Assembly: GCF_029946185.1 (NCBI RefSeq)
Contig: NZ_JAQSEA010000123.1
Coordinates: 1 to 48,353, forward strand
Direction: 5' to 3'
DNA: 48,353 nucleotides
Source: Prosthecobacter sp.
GTDB taxonomy: Bacteria; Verrucomicrobiota; Verrucomicrobiia; Verrucomicrobiales; Verrucomicrobiaceae
Below are positions 1 to 48,353 of this stretch, one piece after another (within the stretch, counting starts at the first letter, position 1; each line of letters starts with the position of its first letter). The notes beneath the pieces are model-generated. The model had not been told where the DNA came from and searched no databases. It saw nothing but the letters and a program-made list of their open reading frames with translations. The position numbers were made by a program, and so were the translations under genes.

Positions 1-2
1 GT

Positions 3-2693
3 CTCGACTCCCGTGATGGATGGCAGACCGGCGGTGACTCCGGCCCTGCGCTGGTTCCCGGCAAAATCGCCGAGAGCAAGCTCTGGCACGCCGTCAGCTA
101 TGCGGACCGCGATTTAAAAATGCCGCCCAAGCGCAAGCTGAAGGAGAGCGAAGTCGCCGACCTCAAGCTCTGGATCGAATCCGGCGCTCCCGATCCGCGC
201 GATGAAGTCGCCAGCACGGAGGGCAAAGCCAAATCCGCACGTGCGGATGACAGCTTCTGGTCCTTCCAGCCGCCGCAGTCCACGCCGCCGCCCCAGGTGA
301 AAAACACCGCCTGGCCCGCGAATGACATTGATCGCTTCATCCTCGCCAAGCTGGAGGAAAACAACCTCACACCAGCGCCAGATGCCAGCCCTGCCATCTT
401 GCAGCGCAGACTTGCCTTTGATCTCACGGGACTGCCGCCGGATCGGATCGCTCTGTCGGATATGACTTATGAGAAGCGTGTGGATGAACTCCTCGCCTCC
501 AGCGCCTTTGCCGAACGCTTTGCCTCGCACTGGCTGGACATCACCCGCTTTGCTGAATCCTCTGGCGGGGGGCGTTCCCTGCCCTTCAAAGACGCATGGC
601 GTTTCCGTGACTACGTCATCGAATCCATTCGCGACAATGTGCCGGTGGATCGCATGATCACCGAACATCTGGCGGGCGATCTGCTTCCAGCCGCAGACGC
701 CGCCGCACGCCGCCGTCAGGTCACGGCCACCGGCTTCCTCGCTCTGGGCCCCACCAACTACGAGGAGCAGGACAAAGGCATGCTGCGCATGGACATCGTC
801 GATGAACAACTCGACACGATGGGCCGCGCTTTCCTCGGTCTCACCATTGGTTGCGCGCGCTGTCACGATCACAAGTTTGATCCCATCTCCGCCCGCGACT
901 ACTACGCACTGGCGGGCATTCTGCGCAGCACCAAGACGCTGAGAAATTACACCGACAACGTCGCGCATTGGATCGATACACCGCTGCCGCTCGATGGCGC
1001 TGCCGAGACCGCTTTGCAAAAGCACGAGCAGCAGGCGAATGCGCTCAAAGAGCAAATCGCCACGCTCAACAACAGCCTGCGAGATGCCGGCAGCGCCGAT
1101 CTGAGAGCACGCAAAAACATCGTCTTGAGCGATCTTCCCGGCATCGTCGTCGATGACAGCGCCGCGCAGAAGGTAGGCCTGTGGAAGCAGTCCACCAGCT
1201 TCGCCCCTTACATCGGCAGCGGCTACATCAGTGACAAAAACGAAGGCAAAGGCGAGAAGACCGTCACCTTCACGCCCAAGATTCCCAAGACCGGCCGCTA
1301 CGAGGTGCGCGTGGCCTTCAATGCCGGGCCCGACCGCGCTGCTAGCGCCACCGTCACCATCCTGCATGCGGACGGCGAGGAATTGAAAGCTATCAAGATG
1401 ACCACGGACTCCCTCAAGGGTCTGCAGTTTGCCACCCTCGGCACGTATCGCTTTGAAGCCAACGGCCAGGGCTTCGTCCTCATCTCCAATGCCAACTCGC
1501 AGGGCTACGTGACAGTCGATGCTGTGCAGTTTCTGCCTGCGGATGAAGCCACCCCGAGCCAGCCGGTGGCCAAAAAGGAATCCCCCACCGCGATCAAGCT
1601 CAAACAGCGGCTCGCTGCCCTGGAGAAAGAACTCAAAGCTCTGCAAAAGGACCAGCCCGACCGCCCCGAGGCCATGTCCGTGGCGGACGACAGCCTGCCG
1701 GAAGACGCCAAGATTCACATTCGCGGCAGCACGCGCAATCTGGGTGCCAGCGTGCCGCGTGGGTTCATCCAGGCGGCGCTGCATGGCGGTGCTCCGGATG
1801 TCCCTGCCGAAGCCAGCGGCCGGCTGCAACTCGCGCAATGGATCACCTCACGCGCCAATCCGCTGACGGCGCGCATCATGGTGAATCGGGTCTGGCACTG
1901 GATCTATGGCGCTGGGATCGTCCGCACTACGGACAACTTCGGCTCCACCGGCGAAGCGCCGAGCCACCCTAAACTGCTTGACCATCTCGCCATCAAGTTC
2001 ATCGAAGACGGCTGGAGCCTGAAGCATCTCGTCAAACAGATGGTCATGAGCCAGACGTATCGCATGGCTTCCACGAATGAAGCCTCAGCCGCCCAGCATG
2101 CGCTGGATCCCGACAACCGCCTGCTGAGCCACATGAACCGCAAGCGCCTGGATGCCGAGTGCATGCGCGACGCCATGCTCACCGCCGCAGGCACCCTGGA
2201 TCGTGAATTCGGCGGCCCCGGTGTCAGCGATGTCAAAGCGGTCGATGCGAACGATCAGAAGATTCAGAACATCGAGTACGGCTACCAGTTCCTCGACACC
2301 CGCCGCAGCCTTTACACCGCTGCCTTTCGCAATGTGCGCCACCCGCTGTTTGAAGTCTTCGATTTCGCGGACATCAACCAGCCCATCGCGCAGCGCACCA
2401 CCAGCACCGTCGCCACGCAGGCACTCTTTCTGATGAACTCCCCCAAAGTCATCGAACAGGCGCGCAATGCCGCAGATGTCGTGCTCAAGTCATCGACCGA
2501 AAACGATAAGCGCATCGATTGCGCCTTTCAAAACTCCTTGCAGCGCGAACCCACCGCGAAGGAGCAGGTACAAGTCCGCGACTTCCTGGAATCCAGCCTT
2601 TCCGGCAACGCCACCGCAGATGACGTGCGCGACCTCTGGGCTCGCTTCATCCAGACGCTGTGGTCCACGCCGGAGTTCCGGTTCTTGGATTAA
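3..2693 (+). CDS. PSCyt1-DUF1549-DUF1553 protein, 5' end outside window
   Basis: The reading frame is open from the first bases, so the gene begins upstream; 896 residues are visible. The visible start (about residues 1-65, LDSRDGWQTGGDSGPALVPG and MPPKRKLKESE) is the end of a planctomycete-type cytochrome c domain (PSCyt1); its heme motif lies outside the window. A DUF1549 (PSCyt2) domain follows from about residue 83, with a CARCHDHKFDP motif near residue 283 that could bind heme or metal. Residues ~378-510 form a beta-rich insert resembling the golvesin C-terminal-like fold, ending GYVTVDAVQFLP. The C-terminal third (~595-895) is DUF1553 (PSD1), with NRVWHWIYGAGIV and MNSPKVIEQAR. In Planctomycetes and Verrucomicrobia such proteins are exported and usually paired with a DUF1501 gene, often in polysaccharide or sulfatase loci. 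The enzymatic role is not established. It is convergent with hemB, 14 bases away. Confidence 0.9.
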   Translation, partial: LDSRDGWQTGGDSGPALVPGKIAESKLWHAVSYADRDLKMPPKRKLKESEVADLKLWIESGAPDPRDEVASTEGKAKSARADDSFWSFQPPQSTPPPQVKNTAWPANDIDRFILAKLEENNLTPAPDASPAILQRRLAFDLTGLPPDRIALSDMTYEKRVDELLASSAFAERFASHWLDITRFAESSGGGRSLPFKDAWRFRDYVIESIRDNVPVDRMITEHLAGDLLPAADAAARRRQVTATGFLALGPTNYEEQDKGMLRMDIVDEQLDTMGRAFLGLTIGCARCHDHKFDPISARDYYALAGILRSTKTLRNYTDNVAHWIDTPLPLDGAAETALQKHEQQANALKEQIATLNNSLRDAGSADLRARKNIVLSDLPGIVVDDSAAQKVGLWKQSTSFAPYIGSGYISDKNEGKGEKTVTFTPKIPKTGRYEVRVAFNAGPDRAASATVTILHADGEELKAIKMTTDSLKGLQFATLGTYRFEANGQGFVLISNANSQGYVTVDAVQFLPADEATPSQPVAKKESPTAIKLKQRLAALEKELKALQKDQPDRPEAMSVADDSLPEDAKIHIRGSTRNLGASVPRGFIQAALHGGAPDVPAEASGRLQLAQWITSRANPLTARIMVNRVWHWIYGAGIVRTTDNFGSTGEAPSHPKLLDHLAIKFIEDGWSLKHLVKQMVMSQTYRMASTNEASAAQHALDPDNRLLSHMNRKRLDAECMRDAMLTAAGTLDREFGGPGVSDVKAVDANDQKIQNIEYGYQFLDTRRSLYTAAFRNVRHPLFEVFDFADINQPIAQRTTSTVATQALFLMNSPKVIEQARNAADVVLKSSTENDKRIDCAFQNSLQREPTAKEQVQVRDFLESSLSGNATADDVRDLWARFIQTLWSTPEFRFLD

Positions 2694-2707
2694 CATTAGA
2701 GAAATCT

Positions 2708-3682
2708 TCAGCGCCACGCCGCTGACCACTGCTTGGCGAAATAGGTCAGAATCATGTCCGCGCCTGCACGGCGGATGCCGATGAGGGATTCGTGCACGAT
2801 CTTGGTTTCGTCGATCCAGCCACCTGCGGCACCGGCTTTGATCATCAAATACTCACCGCTGACCTGATAGGCGGCAATGGGCAGCGTGGTGGCGCCGCGC
2901 AGTTTAGCGATGATGTCGAGATACGGCCCTGCAGGCTTCACCATGAGGATGTCGGCGCCTTCAGCTTCATCGAGCGCGGCTTCGCGCAGGGCCTCACGCG
3001 CATTGGCGGGATCCATCTGGTAGGTTTTCTTGTCCCCTGCCTTCGGCGCGGAGTCCAGCGCGCCGCGAAACGGGCCGTAGTAGGCGCTAGCGTATTTGGC
3101 GGTGTAGCTCATGATCGAGACGGATTGAAACCCCGCGCCATCCAGCGCAGCACGCAGTGCGGCCACGCGTCCGTCCATCATGTCGCTCGGGGAAACGATG
3201 TCCGCACCGGCACGCGCATGGCAGAGGGCCTGCTGGCAGAGCACGGCCACGGTTTCATCATTCAAGATGCGGCCATCATCGGTCACGAGTCCGTCGTGGC
3301 CGTCGCTGTTGTAGGGATCGAGCGCCACATCGGTGATCACCGTCAGCGTGGGGTGCGCGCTTTTGAGCGCACGGATTGCACGGGGCACCAAGCCATCATC
3401 CGCATGGCAGGCCTCGGCTCCGCGGGTTTTCAGTTCATCCGGAATGCGCGGAAACAACACGACCGCCGGAACACCGAGCGCGTGCGCGGCGCCTGCCTCC
3501 TGCACCAGACCGTCGAGGCTCCAGCGCGTGCAACCCGGCATCGACTCAATCGGCGTGTTCGTGGTTCCTTCTTGCAGGAAGAGCGGATAAATCAAATGAC
3601 CCGGCGTCAGTTCCGTCTCGCGAACAAGATCGCGGACAGCAGGAGACTGGCGGTTGCGGCGGGGGCGGATTGGAAGGTTCAT
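2708..3682 (-). CDS. hemB: delta-aminolevulinic acid dehydratase (porphobilinogen synthase)
   Basis: HemB condenses two 5-aminolevulinate molecules into porphobilinogen, the second common step of tetrapyrrole synthesis, in the cytosol. The 324-residue product has the usual family length when started at the ATG at 3682 (MNLPIRPRRNR); a longer upstream frame adds 23 residues that do not look like HemB. Both active-site lysine regions are visible: SYTAKYASAYYGPFR and the Schiff-base motif MVKPAGPYLDI. SPSDMMDGRV is also present. The metal site reads DVALDPYNSDGHDG, where zinc enzymes have three cysteines; the aspartate version is typical of magnesium-dependent HemB. The gene stands alone, convergent with the DUF1553 gene, and shares a 192-base divergent spacer with the Rrf2 regulator. 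Identification is secure; the metal preference is inferred from the motif. Confidence 0.97.
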   Translation of the reverse strand: MNLPIRPRRNRQSPAVRDLVRETELTPGHLIYPLFLQEGTTNTPIESMPGCTRWSLDGLVQEAGAAHALGVPAVVLFPRIPDELKTRGAEACHADDGLVPRAIRALKSAHPTLTVITDVALDPYNSDGHDGLVTDDGRILNDETVAVLCQQALCHARAGADIVSPSDMMDGRVAALRAALDGAGFQSVSIMSYTAKYASAYYGPFRGALDSAPKAGDKKTYQMDPANAREALREAALDEAEGADILMVKPAGPYLDIIAKLRGATTLPIAAYQVSGEYLMIKAGAAGGWIDETKIVHESLIGIRRAGADMILTYFAKQWSAAWR

Positions 3683-3874
3683 CTGCCTTGAATATAGGCG
3701 GCAAGGCAAGCCAAGGGCAAATGCCGAATCAGGCCATCGCAGGCAAAACATTAACCGCAGAAAATGCGAATACGCGTGTTTTGGGATACTCCCGCATGAG
3801 ACGATCTTGCCGTAGTGGGGTGAAATAGATTATTCCTACTTGCCCGGTGGGCGTAGTCATTTCATTATCATTCC

Positions 3875-4423
3875 ATGCGACTGACCAAACGCGGAGAATA
3901 TGCATTGCGCACCATGATACGCCTGGGCATTGCCGAGCACCAGAAGGAAGGCGTGATCTCGGTCTCCAGTCTGGCGGAGCAGGAGCACCTGCCCTTCAAG
4001 TTTCTTGAGGCCATTCTCTTTGAATTGCGCACCGCAGGCTATGTGGAAAGCATGCGTGGCAAGTATGGTGGCACCCGACTCGCGAAGCCGATGAAGTCGA
4101 TCAAAATGGGCGAAATCGTACGCTTGATCGACGGCAAACTGGCACCCATCGGTTGCGCCAGCGAGACGGAGTATGAGAAGTGCACCTGCCCGGATGAAAC
4201 TCACTGTGGTTTGCGCATGCTCATGATCGATGTCCGCAACGCCATCGCCAACATCCTGGACCGTTACACCTTGGAAAATGTGGTGGAGGTCACCCTCCGC
4301 AAGCAGCAGCAGTGCGCCGCGACAGCCACCAAAAAGACCACCGCGAAAAAGACCGCCGTAACGCGCCACGCCAATCCGTCGGATGGTTTCCTGGCCGTGC
4401 TGCTGGACTCCGTGGCGCAATAA
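3875..4423 (+). CDS. Rrf2-family transcriptional regulator with four clustered cysteines
   Basis: This 182-residue protein begins MRLTKRGEYALRTMIRL, the classic start of Rrf2/IscR-type winged-helix regulators, and keeps the recognition region (LPFKFLEAILFELRTAGYVES) and wing (RGKYGGTRLA). Cys94, Cys103, Cys105 and Cys111 lie close together (GCASETEYEKCTCPDETHC), as in Fe-S or redox-sensing members such as IscR, NsrR and RsrR, so a cluster ligand role is plausible. A lysine/threonine-rich stretch and about 20 more residues extend the C-terminus beyond the ~150 residues usual in the family. No iron-sulfur, cysteine or nitric-oxide gene is adjacent, so the target is unknown. The 192-base spacer shared with hemB may be autoregulated, but I saw no convincing operator. 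The family is secure; cluster binding is inference. Confidence 0.92.
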   Translation: MRLTKRGEYALRTMIRLGIAEHQKEGVISVSSLAEQEHLPFKFLEAILFELRTAGYVESMRGKYGGTRLAKPMKSIKMGEIVRLIDGKLAPIGCASETEYEKCTCPDETHCGLRMLMIDVRNAIANILDRYTLENVVEVTLRKQQQCAATATKKTTAKKTAVTRHANPSDGFLAVLLDSVAQ

Positions 4424-4541
4424 ATATTTCACGAGCTTTGGCTCGCTCTGGAATCGCCAGGCCCTCACGGAGTGCGCTGACGCTCATGCACATTCGGCCC
4501 TGAGTTGAAGGCCTTGGGGACGCCCTGCCCTCCTCACTGAT

Positions 4542-4976
4542 TTACACCGGGGACAGCATCCCCTGCCCGCTCACTCGCCGGTGATCCTTACCTCGTAATA
4601 GCCGTAGGTTCGCTGAAGTTTTGAGCGGAGGATGCCGGACTTGTAGAAGATCGGCGGGCCGCTTTTTCGCGTATGCGGCTCGTAGATTCATGCTTAGCAC
4701 AAGCCTGCCGTCCTTCGCCAAGGCGTTCTTTTTATCCCAAGTCCACGGACACCAGCTTCCCACATTGGCGGTCCACTTCTGCGGGTCGGCTTCCATCCCG
4801 TCAAACTCATCGGAGAACGCGGGTTTCGCCACCCACTGGCCAGTTTGGCCCACCGGGTTGGTGCCTTTGGATTGAGCAGGTTCCGCAGCATTGGCATTCA
4901 GCGTCCCGATCAACGGTTTGGCGAGGAGTAACAGGCGTTTAGTTTTCGTCATCTCAGCCTGCAGTCCACGATGCAT
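4542..4976 (-). pseudogene. broken GH16 family glycosidase (frameshifted and C-terminally truncated)
   Basis: The minus-strand frame starts with a signal-like stretch (MTKTKRLLLLAKPLIGTLNA, from about 4952). It continues with a GH16 beginning: WVAKPAFSDEFDGMEADPQK, then WTANVGSWCPWTWDKKNALA and KDGRLVLSMNL. Near 4675-4690 the family match moves to another frame, which reads IYEPHTRKSGPPIFYKSGIL then RSKLQRTYGYYEVRITGE before a stop near 4570. The GYYEVRI strand is where intact GH16 enzymes continue towards the catalytic ExDxxE motif; that whole half is absent here. Family members cleave beta-glucans, agars or carrageenans outside the cell. With at least one frameshift and loss of the catalytic centre, the locus cannot encode an active enzyme. 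It lies convergent with the Rrf2 gene and upstream of the divergent zinc operon. A sequencing error could explain the shift but not the missing half. Confidence 0.75.
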
Positions 4977-5102
4977 CGCGACATCTATCGTGGGGGTCTA
5001 GGCTACCCAAGTCGTCGCGGGGAGCGCCAGCGGCGGGGAGCTTTGGTCAGGGCATCCATGGAGAGGGCAAGACCCCAGTCATTAGCAGCTGCTTTTTCGT
5101 AT

Positions 5103-5119
5103 ATGCAAATAAGTTGCAT
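5103..5119. promoter_or_regulatory. inverted repeat ATGCAA-N5-TTGCAT, candidate Zur-type operator 1
   Basis: A perfect 6-base inverted repeat with a 5-base spacer lies about 120 bases before the COG0523 GTPase start. The same core, TGCAA-N5-TTGCA, recurs 36 bases downstream (centre to centre), and a relative occurs at the 3' end of the Fur-family gene of the same operon. The right arm TTGCAT could also serve as a -35 element for TATATT at 5135-5140, although a 15-base gap is short. Repressor binding is inferred from symmetry, repetition and gene context. Confidence 0.6.
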
Positions 5120-5139
5120 TTTAAGCACTGTGAATATAT

Positions 5140-5154
5140 TGCAACTTTGTTGCA
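5140..5154. promoter_or_regulatory. inverted repeat TGCAA-N5-TTGCA, candidate Zur-type operator 2
   Basis: This is the second copy of the repeat, with arms TGCAA (5140-5144) and TTGCA (5150-5154). It overlaps or directly follows the likely -10 region, where a bound repressor would block transcription of the downstream zinc operon. The surrounding ~60 bases are markedly AT-rich compared with the region. Confidence 0.6.
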
Positions 5155-5240
5155 TGTGAGCGGCCCCACCAATGATCTCACTGACCACTCAGGGATCGCC
5201 TCTTCATCTCGCCTTTCTTCATCCCAATTCACCCAAACTC

Positions 5241-6461
5241 ATGCTTAAACCCAAACTTCCAGTCACTGTGCTCTCCGGCTTTCTCGGCGCGGGCAAAACC
5301 ACTTTGCTCAATCACATTCTACGCAACCGTGAGGGGCGCAAAGTGGCTGTGATCGTCAACGATATGAGCGAGGTCAATGTCGATGCGCTGCTGGTCCAAT
5401 CAGGCGATGCACACCTCTCGCGCACCGAGGAAAAAATGGTGGAGATGAGCAACGGCTGCATCTGCTGCACGCTGCGTGAGGACTTGCTGCTGGAGGTCTC
5501 CAAGATGGCGCGTGAGGGACGCTTTGACCACCTTGTCATCGAGTCCACCGGAGTCTCCGAGCCGATGCCGGTGGCGGAGACCTTTACCTTCAAAGATGAG
5601 ACCGGGCACTCCCTCTCCGACATCGCCCAGCTCGACACCATGGTGACGGTGGTGGATGCGCGGAACTTCCTGAATGACTACTACAGCACCCATGATTTGC
5701 AGGATCGCAATCAGGGCGTGGGTGAGCAAGACGGGCGCACCATTGCGGATCTGCTCACCGACCAGATCGAGTTTGCCAACGTCATTCTCATCAACAAGAC
5801 CGATGCCGTGACGGCGGAGGAACTGAAGGAGGTGCGCGGCATCATTCAGGTCCTCAATCCGAAAGCGCGGGTGCATGAGACCGTGAAGTCTGAGGTGCCG
5901 CTCAGCACTGTGATGGGCACGGGTTTGTATGAACTCAGCGAGGCGGAGCAAAGCCATGGCTGGCTCGACTCCCTGCAAGGGCACACGCCGGAGACTGAGG
6001 AGTACGGCATCAGCAGTTTTGTCTTTCGCTCACACCGCCCGCTGCACCCGGAACGCTTTTCGGCGTTTGTTCATGGCACCTGGCCGGGGGTTATTCGTGC
6101 CAAGGGGATGTTTTGGCTCGCCACACGCATGGAGCTTGCAGGCTTCCTCAGTCAGGCGGGCGTGATGCGCTCGACGAAAGCCCTCGGCTTCTTCTGGAGC
6201 GCGGTGTCTCAAGCGGAATGGCCGGAGGATGCTGAATCTATCGCCGAGATCGAAGGGAACTGCCGTGAGCCTTATGGCGACCGGCGAAATGAGATTGTCG
6301 TCATCGGTCAGGACATGGATCGTGAAGCCCTGCTGGCGGAGTTCCAGGCCTGCCTGCTTACTCCGAAGGAGATGAAGGGCGGGCCTGAGGCATGGGCTAG
6401 GCTGCCTGATCCTTTCCCCGCCTGGACACCCATCGAACCCGAACACGATCATGCGCACTGA
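5241..6461 (+). CDS. COG0523 (CobW/ZigA/YciC-type) GTPase, probable zinc metallochaperone
   Basis: The G3E-type GTPase has a Walker A at residues 13-21 (GFLGAGKTT), the metal-binding CxCC motif at Cys73/75/76 ([11 protein letters not shown]), a [10 protein letters not shown] region and the NKTD guanine-specificity motif. The C-terminal half is the CobW C domain, ending in a His-rich tail (EHDHAH). COG0523 proteins deliver metal to client enzymes; those induced by zinc starvation, such as YciC, ZigA and ZagA, sit beside Zur sites or Zur genes, as here. I chose the ATG at 5241 ([14 protein letters not shown]; 406 residues) because the upstream extension in the same frame is not family-like. The gene opens a four-gene operon ending in a Fur-family repressor, and its stop overlaps the next start by 11 bases. 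The family is certain; zinc is inferred from context. Confidence 0.93.
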
Positions 6462-7620
6462 TCCCACTGTGTTGATTGTAGGTGCCGGCCCGGCAGGCCT
6501 CGGCTGTGCGGTGGCACTGAAGCGCTGTGGCATTGAAAACGTGCTCATCTTGGACAAGAGCGGCGTTGGCGCATCTTTTGAAGCCTGGCCCAAACAGATG
6601 CGGATGCTGACGCCGGCATTTCACAGTAATGCCTTCAGCGTGGTGGATCTGAATGCGATCACCCCCGGCACTTCACGGGCGAAACATCTGCATGTACAGC
6701 ATCCCACAGGGGCGGAGTATGCGCTTTACCTGAAAGCCGTCGCGCATCAATACGGGCTACGGTTCCTTCATGCTGAGGCGCATTCCATCCAGCGCAGCGC
6801 GGATGGCTTCGTGGTGGAAAGCTCCAGATGCCTTCTCTCGCCGCGCTTCATCATCTGGGCGGCTGGGGAATTTGGCCGTCCTGAGACGGGTGGCATCGCC
6901 GGGGCCGGCCTTTGCCTGCACAGCTCCAAGGTGCATGACTGGTCTGCGTTGCAGGGGGAGAAGTTCACCATCGTCGGCGGCTTTGAGAGCGGCATTGATG
7001 CTGCGATCCAGCTTGTCTGGCTGGGCAAGGATGTACACGTGATCTCGCGTGGCGAACCCTGGGCCGTGCAGTCTGCCGATCCCGGCCGCACACTCTCCCC
7101 GTTCACGCGTGATCAGCTCAAGCGCTGCATCTGCGATGCACCCGGCAGCCTGCGCTTCTACAAGCATGCTGACATCGCGCGGGTTGCCAAAGTCCACGAC
7201 GGTTATGAACTCACTACCGTGGATGGCACTCTCTTTCACAGCCCCACGCGACCGATTCTTGCGACGGGCTTCCGCAACAGCATGAAAATGGTGCGCCGGA
7301 ATTTCGCCTGGAGGGGCGATCAGGCGGTGCTGGATGAGGCCACCGATGAATCCACCCTCACACCCGGCCTGTTTTACTCCGGCCCGTCGCTAGTGCATGG
7401 GAATGCAGCGTTTGGTTTCATCTATCAGTTCCGTTCTCGTTTTGGCATCATCGCCCGCACCATCGCGGAGCGCATGGGGCTGGAATGGCAGGAGCCGCTT
7501 CGGCTCTGGCGCGAGCGCGGCTTCATGGTCGAGAATCTCAGCTGCACCACGGACTGCAAGCGTGGCGGAACTGCCGAAGCAGAGAACAACCCCCAATTAT
7601 TCGCGCATGCAGCCGCCTAA
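6451..7620 (+). CDS. FAD/NAD(P)-binding oxidoreductase of the zinc operon
   Basis: The 389-residue flavoprotein opens with a Rossmann dinucleotide site ([14 protein letters not shown], residues 7-20) and carries a second nucleotide-binding fold in the middle ([14 protein letters not shown]). An ATGF motif precedes the C-terminal part. The layout matches small flavin monooxygenase/thioredoxin-reductase-like proteins described as putative flavoproteins. The C-terminus carries CTTDC, a CxxxC pair that might be redox-active or bind metal. Its start lies inside the end of the GTPase gene and its own last 14 bases overlap the next gene, so the three are probably translated together. No substrate can be assigned; a role in survival during zinc limitation is inferred only from the operon. 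Confidence 0.85.
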
Positions 7621-8215
7621 CATCGCCAACCAACGCGGTCTGCTCAACGACGTGCATCGTGGTCTTGGCCAGCAGATGTTCTTCTGGGGGCGGGATGTGA
7701 TGACGTCCGGCAATCTGCTGATCGACCATGGCTTTGAGCGCCAGCCTTCGCCGGGACATCAGGGCACAAGCTGCTACCGCAAAGCGTGGCGCGGAGGGCT
7801 GATCGAACTGCATGGGCACTGCGCGGGCTGGTATCCGCAGGAGGCGTCCGAGGCCCCAGGCTTCATGTTTGTGCGCACGCGCAGGTGCAGTTATGCGCAT
7901 GAGCAAAACCAGCCTGTCGACCCCGGCTGTTATGAGACGCACCAGAGCAAGCTGAGCCTTCAGACGCAGATGGATGCCGCGCGCCATTTCACGGCCTGGC
8001 TCACCGAATATGAAGAGTGGATCATCCAGCAAGCGGGCCTCACACATCGCAATGAATGCTTCGCGATGTTTCGCAAGCTTGCCGACTCAAAACCCTGGCT
8101 GCCGCCGCAGCAGGCCCTGAACTGGTGGCAGCGCTTTGCGGCGAATGACGCACGCCTTGTCCGCGCCCGAAACTTTGCCAGTTGCTCACAGGCAGTCCAT
8201 GCAGCCCTGCGTTGA
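7607..8215 (+). CDS. unknown 202-residue Cys/His-containing protein in zinc operon
   Basis: I do not recognise the family. The ATG at 7607 is preferred because it overlaps the flavoprotein gene by 14 bases, as elsewhere in this operon; the longer upstream frame is antisense-like and shares sequence with that gene. The protein seems soluble, without a signal peptide or membrane segment. It is rich in Trp, His and Cys, including SCYRKAWRGGLIELHGHCAG, TRRCSYAHEQNQ and DPGCYETHQ, which could form a metal site. The second half is more helical (LTEYEEWIIQQAG, QQALNWWQRFAAND). Its position between a flavoprotein and a Fur-family gene suggests that it is a client or partner in metal-starvation physiology. 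It is a real gene by coding structure and coupling; the function is open. Confidence 0.75.
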   Translation: MQPPNIANQRGLLNDVHRGLGQQMFFWGRDVMTSGNLLIDHGFERQPSPGHQGTSCYRKAWRGGLIELHGHCAGWYPQEASEAPGFMFVRTRRCSYAHEQNQPVDPGCYETHQSKLSLQTQMDAARHFTAWLTEYEEWIIQQAGLTHRNECFAMFRKLADSKPWLPPQQALNWWQRFAANDARLVRARNFASCSQAVHAALR

Positions 8216-8232
8216 AAAGTCTCTGCATCACC

Positions 8233-8727
8233 ATGAACTCCCGCCACCACATCACCATGGCTGACAGCAATGCCGAGCTCAGGGACAAGATTGTGAGCGG
8301 CCTGCAAGAGCGGGGAATGCGGCGCACTCCTGCGTTGGTCAATCTGATAGGCGAGATGGTCGCACACACCCAGCCAGCCTCGCTGCATGACTGGTCCAAA
8401 CGTCCCGGCCTGTCTGAACACGATCCGGCGACGATCTACCGCATCATGATGAAACTGGAGCATGCCAAGGTGGTGAGGCGCGTGAACATCAGCGAGCGCT
8501 GCTCATACTTCCAGATCATCTTATCTGACGCTCAGCCGGACTACCTGGTATGCACAGACTGCGGCGACCTCCAAACGGTAGAAACTCCGCCCGAACTGCG
8601 CGCCATGGAGGAACGGTTCATCGTCCAAGCCGGTTGGCAGGGTGTTCGGCACGAGCTGGAGTTTTTTGGGCTGTGCCCGCATTGCGCCCAAAAGGATAAC
8701 GCCCAACAATTTGTTATCGCAAATTAA
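8233..8727 (+). CDS. Fur-family repressor, probably Zur-like
   Basis: The 164-residue protein has the Fur winged-helix region (MRRTPALVNLIGEM, then HDPATIYRIMMKLEHAKVVR) followed by a dimerisation domain. Two CxxC pairs (VCTDCGD and LCPHCAQ) match the structural zinc site of Fur, Zur and PerR proteins. The ATG at 8233 was chosen by family length; 8257 is an alternative, and neither has a strong Shine-Dalgarno sequence. It follows the 202-residue gene by 17 bases, so it is cotranscribed with the COG0523 GTPase. That pairing and the repeats upstream argue for a zinc sensor controlling its own operon rather than an iron sensor. A palindrome related to the upstream repeats overlaps its stop codon. 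The Fur family is secure; Zur identity is inference. Confidence 0.88.
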   Translation: MNSRHHITMADSNAELRDKIVSGLQERGMRRTPALVNLIGEMVAHTQPASLHDWSKRPGLSEHDPATIYRIMMKLEHAKVVRRVNISERCSYFQIILSDAQPDYLVCTDCGDLQTVETPPELRAMEERFIVQAGWQGVRHELEFFGLCPHCAQKDNAQQFVIAN

Positions 8728-8732
8728 TTGCG
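8718..8732. promoter_or_regulatory. inverted repeat CGCAA-N5-TTGCG over the Fur-family stop codon
   Basis: The arms CGCAA and TTGCG with a 5-base spacer match the architecture of the two repeats before the operon, differing by one base per arm. It spans the last codons and stop of the repressor gene. It could be a third operator, a roadblock at the operon end, or a weak hairpin; no clear T-run follows it. Confidence 0.4.
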
Positions 8733-8799
8733 TTATTAATCCAGCGCTGTAAATCAGACCTCGGCTCAACCGAACCCAATCAGTCCCTTATCCCCGCGC

Positions 8800-9030
8800 T
8801 TGAACACCCCTCGTGACAATGACTCGAATCCCTCTGCAACTCCCGTTGTCCGGCTCACCGTGGAGCGGGCGGACGGGACTGTCAGCCCGGTACCAGAGGG
8901 GGAGTTTCGTTCCGGCGCAGGCAGGCTGCTGTTTGTGCGCCGTGGCAGCCGCATCGAAATTCGCTGCCCTCGCAGCAAGGAACTTTTCCTTATCCATTTC
9001 AGCCTTCATTCGTCCACTGGGACGAATTGA
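8800..9030 (+). other. 407-base gap with a doubtful 76-codon frame
   Basis: The stretch 8728-9134 between the repressor and the first prepilin holds no secure gene. A TTG-started frame here encodes 76 residues whose second half (GRLLFVRRGSRIEIRCPRSK then ELFLIHFSL) loosely recalls the cupin-like sensor part of AraC-type regulators, but no DNA-binding domain follows. It may be a small gene, a relic or chance. A palindrome GGTGATCATCACC at 9048-9060 lies between it and the prepilin and might be an operator for the secretion operon. Confidence 0.25.
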
Positions 9031-9134
9031 GGCAACCAATTTCGGAAGGTGATCATCACCATCTGGAAAAACTCGAGGCCGGAGGTCGCAGAACCCGGAG
9101 CCCTTCAACATGAAACAGACCCAAACCAAACATC

Positions 9135-9923
9135 ATGAAGGTATCCAATCATATTCTCGCGACACGCATGGCGCGTCGTTACAACCAGCAAGGCCTGACG
9201 CTCATTGAGCTGCTCGTCGTGCTTGTCATTCTGATCGCCCTCGCAGGCATCCTCATCCCGCAGTTGCCGAGTATGCTCGTCCGCACACACGCCGCTGCTG
9301 GCTCGACCAACCTCTCCGAGGTGAACAAGCGCATCCAGGAGTTTGAGCAGCTCTACTTCCAGCAACCCTCGCTGCTGGATAATCTAGTTGCTTCGGGTGG
9401 GGCTACGTTGGTGGACTATCTTCCAAACGAAGGGGGTGCGGCTGGCGGTGAACTGGTGCCCTTGGCACTTGATGCTGATCAGGCAGCCTCCTTGATCGGA
9501 GCAGGTATCAACACGTTCTCGGCTCTTCTTGAAACGGCTCCTGCCAATGCAACATTCGATCCGTATGATGGTGTAGCAACCATTGCTCCGGCTGCCACGG
9601 TTTCTGTTGCAAGTGTTACTCAGGCTGCTGTTCAGAGGACTCTTCGTCCAGGTTCGGTTGCAGGTGATGTCTTTGTTGCCTTTGGCGTGGGTCAGCGCAG
9701 CGAAATGATCGGGCGTACTATCAGTGAAGCGCCATATCACTTCGGTGAAGGCTCTGGCGACACCCCTGACGCGGTTTATTCCCGCTTCCTTGCTGTTTAC
9801 AAAGTCGAGGACGCTGCTGGTGCATTGGAACGCGCTGAATTTGTGGGTGTTCTGTCGATCCATCCTGACAGACTTGGAAATGCAACAGATCACGTTAACG
9901 AGTTTTTCGAGAATGACCTCTAG
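9135..9923 (+). CDS. prepilin-like pseudopilin 1 (candidate major subunit)
   Basis: The 262-residue protein carries a class III prepilin signal: a basic leader ending in QQG followed by LTLIELLVVLVILIALAG, with glutamate at +5. Processing would be by a prepilin peptidase not found in this window. The rest is an Ala/Gly/Ser/Thr-rich globular part without the glycine-aromatic signature seen in the two following prepilins. Codon use differs from its neighbours, with many T-ending codons (gtt, gct, ctt, ggt), which may reflect high expression or separate origin. A strong hairpin after the stop separates it from the next gene, as often seen after a major subunit. It heads an eleven-gene secretion/pilus-type operon. 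Prepilin nature is secure; major-subunit status is inferred. Confidence 0.88.
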   Translation: MKVSNHILATRMARRYNQQGLTLIELLVVLVILIALAGILIPQLPSMLVRTHAAAGSTNLSEVNKRIQEFEQLYFQQPSLLDNLVASGGATLVDYLPNEGGAAGGELVPLALDADQAASLIGAGINTFSALLETAPANATFDPYDGVATIAPAATVSVASVTQAAVQRTLRPGSVAGDVFVAFGVGQRSEMIGRTISEAPYHFGEGSGDTPDAVYSRFLAVYKVEDAAGALERAEFVGVLSIHPDRLGNATDHVNEFFENDL

Positions 9924-9979
9924 TCCCTACGGCATCGCCTGATGCTTCCCAGCGCCCCGCTATTTCGAGGAGCTGCACG

Positions 9980-10004
9980 CCCCGCCCGGCATGTCCGGGC
10001 GGGG
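9980..10004 (+). terminator. GC-rich hairpin between pseudopilins 1 and 2
   Basis: A perfect 10-base stem, CCCCGCCCGG pairing with CCGGGCGGGG around a 5-base loop, lies 56 bases after the first prepilin stop and just before the next Shine-Dalgarno sequence. Only short T and A stretches follow, so it is more likely a partial attenuator or mRNA-stabilising structure than a full terminator. Either role would raise the first product over the downstream ones. Confidence 0.6.
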
Positions 10005-10030
10005 TCATTTAAAAGGAGAACGCAGATTCC

Positions 10031-10609
10031 ATGCTCATCAAACACTCTCATCACAGACGCAGCGCGCAGCATCATTTTGCCGCAGCGCTGACGTTGCTGG
10101 AACTGCTCATCGTGCTGATGGTGCTCATCGCCGTGGCGGGCATCGTCGTGCCGAATGTCACCTCGACTCGCAACTTTGCGCAGCAAACCGCAACGGAGCA
10201 AACTTTGATCAACGTGCGCACGGCCATTTTGGGTGCGGATGGAAAGAAAGGCCTGTGGCATGACCTTGGTGAGCGCGATGAGTACCTGCCGCTGACGATG
10301 GCGGATCTCTTCATCACAGATCCCAGCACGTCACCATTGTCATTCAGTCTTCCAGCGAACCTGCAAACTTATGATCCCAACAGCCGCCTAGGCTGGCGGG
10401 GCCCTTACTTGATGAATGGCCCTACGGTGCTGGATGGCTGGGGGCATCCGGTCGTCATTCAAACACCGGATGCACATTACATCCGGCTCGTTTCCACAGG
10501 CGAGGACGGCGTTCTGGACACTCCGCCCGCCGTGAACTTGCCCCCCATCGCTGACTGTGGCGATGACGTGGTGCTTTTCCTCCGCGTGGCGGACACCCGG
10601 ACCCCATGA
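10031..10609 (+). CDS. pseudopilin 2, GspG-like, with non-canonical cleavage site
   Basis: The 192-residue prepilin-like protein has the hydrophobic helix LTLLELLIVLMVLIAVAG with Glu at +5, but alanine rather than glycine precedes the cleavage point (HHFAAA-LTLLE). Prepilin peptidases usually require Gly at -1, and Ala is only sometimes tolerated. The C-terminal part contains RLGWRGPYLMNG and DGWGHP, resembling the GspG region around its calcium site (DPWGNPY in classical GspG). The start follows an AGGAG sequence at about 10014. Its last four bases form an ATGA overlap with the next gene. It is a likely structural subunit of the pseudopilus. The family is clear; processing efficiency is uncertain. 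Confidence 0.87.
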   Translation: MLIKHSHHRRSAQHHFAAALTLLELLIVLMVLIAVAGIVVPNVTSTRNFAQQTATEQTLINVRTAILGADGKKGLWHDLGERDEYLPLTMADLFITDPSTSPLSFSLPANLQTYDPNSRLGWRGPYLMNGPTVLDGWGHPVVIQTPDAHYIRLVSTGEDGVLDTPPAVNLPPIADCGDDVVLFLRVADTRTP

Positions 10610-11592
10610 AATTTCAACGCATACGCTTCAATCAAAACGGACTCACCTTGCTGGAGCTGCTCGTCGTGCTGACCATCCTCGTCGTGCTCTCCACCGTGGC
10701 CATCACCAGCACCAGCGGCGTGGCCGATCAGGCCCGCTACGAGGCCACGCAGCGCGCGCTGGAAAACATCCGCGAGGCGGTGGTCGGTCCCGCCAATCAG
10801 CGTGACGCAGACGGCTCGTTGCTCATCACGGGCTTCGTCGCCGACATGGGGCGGCTGCCACTGGCGACCTCAGAAGCCGTGACCGGTGGCACTATTTTCA
10901 CTCTCGCAGAGCTGTGGGAAAACGTGAACGGCATGGCCGCCCACGCCGTGCGCCAGGCGTCCGCAGATTATGTGGATGATGATGCCGAAGCGGATGCTGA
11001 GGTGTATCTCGCCACCGGCTGGCGCGGCCCGTATCTCCAGCTTCCGCCGGGAAGCACTTCCCTGCGGGATGGCTGGGCGGCGGAACTCGCTAATCCTGAT
11101 GGCGTGGTGAGCGGCTATCCGAATGCGCTGCTGCGGACTCAGGCAGGCGTGGACATCTCCGCCATCACTGAGCAGATCGGTCAGATGCATTCCTTCGGGG
11201 CCAATGCCGCCGAAAATGGAGCAGACACCGGCTATGAGCGTGACTTGAGCGTGATGATTTCCGCTGCTCAAACCGCAGCCACGGAAGCGGTGACCATCGA
11301 GGTCCGAAACGCCGACGGCACGCCTGCGACTGCGGTGCCTGCGGATCAAATTATCGTACGTCTCTTTGCTCCTGATCCGGCAACGGGCTTGATCACCGTG
11401 ACTCGTGAGGAGGCAGACTTCACAGCCAGCACGCTCACCCTTAACTTCTTCCCCACCACACCCGGCCCGCGTGTGCTGCGTGCCTACTATGACACAGGCA
11501 ATGACGGCAGCATTCAGCGCTCTTCCGTCATCGTGCCAGTCATGCTGCGGCACGGCGGCAACATGCGCACGATCATTCTCACCGTCCCATGA
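10606..11592 (+). CDS. pseudopilin 3, large GspG-like prepilin
   Basis: The 328-residue protein starts MKFQRIRFNQNG followed by LTLLELLVVLTILVVL, a canonical prepilin site with Gly at -1 and Glu at +5. A central block (GWRGPYLQLPPGSTSLRDGW) repeats the glycine-aromatic signature of pseudopilin 2, so the two are probably paralogues. About 130 further residues form a beta-rich C-terminal extension that may act as a tip or adaptor domain, as in minor pseudopilins. It overlaps the previous gene by four bases and the next by four. Prepilin identity is secure, while its minor-subunit role is a guess from size and order. Confidence 0.87.
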   Translation: MKFQRIRFNQNGLTLLELLVVLTILVVLSTVAITSTSGVADQARYEATQRALENIREAVVGPANQRDADGSLLITGFVADMGRLPLATSEAVTGGTIFTLAELWENVNGMAAHAVRQASADYVDDDAEADAEVYLATGWRGPYLQLPPGSTSLRDGWAAELANPDGVVSGYPNALLRTQAGVDISAITEQIGQMHSFGANAAENGADTGYERDLSVMISAAQTAATEAVTIEVRNADGTPATAVPADQIIVRLFAPDPATGLITVTREEADFTASTLTLNFFPTTPGPRVLRAYYDTGNDGSIQRSSVIVPVMLRHGGNMRTIILTVP

Positions 11593-12932
11593 GCCGCACG
11601 CTACTGCTTGTCACTCCCAGCTTCATTGCGCGCGGCGACTTCGATGCACAGGGCCGGCTGGCTGCTGTCGCGCAGTCGGTGCCGCATGCGAATGTGACGG
11701 ACGCGGCCTCGCTCACGCTGGCGGCGCTGGCTTTGCTGAAAGCTGCACCGCGCCGCGTGTGGGTACTGACCACGGCGGCGGTGACGGCGGTGATCGAGAC
11801 CACGCCGGGCCGGCTGCAAGGACTGGACGAGGGGGAGCTGGCCTCGGCCCTCGCCTATGAGGCGGAGGCACTGACCGGGCTGCCAGCGATGTCCAGCCAG
11901 ACGAGCGCACGGCATCTGCCATCCGAGCATGCGGGCAGCGAATCATGGTGGGTCACGCAGATCTCCCAGCGGGTGCGGGGGGAGATCGAAAGCGAGATCA
12001 CCCAGCGAAGGGCGCGGCTGGAGGGCATCGCGCATCCGGGCGGTTTGCTGCCGCAGGGCAGTGGCAGGGAGGGCTTAGAGCTATGGCATGATCTGCTATT
12101 CATGCACCGTCCGGCGGGCTTTGACATTCTGCCGGTGGATGAATCTGCCTCTTTGGAGGCATTGATGTCGCGGTTCCCCCCTGCATCCAACCAACAACAG
12201 CGCTGGATTTTAACAACGATGCATGCCATGGCGCTGACTGATGTGGAATGCCACAGCCTGCATGATGATACCATGCTGCGTGGCTGGCTGGTGGCGGCCC
12301 ATCAAATCCTGACCGCGCAAACGCCTGCCGTGCCCGTGCTGCTGCCACCTGTGCAGCCGATGAGCGCGGTGAGCCGTGCGTGGCTGTCCGTGGCGGCGGC
12401 GGCGGGTGTGCTTATGCTCTGCGCTGGTCACTGGTGGCTGGCGGAGCAGCGGCTGCAGTCCGCCCAAGCGGAGATCAAAACGCTCACCTTGATCGCCAAG
12501 CAGCGCGATGAGCTACAGACGCTTTCCGCCGAGATGGGCAAAGTGCGCGCGGACCTCAATGCCGCGCGCCTGCACCAGGCACAGGCCCTGCGTGGCTTTG
12601 GTGCGATGCTTGCCGCCGTGGCAGACCTGCGCCCGGAAGGGCTGCTGGTGCGCGCTTTGAAGGAGCCCGGCAGCGCAAGTCCTGGCGGCAGCAGTTTGCG
12701 CCATCACGGCACGGAAGCTGTGATTTCCGGCATCTGCCTCAAGCAGGCGCTTGCCGCAGAATTTTCCAACGCGCTGGGCTCCCAGCTCGCTCCGCATGGC
12801 TGGAGCGTGCGGCCTGCGCGCACCACCGCCCGCCTGGTAGGCAACACCCCCGTGTGGGACTTTGAGATTCCGCTGCGGCTCGACGGCGGCAGCAAGACCA
12901 CCAGCACTGCACAAGCCGCTTCCCAACCATGA
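11589..12932 (+). CDS. GspL/PilM-PilN-like assembly platform protein
   Basis: The 447-residue protein has an N-terminal region with the outline of PilM/GspL actin-like domains (RTLLLVTPSFIARGDFDAQG; LDEGELASALAYEAEALTGL). One transmembrane helix follows at about residues 262-283 (AWLSVAAAAGVLMLCAGHWW), then a coiled coil (QSAQAEIKTLTLIAKQRDEL) and a PilN/GspL-like periplasmic domain ending ISG...WDFEIPL. It therefore looks like PilM and PilN fused in one chain, the GspL arrangement. Such proteins link the cytoplasmic ATPase to the inner-membrane platform. Primary similarity is weak, so the assignment rests on topology and on position between the prepilins and a PilO-like gene. The start forms an ATGA overlap with pseudopilin 3. 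Confidence 0.72.
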   Translation: MSRTLLLVTPSFIARGDFDAQGRLAAVAQSVPHANVTDAASLTLAALALLKAAPRRVWVLTTAAVTAVIETTPGRLQGLDEGELASALAYEAEALTGLPAMSSQTSARHLPSEHAGSESWWVTQISQRVRGEIESEITQRRARLEGIAHPGGLLPQGSGREGLELWHDLLFMHRPAGFDILPVDESASLEALMSRFPPASNQQQRWILTTMHAMALTDVECHSLHDDTMLRGWLVAAHQILTAQTPAVPVLLPPVQPMSAVSRAWLSVAAAAGVLMLCAGHWWLAEQRLQSAQAEIKTLTLIAKQRDELQTLSAEMGKVRADLNAARLHQAQALRGFGAMLAAVADLRPEGLLVRALKEPGSASPGGSSLRHHGTEAVISGICLKQALAAEFSNALGSQLAPHGWSVRPARTTARLVGNTPVWDFEIPLRLDGGSKTTSTAQAASQP

Positions 12933-13522
12933 AAGCGAAAGCCCGGCCTCCTCTAACCGCACGCGAGCGTGTGCTGCTCCTCATACTGCCCGGCGCGCTG
13001 GTGCTGGCGCTATACGCCGTCTTCATCAACAACAGTCATCTCGATACGGTGAACAAAGTCACGCAGCAAAGTGACAAGCTGCTCATCCAGGTCGGAGCCA
13101 TGAGCGCGAATCCGCAAAAGCTCGCCGCCGATCTCCAACGGGTGAAAACTGAACTGGCGGATCTGAAACACAAGCTGGCCGCTTTCTCCGAGGGCGGCAG
13201 CGATGCGGTGCAGCGCTCCGAGGCTGTAGTGATGGTGGGGGCGCTGCTGCGCAAGCATGCCATGGTCGTCGTCGAAGAAGGCCCGTCTGCACGGCAGCTT
13301 GCTTCATCCGCCCCCCCGCGCGCAGGCACCAAACAGGCGGCACCTGCCAGCGCCGATGCTGTGTGGCAGGTGCGCTTCCTCGGCACCTGGAGCGGTGTGC
13401 AGGCCGCGCTAGAAGCGCTGCCCAAGATCGAAAACTCCGCCTGCCTGCCGCTAAGCCTCAGCATGGCGGAACCTGCAACCCCAACCTCTATGCACGAGTG
13501 GACGCTGCGCCTGCGATTGTGA
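12929..13522 (+). CDS. PilO/GspM-like inner-membrane protein
   Basis: The 197-residue protein has a short cytoplasmic start, one membrane helix (about residues 17-36, VLLLILPGALVLALYAVF), a coiled-coil stretch (residues ~65-90, LQRVKTELADLKHKLAAF) and a ferredoxin-like-sized periplasmic domain (VRFLGTWSGVQAALEALPKI; TLRLRL). This is the PilO/GspM plan: a partner that dimerises with PilN/GspL and aligns the platform with the secretin. It overlaps the preceding gene by four bases, and its stop overlaps the ATPase start by one base (TGATG). The call rests on topology and operon position; sequence similarity alone is thin. Confidence 0.72.
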   Translation: MKAKARPPLTARERVLLLILPGALVLALYAVFINNSHLDTVNKVTQQSDKLLIQVGAMSANPQKLAADLQRVKTELADLKHKLAAFSEGGSDAVQRSEAVVMVGALLRKHAMVVVEEGPSARQLASSAPPRAGTKQAAPASADAVWQVRFLGTWSGVQAALEALPKIENSACLPLSLSMAEPATPTSMHEWTLRLRL

Positions 13523-14667
13523 TGAGTGCCGCCGCCTTGCACCTCGAATCCCTCCTCGACCGATGTCTCGACATCGGGGCCTCGGACATGCACCTTGCCC
13601 ATGATGCACCACCCTACTTCCGCGTGCAGGGGATGCTGACGGCTGATGAATCACTCCCCCGCGTGTCGGAAGCACAAATGGAACACTGGGCGCGTGATCT
13701 CACCGGCCAGGCCAGCGGCCCTGTGGTGCGTGAGAACGGCAGCTATGATGGCGCATTGACGAGCATGAGCGGCGTGCGTTTCCGCTTCAATATCTACAAG
13801 GTGCAGAGCCGCATTCACCTCGCCCTGCGTCGGTTGGACGACCATTTTCGTCCGCTCTCTGAGCTCGGTCTGCCGGAGTCATTGAACAAGCTCTGCCTGC
13901 AGCCCTACGGTCTTGTCGTCATCGCCGGCCCCACGGGATCGGGCAAAACGACGACGCTGGCGACACTGCTCGACCACATCAATCAAACACGGCGATGCCA
14001 TCTCATCACCATCGAAGACCCGGTGGAGTATGTGCATGAGTCCAAGATAGCCCTGGTGAACCAACGCCAACTCGGACTGGACACACCGAGCTTCAATGAC
14101 GCGCTCGTGGCCTCGATGCGGCAGGACCCCGATGTCATTCTCGTCGGTGAAATTCGCGACCTCACCACCATCCGCACGGCCATCACCGCTGCGGAGACTG
14201 GACATCTCGTTTTCACCACGGTTCACGCGGGAGATTGTGTGGGTGCCATCGAACGCATGGTGTCTGTCTTCCCGGCGGGAGAGCAGGATGGCATCCGCCG
14301 TCAGCTTGCGCTGGTGCTGCGGGCCGTGGTGGCTCAGCACCTGCTCGTGGCAGATGGCAGCGCGCGCAAACCGAGGAACAATGGCAACGGCGAGGCTGAG
14401 ATGAAAGGCCGGCGGGTGCTTGCGGCAGAAATCTTGATCGCGAACCAGGCAGTGGCCAATCTCATCGCCACGGGCAAGAGCAATCTCATCTACTCCGCCA
14501 TGGAATCCGGCATGCAGCAGGGCATGCAGACCATGGAGCACAGCTTGGCCAGCCTGTACCTGCGGGGTGACATCTCCGAGCAGACTGTCAACGCCCTCTC
14601 CCGCCAGCCCGCGCAGGTCTTTGAGCGCGCCAGCCGCATGCGCACACGCTCCACTGAATCCGCATGA
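13522..14667 (+). CDS. PilT-like secretion/retraction ATPase
   Basis: The 381-residue cytoplasmic ATPase carries Walker A at residues 136-144 (GPTGSGKTT), an Asp box (ITIEDPVEYVH), Walker B at ~204-213 (DVILVGEIRD) and a His box (TTVHAGD). It has the short N-terminal domain of PilT-type motors, which disassemble or retract type IV pili, rather than the longer N-terminus and tetracysteine zinc site of GspE/PilB. The ATG at 13522 matches the family start (ESLLDRCLDIGASDMHLAHD); an upstream in-frame start would add 53 unrelated residues. A spacer rich in Asn/Gly/Lys near residue 280 looks like an insert. Having a PilT-like and a GspE-like ATPase together suggests an appendage that can both extend and retract. 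Confidence 0.92.
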   Translation: MSAAALHLESLLDRCLDIGASDMHLAHDAPPYFRVQGMLTADESLPRVSEAQMEHWARDLTGQASGPVVRENGSYDGALTSMSGVRFRFNIYKVQSRIHLALRRLDDHFRPLSELGLPESLNKLCLQPYGLVVIAGPTGSGKTTTLATLLDHINQTRRCHLITIEDPVEYVHESKIALVNQRQLGLDTPSFNDALVASMRQDPDVILVGEIRDLTTIRTAITAAETGHLVFTTVHAGDCVGAIERMVSVFPAGEQDGIRRQLALVLRAVVAQHLLVADGSARKPRNNGNGEAEMKGRRVLAAEILIANQAVANLIATGKSNLIYSAMESGMQQGMQTMEHSLASLYLRGDISEQTVNALSRQPAQVFERASRMRTRSTESA

Positions 14668-16187
14668 CAACCTCTGCCTCCAGCACCCACTCTTTGCTCG
14701 ATCTCGATGCCGTGCGCATCGACACGGTGCAGGCTCTGCGCCTGCCTGCGAGCATCGCGCTGCGGCGCAGGCTGCTGCCTTTCGCCGTGCATGAGGGGCA
14801 TGTATGGCTGGCCAGCCAGCATCATGAGAATGAGGCAGGGCTGCGGACCTTGCAGCGCTACTTTGAGTCCCCTCTGCGCGTGGTGAGAGCGGAGCCGGGA
14901 TCGCTGAGCCGCGCTTTGGAAAAACTCTACCGCGATACTCCGCTGGCAGGCGCGAGCACGCTCAGCCGCTACACCGAGCGCGGGGCCGCCGCAGCGACAA
15001 CGGAGAACGCGGATGGGGAGTCGGATGCCACGCAGCTTGCCAATGAAATCCTGCGCGCCGCCATGCTGCGGCAGGCTTCGGACATTCACTTCAACCCTGG
15101 TGAAAAAGAACTGCGCATTCGGCTGCGCGTCGATGGCATGCTGGAAGAGGCCTATCGTCTGCCCATGAGCGTGCATGGCGGTCTGCTCAACCGTTTCAAA
15201 ATCATCGCCGGACTGAACATCGCGGAGCGCCGGGCCTCTCAGGATGGAGCCTTCCGCCATAATGAGGGCGGCGCACGCGGCCTCGTCGTCGATGTACGCG
15301 TGGCAACGATTCCCACCCGTCATGGAGAGCGGCTGACCCTGCGCCTGCTCGCGGTGGACAGCAGCCGCTTCAGCCTCAGCGCCCTTGGCATGAGCGCCGC
15401 GCATCATGCAATGTTTAGTGACGCCATTGCCAAGCCGCATGGCCTCATCCTGCTGACCGGCCCCACGGGATCAGGCAAGACGACCACGCTCTACGCCGCG
15501 CTGCGCGAACTCATCGCCGCCGAGGTGCAGAACATCATCACCATCGAAGACCCCATCGAAAACGAAATACCCGGCCTCGTACAGGTGGAGGTGGACAGCG
15601 CGGACAAGGTGAACTTCGCCAGTGCGCTGCGCAGCATGCTGCGCCATGACCCCGATGTGGTGATGATCGGTGAGATACGCGACCGTGAGACTGCTGACAT
15701 CGCCATCAAGGCCGCGCTCACCGGGCATCTGGTGTTTTCCAGCCTGCATACCAACTCCGCCGCCGGTGCCGTGGTGCGCCTGGCGGAGATGGGAGTGGAG
15801 CGTTTTTTGATCGCCTCCACACTGCGCCTCGCAGTGGCACAGCGGCTTGTGCGCAAGTGCTGCGACCACTGCCTGCAGCCGCGTGCGATCCGCATGGATG
15901 AAGCCGCACTGCTGGCGCAGCCCGGATTGCAGGGAAAAGAATGCTTTGAACCCTCCGGCTGCCTGTACTGTGCCGGACGTGGTTATACCGGACGCATGGG
16001 CTTGTTTGAAATGCTGCCTGTAGATGAGGAATGGTCGCAGACCATTGCCCAAGGTGCTGATGAGGCTGCGCTGACCGAGCGCATGCGCCAGCGCGGCCTC
16101 CCGCTGCTCGTCCACGATGCCGCCGAAAAGCTGCGCTCCGGCAGCGTGTCCATGCCTGATGTGCGCAGTGCGGTGACCGTCTGGTAA
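14664..16187 (+). CDS. GspE/PilB-type assembly ATPase
   Basis: The 507-residue ATPase has an N-terminal GspE/PilB domain (to about residue 110), then Walker A at residues 266-274 (GPTGSGKTT), ITIEDPIENEIPG, Walker B (DVVMIGEIRD) and a His box (SSLHTNSA). A zinc-binding tetracysteine site follows, Cys399/Cys403 and Cys433/Cys436 (RKCCDHC; CLYCAGRGYTGR), which is diagnostic for extension/secretion ATPases. It would drive pseudopilus assembly from the cytoplasmic face of the inner membrane together with the GspF-like protein downstream. Its start overlaps the PilT-like gene by four bases, and the next gene begins nine bases after its stop. Confidence 0.95.
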   Translation: MTTSASSTHSLLDLDAVRIDTVQALRLPASIALRRRLLPFAVHEGHVWLASQHHENEAGLRTLQRYFESPLRVVRAEPGSLSRALEKLYRDTPLAGASTLSRYTERGAAAATTENADGESDATQLANEILRAAMLRQASDIHFNPGEKELRIRLRVDGMLEEAYRLPMSVHGGLLNRFKIIAGLNIAERRASQDGAFRHNEGGARGLVVDVRVATIPTRHGERLTLRLLAVDSSRFSLSALGMSAAHHAMFSDAIAKPHGLILLTGPTGSGKTTTLYAALRELIAAEVQNIITIEDPIENEIPGLVQVEVDSADKVNFASALRSMLRHDPDVVMIGEIRDRETADIAIKAALTGHLVFSSLHTNSAAGAVVRLAEMGVERFLIASTLRLAVAQRLVRKCCDHCLQPRAIRMDEAALLAQPGLQGKECFEPSGCLYCAGRGYTGRMGLFEMLPVDEEWSQTIAQGADEAALTERMRQRGLPLLVHDAAEKLRSGSVSMPDVRSAVTVW

Positions 16188-16195
16188 AATAACGT

Positions 16196-17419
16196 ATGCC
16201 CGCCTTCCTCTACCATGTCCGTGATGCCTCCGGAGCCCGCCTCTCCGGCACGCTGGAGTCCGCCTCCAGCGCGGCAGCGGCGTCAGATCTACGCGGACGC
16301 GGCATGGTCGTGCTCAGCGTGGAGGAAGCGCAGGAAGGAACCATCCGCTCGCGCGGCTGGGCACCGTCCGAACTGCTGTGGATTCGCTCGCTCGACATCG
16401 AGATCAGCCTCTATCAGCTTGCCACGCTGCTGCGCAGCGGACTGACATTGCTCAGCGCCCTGCGCCTCGTGGCAGAGCAGGCGGAGCGTGGTCGACTGCG
16501 GCGAGTGTGGGAGGAGGTCGTCATTGACGTGGAAGGCGGGCGTACCTTTGCCGAGGCTCTGGCACAGCACCGCTGCTTCAACCGCCTCGTTGTGCAGCTT
16601 GTAAGCGTGGGGGAGCAGACCGGCCATCTAGGCCCAGTGCTGGAACGTGCCGCGGTGGTGCTGGAGAAGAAGCGCACTCTGCGCGCCGGCCTGCTGACCA
16701 CGCTCATGTATCCCACCATCGTGTTCCTGCTCGCCATCGGGCTGGCGGTTTTTATGGTCATCGGCGTGCTGCCAAAGCTCCAGGTCTTCCTGCGGGCGAT
16801 GGGCAAGAAACTGCCGCCAATGACACAGCGCCTGCTCGACCTCAGCGATTGGGTTCAAATCAATGGCATCACCACCGTGATCGTCAGCGTCACCCTGCTC
16901 ATCGCTTTGGTGATGCTTTTCCTCTGGCCTGCGGGCCGCGCAATGATCGATGCACTGGCACTACGCCTCCCTTTGCTCGGGAAAGCCTTGCGCACCGCAG
17001 GCACGGCCATGTTTGCCACCAGTTTCTCCGCGCTGCTCAGCAGCGGCGTCACCCTCATTGAGGCATTGCGGGTGAGCGAACGGTTGATGGGGAACAGACG
17101 CCTCTCTGCCATCGTCACCACCGCGCGTGAGCAGGTCATGCAGGGAGAGCCGCTGGCACGGCACTTGGATCGCAAGCACGGCTTCATGCCCATGCTCCCG
17201 CGCATGGTCGCCGTAGGTGAGTCATCAGGCACGCTCGACACCGTGCTGGATGAAGTCGCACGCTTTCACGAGGCGCAGCTCGACCGCCTGATCAAGCGCC
17301 TCAGCGCGCTCATCGAGCCCGTCGTCATCGTCACTGTCGGCACCGTGGTGGGCTACGTCTATATCTCCTTCTTCATGGCCTTATTCGCCGCCAGCGGCCC
17401 CGGCAACAATCTTCACTGA
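16196..17419 (+). CDS. GspF/PilC-type inner-membrane platform protein
   Basis: The 407-residue protein has two T2SSF domains. The first covers about residues 55-185 (LYQLATLLRSGLTLLSALRL; FAEALAQHRCFNRLVVQLVS) and the second about residues 260-390 (FATSFSALLSSGVTLIEALR; MPRMVAVGESSGTLDTVL-like region). Membrane helices follow each domain (near residues 170-190, 220-245 and 375-400). The N-terminus (FLYHVRDASGARLSGTLESA) is the usual PilC/GspF opening. The protein is the polytopic core on which pseudopilins are assembled, working with GspE and the GspL/PilO-like proteins. Length and architecture are normal. Confidence 0.94.
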   Translation: MPAFLYHVRDASGARLSGTLESASSAAAASDLRGRGMVVLSVEEAQEGTIRSRGWAPSELLWIRSLDIEISLYQLATLLRSGLTLLSALRLVAEQAERGRLRRVWEEVVIDVEGGRTFAEALAQHRCFNRLVVQLVSVGEQTGHLGPVLERAAVVLEKKRTLRAGLLTTLMYPTIVFLLAIGLAVFMVIGVLPKLQVFLRAMGKKLPPMTQRLLDLSDWVQINGITTVIVSVTLLIALVMLFLWPAGRAMIDALALRLPLLGKALRTAGTAMFATSFSALLSSGVTLIEALRVSERLMGNRRLSAIVTTAREQVMQGEPLARHLDRKHGFMPMLPRMVAVGESSGTLDTVLDEVARFHEAQLDRLIKRLSALIEPVVIVTVGTVVGYVYISFFMALFAASGPGNNLH

Positions 17420-17435
17420 CACTTCTCTCATGCCT

Positions 17436-17813
17436 ATGAAACACCTGCTAATGATTTACGCCTTGCTGACGGCCGCCGCCTTGGCGCAGCAGCCGCACCC
17501 GGAGCCGCCGAAACCGCAGGCTGACCCCACCCAACCAGACGAGGCCTTGCAAAAGCTGCTCATGGCTTCGGTGCAAAACACAGCCTCCTTGATCAACGTA
17601 CCTTCCGTGCAAATGCGTGGCAAGATCATTCAAAGCAGCGGGCAAGGGCTTGTCATCATCGAGGTGAATAAACAGATCCTCGCCTTGAAGAAAGGTTCGA
17701 CGCTGAGTCTTTCAGGTCAGTACAGCCACCTCAGCCTCCAGCTCACGGAACTGACCTCCGAAAATGCCACTATCGAGGTGCTTCCCCTGAAACAAACCCT
17801 GCGCCTGCAATGA
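17436..17813 (+). CDS. small exported protein of the secretion operon
   Basis: About 125 residues: a signal peptide (MKHLLMIYALLTAAALAQ), a Pro-rich linker (HPEPPKPQADPTQPDEAL) and a small beta-rich domain (RGKIIQSSGQGLVIIEVNKQ, ILALKKGSTLSLSGQ). An ATG two codons earlier, at 17430, is equally possible. Its place between the GspF-like and secretin genes and its size suggest a periplasmic connector of GspC or PilP type, but no diagnostic motif is visible. It overlaps the secretin gene by four bases (ATGA), supporting translational coupling. It is probably real; the role is inferred from position only. Confidence 0.65.
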   Translation: MKHLLMIYALLTAAALAQQPHPEPPKPQADPTQPDEALQKLLMASVQNTASLINVPSVQMRGKIIQSSGQGLVIIEVNKQILALKKGSTLSLSGQYSHLSLQLTELTSENATIEVLPLKQTLRLQ

Positions 17814-19633
17814 AATCACTGCTCTTTCTCCTCATGTTTGCCGTCAGCGCGTCTGCCCAGATGACGCAGATGGAAGTGATCGATCTGCGTCAGGTGCCGC
17901 TGGCGGATGCAGCGCGCATCTTGTCGGAGGCCGGCGGCTTGAATGTCGTGGCCTCTGTTGAGGCAGGGAAGATGCCTGTCAGCCTCTATCTTGCCAATGT
18001 CACGCCCCGCGCTGCGGTGGAAGCCCTCTGCCGCTCGCACAATCTCTGGTTCAAGGATGACGAGCAGTCTGGCATCATTCGAATTCACACTCCCGAGGAG
18101 TACAAACGCGACCTTGGCAGCTTCCAGGAGGAAGTTACCGAGGTCTTCGACATGCGCTTTCCCAATGCTCAGTCCTTTGGCAATGCCATTCGCGACCTCT
18201 ACGGCAACCGCGTCCGCATCAGCCAGAACTTCCAGCAGCAGAACAACCAGGAGACTCAGGAGCTGCAGCAACGCTTTCAGCGGTTTGACATTGTCGATGG
18301 CCGCAGCCAGAACATCGTGGCCGGCAACAGCGGCGGCGGCGGCAATGGCAGCTCCAACAACAGCCAGACGGGCCAGAGCAATCGTAACGGCCTCTCAGGC
18401 TCTTCTCTCAACTCACTCTTCGGCTCGGGCTCGCAGAACAACCTCGGCAATCGTGGGCAGAACCAGCAGAGCCTCCAGCCCCAGCGCGTCGAAGGTCTCA
18501 CCGCCGAGGAAATCCAGTCTTTGCAGCTCAGTGCCGCTGAGGAAGGAGCCGCCGCTGTGCAGCGCATGCTTGATGACCGCGTGGACATCTTCGTCACCGT
18601 CATTCAGCGGCTGAACAAGGTCATCGTCCGCACCAGCGACAGCCGCGCGATGCAGCAGATCAAAACGCTGGTCAAAAACGTGGACGTGCCCACACCCACC
18701 GTACTGCTTGAGGTGAAGATTCTTCGCGTGAGCCTGAATCAAGGCTTCACCAGCGCCGTGGATTATCTCTTCGACAACGGCCGTTTCCAAGCAGGCTTTG
18801 GAGCGAATCCTGTTCAACCAGGCAATCTCAGCTTCCACTTTGCCAGCGGCAACTTCAACGCCCGCATCCAGGTGTTGGAGCAGAAAGGTCAGGTGCGTGT
18901 CGTGTCCACACCCACGCTCCTCATTGCCAACAATGAGGTCAGCCGTCTCTTCATCGGGGAGGAGCGACCGCTCAATCGCAGCTTCAACGGCGGAACAATC
19001 GTGACCGGAGGGGTGAACAACGCAGTGGCCACTGGCAGCACCGACATCGAGTTTCGCCCCGTGGGTACGACGCTGCTCATCACGCCCAATATCAACGCTG
19101 ACAAGACCGTCACCCTGCGCCTCTTGCAGGAGAACTCCAACATCAACGTCAACGGTGCCACCGTGCTGGTCCCCAGCAACAACGGCTTCACTCCCCAGAC
19201 CATCGACACCGTACAATCCCGCACCGTCAGCGGCACCGTCGTGGCAAGAGATCGGGTGCCCGTAGTCATCGGCGGCCTCATTGACTCCAACTTCAATGAT
19301 ACCCGGGCGCAAGTCCCTCTGCTGGGCAAGATCCCTGTGATTGGCTTCCTTTTTGGCAACCGTCAGAAAACCAAGGCTCGTGAGGAACTTGTCCTTCTAA
19401 TCCGTCCGCATCTGGTCGATCCAACGGAAGGCGGAGCCATTGCCAGCAAAGAGTTTCTGGATACCAACAACATCAACGCACTCCAATCCATCGCGACAGA
19501 AAATGCAGTCAACGACAGCTTGGAGAAAAGCTTGCCGCCGCCCGTTCCCTCGCAAGTAGAACCCGCCTCCAAAAATCCGCAAGGGCAGCCAAGAAAACGA
19601 ACGCTGATGGACATTTTCAGAGGCCGTCATTGA
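17810..19633 (+). CDS. GspD/PilQ-type secretin
   Basis: The 607-residue outer-membrane channel protein has a signal peptide (cut near SASA-Q, residue 16) and an N0-like domain (IDLRQVPLADAARILSEAGG). It then has an N-domain interrupted by a Gln/Asn/Ser/Gly-rich low-complexity linker (about residues 140-230), another N-domain (LNKVIVRTSDSRAMQQIKTL) and the secretin barrel. Typical C-terminal motifs are GTTLLITPNINADKTVTLRL, PVVIGGLIDSNFND and VPLLGKIPVIGFLFG, then EELVLLIRPHLV. A ~40-residue tail rich in Pro and basic residues follows. It would form the exit pore for the pseudopilus operon that it closes. Family assignment is secure; whether the machine secretes proteins or extrudes a fibre cannot be read from the sequence. 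Confidence 0.94.
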   Translation: MKSLLFLLMFAVSASAQMTQMEVIDLRQVPLADAARILSEAGGLNVVASVEAGKMPVSLYLANVTPRAAVEALCRSHNLWFKDDEQSGIIRIHTPEEYKRDLGSFQEEVTEVFDMRFPNAQSFGNAIRDLYGNRVRISQNFQQQNNQETQELQQRFQRFDIVDGRSQNIVAGNSGGGGNGSSNNSQTGQSNRNGLSGSSLNSLFGSGSQNNLGNRGQNQQSLQPQRVEGLTAEEIQSLQLSAAEEGAAAVQRMLDDRVDIFVTVIQRLNKVIVRTSDSRAMQQIKTLVKNVDVPTPTVLLEVKILRVSLNQGFTSAVDYLFDNGRFQAGFGANPVQPGNLSFHFASGNFNARIQVLEQKGQVRVVSTPTLLIANNEVSRLFIGEERPLNRSFNGGTIVTGGVNNAVATGSTDIEFRPVGTTLLITPNINADKTVTLRLLQENSNINVNGATVLVPSNNGFTPQTIDTVQSRTVSGTVVARDRVPVVIGGLIDSNFNDTRAQVPLLGKIPVIGFLFGNRQKTKAREELVLLIRPHLVDPTEGGAIASKEFLDTNNINALQSIATENAVNDSLEKSLPPPVPSQVEPASKNPQGQPRKRTLMDIFRGRH

Positions 19634-19658
19634 TGGGCGCACGGGCTTATAGCGTCTT

Positions 19659-19814
19659 ATGATTCCGCTTGTTTTAATAACCGGCTTTCTTGGCAGCGGT
19701 AAGACCACACTCGTGCGCCAGCTTGCCACGCTACTCGAAGCCAGCGGCGTCGAACGGCACTACATCCTCAATGATTAGGGTGGTTCGAGCATCGATGCTG
19801 AGACTCAGCGCTGA
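19659..19814 (+). pseudogene. truncated COG0523 (CobW-type) GTPase relic
   Basis: From the ATG at 19659 the frame reads MIPLVLITGFLGSGKTTLVR, a perfect COG0523 start with Walker A, and continues to YILND. There a TAG at 19776-19778 interrupts, where family members have NDF or NDY. The frame past the stop still fits the family (GGSSIDAETQR) before a second stop at 19812. Nothing of the CxCC motif or C-terminal domain remains. It is a decayed fragment, the second COG0523 sequence in the window after the gene at 5241. It starts 26 bases after the secretin stop. Confidence 0.75.
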
Positions 19815-20055
19815 GGTGGACACCATCCTTTGGCCAGGATTGCGTAAAGTGAAGCTATGATGCTCACGGGGTGTGCTGCTTGAGATCCTTCGGTGAGCTT
19901 GTCTCGATAATGAACGAGCATAGTCCCAAGCTGGAACCAAAGCAGACTGTCAATTTCCACCCTAATGTGAGCCGAATAGCTTATTGTGAGGCGGACGAAC
20001 GATAAACTCAAAAAAGTGTCCGAGAAATGTCCGGGTTGAACTTCAATCCGACAAC
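19815..20055. other. AT-richer non-coding stretch
   Basis: About 240 bases between the COG0523 relic and the tRNA-Arg terminator show no convincing gene on either strand. Base composition is lower in GC than the flanks, which together with the neighbouring relic suggests decayed foreign DNA. I could not identify transposase remnants or terminal repeats. Confidence 0.4.
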
Positions 20056-20085
20056 AAAAAAAAATATAACTCATTAATAATGAGT
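20056..20085 (-). terminator. rho-independent terminator of tRNA-Arg
   Basis: On the minus strand the stem ACTCATTA/TAATGAGT (20069-20076 with 20078-20085) starts at the final A of the tRNA CCA end. It is followed by TATA and nine T residues. Perfect stem plus T-run make this a standard intrinsic terminator. Confidence 0.85.
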
Positions 20086-20161
20086 GGCGCACCCGTCAGG
20101 ATTCGAACCTGAAACCTTCTGATCCGTAGTCAGATGCTCTAATCCGTTGAGCTACGGGTGC
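20085..20161 (-). tRNA. tRNA-Arg (anticodon ACG)
   Basis: The 77-base minus-strand gene folds as a cloverleaf. The acceptor stem pairs GCACCCG with CGGGTGC, and the T-arm contains GGTTCGAATCC. The anticodon stem TCTGA/TCAGA closes the loop CTACGGA, giving anticodon ACG, which reads CGU and, after inosine modification, CGC and CGA. The 3' CCA is encoded. It has its own promoter (20205-20232) and terminator. Confidence 0.97.
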
Positions 20162-20204
20162 GTTGAAACTTTCTGTCCCGTTGTGTTTGAAACAGCGGGC
20201 AACG

Positions 20205-20232
20205 AGAATAGACCAGTGCGTTGTTTTGTCAA
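20205..20232 (-). promoter_or_regulatory. sigma70-type promoter of tRNA-Arg
   Basis: On the minus strand a perfect -35 TTGACA (20232-20227) and -10 TATTCT (20210-20205) are separated by 16 bases. The tRNA starts about 43 bases further on. It lies in the space between the end of gatA and the tRNA. Confidence 0.7.
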
Positions 20233-20270
20233 ACTCTGTGGAGAGATTTTCTTCACTTTTTGCAAACTCA

Positions 20271-21692
20271 TCAGCGCGACTGCTCGTACGCATGCGCGAC
20301 ACGCAGCACGGTGGCTTCATCCAGCGCTTTGCCCACGATTTGCAGACCGACAGGAAGCGCCTTGCCTTCCACCTCCACAGTGCCGCACGGCAGACTGATG
20401 CCGGGCAGTCCGGCCAGATTGACGGGAATGGTGAACACGTCTTCCAGATAAGCCGCCAGCGGGTTGTCTTTGAGCTCGCCCAGCTTGTGCGCAGGCGTGG
20501 GGCTGGTGGGGGAAAGGATCACATCCACCTTCTTGAAGGCCTCGGTGAAGTCGTTGCGGATCAGCGTACGCGCCTTCTGCGCACGAATGTAATACGCGTC
20601 ATAGTAGCCGGAGCTGAGCATGTAGGTGCCCAGCAGGATGCGCCGCTTCACCTCGGGGCCGAAACCTTCCGAGCGGGACTTGGTGTACTGCTCCAGCAAA
20701 TCCCCTGCACTGCTGCTGCGGTGGCCGTAACGCACACCATCAAAGCGGGCGAGATTGGCCGATGCTTCGGCGGGAGCGAGCACATAGTACGTGGCGACGC
20801 CAAGCTCGGTGTGCGGCAGACTGATTTCTTCAATGATCGCTCCCAAAGACTCCAGCTGGCGGATGGCGGCCTGCACACTGGCGGACACTCCGGGATGGAT
20901 GCCATCGATGTAATACTCTTTGGGCAGGCCAATGCGCAGGCCCTTGATGTCGCGGCCAAGGGCTGCGGTGAAATCGGGAACTTCGACATTCAGGGAGGTC
21001 GAGTCGTGGGCGTCGTAACCACAGAGGTGATTCAGCAGCAGCGCGGAATCCTCCACTGTTTTGGTCAGCGGGCCGATCTGGTCAAGCGAAGAGGCAAAGG
21101 CCACGAGTCCATAGCGGGATACTCGGCCATAGGTGGGTTTGATGCCCACGCAGCCGCACAGCGCTGCGGGCTGGCGGATGGAGCCGCCGGTGTCCGAACC
21201 CAAAGCCGCAACGGCAAGATCCCCCGCCACCGCCGCCGCACTGCCGCCGCTGGAACCGCCCGGAACGCGGGAGAGATCGCGCGGATTGCGCGTGATGCCG
21301 AGGGCAGAGTTCTCCGTGCTGGAGCCCATGGCAAATTCATCCATGTTCAGCCGGCCAAACGGGATGGCACCGCCGGCACGCAGCTTCTGGATGGCGCCTG
21401 CGTCGTAGGGCGCGGTGTAGTTTTCAGCCAGGATGCGCGAGCCGCAGGTGCAGGGCTGGCCGGTCACGTTCATGTTGTCCTTCACCGCGATGGGGATGCC
21501 GCCCAGCGGTTTGGTGATATCGGCGCGGTCGGCTTCCGCGAGTGCGGCTTCGACGTCCCAGGACAGATAGGCACCGATCTCCGCATTGCCTGCTTCGATG
21601 GATTTGGCGACATCCAAAACGATGTCTCTTGGCGTGATTTCACCCGCAGTGAGGCCTTTGCGCAAGGCTGCGATGGTGGAGGAGGCGAGCAT
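20271..21692 (-). CDS. gatA: Asp-tRNA(Asn)/Glu-tRNA(Gln) amidotransferase subunit A
   Basis: GatA is the glutaminase subunit of GatCAB, releasing ammonia used to amidate Glu-tRNA(Gln) or Asp-tRNA(Asn). The 473-residue protein has the amidase-signature fold with the Ser-cisSer-Lys triad visible: Lys71 in IPIAVKDNM, Ser147 in VPGGSSGGSA and Ser171 in GSDTGGSIRQPA. Length is normal. It lies 41 bases downstream of gatC in the same orientation, so the two are cotranscribed; gatB is not in this window. The opposite strand also has a long open frame across this gene, which is a shadow. Confidence 0.98.
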   Translation of the reverse strand: MLASSTIAALRKGLTAGEITPRDIVLDVAKSIEAGNAEIGAYLSWDVEAALAEADRADITKPLGGIPIAVKDNMNVTGQPCTCGSRILAENYTAPYDAGAIQKLRAGGAIPFGRLNMDEFAMGSSTENSALGITRNPRDLSRVPGGSSGGSAAAVAGDLAVAALGSDTGGSIRQPAALCGCVGIKPTYGRVSRYGLVAFASSLDQIGPLTKTVEDSALLLNHLCGYDAHDSTSLNVEVPDFTAALGRDIKGLRIGLPKEYYIDGIHPGVSASVQAAIRQLESLGAIIEEISLPHTELGVATYYVLAPAEASANLARFDGVRYGHRSSSAGDLLEQYTKSRSEGFGPEVKRRILLGTYMLSSGYYDAYYIRAQKARTLIRNDFTEAFKKVDVILSPTSPTPAHKLGELKDNPLAAYLEDVFTIPVNLAGLPGISLPCGTVEVEGKALPVGLQIVGKALDEATVLRVAHAYEQSR

Positions 21693-21733
21693 AGGAAAGA
21701 GAAAGAGCGGGAAGCAGTGCGGCGGTTGGACGG

Positions 21734-22024
21734 TTACTCGATCACCTTGGGGATCTGGATCTGGTCGGCGAAACGTTTCGGCGCGTTGGACAGCGCCTGC
21801 TCCTGCGTGAAGCCCGGGCGGGGTTCATCCGCCCGCAGCACATCATAGACGGGCATGGCGTGGGCCGTCGGCTCCACTCCATCCAGATTGTACCGCGTCA
21901 GTGTGTCGATGTAGGTCAGAATACCATTCAACTGGGACTCGTAGCGCGTCGCTTCTTCGTCGGTAAGCGTAAGCCGGGCCAGCTTGGCCACATGGTGGAT
22001 GTCTATCTGATGAGCTTCAGGCAT
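21734..22024 (-). CDS. gatC: Asp-tRNA(Asn)/Glu-tRNA(Gln) amidotransferase subunit C
   Basis: The 96-residue protein has the GatC pattern IDIHHVAKLARLTLTDEEAT then LNGILTYIDTL, followed by VEPTAHAMPVYDVLRADEPR. GatC wraps around GatA and GatB and stabilises the complex. The ATG at 22024 (MPEAHQIDIHHV) gives the normal family length; an upstream in-frame extension overlaps the preceding terminator and is unlikely. It is the first gene of a gatC-gatA unit. Confidence 0.96.
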   Translation of the reverse strand: MPEAHQIDIHHVAKLARLTLTDEEATRYESQLNGILTYIDTLTRYNLDGVEPTAHAMPVYDVLRADEPRPGFTQEQALSNAPKRFADQIQIPKVIE

Positions 22025-22063
22025 GAGGAAACAGTCCTTTCTTGCCAGCGGGACAGATGCTTT

Positions 22064-22101
22064 GCAAACAAAAGGCACAGACTGTTTGCAGTCTGTGCCT
22101 T
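22064..22101 (-). terminator. strong intrinsic terminator after the TIGR04073 gene
   Basis: A perfect 13-base stem (AAGGCACAGACTG at 22072-22084 pairing with 22089-22101) with a 4-base loop is followed on the minus strand by TTGTTTGC, giving a T-rich tail. It lies between the TIGR04073 gene and gatC, so it separates their transcription. Confidence 0.85.
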
Positions 22102-22122
22102 GAAAAACTCGCCTGTTGGCTG

Positions 22123-22542
22123 TTACCAGCCCTGGGAAGAGGAATACGGAATCTCTGAGCGGAAGCCCACTTCAGGAGCGAACTCGGTGTAGCCCCACCA
22201 AGTGTCCACATTTTCCTTGTGGTGATAAGGTGGGCGGTAGGTGCGCTTCCAGCTCGGGATTGGGAAGGTGGCAATCTCATAGAGACCGTAGCCAGCTCTC
22301 ACCAGAGTGCGCTTGGTTCCTTCGACAAGAAAGTCAGAGGCTGCGGCGATGGAACCGTCAGACTCGTTGGTTTTGCGCCAGACAGCCGGGTATTCAAACC
22401 AGCCAAACATGATGTTGCCGATACCGCGGCTGAGTTTCCGGCTCCACGTAAAGTGGTGTCCGGCAGGAGACTGGATGTCACCATAAGCGATGCTTGAGAG
22501 GGCGCAGAGGGTGATGGCTAGGAATAGAAAACGATTTTTCAT
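22123..22542 (-). CDS. exosortase system-associated protein, TIGR04073 family
   Basis: The 139-residue exported protein has a signal peptide (MKNRFLFLAITLCALSSIAYG). Its domain carries the family pattern: RKLSRGIGNIMFGWFEYPAV, GTKRTLVRAGYGLYEIATFP and a YRPPYHHKE segment. TIGR04073 proteins occur in Verrucomicrobia and Lentisphaerae genomes that carry exosortase/PEP-CTERM systems; their function is unknown. No exosortase or PEP-CTERM protein is visible nearby, so it appears as an orphan copy. A strong terminator follows. The family match is from memory of its pattern and fairly confident. Confidence 0.8.
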   Translation of the reverse strand: MKNRFLFLAITLCALSSIAYGDIQSPAGHHFTWSRKLSRGIGNIMFGWFEYPAVWRKTNESDGSIAAASDFLVEGTKRTLVRAGYGLYEIATFPIPSWKRTYRPPYHHKENVDTWWGYTEFAPEVGFRSEIPYSSSQGW

Positions 22543-22816
22543 GTGGCTTAATGATGATTAACAAAATTTGCGCGTCTTTGGCAACCATTAAGTTACGCTT
22601 TTTTACATTGTTCGTTTCCGCCTCGTCACGGGTACGCAGCGTTCTCCCCACACCACGCTAAATGAGAGTCAACGCAGCCCTGTTCTTGGTTGCCGGCTGC
22701 GGATTGCAGCAGCGGGGCGGACAGGAGGAAGATCACCCACGTACAGCAGTGCGCCAGATCATGCTCCAGTCATAAAGCGGCCTTCGCAGTATTATATACC
22801 GGTGTGAAACTCAGAC

Positions 22817-23035
22817 TCACTGCCGGTTCCGCATGCCGCGCCACTCGGCACGATGATTTTGCGCCCAGTCATTGAGGGCGTACTCGAACCCGACGTCATG
22901 GCCTTCCCGCTCGCTGGCGAGCCACTTCAGCCTTTGAATTTCCTCCTGCTCAGCAAGGAATTCGCCATAGGGAGTTCCAGCTTGTGCGGTGATGGAGGGG
23001 CTGTTCATCTGCCACAGATCCATGAGTTCACCCAA
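22817..23035 (-). CDS. small protein with a DUF4032-like C-terminal pattern
   Basis: The 72-residue protein is acidic in its first half and ends with a motif common in short bacterial proteins (IQRLKWLASEREGHDVGFEY then ALNDWAQNHRAEWRG). The pattern K-W-x-x-S-E-x-x-G-x-D-x-G-x-x-x-A-x-x-x-W-x-x-x-H-R is one I associate with DUF4032-type or uncharacterised proteins; its function is unknown. There is no membrane segment. The gene stands alone between a 274-base spacer with nothing recognisable and the tRNA-Thr promoter. It is plausibly a true small gene because the C-terminal motif is conserved. Confidence 0.6.
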   Translation of the reverse strand: MGELMDLWQMNSPSITAQAGTPYGEFLAEQEEIQRLKWLASEREGHDVGFEYALNDWAQNHRAEWRGMRNRQ

Positions 23036-23120
23036 GATTCAAGCACGAGCTGCCGGGAGCTTGGAGCTTTCCAAAACCGCCCCTGAGCTAAGGATTTTTT
23101 CGACCTGTCAAAGAAAGGAA

Positions 23121-23150
23121 ATGACAAGATCTGAGCACACCTTATATAAT
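23121..23150 (+). promoter_or_regulatory. sigma70-type promoter of tRNA-Thr
   Basis: ATGACA (23121-23126, one mismatch to TTGACA), an 18-base spacer and a perfect TATAAT (23145-23150) precede tRNA-Thr. A small palindrome (GTGACT-TAA-AGTCAC, 23153-23167) lies between the -10 and the tRNA and would be in the 5' leader. Confidence 0.75.
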
Positions 23151-23175
23151 CAGTGACTTAAAGTCACACGTTCAC

Positions 23176-23250
23176 GCCGAAGTAGCTCAGTGGTAGAGCA
23201 TCGCATTCGTAATGCGAGGGTCGCGGGTTCAAATCCCGCCTTCGGCTCCA
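23176..23250 (+). tRNA. tRNA-Thr (anticodon CGT)
   Basis: The 75-base cloverleaf has acceptor GCCGAAG/CTTCGGC and T-arm GGGTTCAAATCCC. Anticodon stem TCGCA/TGCGA encloses loop TTCGTAA, so the anticodon is CGT, reading ACG. The CCA end is encoded. The next coding frame begins only about 8-17 bases after the CCA. Confidence 0.97.
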
Positions 23251-23257
23251 TCAACGC

Positions 23258-24304
23258 GTGTTTGCTATGACCCATCCGAGCATTGCTGACAATGATCCGC
23301 CACGCCGCAGCCGAGCCCGGCGGCGGGAGGCCATGATCAACGCCATTGCCACGATTCTCGGCTGCATGGCCTTGGTGGTCATGATCGCCACAGTCGTGCG
23401 GGTCGTCATGATCAAGCTCTGGGAGTCCGCCCGGGTCAATCCGGAGTACGCACAGTCAATGTATGAAAAGGATCAGGGGCAGCACTGGTCAGGCGATACC
23501 AAGGAGCATCCAGCCCTTCTGGGCAGTCCCTCAGAAGTCCACCCATCAACAGACGTCCCCAACCGTGAGATCCCAGCCTCTGGCGTTTCCCAGTCTAGTT
23601 CACTGAAACTCATGGCTGTCGGCACGCCAAGCCCCACTGCCATAGAAGACATCGAGAGTAAACGGCCCAAAATTGAACACGCTCTCCGGGGGTTTTATGA
23701 GGCCACCAGCTTGGACCAGCGGCTCGCTTTTGCCCGTGACCCCCAGCGCGTGCGCGCTTTGATGGAGAACTACGATCGCAGGCATCCGCAAGTGCCACTC
23801 GAGTGGAAAAATCTTGGCTGGATTCTGCCAGTGGAGGAGGAGGGTTACCGTTTCGGATATGCCCAGGCCGTCTTTACCAATGCCGAGCCTGTCAGCCTCA
23901 TCATCGAAGAACTGGTGGACGGCACCTTCCGGGTGGACTGGGAAAGCTCAGTGCGTTACGGCGAAATCGACTGGGAGGAATTCATCAAAACCCAGCCCTC
24001 AGCACCCACGCTCTTGCGAGTCATCGCCTCTAGGCCTCAGAACATACCACCAGAGGCCCCTCCCATGGGCAGCGACATGCTCGAAATCACGCATCCTGAC
24101 GATAATGACGTCGTCTATGCCTACTTTGATCGTAAAGATCCTAAATTTCAACCACTTCTCCAGCAACTGCAGAGCGGAAACTGGAAAGATGTCCCTCTAA
24201 CTTTACGACTTTGCTTTCCAGGCCCACCGGGCAGCGGCAAAAACGCACGGATCGCAGATGTCGAAGGCAAGGGATGGCTGATATTGCATGGAACCAGGAG
24301 CTAG
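23258..24304 (+). CDS. membrane-anchored protein of unknown function
   Basis: The protein has 348 residues from a GTG at 23258, or 345 from the ATG at 23267 (MTHPSIADND). A basic N-terminus (RRSRARRREA) precedes one membrane helix (about residues 27-50, INAIATILGCMALVVMIATV). Then comes a low-complexity spacer and a soluble domain (from ~residue 130) with many aromatic and acidic residues, such as GTFRVDWESSVRYGEIDWEE. I do not recognise the family. The start lies directly behind tRNA-Thr, so processing of the tRNA 3' end from a common transcript would leave an almost leaderless mRNA. The next gene follows after three bases. Confidence 0.7.
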   Translation: MFAMTHPSIADNDPPRRSRARRREAMINAIATILGCMALVVMIATVVRVVMIKLWESARVNPEYAQSMYEKDQGQHWSGDTKEHPALLGSPSEVHPSTDVPNREIPASGVSQSSSLKLMAVGTPSPTAIEDIESKRPKIEHALRGFYEATSLDQRLAFARDPQRVRALMENYDRRHPQVPLEWKNLGWILPVEEEGYRFGYAQAVFTNAEPVSLIIEELVDGTFRVDWESSVRYGEIDWEEFIKTQPSAPTLLRVIASRPQNIPPEAPPMGSDMLEITHPDDNDVVYAYFDRKDPKFQPLLQQLQSGNWKDVPLTLRLCFPGPPGSGKNARIADVEGKGWLILHGTRS

Positions 24305-24307
24305 ACT

Positions 24308-25687
24308 GTGAGCAAACCTACACGAAATACGAAAAAGGCGGCCCAAGGTAAGGCCAGGCCTGTTGCGACAAAATCCAAAAAAACCGTGGCCTCCAAAACC
24401 AAAGCCAAACCCGCGCCAGCCAAGAAAGCGCTGGCACAGAAGAAACCGGTTCCCGCCAAGAAGCCTGCGGCTAAAAAGCCCGCGCCTACCAAGGCCGCCC
24501 CCAAGAAGGTGGTCAAAAAGTCTCTTCCCCCAAAGGCTGTGGTGAAGAAACCTGCGGCCAAAGCTCCCGCGGCAAAAACCAAACCCGTCGCGGTGAAGCC
24601 CGCTGCGGCACCCACCAAGTCTGCTACAAAACCGGTCGCTAAAGCGGCTAAACCGGCCGCCGCAGTCAAAACGCCTGCGCCCCCTGCCCCAGCGAAAGCG
24701 GCTCCCGCCGTCAAGGCTCCTGCAGCCGCTGCGCCAGCCAAAAAGCCTGCTGCACCACCTGCGGAAGTGGCAGCACCCGCCACCGCCCCTGTGGTCGCCG
24801 AGGTCAAAAAAGCTCCTTCACAGCCGCTGCCGCCTCCCGGCCCCACCAAGTCTGGCGCATTGTTTTACGACTCCCACATGCACACCCCGCTGTGCAAGCA
24901 TGCCTGGGGCGAGCCGGAAGAGTACGCCCAGCAGGCCGTCAAGGCGGGCCTGAAAGGCATCATCTTCACCTGCCACTGCCCCATGCCCAACGGCTTCTGG
25001 CCCACGGTGCGCATGTCGGAAAGTGAATTCGAAATCTACCTCGCGCTCGTGCAGCGCGCCGCCGACGCCTTCAAGGGCAAGCTCGACGTCCGCCTCGGCA
25101 TTGAGAGCGAATACTACCCCGGCTGTGAGGAATACATCGCCGCCCTGCACAAGCGCGCCGACTTCCATTACGTGCTCGGTGCCGTCCACTGGCAGGCCAA
25201 GGAATACCTCAATAAGTACGAGACCGGCACCATCGAAAACTTCCGCCGCACCTACTTCGAGCATCTCGCCAAGTCGGCTGAGTCCGGCCTCTACGACTGC
25301 GTGGCCCACCCCGATCTGGTGAAAAACTACCATCCGGACTCCTGGTGCTTTGCCATTGTCAAAAATACGGTCTCCGGTGCCCTCGATCGCATCGCGGCCA
25401 CCGGCGTGGCCATGGAACTCAACACTTCCGGCCTCAACAAGAGCTACTCCGAAATGAACCCGGGCAATGAAATGCTGCGCATGATGGCGGACCGCAAGAT
25501 CCCCATCGTCCTCGGATCGGACTCGCATAAGGCTGTTCGCGTCGGTGAGCATTTCGTCACCGCCTTGAACCACCTCACTGAAGCAGGCTACGAAAACGTC
25601 AGCTACTTCCTCAACCGCCAGCGCATTGATCTCCCGATCTCCGAGGTGCTAGCCAGTCTGAAGAAAGCCGCTGACCACAACGCCTAA
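24308..25687 (+). CDS. PHP-domain phosphatase (HisJ-like) with histone-H1-like N-terminal tail
   Basis: The 459-residue protein is in two parts. Residues 1-181 are a Lys/Ala/Pro repeat (such as PAKKALAQKKPVPAKKPAAK), strongly basic and without predicted fold, like the C-terminal tail of eukaryotic histone H1 or bacterial Hc1/AlgP-type proteins. Residues 183-459 are a PHP metallo-phosphoesterase with DSHMHTPLCKHAWG, FTCHCPM, GIESEYYPG, GAVHW, AHPDLV and GSDSHK metal-binding motifs, closest in outline to histidinol-phosphatase HisJ/HisK. The tail could anchor the enzyme to DNA, RNA or polyphosphate. The GTG start at 24308, three bases after the preceding gene, includes the tail; an alternative start after the tail is not obvious. 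The PHP call is secure; the substrate and the tail's role are unknown. Confidence 0.88.
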   Translation: MSKPTRNTKKAAQGKARPVATKSKKTVASKTKAKPAPAKKALAQKKPVPAKKPAAKKPAPTKAAPKKVVKKSLPPKAVVKKPAAKAPAAKTKPVAVKPAAAPTKSATKPVAKAAKPAAAVKTPAPPAPAKAAPAVKAPAAAAPAKKPAAPPAEVAAPATAPVVAEVKKAPSQPLPPPGPTKSGALFYDSHMHTPLCKHAWGEPEEYAQQAVKAGLKGIIFTCHCPMPNGFWPTVRMSESEFEIYLALVQRAADAFKGKLDVRLGIESEYYPGCEEYIAALHKRADFHYVLGAVHWQAKEYLNKYETGTIENFRRTYFEHLAKSAESGLYDCVAHPDLVKNYHPDSWCFAIVKNTVSGALDRIAATGVAMELNTSGLNKSYSEMNPGNEMLRMMADRKIPIVLGSDSHKAVRVGEHFVTALNHLTEAGYENVSYFLNRQRIDLPISEVLASLKKAADHNA

Positions 25688-25696
25688 TACTGCCCC

Positions 25697-26173
25697 ATGG
25701 TACGCACAGGCATCGGTTACGACGTCCACCCCTTTGAAGCAGGCCGCCCCCTCGTCCTCGGCGGTGTCACCATCCCGCATTCGCATGGCCTCAAAGGCCA
25801 TTCGGATGCGGATGTGCTCAGTCACGCCATCGCTGACGCCGTGCTCGGCGCTCTTGGCGAGCCCGACATCGGCCACTGGTTTCCCCCCAGTGATCCCACC
25901 ATCGAGGGCATCTGCAGCCTCAGAATCCTCGAAAAGTGCGCCCAGATCGCCGCAGAGAAAGGCATGCGCATTGAGAACGTGGACTCCTCCCTCATCGCTG
26001 AAGCCCCCAAGGTGAATCCCCACGCCGCCGCGATGAAAAAGAACATCGCCGCCGCTCTCGGCATCCAGCCAGATCAGGTCGGTGTCAAAGCCACCACCAA
26101 CGAACGCCTAGGCTTCGTCGGTCGGGAGGAAGGCATCGCCGCCATGGCCGTCGCCTGCCTCAGCAAAATCTGA
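25697..26173 (+). CDS. ispF: 2-C-methyl-D-erythritol 2,4-cyclodiphosphate synthase
   Basis: IspF cyclises CDP-methylerythritol 2-phosphate to the cyclodiphosphate in the non-mevalonate isoprenoid pathway. The 158-residue sequence has the usual length and motifs: GIGYDVHPF (zinc ligands Asp and His), LKGHSDADVLSHAI, the DIGHWFPPSD loop, and KATTNERLGFVGREEGIAA near the C-terminus. It begins nine bases after the PHP gene, so it may be cotranscribed. No other isoprenoid gene is nearby. Confidence 0.97.
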   Translation: MVRTGIGYDVHPFEAGRPLVLGGVTIPHSHGLKGHSDADVLSHAIADAVLGALGEPDIGHWFPPSDPTIEGICSLRILEKCAQIAAEKGMRIENVDSSLIAEAPKVNPHAAAMKKNIAAALGIQPDQVGVKATTNERLGFVGREEGIAAMAVACLSKI

Positions 26174-26304
26174 TCCAGCCGACCCGGCTGCTCCGCCTTT
26201 TTTGTCTTCTTGCCAGCATCTCAGCAAGAGTGGAAAGAACTCGTGCTCCGTCCTCGTGTTCACTTCGCATTCGTCATTCCTCATTCTGATTTCGTCATCC
26301 CCTC

Positions 26305-27306
26305 ATGTCCGACTCCGCTGCTGCTGCCGCTCTCGTCTCAGGTTACAACAAACTCAAAGCTGCCCTCGGCAAGCGCATCGTCGGGCAGGAGGCCGTCATT
26401 GAGCAGGTCTTCATCGCCATCGCCGCCGGCGGCCACAGCCTGCTCGAAGGTGTGCCCGGTCTCGCCAAGACCCTGCTCGTCAAATCGTTCGCGGATGCCA
26501 TGCATCTGAGCTTCCGCCGCATTCAGTTCACGCCCGATCTGATGCCTGCCGACATCACCGGCACCGAGATCATCCAGGAAGATGCCGAAACCGGCCGCCG
26601 CAAGCTCGTCTTCCAGCAGGGCCCCATCTTCTCGCAGATCATTCTCGCGGATGAAATCAACCGCACCCCGCCCAAGACCCAGGCCGCGCTGCTCGAAGCC
26701 ATGCAGGAAAAGCACGTCACCGTCGGTCAGGTCACGCATGAACTGCCCAAGCCCTTCTTCGTCCTCGCCACGATGAACCCCATCGAGCAGGAAGGCACCT
26801 ACCCGCTCCCCGAAGCCCAGAAAGACCGCTTCCTCTTCCTCATCAAAGTCGATTACCCCACCCGCGACGACGAACGCGAAATCATCAACCGCACCACCGG
26901 CGGCGAAACGCAGGAAATCGAAGCCGTCCTCACTGCCGAGGAACTGCAGGCCGCGCAGCAGCTCGTCCGCAAGGTGCCTGTGCCAGATCACGTCATCGAC
27001 TTCGTCCTCGATCTCGTCCGTTCCACCCGCCCCACCGAGCCCGACGCTTCCGAATACGTCAAAACCATGCTCAGCTGGGGTGCCGGCCCACGTGCCAGCC
27101 AGATGCTCGTCCTCGCCGGCAAAGTCCGCGCCTTGCTCCGCGGCCGCACCCACGTCACCACGGACGACATCGAAGCCCTCGCCGCCCCTGCCCTGCGCCA
27201 CCGCCTCGTCCCCACCTTCCACGCCGAAGCCGAAGGCATCACCGTGGACCAGATCGTCGCCGAGTTGCTCAAGAAGACGAAGAAGAGTGAAACGCGCGTG
27301 CTGTAA
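26305..27306 (+). CDS. MoxR-family AAA+ ATPase
   Basis: The 333-residue AAA+ ATPase has Walker A ([13 protein letters not shown]), Walker B ([20 protein letters not shown]) and the family motif [20 protein letters not shown], with a lid domain at the C-terminus. MoxR proteins act as chaperone-like ATPases with DUF58 and von Willebrand A partners in maturing enzymes or in stress and envelope functions. It is the first gene of a run to the DUF167 gene that fits this association. A 131-base spacer with only a weak stem-loop (near 26176-26190) separates it from ispF. Confidence 0.95.
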
Positions 27307-27311
27307 AATGC

Positions 27312-27382
27312 AGTCAAGAGGTCAATGAATAGTCAAGACGGTCAAGACGCCGCAAACAAACCCTCTTGACCACCTCTTGACT
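27312..27382. repeat. nested inverted and direct repeats of a TCAAGA core
   Basis: The intergenic stretch holds AGTCAAGAGG (27312-27321) paired with CCTCTTGACT (27373-27382), and inside it GGTCAAGA (27340-27347) paired with TCTTGACC (27364-27371). The word GTCAAGA occurs three times on the plus strand and its complement twice. It could form a cruciform or RNA hairpin between the moxR and DUF58 genes. After it, CTCACCC is repeated (three copies) just before the next start. Confidence 0.6.
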
Positions 27383-27401
27383 CACCCCTCACCCCTCACC
27401 C

Positions 27402-28295
27402 GTGGCCACGCTCTCCGACATCCTTCACGCCGAAGACATCACCAGTCTGCAGTCCCTGCAGCTCTTTGCGCGTACCGTCGTCGAAGGCTTCACCACCGGC
27501 CAGCATGCCTCGCCGCACAAGGGCTTCAGCGTCGAGTTCCGCCAGCACCGCCCCTATGTGCAGGGCGATGAAATTCGCCGCCTCGACTGGAAAATCTTTG
27601 GCCGCACCGACCGCTTCTACATCCGCGAATTCGACGAAGAGACCAATCTGCGCGCCACCATCGTGCTCGATGCCAGCGGTAGCATGGGCTACCGCGGCCA
27701 GAAAGGCGTACTGAAATTCGACTACGCCCGCAAGCTCGCCGCCTCCCTCGCCTACCTGCTCATGTGCCAGCAGGATGCCGTGGGCCTCATCACCTTCGAC
27801 TCCAAAGTGCGCGACATCATCCCCTGCCGCACCAAAATCACGCATCTGCATCTGATGCTCGAAACCATGGTCAAGACCGAGCCCGGCAAAGACACAAGCC
27901 TCGCCCCCGTGCTCGAATCCCTCGCGCAGCGCCTCAAGCGCCGTGGCCTCGTGATCCTCATCAGCGACTTCTTCGACGACCCCGCTGCACTCCTTCGCTC
28001 CATCGGCATCCTGCGCAAAAAAGGCCACGAGATCATCGCCCTCCAGCTCTGGGACCGCGACGAAATCGACTTCCCCTTTGGCAACTGGGCCCGCTTCGAA
28101 AACCTTGAAAGCGACGACGACTTCCTCCTCCTCGATCCCGCCACCATTCGCCAGCGCTACATCGAAGCCCAGCAAAACTTCGCCACGCAACTCAAAGACG
28201 GCTTCCGCAAACACCAGGTCGATTACTTGAGCCTGCCCACGGATGAATCCCACTCGGCGGCGCTGCGCAATTACCTCGCGCTCCGCATGCGCTGA
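27402..28295 (+). CDS. DUF58 (BatB/vWA-like) protein
   Basis: The 297-residue soluble protein begins at a GTG (MATLSDILHAEDITSLQ) and has the DUF58 core: VEFRQHRPYVQGDEIRRLDW, then DRFYIREFDEETNLRATIVL. A vWA-type MIDAS motif DASGS follows (VLDASGSMGYRG). DUF58 proteins are the usual partner of MoxR ATPases. The length is normal and there is no membrane segment. It lies between the moxR gene and a Uma2 gene. The likely role is as a scaffold or substrate adaptor within the MoxR system; the client is unknown. Confidence 0.93.
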   Translation: MATLSDILHAEDITSLQSLQLFARTVVEGFTTGQHASPHKGFSVEFRQHRPYVQGDEIRRLDWKIFGRTDRFYIREFDEETNLRATIVLDASGSMGYRGQKGVLKFDYARKLAASLAYLLMCQQDAVGLITFDSKVRDIIPCRTKITHLHLMLETMVKTEPGKDTSLAPVLESLAQRLKRRGLVILISDFFDDPAALLRSIGILRKKGHEIIALQLWDRDEIDFPFGNWARFENLESDDDFLLLDPATIRQRYIEAQQNFATQLKDGFRKHQVDYLSLPTDESHSAALRNYLALRMR

Positions 28296-28337
28296 CACCC
28301 TGTTTGCCTTTTCCGACTCCATGAGCCACCTTCCATC

Positions 28338-28997
28338 ATGAGCGCCGCCGTTCTCGAAGCCGTCCTGCAATCCCCGGACCTGCCGGAGATTATTCAGCAC
28401 GCCCTGGGTGTATTGGCCGCCGAGCGCAAGCTGCGAGAGAAGTTTTACGCGGACATCACGCCGGAGCACAAATGGGAGTTCATTCAGGGAGAGATCATCA
28501 TGCACTCCCCCGCGCTCAACCGGCACCTGCAGGCCAACCAGGCCCTTTTCAAGCTCATGGAAAGCCATGTGAGCACCCAGCGGCTGGGAACTGTGCTGAT
28601 CGAAAAAGCCATGACCAGTTTCCCGCGCAACGACTACGAGCCAGACCTGATGTTTTTCGGCCTAAGCAAAATGGGCCTCATCTCGCCGGACACGCTCAGG
28701 TTTCCCATCCCCGACCTCATTGTCGAAGTGCTCTCTCCCTCGACAGAACATCGCGACCGCGGCATCAAGTTTGAAGACTACGCGCTGCATGGTGTCGGCG
28801 AATATTGGATCGTGGACACCGTCGCGGAGACCGTGGAGCTTTACCGCCTTGAGGGCAGCAGCTATCCGCCCGTGGCGGCTCAAACAGACGGGCTTCTTAG
28901 CAGCGCAGTCATCCCCGGATTCGAAATGCCCGTACGGGCCATTTTTGATTCTGCAGTCAACGCCGAGGCCATGCGCCGCATTTGGAATCAGGAATGA
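28338..28997 (+). CDS. Uma2-family (DUF820) restriction-endonuclease-fold protein
   Basis: The 219-residue protein carries the Uma2 PD-(D/E)xK core: ITPEHKWEFIQGEIIMHSPA, YEPDLMFF, PDLIVEVLSPST and EHRDRGIKFEDYA with EYWIVD. Uma2 genes are abundant in Cyanobacteria, Planctomycetes and Verrucomicrobia and are of unknown function, sometimes mobile. Here it sits inside the MoxR-DUF58-BatA-like operon, 42 bases after DUF58, and its stop overlaps the BatA-like start (ATGA). It is not a usual member of that operon, so it is probably a late insertion that has become coupled. Confidence 0.9.
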   Translation: MSAAVLEAVLQSPDLPEIIQHALGVLAAERKLREKFYADITPEHKWEFIQGEIIMHSPALNRHLQANQALFKLMESHVSTQRLGTVLIEKAMTSFPRNDYEPDLMFFGLSKMGLISPDTLRFPIPDLIVEVLSPSTEHRDRGIKFEDYALHGVGEYWIVDTVAETVELYRLEGSSYPPVAAQTDGLLSSAVIPGFEMPVRAIFDSAVNAEAMRRIWNQE

Positions 28998-31150
28998 GCT
29001 TCCTCAACGGCATCCTCCTCGCGGGCGCAGCGGCCTTCCTCATCCCGCTGCTCATCCACTTGTTCAACAAGCGGAAGGTCACCACCGTACGCTGGGGTGC
29101 CATGCACCTGCTGCATGAGGTCATCCGTCAGCGAAAGCGCAAGATGAAGGTCGAGCAGCTCCTGCTGCTCATCACCCGCATCGCCATCCCGATTGTGCTC
29201 GCGCTCTGCCTCGCACGCCCGGTGCTCACCGCCCTGCGTTCCCTCGGCCTCGGCAGTTCTTCGCTCATCGTTTTGCTGGACGACTCCTTCTCCATGCGCG
29301 CCCCCGCCGCACAGACCACCCTGCCCGGCGGCACCGTCATGCAGCAGGCACGGCAGGACATGCAGACCATGCTCACCGATCTGCCAGACGGCTCCAGCGC
29401 GCAGGTCGTCCTCTCCGGCGGCACACCGCGCAAGCTGCTCGATCAAGCCACTTCGGACCTCGATCTCGTGCCCAAGCAGCTCAGCGATGTGCCCTCCATG
29501 TCCGGCCCGCTGGCCGCGAATGACGCCTTCCAGGCTGCCACTTCGGCTTTAAAAGACGCACCCAATGCCGCGCGCGAAGTCGTCATCGTCTCCGACTTCC
29601 AGGAAGCCGACTGGAAAGCCATCGCTGAGGGTGCTGCACTGCCTGCACTGGAAACTCTCTCCAAGCAGGAGCCCAAGCCGCAGATCACCTTCTTCCGTGT
29701 CGGCAGCGATCTCGCGGAAAATCTCAGCATCGCCAGCGCAGACATCTCCGCACTCGTCGCCGCCGAGTCCCAGCCCATCGGTCTGCGCGTCCGCATCAAG
29801 AACCACGGCAAGCGCCCCTGGCAGGACATCCCCGTCCACCTCGAAGCCGACGGCGCACGCCTGCGCACCGCGCGCGTTTCCCTCGCCCCGGAAGGCGAAG
29901 CCGTGCTCTCCTTCACCCATGCCTTTGATAAAGTCGGCGACCACTCGCTCTCCGTCCGCCTCGAAGGCGACAGCTTCGCCGACGACAACGCCTTTCACTC
30001 CATCGTGCAGGTGCGCAATCAGCTCAACGTCCTGCTCATCGACGGCAGCCCCGGCAAAGAACCGCTCAGCGGTGCCACCGACTTCCTTGAGATCGCCCTC
30101 ACGCCGCACACTGTCGCCGCAGCCTCTCACAAGGATCTCATCCGCACCAAAAAAATCGAACTCCGCAAACTGCGCGATGACGATCTCCGCCAGCAGGAAG
30201 TCATCATCATGGCCAACGTCCAGCGCCTGCAAGGCGGCAGCATGAAGAGCATCGATAAATTCGTCACCGACGGCGGCGGCCTGCTCGTCTTCGCTGGCCC
30301 GGACTGCGACCTCGACTGGTACAACCGTGAATTCTACCGCAAAGGCGAAGGCCTCTACCCTGCCGCCATCAAAGGCCAGGCCCGCGCCGATTCCGACTCC
30401 CTGCCCGCGCGCATCCTCATGCAGCGCTTCACCCATCCCGCCGCGCTCTACTTCAACGACGCCCGCGCCGGACGCCTGCAAGACGCCGAATTCCGCCACT
30501 GGTTTGAATTCGTACCGCAGGGCGATCAGACCCAGCGCATCTTCAACCTCGACCGCAACGTCCCCCTAATGATCGAGAAAAAGCACGGTCGTGGCCGCGT
30601 CATCGCCGCCGCCACCACCGCCAATGCCGCGTGGAGCAATCTGCCTCTACAGCCCTTCTTCGTCCCGCTCATGCAGCGCCTCACCACCTACCTCGCCACG
30701 GAAGGCAGCGCGCCTGCTTGGCAACTTGTCGGTGCCACGATCCGTCTGCCACTCGAAAAAGCCGAACTCGGCTCCGAGTTCACCCTGCGCGATCCTACCG
30801 GCCAGACTCAGACGCTGAAGTCCGCCAAGGAAGGCGAATCCGTCTTCGTCCAGAGCCCCGCCATCACCCAGCCCGGCATCTTCCAACTCCAAAAAGTCGG
30901 CACCGAAAAGACCACCCTGCTCGCCTTCAACATCGACGGCACCGAGTCCAATCTCAAAGCCCTGCCGCCCGCCGAAATCCAAAAAATCGCCACCCGTTAC
31001 GACGCCGCCTACGCCGACACCCTGCCCGCCTACCAAGCCCTCGACCGCACCCGCCGCCACGGCAGCGAACTCTGGCAGCCCCTGCTCATCGCCCTGCTGG
31101 TCCTTCTCTTCGCCGAAGTGCTGCTGCAACAACACATCGCCAGGGGCTGA
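28994..31150 (+). CDS. BatA-like membrane protein with von Willebrand A domain
   Basis: The 718-residue protein starts MSFLNGILLAGAAAFLIPLL, the BatA/aerotolerance N-terminal membrane helix, followed by HLFNKRKVTTVRWGAMHLL and a second helix near residues 58-80. A vWA domain begins with the MIDAS DDSFSM (VLLDDSFSM). Then come a large extracytoplasmic beta-rich region, a GATase1-like stretch (LLIDGSPGKEPLSGA; VTDGGGLLVFAGPDCD) and a C-terminal helix (about residues 690-712). The ATG at 28994 was chosen because it overlaps the Uma2 stop. It belongs to the MoxR operon and would project into the periplasm with a metal-dependent adhesion domain. Confidence 0.9.
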   Translation: MSFLNGILLAGAAAFLIPLLIHLFNKRKVTTVRWGAMHLLHEVIRQRKRKMKVEQLLLLITRIAIPIVLALCLARPVLTALRSLGLGSSSLIVLLDDSFSMRAPAAQTTLPGGTVMQQARQDMQTMLTDLPDGSSAQVVLSGGTPRKLLDQATSDLDLVPKQLSDVPSMSGPLAANDAFQAATSALKDAPNAAREVVIVSDFQEADWKAIAEGAALPALETLSKQEPKPQITFFRVGSDLAENLSIASADISALVAAESQPIGLRVRIKNHGKRPWQDIPVHLEADGARLRTARVSLAPEGEAVLSFTHAFDKVGDHSLSVRLEGDSFADDNAFHSIVQVRNQLNVLLIDGSPGKEPLSGATDFLEIALTPHTVAAASHKDLIRTKKIELRKLRDDDLRQQEVIIMANVQRLQGGSMKSIDKFVTDGGGLLVFAGPDCDLDWYNREFYRKGEGLYPAAIKGQARADSDSLPARILMQRFTHPAALYFNDARAGRLQDAEFRHWFEFVPQGDQTQRIFNLDRNVPLMIEKKHGRGRVIAAATTANAAWSNLPLQPFFVPLMQRLTTYLATEGSAPAWQLVGATIRLPLEKAELGSEFTLRDPTGQTQTLKSAKEGESVFVQSPAITQPGIFQLQKVGTEKTTLLAFNIDGTESNLKALPPAEIQKIATRYDAAYADTLPAYQALDRTRRHGSELWQPLLIALLVLLFAEVLLQQHIARG

Positions 31151-31202
31151 AACAGGCATAACGACCGATTGAAACACCGCTCTAAAAAACGTATTTAACT
31201 GC

Positions 31203-31457
31203 ATGCACGCTGCGGCCCCATCCACCAACTCCCTGCTTTCCCGGATCACGATTGATCCCGAGATCTGTCATGGCAAGCCCACCATTCGCGGCCTTCGCTA
31301 TCCAGTGGAGTCGGTGCTCGAATACCTTTCCAGCGGCGACAGCTTTGAGGAGGTACTGGCCGAGTTTCCTGATTTGGAACGAGATGATCTGCGCGCCTGC
31401 ATTGAGTTCGCGAACCAGTCGCTCAAACTTCGGAGCTGGCAGCTCATCGCAGCATGA
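31203..31457 (+). CDS. DUF433 antitoxin-like protein
   Basis: The 84-residue protein has the DUF433 pattern ITIDPEICHGKPTIRGLRYP then VESVLEYLSSG and FPDLERDDLRACIEFA. DUF433 proteins (VapB45-like) are antitoxins or winged-helix regulators usually paired with a DUF5615 PIN-like toxin, as here (four-base overlap). The pair lies between two genes of the MoxR/BatA-like operon. The antitoxin looks complete. Confidence 0.88.
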   Translation: MHAAAPSTNSLLSRITIDPEICHGKPTIRGLRYPVESVLEYLSSGDSFEEVLAEFPDLERDDLRACIEFANQSLKLRSWQLIAA

Positions 31458-31681
31458 AGTTCCTGATCGATGCTCATCTGCCACCAGGTCTGCGCCAAGT
31501 TTTTGCGACGGCAGGGCATGATGCCCTTCACACGCTTGATCTTCCAGATCAGAACGCCTCGCGTGATGGCATCCTCAACAACGTCTCCATGGCCGAGCAG
31601 CGTGTAGTGGTCACCAAAGACACCGACTTCTACTATTCCACCAACGCGTCTCCGTCATCGCCTGACTTCCTTTCTCAATGA
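31454..31681 (+). pseudogene. DUF5615 PIN-like toxin, C-terminally truncated
   Basis: The frame encodes 75 residues where intact DUF5615 proteins have about 110-120. The first part fits well: KFLIDAHLPPGLRQVFATAG, HDALHTLDLP and VVVTKDTDFYYS, including PIN-type acidic residues. After VTKDTDFYYS the family match stops and the protein ends STNASPSSPDFLSQ, running into the ATGA overlap with the vWA gene. The missing last strands and helix suggest a deletion that brought the vWA start up to the toxin. It is probably inactive, leaving the DUF433 partner alone. Confidence 0.75.
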
Positions 31682-33972
31682 CCCCGCAAACCGAAACCAC
31701 CCTGCGCTTCACCGGCGGCTATCCGCCGCTCCCGGTGATCCTGCTCGCGTTCGGTCTCGCCGCGCTGATGTGGTTCATCTACCGCCGTGAGTTAAAATTC
31801 ATCAGCAGTCGTGCCGCGCAGGTGCCCGCCATCCTGCGTTCGCTGGCAGTCTTCATTCTCGTGCTCGCCCTCGCGGGTCCGATCCTCCGTCATGTCACCA
31901 CCTTGCGCCAGTTGGGTCGTGTCGTGGTCGTGGTGGACAGCTCCGCCAGCATGCAGCTCACAGACGAAGCCCCCGGTGTTGCCGCAGGCACTTCCAAAGC
32001 CCGCTTTCAGCGCGCCGAAGATCTCCTGCTCAAAGGCACCACACCTCTGCTCAAAAAACTCGCTGAGACTCAGGACGTGGAACTCGTGGCTCTGCGCGGC
32101 ATGAACACGCAGCGGCTGTGGTGGTACCGCCAGGGTGGCAAGGACACCTCCGGCGAAATGCCCGCTACGTTTGAGCTGCCAGCCACCTCACCCATCACCA
32201 ATCTCGATCAAACACTGCGCGCCGCCCTCGGCCCCGCCACCGCAGGTACCGCGCTCGTCGTGCTCACTGACGGCCAGCACAACTCCAGCGGCTCTCCCGA
32301 AGAATTCAGCACCGCGCTCAAGACCAGCGGCACGGCCATTTTCACCATCGGCTTTGGCACCGAAATCCCACCGCCGGATCTCGCGCTGCTGGCCGTCACG
32401 GCTCCCGAATCCGTCTTCTCCAAGGAAAACTTTCAGGGCCGTCTAACCGTCAACGATAGCATGCCCGCTGGTGTTCCCGCCACTGTGCGCATCGAAAGCC
32501 AGGGCAAGGTGCTGTGGAAAAAGGATTTCACCACCACCGGCAAAGGCGAGAAGGGTTTCGACTTCATCTTCCCCGTCGCCGAACTGCCACCACCTGCACC
32601 CGGCCAGCGCGACAAAACACTGCGCAGCGTGAACATCCTCATCTCCGCCAGCGGCGACCGCGCCGCACTGGAAAAGACCCGCTCCAACAACGCCCGCGAA
32701 CTCTCCATTCACCTGTTGGAAAAGAAACGCAAGGTGCTCATCCTCGACGGACGCCCGCGCTGGGAAACACGCTACATCCACAACCACTTCGACCGCGATG
32801 AGCGCTGGCAGGCCACCATCATTTTCGATGACATGTCCGACAATGCCGCCAATGGCACTCTGCAAAAAGACTTCCCCAAAACCCGCGACGACCTGCTCAG
32901 CTACGACCTCATCATCCTCGGTGAAGTCACATTGAACCGCCTTAAAGCAGAGAGCCTCGACTGGATCATCGAGTTCGTCGAAAAGCGCGGCGGCGGTTTG
33001 ATCATGATCGACGGCCAGCGCGGCAAACTCCACGAATGGAGCCAGGGCAAAACCGCCCCTCTCATCCCGGTCAAGTTCACTGCCAAAACCACCAAGCTCA
33101 CGCCCACCAGCCTCGAACTCACCACAGACGGTCAGCGCTTTGATGCCCTCCGCCTCAGCGACAGCCCCAGCGCCAACACCGCGCTCTGGCCCACGCTTTC
33201 CAAAGTAAACTGGCACGCCAATGTCGAGGCCCTGCCCGCTGCCATCACGCTCGCCAAAGCGCAGCAGCCTGCCATCGTCTTCCGTCAGGTCGGAGCCGGG
33301 GCCGTGCTCTATCTCGGCACCGATGAACTCTGGCGCTGGCGCTTCCAAGTCGCCGATTTGTACCATCAGCGCCTCTGGATGCAGCTCGGCGCATGGATCG
33401 CCGCGCCGCCATTCCAGATCGACCAAAAGAAACTCTCCGTCGGCACCGACCGCCTGCGCTACTCACCCGGCGAAGCCTCCGAAATCCGCGTGCGCGTCCG
33501 CAATGACAAAGGCGACATCATCGCCGATGCCCAGCCACGTGCCTACCTCCTGCACGACGGCACCGAAGTCGCCACCCTCCAGCTCGAAGCAGACCCCACC
33601 CACATCGGCGTCTATCGCGCCCTCACCCCACCTCTCAAAGCAGGCACCTACGAGATCGCCGTCGCGGAAAGCCCCAGTGCCCCGCGCAGCGATGCACGCC
33701 TCTCCCTCCACGTCTCCGACACCGGCAATCCCGAGTGGGCCACGCTCACCATGAATCGCACCCTTCTCGAAACCATGGCGACCAACAGCGGCGGCCGCTT
33801 CCTGCGCGAAGAACAAGCCGCCACCGATCTCCCCGGCCTGCTGCAAAGCATCGACCGCAAACAAGTCATCACCAAAGAGACCAATCTATGGTCCAGCTGG
33901 TGGTGGTTCGGCGCCGCCATCCTTCTTCTCACCATCGAATGGCTCATGCGCAAACGTTTGAAACTCGTCTGA
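31678..33972 (+). CDS. membrane protein with vWA and GATase1-like domains
   Basis: The 764-residue protein has two N-terminal membrane helices (LPVILLAFGLAALMWFIYRR; ILRSLAVFILVLALAGPIL) and a vWA-like domain with MIDAS DSSAS (VVVVDSSASMQL). A long extracytoplasmic region contains a glutamine-amidotransferase-like segment (VLILDGRPRWETRYIHNHFD; VEKRGGGLIMIDGQRG), and a C-terminal helix follows (WWWFGAAILLLTIEWLMRKR). It resembles the second large component of BatA-type gene sets in Planctomycetes and Verrucomicrobia. The ATG at 31678 overlaps the truncated toxin's stop. It would act with the BatA-like protein and MoxR/DUF58. Confidence 0.88.
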   Translation: MTPQTETTLRFTGGYPPLPVILLAFGLAALMWFIYRRELKFISSRAAQVPAILRSLAVFILVLALAGPILRHVTTLRQLGRVVVVVDSSASMQLTDEAPGVAAGTSKARFQRAEDLLLKGTTPLLKKLAETQDVELVALRGMNTQRLWWYRQGGKDTSGEMPATFELPATSPITNLDQTLRAALGPATAGTALVVLTDGQHNSSGSPEEFSTALKTSGTAIFTIGFGTEIPPPDLALLAVTAPESVFSKENFQGRLTVNDSMPAGVPATVRIESQGKVLWKKDFTTTGKGEKGFDFIFPVAELPPPAPGQRDKTLRSVNILISASGDRAALEKTRSNNARELSIHLLEKKRKVLILDGRPRWETRYIHNHFDRDERWQATIIFDDMSDNAANGTLQKDFPKTRDDLLSYDLIILGEVTLNRLKAESLDWIIEFVEKRGGGLIMIDGQRGKLHEWSQGKTAPLIPVKFTAKTTKLTPTSLELTTDGQRFDALRLSDSPSANTALWPTLSKVNWHANVEALPAAITLAKAQQPAIVFRQVGAGAVLYLGTDELWRWRFQVADLYHQRLWMQLGAWIAAPPFQIDQKKLSVGTDRLRYSPGEASEIRVRVRNDKGDIIADAQPRAYLLHDGTEVATLQLEADPTHIGVYRALTPPLKAGTYEIAVAESPSAPRSDARLSLHVSDTGNPEWATLTMNRTLLETMATNSGGRFLREEQAATDLPGLLQSIDRKQVITKETNLWSSWWWFGAAILLLTIEWLMRKRLKLV

Positions 33973-33974
33973 TC

Positions 33975-34256
33975 ATGGCCACCTCAAACGATCTCACCCA
34001 GCTCGCCGTCCGTGTGTCACCGAGCGCCAGGACCTCCGCTTTCGCCGGCTGGACCGCCGATGAAAAAGGCCGCCCAGTCCTCCTCGTGAAACTGGCTGCC
34101 CCACCCGTGGACGGCAAAGCCAACACCGAACTCATCCGCTTCCTCGCCGAGTCCCTCGACTGCCCCAAAAGCCAGATCACCCTGATACGCGGCACCTCCA
34201 GCCGCCAGAAGACCCTCGAGCTTCCCGCATCACTGCTGGAACGTCTGCCGAAGTAG
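33975..34256 (+). CDS. DUF167 (YggU-family) protein
   Basis: The 93-residue protein carries the DUF167 signature LVKLAAPPVDGKANTELIRF then SQITLIRGTSSRQKTLEL. YggU-type proteins are small, soluble and of unknown function. The ATG at 33975 (MATSNDLTQLAVRVSPSART) follows the vWA gene by two bases; the longer upstream frame is a shadow of that gene. A 6-base stem (GCTCAA-GTT-TTGAGC, 34261-34275) follows without a T-run and may mark the operon end. Confidence 0.93.
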   Translation: MATSNDLTQLAVRVSPSARTSAFAGWTADEKGRPVLLVKLAAPPVDGKANTELIRFLAESLDCPKSQITLIRGTSSRQKTLELPASLLERLPK

Positions 34257-34333
34257 CTGTGCTCAAGTTTTGAGCCAGACTTCAAGACAGCTTAGTGCAA
34301 CCTGGAGGTGAAGCTCACGTCGGCGTGATGATG

Positions 34334-34679
34334 CTAGGGTGTTGAAGATGCCTCAGCTCCCAGCTGTGTCGCAGGGCCTCGCTGCCGCTGTTTATTGCGA
34401 ATGACTATGCTCACTTCGGAGGTCAAAATGAACAGCACTCCAACACACACGACCATAATAACCTTTGTACCCCATGGAAACTTGATGAGACAGACCACGA
34501 AAAGTAGAACCATCGGAACAACGAGCCCATAGAGTAGCCCCCCCGACCAGCGGCAGCACCCCATTGAGGTGCAGCCCTAGAACAATAGTCGCGATCACCA
34601 TCGCCGTCGTCAGCACAGCAACACCGAGTCCCATCAGCCATCGAAGGCTTTTCTTTCGTGTTTTTTGCTGGATTTTCAT
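34334..34679 (-). pseudogene. small three-helix membrane protein split at a run of seven G (minus strand)
   Basis: From the ATG at 34679 the frame reads a basic start and one membrane helix (RWLMGLGVAVLTTAMVIATI) and then LNGVLPLVGG. At the run 34538-34544 (seven C on plus) it shifts into a polar, unlikely sequence. The other frame, beginning at the same run, carries two clear helices (LLYGLVVPMVLLFVVCLIKF; VIMVVCVGVLFILTSEV). With one G fewer the two halves join in frame (LVGG-LLYGLVV) to give a 114-residue protein with three helices. This is a frameshifted gene, a slippery or phase-variable gene, or a sequencing error at the homopolymer. I do not recognise the family. Confidence 0.6.
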
Positions 34680-34695
34680 GTCCTTACAGGTGTCG

Positions 34696-35289
34696 TCACC
34701 CCCGCGCCCGCTCCAGCAGATTCATCATCAAGAAAGACAGCAGCAGCGCCAGTTGTTCGCCCTCATCGGCCGGGCCTTCCTGCACCAATCCAAAGCGGCC
34801 TTCGAAGAAGGCGGACTGCTTGGTCAGACGCAGTGTGGTGGCACCGCCTTCGCCACGCGTAGCGATATAACTCGGATGCAGCATGAACCCGGCGAACATT
34901 CCCACGACGGGGATCTCTCCCACCATACCATCCAGCATTTTCGTCCATGGATTCGCTTCCTGAATCGCAAAAGTCGGCGTCTGCGCACCGGGAGCGAACA
35001 CATCGTAGTGCGCACGCCACATGGATTTCAATCCGCGCCGCCCCACCGCCCCCAGCACCTGACCACTCGGAGATTTGAAAGTGTAGCGCGCCGACCAGTC
35101 GATGATGCGGTCCGCCTCAATCGTCGCCAGCAGCGTCTGCCGCGTGTCATCCGTAAACACCTCCACCTTCTCCTTAAAGCGAAACAGCTTCTGCTTCACG
35201 TAGCAGACCGTCCTGCCACCGGCATCCGTCACATAGATCTGCGGCGAAATCGCCAGGAGTTTGAAACGGAAAGTAAGCGGGTAGTTCAT
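34696..35289 (-). CDS. LURP-one/phospholipid scramblase-like protein
   Basis: The 197-residue protein has the LURP-one-related (YxjI/scramblase-like) tubby fold pattern: FRFKLLAISPQIYVTDAGGR, VCYVKQKLFRFKEKVEVFTD, a TLLATIEADRIIDWSARYTF block and a long hydrophobic C-terminal helix (EQLALLLSFLMMNLLER). Members occur widely in bacteria; lipid or membrane binding is likely, but the activity is unproven. I chose the ATG at 35289 (MNYPLTF); an upstream frame adds unrelated residues. It lies 76 bases downstream of the UPF0261 gene on the same strand and 16 bases before the split membrane gene, so the three may be cotranscribed. Confidence 0.82.
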   Translation of the reverse strand: MNYPLTFRFKLLAISPQIYVTDAGGRTVCYVKQKLFRFKEKVEVFTDDTRQTLLATIEADRIIDWSARYTFKSPSGQVLGAVGRRGLKSMWRAHYDVFAPGAQTPTFAIQEANPWTKMLDGMVGEIPVVGMFAGFMLHPSYIATRGEGGATTLRLTKQSAFFEGRFGLVQEGPADEGEQLALLLSFLMMNLLERARG

Positions 35290-35365
35290 GCGAGCGCCAG
35301 TGTGGACTGACGGCACGCGCTTGCAATGATATAACCGCGCTGGGTTTGCAATCAGTGGACGAGGC

Positions 35366-36583
35366 TCAAGGCTCATCACGCCCAACCAAACTCCCCAGCA
35401 GCGCATTCACACACGCCGCAGCAAACTCCGGCGCATTGATCTCGCACTCCATTTCCACCAGCGGAATGCCAGCACGCAGGTGCTTCCGGATCGCCGCAAA
35501 CAAAGCCTCATCCGCAGCCGCATCATAGAATGGCTTCCCCTCCGCACTGATGATGCTGATCGCCTTCAGCGGCAGCAGCACCGTCACCGGACCGGTGTAA
35601 GCATTCGCCTTCTCCGCCAGGATGCGCCCCAGCTCTGCGCACTCAGCCGCGTTCGTCCGCATCAGCGTCACCTGCGGATTATGGATGTAAAAGTGGCGTC
35701 CTTCAAATTTCGCCGGAACACTCGCACGCTCGCCGAAGTTCACCATGTCCAGACACCCCGGCGTGATGATGGCCGGAACACCCACCTTCCCCGCCGCATC
35801 CAGTCGCGAAGGCCCCGCACCGAGAATGCCGCCCACAAGTTCGTCCGCCCATTCCGTCGTGGTGATGTCGAGCACCCCCGCAAACATGCCGCTTTCAATC
35901 AGCGACTCCATGATCTTCCCACCCGTGCCGGTGGAATGGAAAACGAGCACTTCATACCCAGCGTCTTCCAAGATCTGCTTCGCCCGGTTCACGCACTCCG
36001 TCGTGTTGCCAAACATCGAGGCCGCAATCAGCGGCTTGTCTTCACCTTCAGGCACCGTCGTTTCCACCATCCCGCAGATCGCCCCCGCCGCACGCGCCAG
36101 CAGCACTCGCGAGATGCGATTGATCCCGCTCACATCCACGATGCTCGGAAACATCACGATGTCCTTCGTGCCCACATACGGGGCCACATTTCCAGCCGCT
36201 AGCGTAGAGACCATCACCTTCGGGAATCCGACCGGCAGCGCCCGCATCGCCGCCGTGCCGATCGCCGTGCCACCACCACCACCGAGGGAGATCACACCCT
36301 GCACCTTGCCGCTTTCGACCAAGGCCGACAAAAAAACCGCAGCCGCACCCGCCATCGCCGTCACCGCCTCGCCACGATCCTGCCGCACCATGATCCCCGC
36401 GAGATCCACCTGCCCCGCCGCCGCGACCTGCTCCCGCGTCACATCCGGCTCCACCTGCGGCACCTCCCCGCTGCCCGTATCGATGAGCAGCGTCTGATGC
36501 CCGCGTGCGCGGATGATTTCCGCCACGTAGGCGTGTTCGTAACCTTTGGTGTCGAGCGTGCCGAGAACTGCGATGGTTGCCAT
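35366..36583 (-). CDS. UPF0261 / Tm-1-like ATP-binding protein
   Basis: The 405-residue protein begins MATIAVLGTLDTKGYEHAYV, typical of UPF0261 (Tm-1-like) proteins. It contains GVISLGGGGGTAIGTAAMRA, FPKVMVSTLAAGNVAPYVG and a C-terminal domain with VLVFHSTGTGGKIMESLIES and EGRHFYIHNPQVTLMRTNAA. The plant homologue Tm-1 inhibits tobamovirus replication; bacterial members are uncharacterised and often sit beside phosphoenolpyruvate-hydrolase-like TIM-barrel proteins, which is not the case here. Length is normal. A 141-base spacer separates it from the divergent AbiEii-type pair. Confidence 0.93.
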   Translation of the reverse strand: MATIAVLGTLDTKGYEHAYVAEIIRARGHQTLLIDTGSGEVPQVEPDVTREQVAAAGQVDLAGIMVRQDRGEAVTAMAGAAAVFLSALVESGKVQGVISLGGGGGTAIGTAAMRALPVGFPKVMVSTLAAGNVAPYVGTKDIVMFPSIVDVSGINRISRVLLARAAGAICGMVETTVPEGEDKPLIAASMFGNTTECVNRAKQILEDAGYEVLVFHSTGTGGKIMESLIESGMFAGVLDITTTEWADELVGGILGAGPSRLDAAGKVGVPAIITPGCLDMVNFGERASVPAKFEGRHFYIHNPQVTLMRTNAAECAELGRILAEKANAYTGPVTVLLPLKAISIISAEGKPFYDAAADEALFAAIRKHLRAGIPLVEMECEINAPEFAAACVNALLGSLVGRDEP

Positions 36584-36724
36584 GGTAGCAGAATAAAAGC
36601 GGCTGCCAGAAGAACAGCAACCGTTTCACACCACCTCCTATCCGCCCTCCACCCAGCTTGACGTTCTGAATCGCTCAAAAAAATCCTCCGTGCCTTTGCA
36701 CCGGCTTATGACATAGTCACGTAT

Positions 36725-36940
36725 ATGCCAGCGGCATCTCCAGTTTCATCAGCACCAGCGCCTCAGCAGGACCGGCTTCGTCTCGCCAAAGAGGCATTCG
36801 AAACCTACCGCACGCGCTGCTTCTGGTCGTTGGCTCCGGATTTTGCAGTGAATGAAGCCACACTGCCAATCCTCATCGCGGGACTGCGTAAACATGGAGA
36901 CCGGGCAGCTTTTCAGATCGCCGCCCAGCTATGCCTCTAA
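36725..36940 (+). CDS. small partner of AbiEii-type nucleotidyltransferase
   Basis: The 71-residue protein is basic-Pro-rich at the start and then has FETYRTRCFWSLAPDFAVNE and LIAGLRKHGDRAAFQIAAQL. I know this type of short protein, with C-F/L-W and R-x-G patterns, as a frequent upstream partner of nucleotidyltransferase AbiEii genes. It overlaps the next gene by 10 bases, so it is likely the antitoxin-like half of a two-gene system. There is no known DNA-binding domain of classical AbiEi. Existence is fairly safe; the role is inferred from context. Confidence 0.72.
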   Translation: MPAASPVSSAPAPQQDRLRLAKEAFETYRTRCFWSLAPDFAVNEATLPILIAGLRKHGDRAAFQIAAQLCL

Positions 36941-37728
36941 CTGCTTTCCAGCACGAGGTCTTCACCACCCTCCGGCGCAGCCGCAGCCCGGACAGCTTCG
37001 TCTTCGGAGCCACCGTGCTCAATGCGACAGCGGCAACACCGCGCTATTCACGAGACATCGACCTTTGCCACGATCTGGAAACCGCCGTGGCCGAATCTGC
37101 GGCGGCTGATGAGGCGGCGCTGCTCGGTGCAGGCTACACGGTGACTTGGCAGCTTCGCCAGCCCATGTTTCAGCGAGCCACCGTCACCCGGCACGACGGC
37201 AGCGTAAAACTGGAATGGGTCTATGATTCTGCCTTTCGCTTTTATCCCGTAGAACCAGATGCTGAACTCGGCTGGCGGCTGCATTTTGCCGATGCTGCCA
37301 CCAACAAACTGCTCGCACTTTCAGGGCGTGCCGAGCCACGCGACTTCGTGGACGCCATCCATCTGGATGAAACTTACCTTTCGCTTGGCACCCTCGCCTG
37401 GGCTGCCGCAGGCAAGGATGAGGGGCTGAATCCCCTTCTCATTCTCGATCTGGCGGATCGTTTCGCTCGTTATCGCCAGACGGACATCGACAGCCTGCAC
37501 CTCGCCGCCCCTCTGAGCCTGCCAGAGTTAAAGGCCCAATGGTCTCAGGCCATCGAAGCGGGCCGTCAGCTCATTGAAAAGCTGCCAGCGGGGGAAATTG
37601 GCTGCCTCTACCTCGATCCGCTGACGAATTCACCCGTCACCCCGGTTCCAGGCTCGCCTGACATGGATCGCCTCATCCGCCATCGCGGCTCCGTGGGTGG
37701 TTCATGGCCGCAGCTGGTCAATCGGTAA
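36931..37728 (+). CDS. AbiEii/AbiGii-type nucleotidyltransferase (toxin-like)
   Basis: The 265-residue protein has the minimal nucleotidyltransferase pattern: FVFGATVLNATAATPRYSRD followed by IDLCHDLE (the RxSxDID signature) and an acidic second region (VKLEWVYDSAFRF; FADAATNKLLALSGRAEPRD, then FVDAIHL). AbiEii toxins in phage-abortive systems transfer nucleotides to tRNA acceptor ends and act with a small antitoxin, here probably the overlapping upstream gene. The C-terminal ~70 residues are less recognisable. It lies in an accessory stretch between the UPF0261 gene and purL. Family call is good; toxicity is inferred. Confidence 0.85.
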   Translation: MPLTAFQHEVFTTLRRSRSPDSFVFGATVLNATAATPRYSRDIDLCHDLETAVAESAAADEAALLGAGYTVTWQLRQPMFQRATVTRHDGSVKLEWVYDSAFRFYPVEPDAELGWRLHFADAATNKLLALSGRAEPRDFVDAIHLDETYLSLGTLAWAAAGKDEGLNPLLILDLADRFARYRQTDIDSLHLAAPLSLPELKAQWSQAIEAGRQLIEKLPAGEIGCLYLDPLTNSPVTPVPGSPDMDRLIRHRGSVGGSWPQLVNR

Positions 37729-37817
37729 TTTGGGAGAAAAACCCACCATTTTTCACCCCCGGTCGCCTCCGGCATTGAACACGTCGGTTTCCTCGCCAAG
37801 TCAGGAGGTTCCCACCC

Positions 37818-40205
37818 ATGTCCCAAGCCGTCTTCCGCACCATCCCCCTCCGCGAACTCAACGCCGACCAGCTCCTCGACCTCTCGAAGCGCATGAAGCT
37901 CTCGCTCTCACGCGCCGACATGCTCGCCGTGCAGAAGATTTACCTCGACGAAGGCCGCGAGCCCACGGACGTCGAAATGGAAGTCATCGCCCAGACCTGG
38001 AGCGAGCACTGCAAGCACCGCATCTTCGGCGCGAAGATCCAGCACACGCTCGATGGCAAGGAAGAAGTCGTGGACGGGCTGTTCAAGACCTACATCCGCG
38101 CCGTCACGGAGGAAATTTGCAAAACCAAGCCCGACTTCGTGCTCGGTGCCTTTGAAGACAACGCCGGCTTCGTCCGCCTCGACGCCGACAAAGCCGTCTG
38201 CCTCAAGGTCGAAACGCACAATCACCCCAGCGCCATCGAACCCTACGCAGGTGCCAATACCGGCCTCGGCGGCGTGATCCGCGACATCCTCGGCGCAGGC
38301 AAAGGCGCGAAACCCGTCGCCTCCATCGACGTCTTCTGCTTCGGCCCACCCGACATCGAGCAGGAAGACATCAAGGCTAAGGACGTCATCCACCCCCTCG
38401 GCGTCATGCGTGGCGTCGTGCGCGGCGTGCGCGACTACGGCAACCGCATGGGCATCCCCACGGTGAACGGCGCGATCCAGTTCGACGACACCTTCATCTA
38501 CAATCCGCTCGTCTTCTGCGGCACCGCAGGCATCATCCCCATCAAGGACATCGCCAAGGAAGTGAAGCCCGGCCACCTCCTCGTCGCCGCCGGCGGCCGC
38601 ACCGGCAAGGACGGCCTCAAAGGTGCCACCTTCTCCTCCGCCTCCCTCACCACCGGCTCGCACGAAGAAGACCAGACCGCCGTGCAGATCGGCAATCCTA
38701 TCGAAGAAAAGAAGGCCGCTGACTTCGTGCTCGCCGCCCGTGAGAAGGGCCTCATCCAATTCGTCACCGACTGCGGAGCAGGTGGCTTCAGCTCCGCCGC
38801 AGGCGAAATGCTGCGCGATACCGGCGGCGAAGTCTGGCTGGAAAACGCCCCCCTCAAAGCTCCCGATCTCGAAAGCTGGCAAATCTTCATCAGCGAATCC
38901 CAGGAGCGCATGGTCATCGCCATCGACGAAAAAGACCTCGCCGCGATGCACGAACTCGCCGCCATTTATCAGACCGAGCTCTGCGTGCTCGCCAAGGCCG
39001 ACGGCTCCCAGCGCCTCAAAGTCCTCCACCATGGCACCACCGTCTGCGATCTCCACGTCTCCGCCCTTCACGAGGCCCCGCGCCGCGAGATGAAGGCCAA
39101 ATGGCGCACCCCGCCCGCCGTGAAGCCAGTCGTGCCCGTGCGCCCAGAATCCTGGACCGACACGCTCAAGACCCTGCTCGCCGATTTCTCCATCGTCTCC
39201 CGTGAGCCGATCATCCGCGAGTACGACCACGAAGTGCAAGGCAACACCGTCCTCAAGCCCCTCGCCGGTGCCAGCGGCGACGCCCCACAAGACGGCAGCG
39301 TCATCCGTGTCGATGGCAGCGATCAACTTGTCGCCCTCGCCTGTGCCTTGCTCCCTGAGTGGGGCAAGACCGACCCCCACCTCATGGGCCGCGCCGTCGT
39401 CGATGAGTGCGTGCGCCAGCTCGTCGCCATGGGTTCCAACCCGGACCGCATCGCCATCCTCGACAATTTCTGCATGGGCAATCCCGACAACGAGCGCGAG
39501 CTCGGTGCCCTCGTCGAATGCACCAAGGGCATGGCCAAGACCGCCATCGCCTACGCCTCCCCCTTCGTCTCCGGCAAGGACAGCTTCTACAACTACTTCA
39601 TCACGGATGAAGGCCCGGTCTCCATCCCCGTCACCCTGCTGCTCAGCGGCTTCGGCGTCGTGGAAGATGCCAAACACGTCATCGGTGCCTCCCTGCGCCG
39701 CGTCGGCAGCAAGATCGCCATCCTCGGCAAAGCCAGCGCCGGACTGCGCGGCAGCATCGTCGCCAAGTACACCAAAGGCATCGGCATGGACGCCGGCCCC
39801 GACTTCTGCGAAGTGGAAAGCCTCGCCGCCTACCGCCGCTACTTTGAACTCGTGAAGCAGGGAGCCATCCTCAGCGCCCACGACATCGGCGAAGGCGGCC
39901 TCGCCGTCGCCCTGGCCGAAATGGCCTTCAGCGGCAAAGGCGGCATCCGCATCGCCACGGACAAGATGCCCGCCCACGCCGGCCTCACCACCGCAGAGCT
40001 CCTCTTCGGCGAAACTCCCGGCCGCCTCCTCATCGAGATCGCCCCCGAGCACGTCAGCGCCGCCGAAGCCTCCGGCCTCACCATCATCGGCGACTCCACC
40101 CGCGATCCTTACCTCTACATCTCCCACAACGGCACCACCCTCATCGACTCCCCCGTCGATCAGCTCAAGCCGCTCTGGCGCGACGGCTTGGTGAAGTATT
40201 ATTGA
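37818..40205 (+). CDS. purL: phosphoribosylformylglycinamidine synthase subunit PurL
   Basis: PurL makes FGAM from FGAR with ammonia and ATP in de novo purine synthesis. The 795-residue single-chain form has TWSEHCKHRIFGAKI near the start, VETHNHPSAIEPYAGANTGL as the ATP/substrate loop, GGRTGKDGLKGATFSSASL, and a second AIRS-like half with ASPFVSGKDSFYN and SAHDIGEGGLAVALAEMAF. A strong Shine-Dalgarno (AGGAGG at 37803-37808) supports the start. PurQ and PurS are not in the window. A terminator-like stem follows directly, and part of its 3' region (39914-39996) is duplicated in degraded form about 930 bases downstream. Confidence 0.98.
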   Translation: MSQAVFRTIPLRELNADQLLDLSKRMKLSLSRADMLAVQKIYLDEGREPTDVEMEVIAQTWSEHCKHRIFGAKIQHTLDGKEEVVDGLFKTYIRAVTEEICKTKPDFVLGAFEDNAGFVRLDADKAVCLKVETHNHPSAIEPYAGANTGLGGVIRDILGAGKGAKPVASIDVFCFGPPDIEQEDIKAKDVIHPLGVMRGVVRGVRDYGNRMGIPTVNGAIQFDDTFIYNPLVFCGTAGIIPIKDIAKEVKPGHLLVAAGGRTGKDGLKGATFSSASLTTGSHEEDQTAVQIGNPIEEKKAADFVLAAREKGLIQFVTDCGAGGFSSAAGEMLRDTGGEVWLENAPLKAPDLESWQIFISESQERMVIAIDEKDLAAMHELAAIYQTELCVLAKADGSQRLKVLHHGTTVCDLHVSALHEAPRREMKAKWRTPPAVKPVVPVRPESWTDTLKTLLADFSIVSREPIIREYDHEVQGNTVLKPLAGASGDAPQDGSVIRVDGSDQLVALACALLPEWGKTDPHLMGRAVVDECVRQLVAMGSNPDRIAILDNFCMGNPDNERELGALVECTKGMAKTAIAYASPFVSGKDSFYNYFITDEGPVSIPVTLLLSGFGVVEDAKHVIGASLRRVGSKIAILGKASAGLRGSIVAKYTKGIGMDAGPDFCEVESLAAYRRYFELVKQGAILSAHDIGEGGLAVALAEMAFSGKGGIRIATDKMPAHAGLTTAELLFGETPGRLLIEIAPEHVSAAEASGLTIIGDSTRDPYLYISHNGTTLIDSPVDQLKPLWRDGLVKYY

Positions 40206-40226
40206 AAAAAACAGGGCCGCCCTGTT
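40205..40226 (-). terminator. intrinsic terminator between purL and the convergent VapC relic
   Basis: The stem AACAGGG/CCCTGTT (40210-40216 with 40220-40226) with a three-base loop is followed on the minus strand by seven T, making a proper terminator for the minus-strand relic. On the plus strand the same stem may help end purL, although no T-run follows it there. Confidence 0.75.
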
Positions 40227-40249
40227 CCATTCAGAACTCGCTCACGGAA

Positions 40250-40603
40250 TCAAATCCACTGCATCCGCATGGTTTGAGACAGCCCTTGATCCAAGGTCGC
40301 AAGTCGGCCTTGGCGTCTTCTTGCCAGTTCTGCCAGCCAGGCATCCGTGACCTGCCGATGACCTTGCAGCCTGCGGCACGCCACCTCTTGATAGCTGAAT
40401 CCCTCTTCCCAAAAATGGTATCCAGCCATTTGGCGTAGCAAGCTGAGGGTTCTCCATGCTGCTTCCGCCGAAGAATCAGGCGCGGACATCATGTGCATGC
40501 GCAACAGCGTCCCCTCGGTCACGGCACAGGTCGCAAACTCCCGGCTCTGCGCATAAAACCAAGCCACCGCGCGCTTATTCGTCTTCAAGCCGGGCCACAT
40601 CAT
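40250..40603 (-). pseudogene. VapC-type PIN toxin lacking its N-terminal catalytic strand
   Basis: The 117-residue frame matches the later part of PIN-domain toxins (RAVAWFYAQSREFATCAVTE then GTLLRMHMM; AEAAWRTLSLLRQMAG; VTDAWLAELARRRQGRLATL ending DQGLS). The start (MMWPGLKTNK) lacks the LLDxNxL strand with the first catalytic Asp. About ten to fifteen residues are missing, and the frame opens inside the antitoxin gene's 3' end (29-base overlap). A deletion at the antitoxin/toxin junction is the simplest reading, so the toxin is probably inactive. Confidence 0.65.
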
Positions 40604-40796
40604 CGTTCGTGATGGACTTGCCGCCCTGCACCAGCGGAAAACGGATCATGCTGGCACCTTGCCCAGCCACCGCGCACAGTGGCGAATTTGTTCGAACCAA
40701 TGCCAGCGCATCCCTCACCAACCGTTCCAGTCGGGAAGCAGTGACGGCATCAAGTTGCTGAAGGGTTTGATCGACTTCGAGGGCAAGACCACTCAT
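40575..40796 (-). CDS. VapB-like antitoxin paired with broken VapC
   Basis: The 73-residue protein (start ATG at 40796, MSGLALEVDQTLQQLDAVTA) has a helical N-terminal half and a C-terminal RFPLVQGGKSITNDDVARLE region typical of the toxin-wrapping tail in VapB-type antitoxins. It appears intact. Since its partner has lost the catalytic N-terminus, it may persist as an orphan antitoxin. The family is assigned from pattern and context only. Confidence 0.6.
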   Translation of the reverse strand: MSGLALEVDQTLQQLDAVTASRLERLVRDALALVRTNSPLCAVAGQGASMIRFPLVQGGKSITNDDVARLEDE

Positions 40797-40845
40797 ATGC
40801 AAGAATCATAAGGCGACATCTCGGATCTGCAAATCCCAAGTCCCC

Positions 40846-40927
40846 GGCCGAAATGGCCTTCAGCGTCAAGGTCACCCCCACTTCGCCTCGGACTAGATGC
40901 CCGCCCACGCCGGCCTCACCACCGCAG
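40846..40927 (+). repeat. purL: degraded partial duplicate of purL
   Basis: This 82-base stretch copies purL 39914-39996. The first 20 bases (GGCCGAAATGGCCTTCAGCG) and the last ~32 are identical, while about 30 in the middle have diverged. It lies out of any gene, ending where an A-run and an inverted-repeat element begin. The duplicate arose from purL about 930 bases upstream and is non-functional. Confidence 0.85.
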
Positions 40928-40930
40928 GAA

Positions 40931-41213
40931 AAAAAAGATGCCGGGCGTCACTTAAGCAAGTACCCACATAATGCTTATTTACAATGGATTGAATCAGTCG
41001 GCTGGTAGCGCGTGACCAGCGTAGGGCGGCAGCGAATTCGCGGAGGGAATCTGGCAGCCGCCTGCGGGCAGCGCTGGTAGGTGGCAGGCCTGGGAGGATC
41101 GGGGAAGGGTCACCACCTTGCACGCGCCAACAAGAACAGATGAGAACCCTTCTAACCATTTGCTGGTCAATGTTTTAAACGGATCTCCTCACAAAATGCC
41201 CGGCATCTTTTTT
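40931..41213. mobile_element. small element bounded by 16-base inverted repeats
   Basis: AAAAAAGATGCCGGGC at 40931-40946 is exactly complementary to GCCCGGCATCTTTTTT at 41198-41213. About 250 bases lie between, with GC-rich, repeat-like sequence and no credible gene. The right end is followed by a second exact copy of GGCATCTTTTTTAC (tandem 14-base repeat, 41202-41229). No clear target-site duplication was found, so a MITE-like element is a hypothesis. It sits between a broken and an intact VapBC pair and next to the purL duplicate. Confidence 0.5.
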
Positions 41214-41270
41214 ACGGCATCTTTTTTACGCCGTCAGATGCAACGCATCACTCGTGCGGATAAAACTCAG

Positions 41271-41672
41271 TCAAACTGTCCAATCTTCGATCTTGATACC
41301 GTCCACGCGGCTGAACTCACCTTTGTTGTTTGTCACGAGTGTCCAGTCGTGTTGGAGCGCGATTGCGGCGATCTGCATGTCATGGGGTCCGATGACCTTT
41401 CCCTGGGTTTCCAGTTCCTTCCGCAGACGTCCGGCGATGGCGGCGGATTCGTCGTCGAAAGGCACGGAAGCATGACGGCTGAAAATCGTCTCCAATTTGG
41501 CAAGACGGGCAGCTTTGTCCTCATATCCCTCAGCGCCGTGGTATAATTCTTCTTTAACCACAGAACACAGCCAGACCTCCTCTGGCGGCACCTCACGCAG
41601 TTTTTCTTGCAAAGCCTGGCAGCGACCTTTCAAGAGTACGATCCAGTGGTTGGTATCGAGAAGCCAAGGCAT
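41271..41672 (-). CDS. vapC: VapC-type PIN-domain ribonuclease toxin
   Basis: The 133-residue protein has the complete PIN pattern: MPWLLDTNHWIVLLK (first catalytic Asp at residue 6), VVKEELYHGAE, PHDMQIAAIAL and LVTNNKGEFSRVDGIKIEDW. VapC toxins are endoribonucleases held inactive by the cognate antitoxin. The ATG at 41672 overlaps the antitoxin stop (TAATG); a GTG two codons earlier is less likely. It appears intact, in contrast to the broken VapC upstream at 40.3 kb. Confidence 0.93.
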   Translation of the reverse strand: MPWLLDTNHWIVLLKGRCQALQEKLREVPPEEVWLCSVVKEELYHGAEGYEDKAARLAKLETIFSRHASVPFDDESAAIAGRLRKELETQGKVIGPHDMQIAAIALQHDWTLVTNNKGEFSRVDGIKIEDWTV

Positions 41673-41893
41673 TACCACGTCTCCCTTGTTTCATAAGGCA
41701 GCTCCACAGGCTCATTCCATTCGGCACCTTCAAGCGAGCCGTAAAGATGCTTCCAGTATGATTCAAAGTGGTCTTTAACCGGTTGCACCTCGTTCTTCCG
41801 TGGCATCAAAGAACGCAGTTGAGTCAAAATTTCCTGCGCCACGCTTTCAGGCGCACGGGCAATTTCCTCGATGAGCAAAGTTCGAGCAGACAT
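41672..41893 (-). CDS. antitoxin of VapC pair (VapB/DUF2281-like)
   Basis: The 73-residue protein starts MSARTLLIEEIARAPESVAQ and continues EILTQLRSLMPR, a helical N-terminus typical of short DUF2281-like antitoxins. It ends with an aromatic/acidic tail (HFESYWKHLYGSLEGAEWNE, then PVELPYETRETW) that could wrap the toxin. It is translationally coupled to vapC. Longer upstream frames reach into the spacer before the hydrolase and are not family-like. Confidence 0.8.
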   Translation of the reverse strand: MSARTLLIEEIARAPESVAQEILTQLRSLMPRKNEVQPVKDHFESYWKHLYGSLEGAEWNEPVELPYETRETW

Positions 41894-42040
41894 GGGTCGA
41901 TTATCCCCGGAAAAGGCAGGCAGGTCAAGGCAGGCTTGCCAATCTGGCTGTGCTACACACCGCGATTGATCCGCACCAACCGCCCCTTTCCTAAGGTGAA
42001 ATTTGGGAAAAGCATCTGCCCCACGCACAATATCCACCGC

Positions 42041-43207
42041 ATGTCCTCACCCAGCGCCCTCCTAAAAGCCCTCGCGCTCCTGCAAGCGCTGTTCCTGCTG
42101 CCTGCGAGCCTCTTCGTATTGTGCTGCGCGGTCACATGGCAGGGCATGCTGCTAAGCACCTCGGGCCTTCTGCTCGCGATCTCTCCACTGCTCTTCTGGA
42201 TCGGTGACGAACGTGGCTCAGTGCTCCAGATGCGTTTGGGAAAACTGCTGCTCGGCATGGCCTGCGCAGGAGCCGCCCTCGTCCTCTGGCAAACACCGGA
42301 TGCACACACACCGGGGACGGCCAAGATTCACTCACGCTTTTCAGACGGTGGCTGGCGCTATGACCGCTTTTCGATGGGCTCCGTGCTGCCGGAGATTGAT
42401 CAGATTCACCTCGGCTATGCCGTGGCATCCGCGTTCGATCCCTTCTTCAATCAGAAGCAGCGGCGTGATCTGTCTGCAATGACCGACACGATATATGCCG
42501 AAATCAGCACCGACCTAGACTTCACCGCCGTCGGCTCGGCGCTGCCCACCATCTACCATGAGATCCGCTTTGGGGACTTCCGTGACGGGCATTACTTCCA
42601 TTACATCCCAGCCAAGGTGGACCGAGGCAAGCCCACACCTGCCCTCGTCTTTCTCCATGGCAGCGGCGGCAACTTCAAAGCGTACATCTGGCTGCTGTCA
42701 AAGCTGGCCGATGAGCTCGGCATCACCATCATTGCCCCCACGTTTGGCATGGGAAATTGGGAGAAGAAGGGCGGCTACGAGGCCATCACTCGGGCCATTG
42801 CCGATGCGGGGAAACACGCGGCGATTGACCCGGATCAGATCCACCTCATGGGCCTCTCCAATGGCGGCAAAGGACTCTGCCTCGCCGAATCATCCTCCGG
42901 GCCGAAGTTCCGCTCGCTCATCTTCCTTTCTGCCGTGCTGCATGGCCGCATCAAGCCGGCGGAACTCGCCACACGTTTGCAGCCGCGCCGCGTCCTCATT
43001 CTCTCCGGCGGCAGCGATGACCGCGTGCCTTGGAAGTATGTCTCCGGGTATGCGGAAAAGCTGAAGTCGGGCGGGCTGGACGTCACCGCCCACCGCTTTG
43101 ACGGCGAAGATCATTTCCTGTTTTTCCGCCAGAGCGATGAGGTGTTGAAACTCGTTGCAGGCTGGATTGCTGCCAGCCCGGCGGCACGCATGCCGCCACC
43201 GCATTGA
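42041..43207 (+). CDS. membrane-anchored alpha/beta hydrolase
   Basis: The 388-residue protein has about three N-terminal membrane helices (ALLKALALLQALFLLPASLF; LLLAISPLLFWIG; LGKLLLGMACAGAALVLW) and a C-terminal alpha/beta hydrolase domain. The oxyanion region VFLHGSGGNFKAY, nucleophile motif GLSNGGKG (Ser273), acid Asp326 (SDDRVP) and His358 (DGEDHFLFF) form a complete triad. It resembles the phospholipase/carboxylesterase or dienelactone hydrolase families; the substrate is unknown. The ATG at 42041 was chosen because upstream sequence in frame overlaps the antitoxin region. It is convergent with the TMTC-like gene, 12 bases away. Confidence 0.85.
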   Translation: MSSPSALLKALALLQALFLLPASLFVLCCAVTWQGMLLSTSGLLLAISPLLFWIGDERGSVLQMRLGKLLLGMACAGAALVLWQTPDAHTPGTAKIHSRFSDGGWRYDRFSMGSVLPEIDQIHLGYAVASAFDPFFNQKQRRDLSAMTDTIYAEISTDLDFTAVGSALPTIYHEIRFGDFRDGHYFHYIPAKVDRGKPTPALVFLHGSGGNFKAYIWLLSKLADELGITIIAPTFGMGNWEKKGGYEAITRAIADAGKHAAIDPDQIHLMGLSNGGKGLCLAESSSGPKFRSLIFLSAVLHGRIKPAELATRLQPRRVLILSGGSDDRVPWKYVSGYAEKLKSGGLDVTAHRFDGEDHFLFFRQSDEVLKLVAGWIAASPAARMPPPH

Positions 43208-43219
43208 ATTTCCACGGCC

Positions 43220-45202
43220 TCAGCGCGGTCTGCGCTTCTCGGCCATGGCGACTTCAGCTGCCTGAATGAGCTTCTGGAGCTGGACGTCATCCGGCTGAAT
43301 GCGTGCAGCGGCTTGATAATGGTCCAGCGCCCGATGCGGCAGACCGGTTTGAAAGTACACCAGCCCCAGTGCTTTATGCGTCTGTGGATCTTCCGGGATG
43401 GAGGTGAGGATGTCCCGGAAAATGGAAACGGCTTCATCGTACCTGCCCACTCCTGCGAGACTGAGGCCCAAGGTGAAGGCCACCGGCGGCTTGGTGGTTG
43501 CAGTTTTGTCGATATTGATGAGCTGCAGCGTGATGTCGAGCGCCTCCTTGGGGCGGTTGAGCCTGAGCAGCGAATTGGAAAGATTGAGCAGACCGTTTTG
43601 AAAGCGCGGTTCCACTTTGAGCGCCTCGCGGAAGCAGTGCACCGCCTGCTCGTTCTTCCCGGCGTCGGAATAGGCCGCGCCCAAATTTCCCCAGGTGCGG
43701 TATTTGCCCGGACTTTTGGCAACCGTGTCCTCCCACAGGCTTTCACGCGTCCGCCAGACATTGTTGCGAATGCAGGTCTTCCAGGAAAGCGCCCCCACAC
43801 ACAAGAGCGTGAGCACAGGAATCCCCACCCGCAGCATCTTGCCACGCAGGCCGCTGCTGCTGATCCGCACCCAGTCCAGCAGGCATGCCACCAGAATAAA
43901 AATTCCGATCGATGGCAGGTAGGAGCGGTGCTCCGCCACCAAGTCCGGCAGCGGCGTCAGCCCCGACGACACGGAGATGGTGATGAAGAACCAGCACACG
44001 CAGGCAAAGCCCAAAACAAAGCGCACATCCCCCTTGAACCGGCGGAACAAGCCCCATGCTGTCAGCACGATGCCGCTCAGCACCGCCAGTGCCAGCAGCA
44101 CCGGCCCCTGCAGAAGAGAACTATAGAGCGGCCATTCAGGATCGAGATTCATCCCCTTGGGCCAGAACATCTGCCTCAGGTAGTGGGTCATCACCGTCAG
44201 TTCGGTCACGAAGTACTGCCAGTGAGTCAGCGGCGCATCGCGTGAGTTGACGATGTTCATGGCGGCATTGAAGTCAAACCCGCCATTCTGCGCTGCCGCC
44301 GTCATAAACACCAGCACCGGAATGAGTGGCATGAGCAACAGCAGCGGAAGCGCCCTGATGACAGCCGTCCGCAGACGTGAGCCGATCACCAGCCAGTCCA
44401 GCAGCACCGCCACCAAGGGGATCATGAAGGCATCTTCTTTCGTCTGCATGGCAAGCAGCAGGGCCACCACTGCAACACCACGCAGCAGCCACCTCCCCCA
44501 CGTTGATCGCATAGAGAACGAAGCAAAATACAGACACAAACTTAAGAGTGAAAACAGCACCACCAGTGAGGTGAAGCGCTGAACAATGTAGGTCACGGAT
44601 TCCGTCGCGAGCGGATGAGCCGCAAAAAGCAGAGCCGCTGCAGCGGAGATAAACAACACGGAACTGCGCTGCAGCTTGACTGCCAATGTCGAACGACGGA
44701 GCAGCACAGTCACGAGTGCATAGATCAAGATCGCATTCAACGCGTGAATGGCGACATTGATCAGGCGGTACGAGTAGGGGTTGAATTCATCCAGCTTATA
44801 ATTCAGGCGAAAACTCGCATAGGCGACCGGACGCAGGACGGCATTGACGGCATAATCGGGATCAGACCCCATCCTTAACGGACGAGTCACGAACTCATTG
44901 AAGTCCTTCAGATAGTCAAAGGTGTTGCCACCTCGGAAGAACGGATTGTCTTTCAGATAGGTGTGGTCGTCGAACGCCATGGGAAAATCGGCCGTCCAGA
45001 CATAAAGGCTGGCACACAGCCCCATCAGCAAAGCCACCAGAGCAGCATGCACCCAAAACCATGATGCACGGGAAGGTTTGACGGACTCTGGCAACTGCGG
45101 TGCAAGAGCCTCAGGAGCTGGAGCGTTGAGAACAGAAGGCCTCGTGACGGAGGGCGTGACGTTTTTACCGCTGGGATGCTTGCTGCGTGTGCGTTTTGAC
45201 AT
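43220..45202 (-). CDS. TMTC-like polytopic membrane protein with C-terminal TPR repeats
   Basis: The 660-residue protein starts with a basic/Pro-rich cytoplasmic tail (MSKRTRSKHPSGKNV) and about ten membrane helices. The region FDDHTYLKDNPFFRGGNTFD and RPVAYASFRLNYKLD is typical of TMTC/DUF1736-type GT-C glycosyltransferase-like proteins, whose eukaryotic relatives mannosylate cadherins. About 130 C-terminal residues are TPR repeats (YRTWGNLGAAYSDAGKNEQA and later repeats). Bacterial members may glycosylate or build surface proteins. It lies 120 bases downstream of the response-regulator gene on the same strand, part of a surface-polysaccharide-like group. The start ATG at 45202 avoids an unlikely upstream extension. 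Confidence 0.85.
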   Translation of the reverse strand: MSKRTRSKHPSGKNVTPSVTRPSVLNAPAPEALAPQLPESVKPSRASWFWVHAALVALLMGLCASLYVWTADFPMAFDDHTYLKDNPFFRGGNTFDYLKDFNEFVTRPLRMGSDPDYAVNAVLRPVAYASFRLNYKLDEFNPYSYRLINVAIHALNAILIYALVTVLLRRSTLAVKLQRSSVLFISAAAALLFAAHPLATESVTYIVQRFTSLVVLFSLLSLCLYFASFSMRSTWGRWLLRGVAVVALLLAMQTKEDAFMIPLVAVLLDWLVIGSRLRTAVIRALPLLLLMPLIPVLVFMTAAAQNGGFDFNAAMNIVNSRDAPLTHWQYFVTELTVMTHYLRQMFWPKGMNLDPEWPLYSSLLQGPVLLALAVLSGIVLTAWGLFRRFKGDVRFVLGFACVCWFFITISVSSGLTPLPDLVAEHRSYLPSIGIFILVACLLDWVRISSSGLRGKMLRVGIPVLTLLCVGALSWKTCIRNNVWRTRESLWEDTVAKSPGKYRTWGNLGAAYSDAGKNEQAVHCFREALKVEPRFQNGLLNLSNSLLRLNRPKEALDITLQLINIDKTATTKPPVAFTLGLSLAGVGRYDEAVSIFRDILTSIPEDPQTHKALGLVYFQTGLPHRALDHYQAAARIQPDDVQLQKLIQAAEVAMAEKRRPR

Positions 45203-45322
45203 GGCTTCGGTAAAGGTGAATTTAGAATTCCCGTACTTTGCCCCGAAACGCACCCCTTCATCAAAAGACAAGACCTGTAGCGTCAGACGCCACCACACCT
45301 AAAGCAATCACACAGTCCCAAT

Positions 45323-46006
45323 TCAGGCACCATGGTCACGAACCCATTGCCCCGCACGCAAATACAGTTCAGCGGCACTGCGCAACTGAAGCTTTTCCTT
45401 AATTCGGGCACGGTATGTCTCCACGGTTGATTCCCCCAAATTAAGGGTTTGGGCGATTTCACGCGTACTTTTGCCGCGGCCCAGCATTTGAAACACCTCC
45501 AGTTCGCGGTCAGCAAGGGTTTCCATCCCGGCCAGTTCCGTGTTGCTGCGCTTCTGCGTCATGCGCTCCAGCAGCTTTGCCGTCATCTGCCGACTGGCAT
45601 ACACGTCACCTTTCATGACACAGCGGATCGCCTCGATCACCTCCGTGGAGGCTTCGTTTTTGGTGATGTAGCCTTTGGCCCCCGCACGCAGGGCGCGCTC
45701 GGCATAGAGCTCCTCATCATGCATGGAGAGCACCAGGACATTGATGTCCAGCCCCTGCGCTTTGATGTCTTTCAGCAGTTCCAGCCCGCTGGAGCCATGC
45801 AGGGTGATGTCCACAATGGCAATGTCGGGCTTGGTCTCCAGAATCAACTGCATGGCATCACGAATGTTGTCAGCTTCACCGCAGATGGACATGCCGAGGT
45901 CACGGTCAATGAGCTGTCCTAGGTGTTCCCGGAACATGGGATGATCTTCAACGAGTAGAACCTTGTAACTGTTCGCCGCTTTTAATTCATTTTTCTTCAT
46001 GGTCAT
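45323..46006 (-). CDS. NarL/FixJ-family response regulator
   Basis: The 227-residue regulator has a receiver domain (YKVLLVEDHPMFREHLGQLI) with phospho-acceptor Asp66 in IAIVDITLHG and Lys116 in GYITKNEAS. A LuxR-type helix-turn-helix follows (LADRELEVFQMLGRGKSTRE, then IAQTLNLGESTVETYRARIK). It pairs with the histidine kinase whose gene overlaps its start by about 14-20 bases. A second ATG at 46000 is an alternative start. Target genes are unknown; the neighbouring glycosylation genes are candidates by position. Confidence 0.95.
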   Translation of the reverse strand: MTMKKNELKAANSYKVLLVEDHPMFREHLGQLIDRDLGMSICGEADNIRDAMQLILETKPDIAIVDITLHGSSGLELLKDIKAQGLDINVLVLSMHDEELYAERALRAGAKGYITKNEASTEVIEAIRCVMKGDVYASRQMTAKLLERMTQKRSNTELAGMETLADRELEVFQMLGRGKSTREIAQTLNLGESTVETYRARIKEKLQLRSAAELYLRAGQWVRDHGA

Positions 46007-47123
46007 GGTGATGTTTGAGTTGTTGGAGATCTTTCAAATTCATCCGGCAGCTGACGAGTGTACCACCGTGAGGTCGCGGCTCGATGGTCAGCACGGCGTG
46101 CAGCGCCTGCGCTCGGTAGTGCATCGTGCGCAGCCCCATTCCATCGCCGCGAGTGCTGCGAGGGGTGGGCCGCATGCCTTTGCCATTGTCCTCAACCCGC
46201 AGTTCCAGCATTTCGTCCGCGAGCTTCATTGCGACGTGAATCTCCGTCGCACCGCTGTGCTTGACCGCATTTGCCACGGCTTCCTGAGCGATGCGGTAGA
46301 GATGCATTGATATTTCCGGGGCGTCGAGAGGCACATCCACACAGTCATTGACCACGATGGGGATGCCGGTGAGGCTGCTCATCATTTTCCCCAGATCCTC
46401 CAGTGCCGCCGCCAGTCCACTGCGGTCCACATGCACCGGAAAGATGCCCCGTGCGAGATTGCGCGCCTCCATCACCACCATTCGCAGGGAGCCTTCAATG
46501 AGACTGGCGTCGTGAGCGGCCTGGATCCCCTGCGCCTGCAGGTCCTCCGCCAGCACGCGTGCGGCACAACCGATCGCTGCCAGCTGCTGGCAGATGCCGT
46601 CATGCAAATCCTGGCCGATGCGCTGCTGCTCATGTTCACTGACACTGACGATGTCTTTTTCGAGCTGCCGCCGCTCTTCCAGCATCTGGATGCGCGCCGC
46701 ATCCGACTCCTGCTTGTTGCGCAGCGCCGTCACGGCAAAGACCACCACACACAGGTACACCAGCCGGTTCGCCAGGGCCCAGGTGTAGCCCAGCTGCGTC
46801 TCATAAGGGGTCGTGCTCATGTTCGCCAGCCACCAGACCACGCCTGACAGCACCGCGATGAACAGTCCCGCCCGGTTTTCCGCCCACCACACCGCCAGAA
46901 AAATCGGTACGCCGTAAAAGACAAACCACGTCACCTCAAAGCCGGTGATGTAGTCCAGCCAGCCGATGCCCAGCGTGCAAAGCATCATCACCCCAAGCGT
47001 GACCCACACGGACTGGCTGCGCATGGCATTCGTCGCCCTCGCCCACAAGCGCGACAGCCCTGTCTCCATTCCCAGCTCGTAAGGATCTGTAATCGCGCTG
47101 GTTTTCACGGCGTCGTTTTCCAT
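45987..47123 (-). CDS. NarL-type sensor histidine kinase with four membrane helices
   Basis: The 378-residue kinase has about four membrane helices between residues 38 and 135 (VTLGVMMLCTLGIGWLDYI; FVFYGVPIFLAVWW; LFIAVLSGVVWWLA; LVYLCVVVFAVTAL) with hardly any periplasmic loop. A HisKA_3 dimerisation segment follows with His174 in RIGQDLHDGICQQL, and an ATPase domain with EDNGKGM and GMGLRTM motifs. A membrane-embedded signal, such as redox state or a membrane component, is plausible from this topology. It overlaps the ketoisomerase gene by 19 bases and the regulator by up to 20, so the four minus-strand genes form one operon. Confidence 0.94.
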   Translation of the reverse strand: MENDAVKTSAITDPYELGMETGLSRLWARATNAMRSQSVWVTLGVMMLCTLGIGWLDYITGFEVTWFVFYGVPIFLAVWWAENRAGLFIAVLSGVVWWLANMSTTPYETQLGYTWALANRLVYLCVVVFAVTALRNKQESDAARIQMLEERRQLEKDIVSVSEHEQQRIGQDLHDGICQQLAAIGCAARVLAEDLQAQGIQAAHDASLIEGSLRMVVMEARNLARGIFPVHVDRSGLAAALEDLGKMMSSLTGIPIVVNDCVDVPLDAPEISMHLYRIAQEAVANAVKHSGATEIHVAMKLADEMLELRVEDNGKGMRPTPRSTRGDGMGLRTMHYRAQALHAVLTIEPRPHGGTLVSCRMNLKDLQQLKHHHDHEEK

Positions 47124-47557
47124 CCTTTCACCATACCTGTAAACTCATTGTAATCACGTATATAGTCCTCCGCCTCATACGGGCGCGAGGCCAGCACCAT
47201 CAGCACCGAATCCGTTGAATGCAGATGCTCCTCCGCCCAGACCATGGAAGGAACCAGCACTCCAAAGGTGGGGCGGTTCAGGCAGAACTCCTCGCGGTTC
47301 TCCCCGTCATCCACACGCACGTGGCACTCGCCATGCACGCAGACAAGGAACTGCTCGCACAGGCGGTGCGCATGCTCGCCGCGTGTGCTCATCGAAGGGA
47401 TGCCGTAGGTCAGAAAAATGCGCTGCGCGACAAAAGGCAGGTCCTCGGTAAATTCCAGCGCCGTGAGATTGCCACGCACAGGGTCCACCACATGGCGCAT
47501 CTCAAACAGCCGCACGCCGCGCACAGAGCAGGTTTTAATGGTGGTTTCGTGGATCAT
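47105..47557 (-). CDS. FdtA/QdtA-type sugar 3,4-ketoisomerase (cupin)
   Basis: The 150-residue cupin has the FdtA/WxcM-like pattern: GNLTALEFTEDLPFVAQRIF then YGIPSMSTRGEHAHRLCEQF, with LVCVHGECHVRVDDG and PSMVWAEEHLHSTDSVLMVL. These enzymes convert dTDP-4-keto-6-deoxyglucose to the 3-keto sugar in making dTDP-Fuc3NAc or Qui3NAc-type residues of surface glycans. The aminotransferase and acyltransferase that would follow are not in the window. It overlaps the GT2 gene by four bases and the kinase gene by 19. The fold is secure, and the exact product is not known. Confidence 0.85.
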   Translation of the reverse strand: MIHETTIKTCSVRGVRLFEMRHVVDPVRGNLTALEFTEDLPFVAQRIFLTYGIPSMSTRGEHAHRLCEQFLVCVHGECHVRVDDGENREEFCLNRPTFGVLVPSMVWAEEHLHSTDSVLMVLASRPYEAEDYIRDYNEFTGMVKGWKTTP

Positions 47558-48353
47558 TCTGGCAGTGGTTTCATATGGGTTGTCAAAGTTCTCACCAGGG
47601 TCTGCGGCTTGCCGGAAACGGTCAGAAACGCACGCCCCACATATTCACCGATGAGGCCCAGCATCAGCAGCTGTGCCCCGCTGAACACGGCCAGCGCACC
47701 CATCAGCGAACCCCAGCCAAGCTGGCGCTGCCCCACGAAGACGGTTTCAAGCACTACTTCCGCCAGAATCAACGCCCCCAGGACGCAAAGCAGCACGCCC
47801 AGCACACTCGCGATGCGCAGCGGCATCACGCTGAAATCAAACAGCAGGCTCAGCGCCAGCCGGATCAGCTTGCGCAACGTGTAGCCACTCTGCCCCCCCT
47901 GACGCTCGACATGCGACACCTCCAGCGTGGCGATGCGGTTGGTGGCACCGAGGATCAAACCGTCCACGTAAGGATAGGGACCGCGATACACCACAATCCG
48001 CGCCACCAGCTCACGGCGCAGCGCCCGAAAGCTTGAGAGGTAAAGATCCTGCGGCTTGCCGAGCAGAAAAGTAGCGCAGCAGTTCGCCAGCCAGCTGGCC
48101 GCATTGCGCGCCCAGTGGTGTTTCTTTTCCGCATAGCGCGAATAGACCACCTCGGCACCCGACTCGCGCAGGTGACGCAGCAGTTTGACCGCTTCACCGG
48201 GGGGATTTTGCAGGTCATCATCCAGGTTCACCACGAATTCGCCTCGTGCATGGCGGTAGCCTTCCAGCACGGCGGCATGTTCGCCAAAATTGCGCGCCAG
48301 CTCCACCACGGTTACGGGCGCGGGAAAATCCGCCACCGCACGCCGGGCCGCAG
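47554..48353 (-). CDS. GT2 family glycosyltransferase (ArnC/GtrB-like), 5' end outside window
   Basis: The frame is open to the window edge, so the N-terminal start is missing; about 266 residues are visible. The GT2 core shows VELARNFGEHAAVLEGYRHA and the DxD metal motif in FVVNLDDDLQNPP, then the acceptor region (HVERQGGQSGYTLRKLIRLA). Two C-terminal membrane helices follow (VLGVLLCVLGALILAEVVLE; LAVFSGAQLLMLGLIGEYVG). This is the DPM1/GtrB/ArnC plan that makes undecaprenyl-phosphate sugars. The neighbouring ketoisomerase gene suggests a role in surface glycan modification. The GTG at 48336 is an internal valine, not the start. Confidence 0.93.
   Translation of the reverse strand, partial: AARRAVADFPAPVTVVELARNFGEHAAVLEGYRHARGEFVVNLDDDLQNPPGEAVKLLRHLRESGAEVVYSRYAEKKHHWARNAASWLANCCATFLLGKPQDLYLSSFRALRRELVARIVVYRGPYPYVDGLILGATNRIATLEVSHVERQGGQSGYTLRKLIRLALSLLFDFSVMPLRIASVLGVLLCVLGALILAEVVLETVFVGQRQLGWGSLMGALAVFSGAQLLMLGLIGEYVGRAFLTVSGKPQTLVRTLTTHMKPLPE

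Follow-up and report, generated by a model that had tools for sequence, protein, structure and literature searches.

A Lys/Ala/Pro-rich, histone H1-like N-terminal tail on a PHP phosphoesterase annotated as histidinol-phosphatase in Prosthecobacter

The Prosthecobacter DNA analyzed here (48,353 nucleotides; called the window) carries at 24308-25687 on the + strand a single gene, one open reading frame of 459 amino acids starting with GTG. Its product joins a long, strongly basic Lys/Ala/Pro-rich tail to a complete PHP domain. By analogy with the tails of AlgP and PhaF, the protein may be a PHP phosphoesterase that acts on a substrate other than histidinol phosphate and is tethered to a polyanion by its tail, a reading to which we give about even odds (roughly 0.5). 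The gene, its parts and its flanking genes are as follows.

23258-24304, + strand: up348, the upstream gene, encoding a predicted membrane-anchored protein with no Pfam match
24296-24300, + strand: Shine-Dalgarno-like AGGAG in the sequence, 7 nt 5' of the GTG and inside the 3' end of up348 (TAG at 24302-24304)
24308-24853, + strand: Lys/Ala/Pro-rich N-terminal tail, residues 1-182, predicted to be disordered (composition, dN/dS, pLDDT, and presence in all complete tailed orthologues)
24854-25687, + strand: HisJ-clade PHP phosphoesterase domain (Pfam, NCBIfam, alignment, AlphaFold, Foldseek)
25697-26173, + strand: ispF, directly downstream, a neighbour only in the closest relatives

A start of the GTG-AGC-AAA type (VSK or VSN) is found in every tailed orthologue whose start lies on its contig, and nearly all tailed orthologues have an AGGAG- or GGAG-like site ahead of it. 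No conserved internal start codon exists among the tailed orthologues compared. This recurrent GTG with a ribosome site and the lack of a conserved internal start indicate that the tail is part of the protein, and on this comparative evidence the GTG at 24308 is the true start. That translation begins within or after the tail, so that no fusion protein is made, is barely credible. Tailless orthologues do start a few residues ahead of the domain, and the window has an in-frame TTG near the domain start. However, the GTG and its Shine-Dalgarno-like site recur clade-wide, whereas the TTG lacks a ribosome site and is replaced in relatives by CTG, CTC, CTT, TTA or ATT, and the tail's dN/dS of about 0.2 shows that it is translated. 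The sequence-only reading, which placed a Lys/Ala/Pro tail in front of a complete PHP domain, is thus borne out by the reading frame, the Pfam match and the conserved start, and the start after the tail that it named as a refutation fails on the conserved GTG, the unconserved internal starts and the same dN/dS. An antisense open reading frame of 182 amino acids (24301-24849, - strand) was dismissed as a mirror of the Lys/Ala/Pro codons in the tail.

The scan of named genomes gave 80 loci, a few of them unparsed by motif; a match at L109 contains a stop and was left out of the analysis. Half of the loci (40 of 80) have 72-97% identity and belong to records titled Prosthecobacter, Brevifollis or Verrucomicrobiaceae, together with a few metagenome-assembled genomes titled Akkermansia muciniphila. 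All of these with an unmasked start on the contig have the tail, opening with VSK or VSN. Loci at or below 61% identity start 5-30 residues before the domain and have no basic tail. In whole genomes, family f1 has the tailed form in three genera (g1, g21 and g22) and the tailless one in g15-g20; the other families examined have the tailless form. Judged by open-frame length, the rest of the phylum sample contained no tailed form, and no complete orthologue within the tailed clade lacks the tail. A FastTree phylogeny groups all 42 tailed leaves in a single clade, whose local support is only 0.60. Most simply, these sequences suggest that the tail arose by a single gain, ahead of an older enzyme, in the common ancestor of Prosthecobacter and its two sister genera. 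The distribution among Verrucomicrobiota, which had been proposed as a check, is therefore that of a fusion kept throughout Prosthecobacter and two neighbouring genera and absent from the orthologues examined elsewhere in the order. Strain-specific slippage of the repeat, the other stated way for the idea to fail, does not fit a tail that is lineage-wide and under purifying selection.

No free H1-like gene from which the tail could descend was seen next to the PHP gene; at L111, L113 and L115 the gene immediately before a tailless PHP gene is up348. These are the few tailless loci with up348; most tailed loci have it ahead of the PHP gene, to which it is probably translationally coupled. The neighbours ispF, gatA/gatC and MoxR were dismissed as functional partners, since they lie beside the gene in close relatives only, and no order-wide conserved neighbour of the PHP gene was found. 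The window also contains, at 28338-28997, a gene for a putative endonuclease of the Uma2 family, flanked by those for DUF58 and BatA in a MoxR/VWA cluster.

The 187 residues from the start up to the PHP aspartate D188 include K42, R2, D0, E2, A55 and P37, with a net charge of +42. The first half is basic (+31), and the second is richer in Ala and Pro and weakly basic (+11). No other 100-residue stretch in the window's long open frames has at least 15 Lys, and over stretches of this length the K+A+P fraction is 0.80 in the tail vs 0.50 in the next best. The 37 tails compared are 146 to 242 residues long, with a net charge that stays within +35 to +54 (CV 0.10); most of the charge lies in the first half, the second half having about +7 to +18. 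Sequence conservation of the tail is low, with many indels. Between close relatives, dN/dS is 0.11-0.31 (about 0.2) for the tail vs 0.03-0.10 for the domain, so that by this measure the tail evolves under purifying selection. Charge held while length varies, together with the low dN/dS, points to selection on the tail's bulk charge rather than its exact sequence. AlphaFold gives the tail pLDDT values of 37-54 and no secondary structure, and the PHP domain values mostly of 82-96; the tail is predicted to be intrinsically disordered. A profile search with the tail matched only itself and noise, composition bias making such searches uninformative.

The Pfam PHP match (residues 188-374) covers profile positions 1-164 of 164, that is, a complete domain. 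The protein passes the cut-offs of NCBIfam PRK07328, the "histidinol-phosphatase" subfamily (229.8 bits; cut-off 202), and of TIGR01856 (154.2 bits; cut-off 90.2). It does not reach that of the HisJ equivalog PRK08123 (107.9 bits; cut-off 133), a model that discriminates poorly here, as the genome's second HisJ-type protein scores 76.6. This genome encodes two such proteins: A, which is the tailed one, and B, on another contig (G000:C59). The closest fold to A found by Foldseek is 2yxo, a histidinol phosphatase (E 1.1e-24). The HxH, His, Glu, His, His and DxH ligands that mark the HisJ/HisK clade are all present in A; assigned from the family pattern, they are H190, H192, H223, E266, H294, H334, D405 and H407. 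In domain numbering these are H8, H10, H41, E84, H112, H152, D223 and H225, and they are invariant in A and B.

A resembles the Thermus thermophilus histidinol phosphatase (2yxo/2yz5/2z4g) and other HisJ/HisK PHP enzymes in fold and in the eight metal-ligand positions, with 32% identity. It differs from the T. thermophilus enzyme by Asp40 to Cys, Tyr202 to Asn, a short loop after H112, the insertion of W164 and the N-terminal extension of 182 residues. Asp40 and Tyr202 are common to B and the T. thermophilus enzyme, both of which also keep the loop; the replacements (D40C and Y202N; C222 and N384 in the full protein), the shortened loop and the extra Trp164 are diagnostic of the A-type. Cys40 and Asn202 are each found in 88 of 88 A sequences, where B has Asp (18 of 19) and Tyr (19 of 19). 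Tailed and tailless A share the replacements, so the enzyme's divergence predates the tail. By inference from sequence, C40, N202 and the accompanying changes would contact the substrate or adjoin the active site.

A and B are both of the PHP/HisJ family, with a similar domain size and a match to the same subfamily model. They have 33% identity, and B, unlike A, is tailless, keeps the Asp and Tyr motif residues and swaps with HisN, which is reported in Verrucomicrobia (PMC5516325). Among 124 Verrucomicrobiales genomes at least 90% complete, 117 have a HisJ-type match: 30 have A only, 54 have A and B, 33 have B only, and 7 have neither. Strong HisN matches (taken as those from about 167 bits upwards; one is a fragment at a contig edge, and only one genome exceeds the NCBI cut-off of 275) occur in 29 of the 30 A-only genomes vs 0 of the 87 with B, not counting an ambiguous 169.9-bit partial match in G039, which has B. 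The exclusion has a Fisher p of 1e-26, and of 6e-10 within family f3 alone, the genomes in both cases being related. It is phylogenetically clustered, and about two independent cases can be claimed (g17 in f1; f3). The almost perfect mutual exclusion of B and HisN across Verrucomicrobiales is a clean non-orthologous displacement. B (L043:4733-6378) overlaps or adjoins folP, the gene for dihydropteroate synthase, and the pairing recurs in several further genera; B might have a role in folate synthesis, in addition to or in place of one in histidine synthesis.

Of the 124 genomes, 117 have hisD. A persists in three genomes that lack hisD, namely G053 and the tailed G105 and G124, which agrees with another function for A but may reflect assembly gaps. 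Where the histidine pathway exists, A is not the sole candidate histidinol-phosphatase; B or HisN is nearly always found alongside. On the simplest reading, the histidinol-phosphatase would be B or HisN, with another function for A. That A is an ordinary histidinol-phosphatase as annotated, its tail being incidental, is distinctly unlikely, even though it passes the PRK07328 cut-off, has a histidinol phosphatase as its nearest solved structure, keeps all metal ligands and scores about as well as B against the T. thermophilus enzyme (154 vs 144 bits). Against it stand the missed HisJ equivalog cut-off, the near-constant presence of B or HisN, the 33 B-bearing genomes from which the A-type is missing, and the loss in A of Asp40, Tyr202 and the loop that B and T. 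thermophilus keep. On these sequence data the A-type would not be a dedicated histidinol-phosphatase, and its annotation is probably wrong on the substrate. A substrate other than histidinol phosphate had been suggested because of the tail; the suggestion gains from the HisN/B swap and the diagnostic residues, but the tail is not its basis, since tailless orthologues share these residues.

It is reported that the KPAA domain of AlgP, with a net charge of +55 and 25 perfect KPAA units, is DNA-binding and found on polyphosphate granules, and that of PhaF (+35) is thought to tether granules to the nucleoid (PMC9239181). The tail here resembles these C-terminal, histone H1-like domains of Pseudomonas in being a long, predictedly disordered, Lys/Ala/Pro-dominated and strongly cationic stretch of similar charge, with no fixed sequence and with a length that varies between relatives. 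It lacks their C-terminal position and tandem KPAA units: the tail is N-terminal, its repeats are irregular with few perfect KPAA, and binding would be by analogy. It also sits on a metal-dependent enzyme, while theirs sit on a helical or a granule-coating protein.

Other tailed proteins of this genome come from a pattern search and form an incomplete tally. The ribosomal silencing factor RsfS (L068:1939-2418, G000:C294) ends in a Lys/Ala/Pro tail (PKAVKKAPAKKAAVKK...), which is likewise a basic addition to a conserved domain but is C-terminal, about 30-40 residues long and on a ribosome-binding protein. A 212-amino-acid protein divergent from rsmH (mraW) (L066:373-1011, G000:C234) matches no Pfam family and has a long Lys/Ala/Pro stretch at its N-terminus. 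The frame of pyruvate phosphate dikinase (L067:1869-4949, G000:C306) continues into AKKAAKKAPAKKAA repeats, partly masked with N, which are either fused to the enzyme or belong to a small H1-like gene of their own that starts at an internal ATG. Similar tails on other proteins make such tails a habit of the lineage, not special to the PHP enzyme. In that light, the tail may have no specific partner: as a solubility or entropic bristle, or as an expansion of low complexity that is tolerated, it would stay basic through mutation bias and because hydrophobic or acidic residues are weakly selected against. The tails on unrelated proteins (RsfS and the protein by rsmH), the low sequence conservation and the many indels agree with this, and selection on charge would equally fit a solubility or entropic role. 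We consider it rather unlikely, however, because Lys content and net charge are held clade-wide at a dN/dS of about 0.2 and no complete orthologue of the clade has lost the tail.

In the preferred reading, the tail would tether the enzyme electrostatically, in the manner of the AlgP and PhaF KPAA tails, to nucleoid DNA, to RNA/ribosomes or to polyphosphate, and its Ala/Pro-rich second half would serve as a spacer. The tail's composition and charge, and the same analogy, make it plausible that the enzyme is directed to nucleic acid or polyphosphate; a polyphosphate kinase is encoded in the genome, making polyphosphate a possible partner. The A-type would hydrolyse another small or nucleic-acid-linked phosphate by the usual three-metal PHP chemistry, and the histidinol-phosphatase job would be done by B here and by HisN in other lineages. 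A bolder version, in which a new PHP subfamily with Cys for the motif Asp acts on nucleic-acid- or polyphosphate-borne phosphate and is tethered to the nucleoid or RNA in Prosthecobacter by its H1-like tail, is a long shot. RNA 5'-end processing, as in the PHP enzyme RNase AM, was considered and has no direct support.

The protein combines, in a new way, a tail type and a fold that are both known, and its substrate is probably mis-annotated. It clearly exemplifies the addition of an H1-like polycation to a catalytic enzyme, maintained through a lineage, for which close tailless orthologues serve as natural controls. As the "histidinol-phosphatase" clade to which it belongs is widely annotated in Verrucomicrobiales and probably has another substrate, many automatic annotations would be affected.
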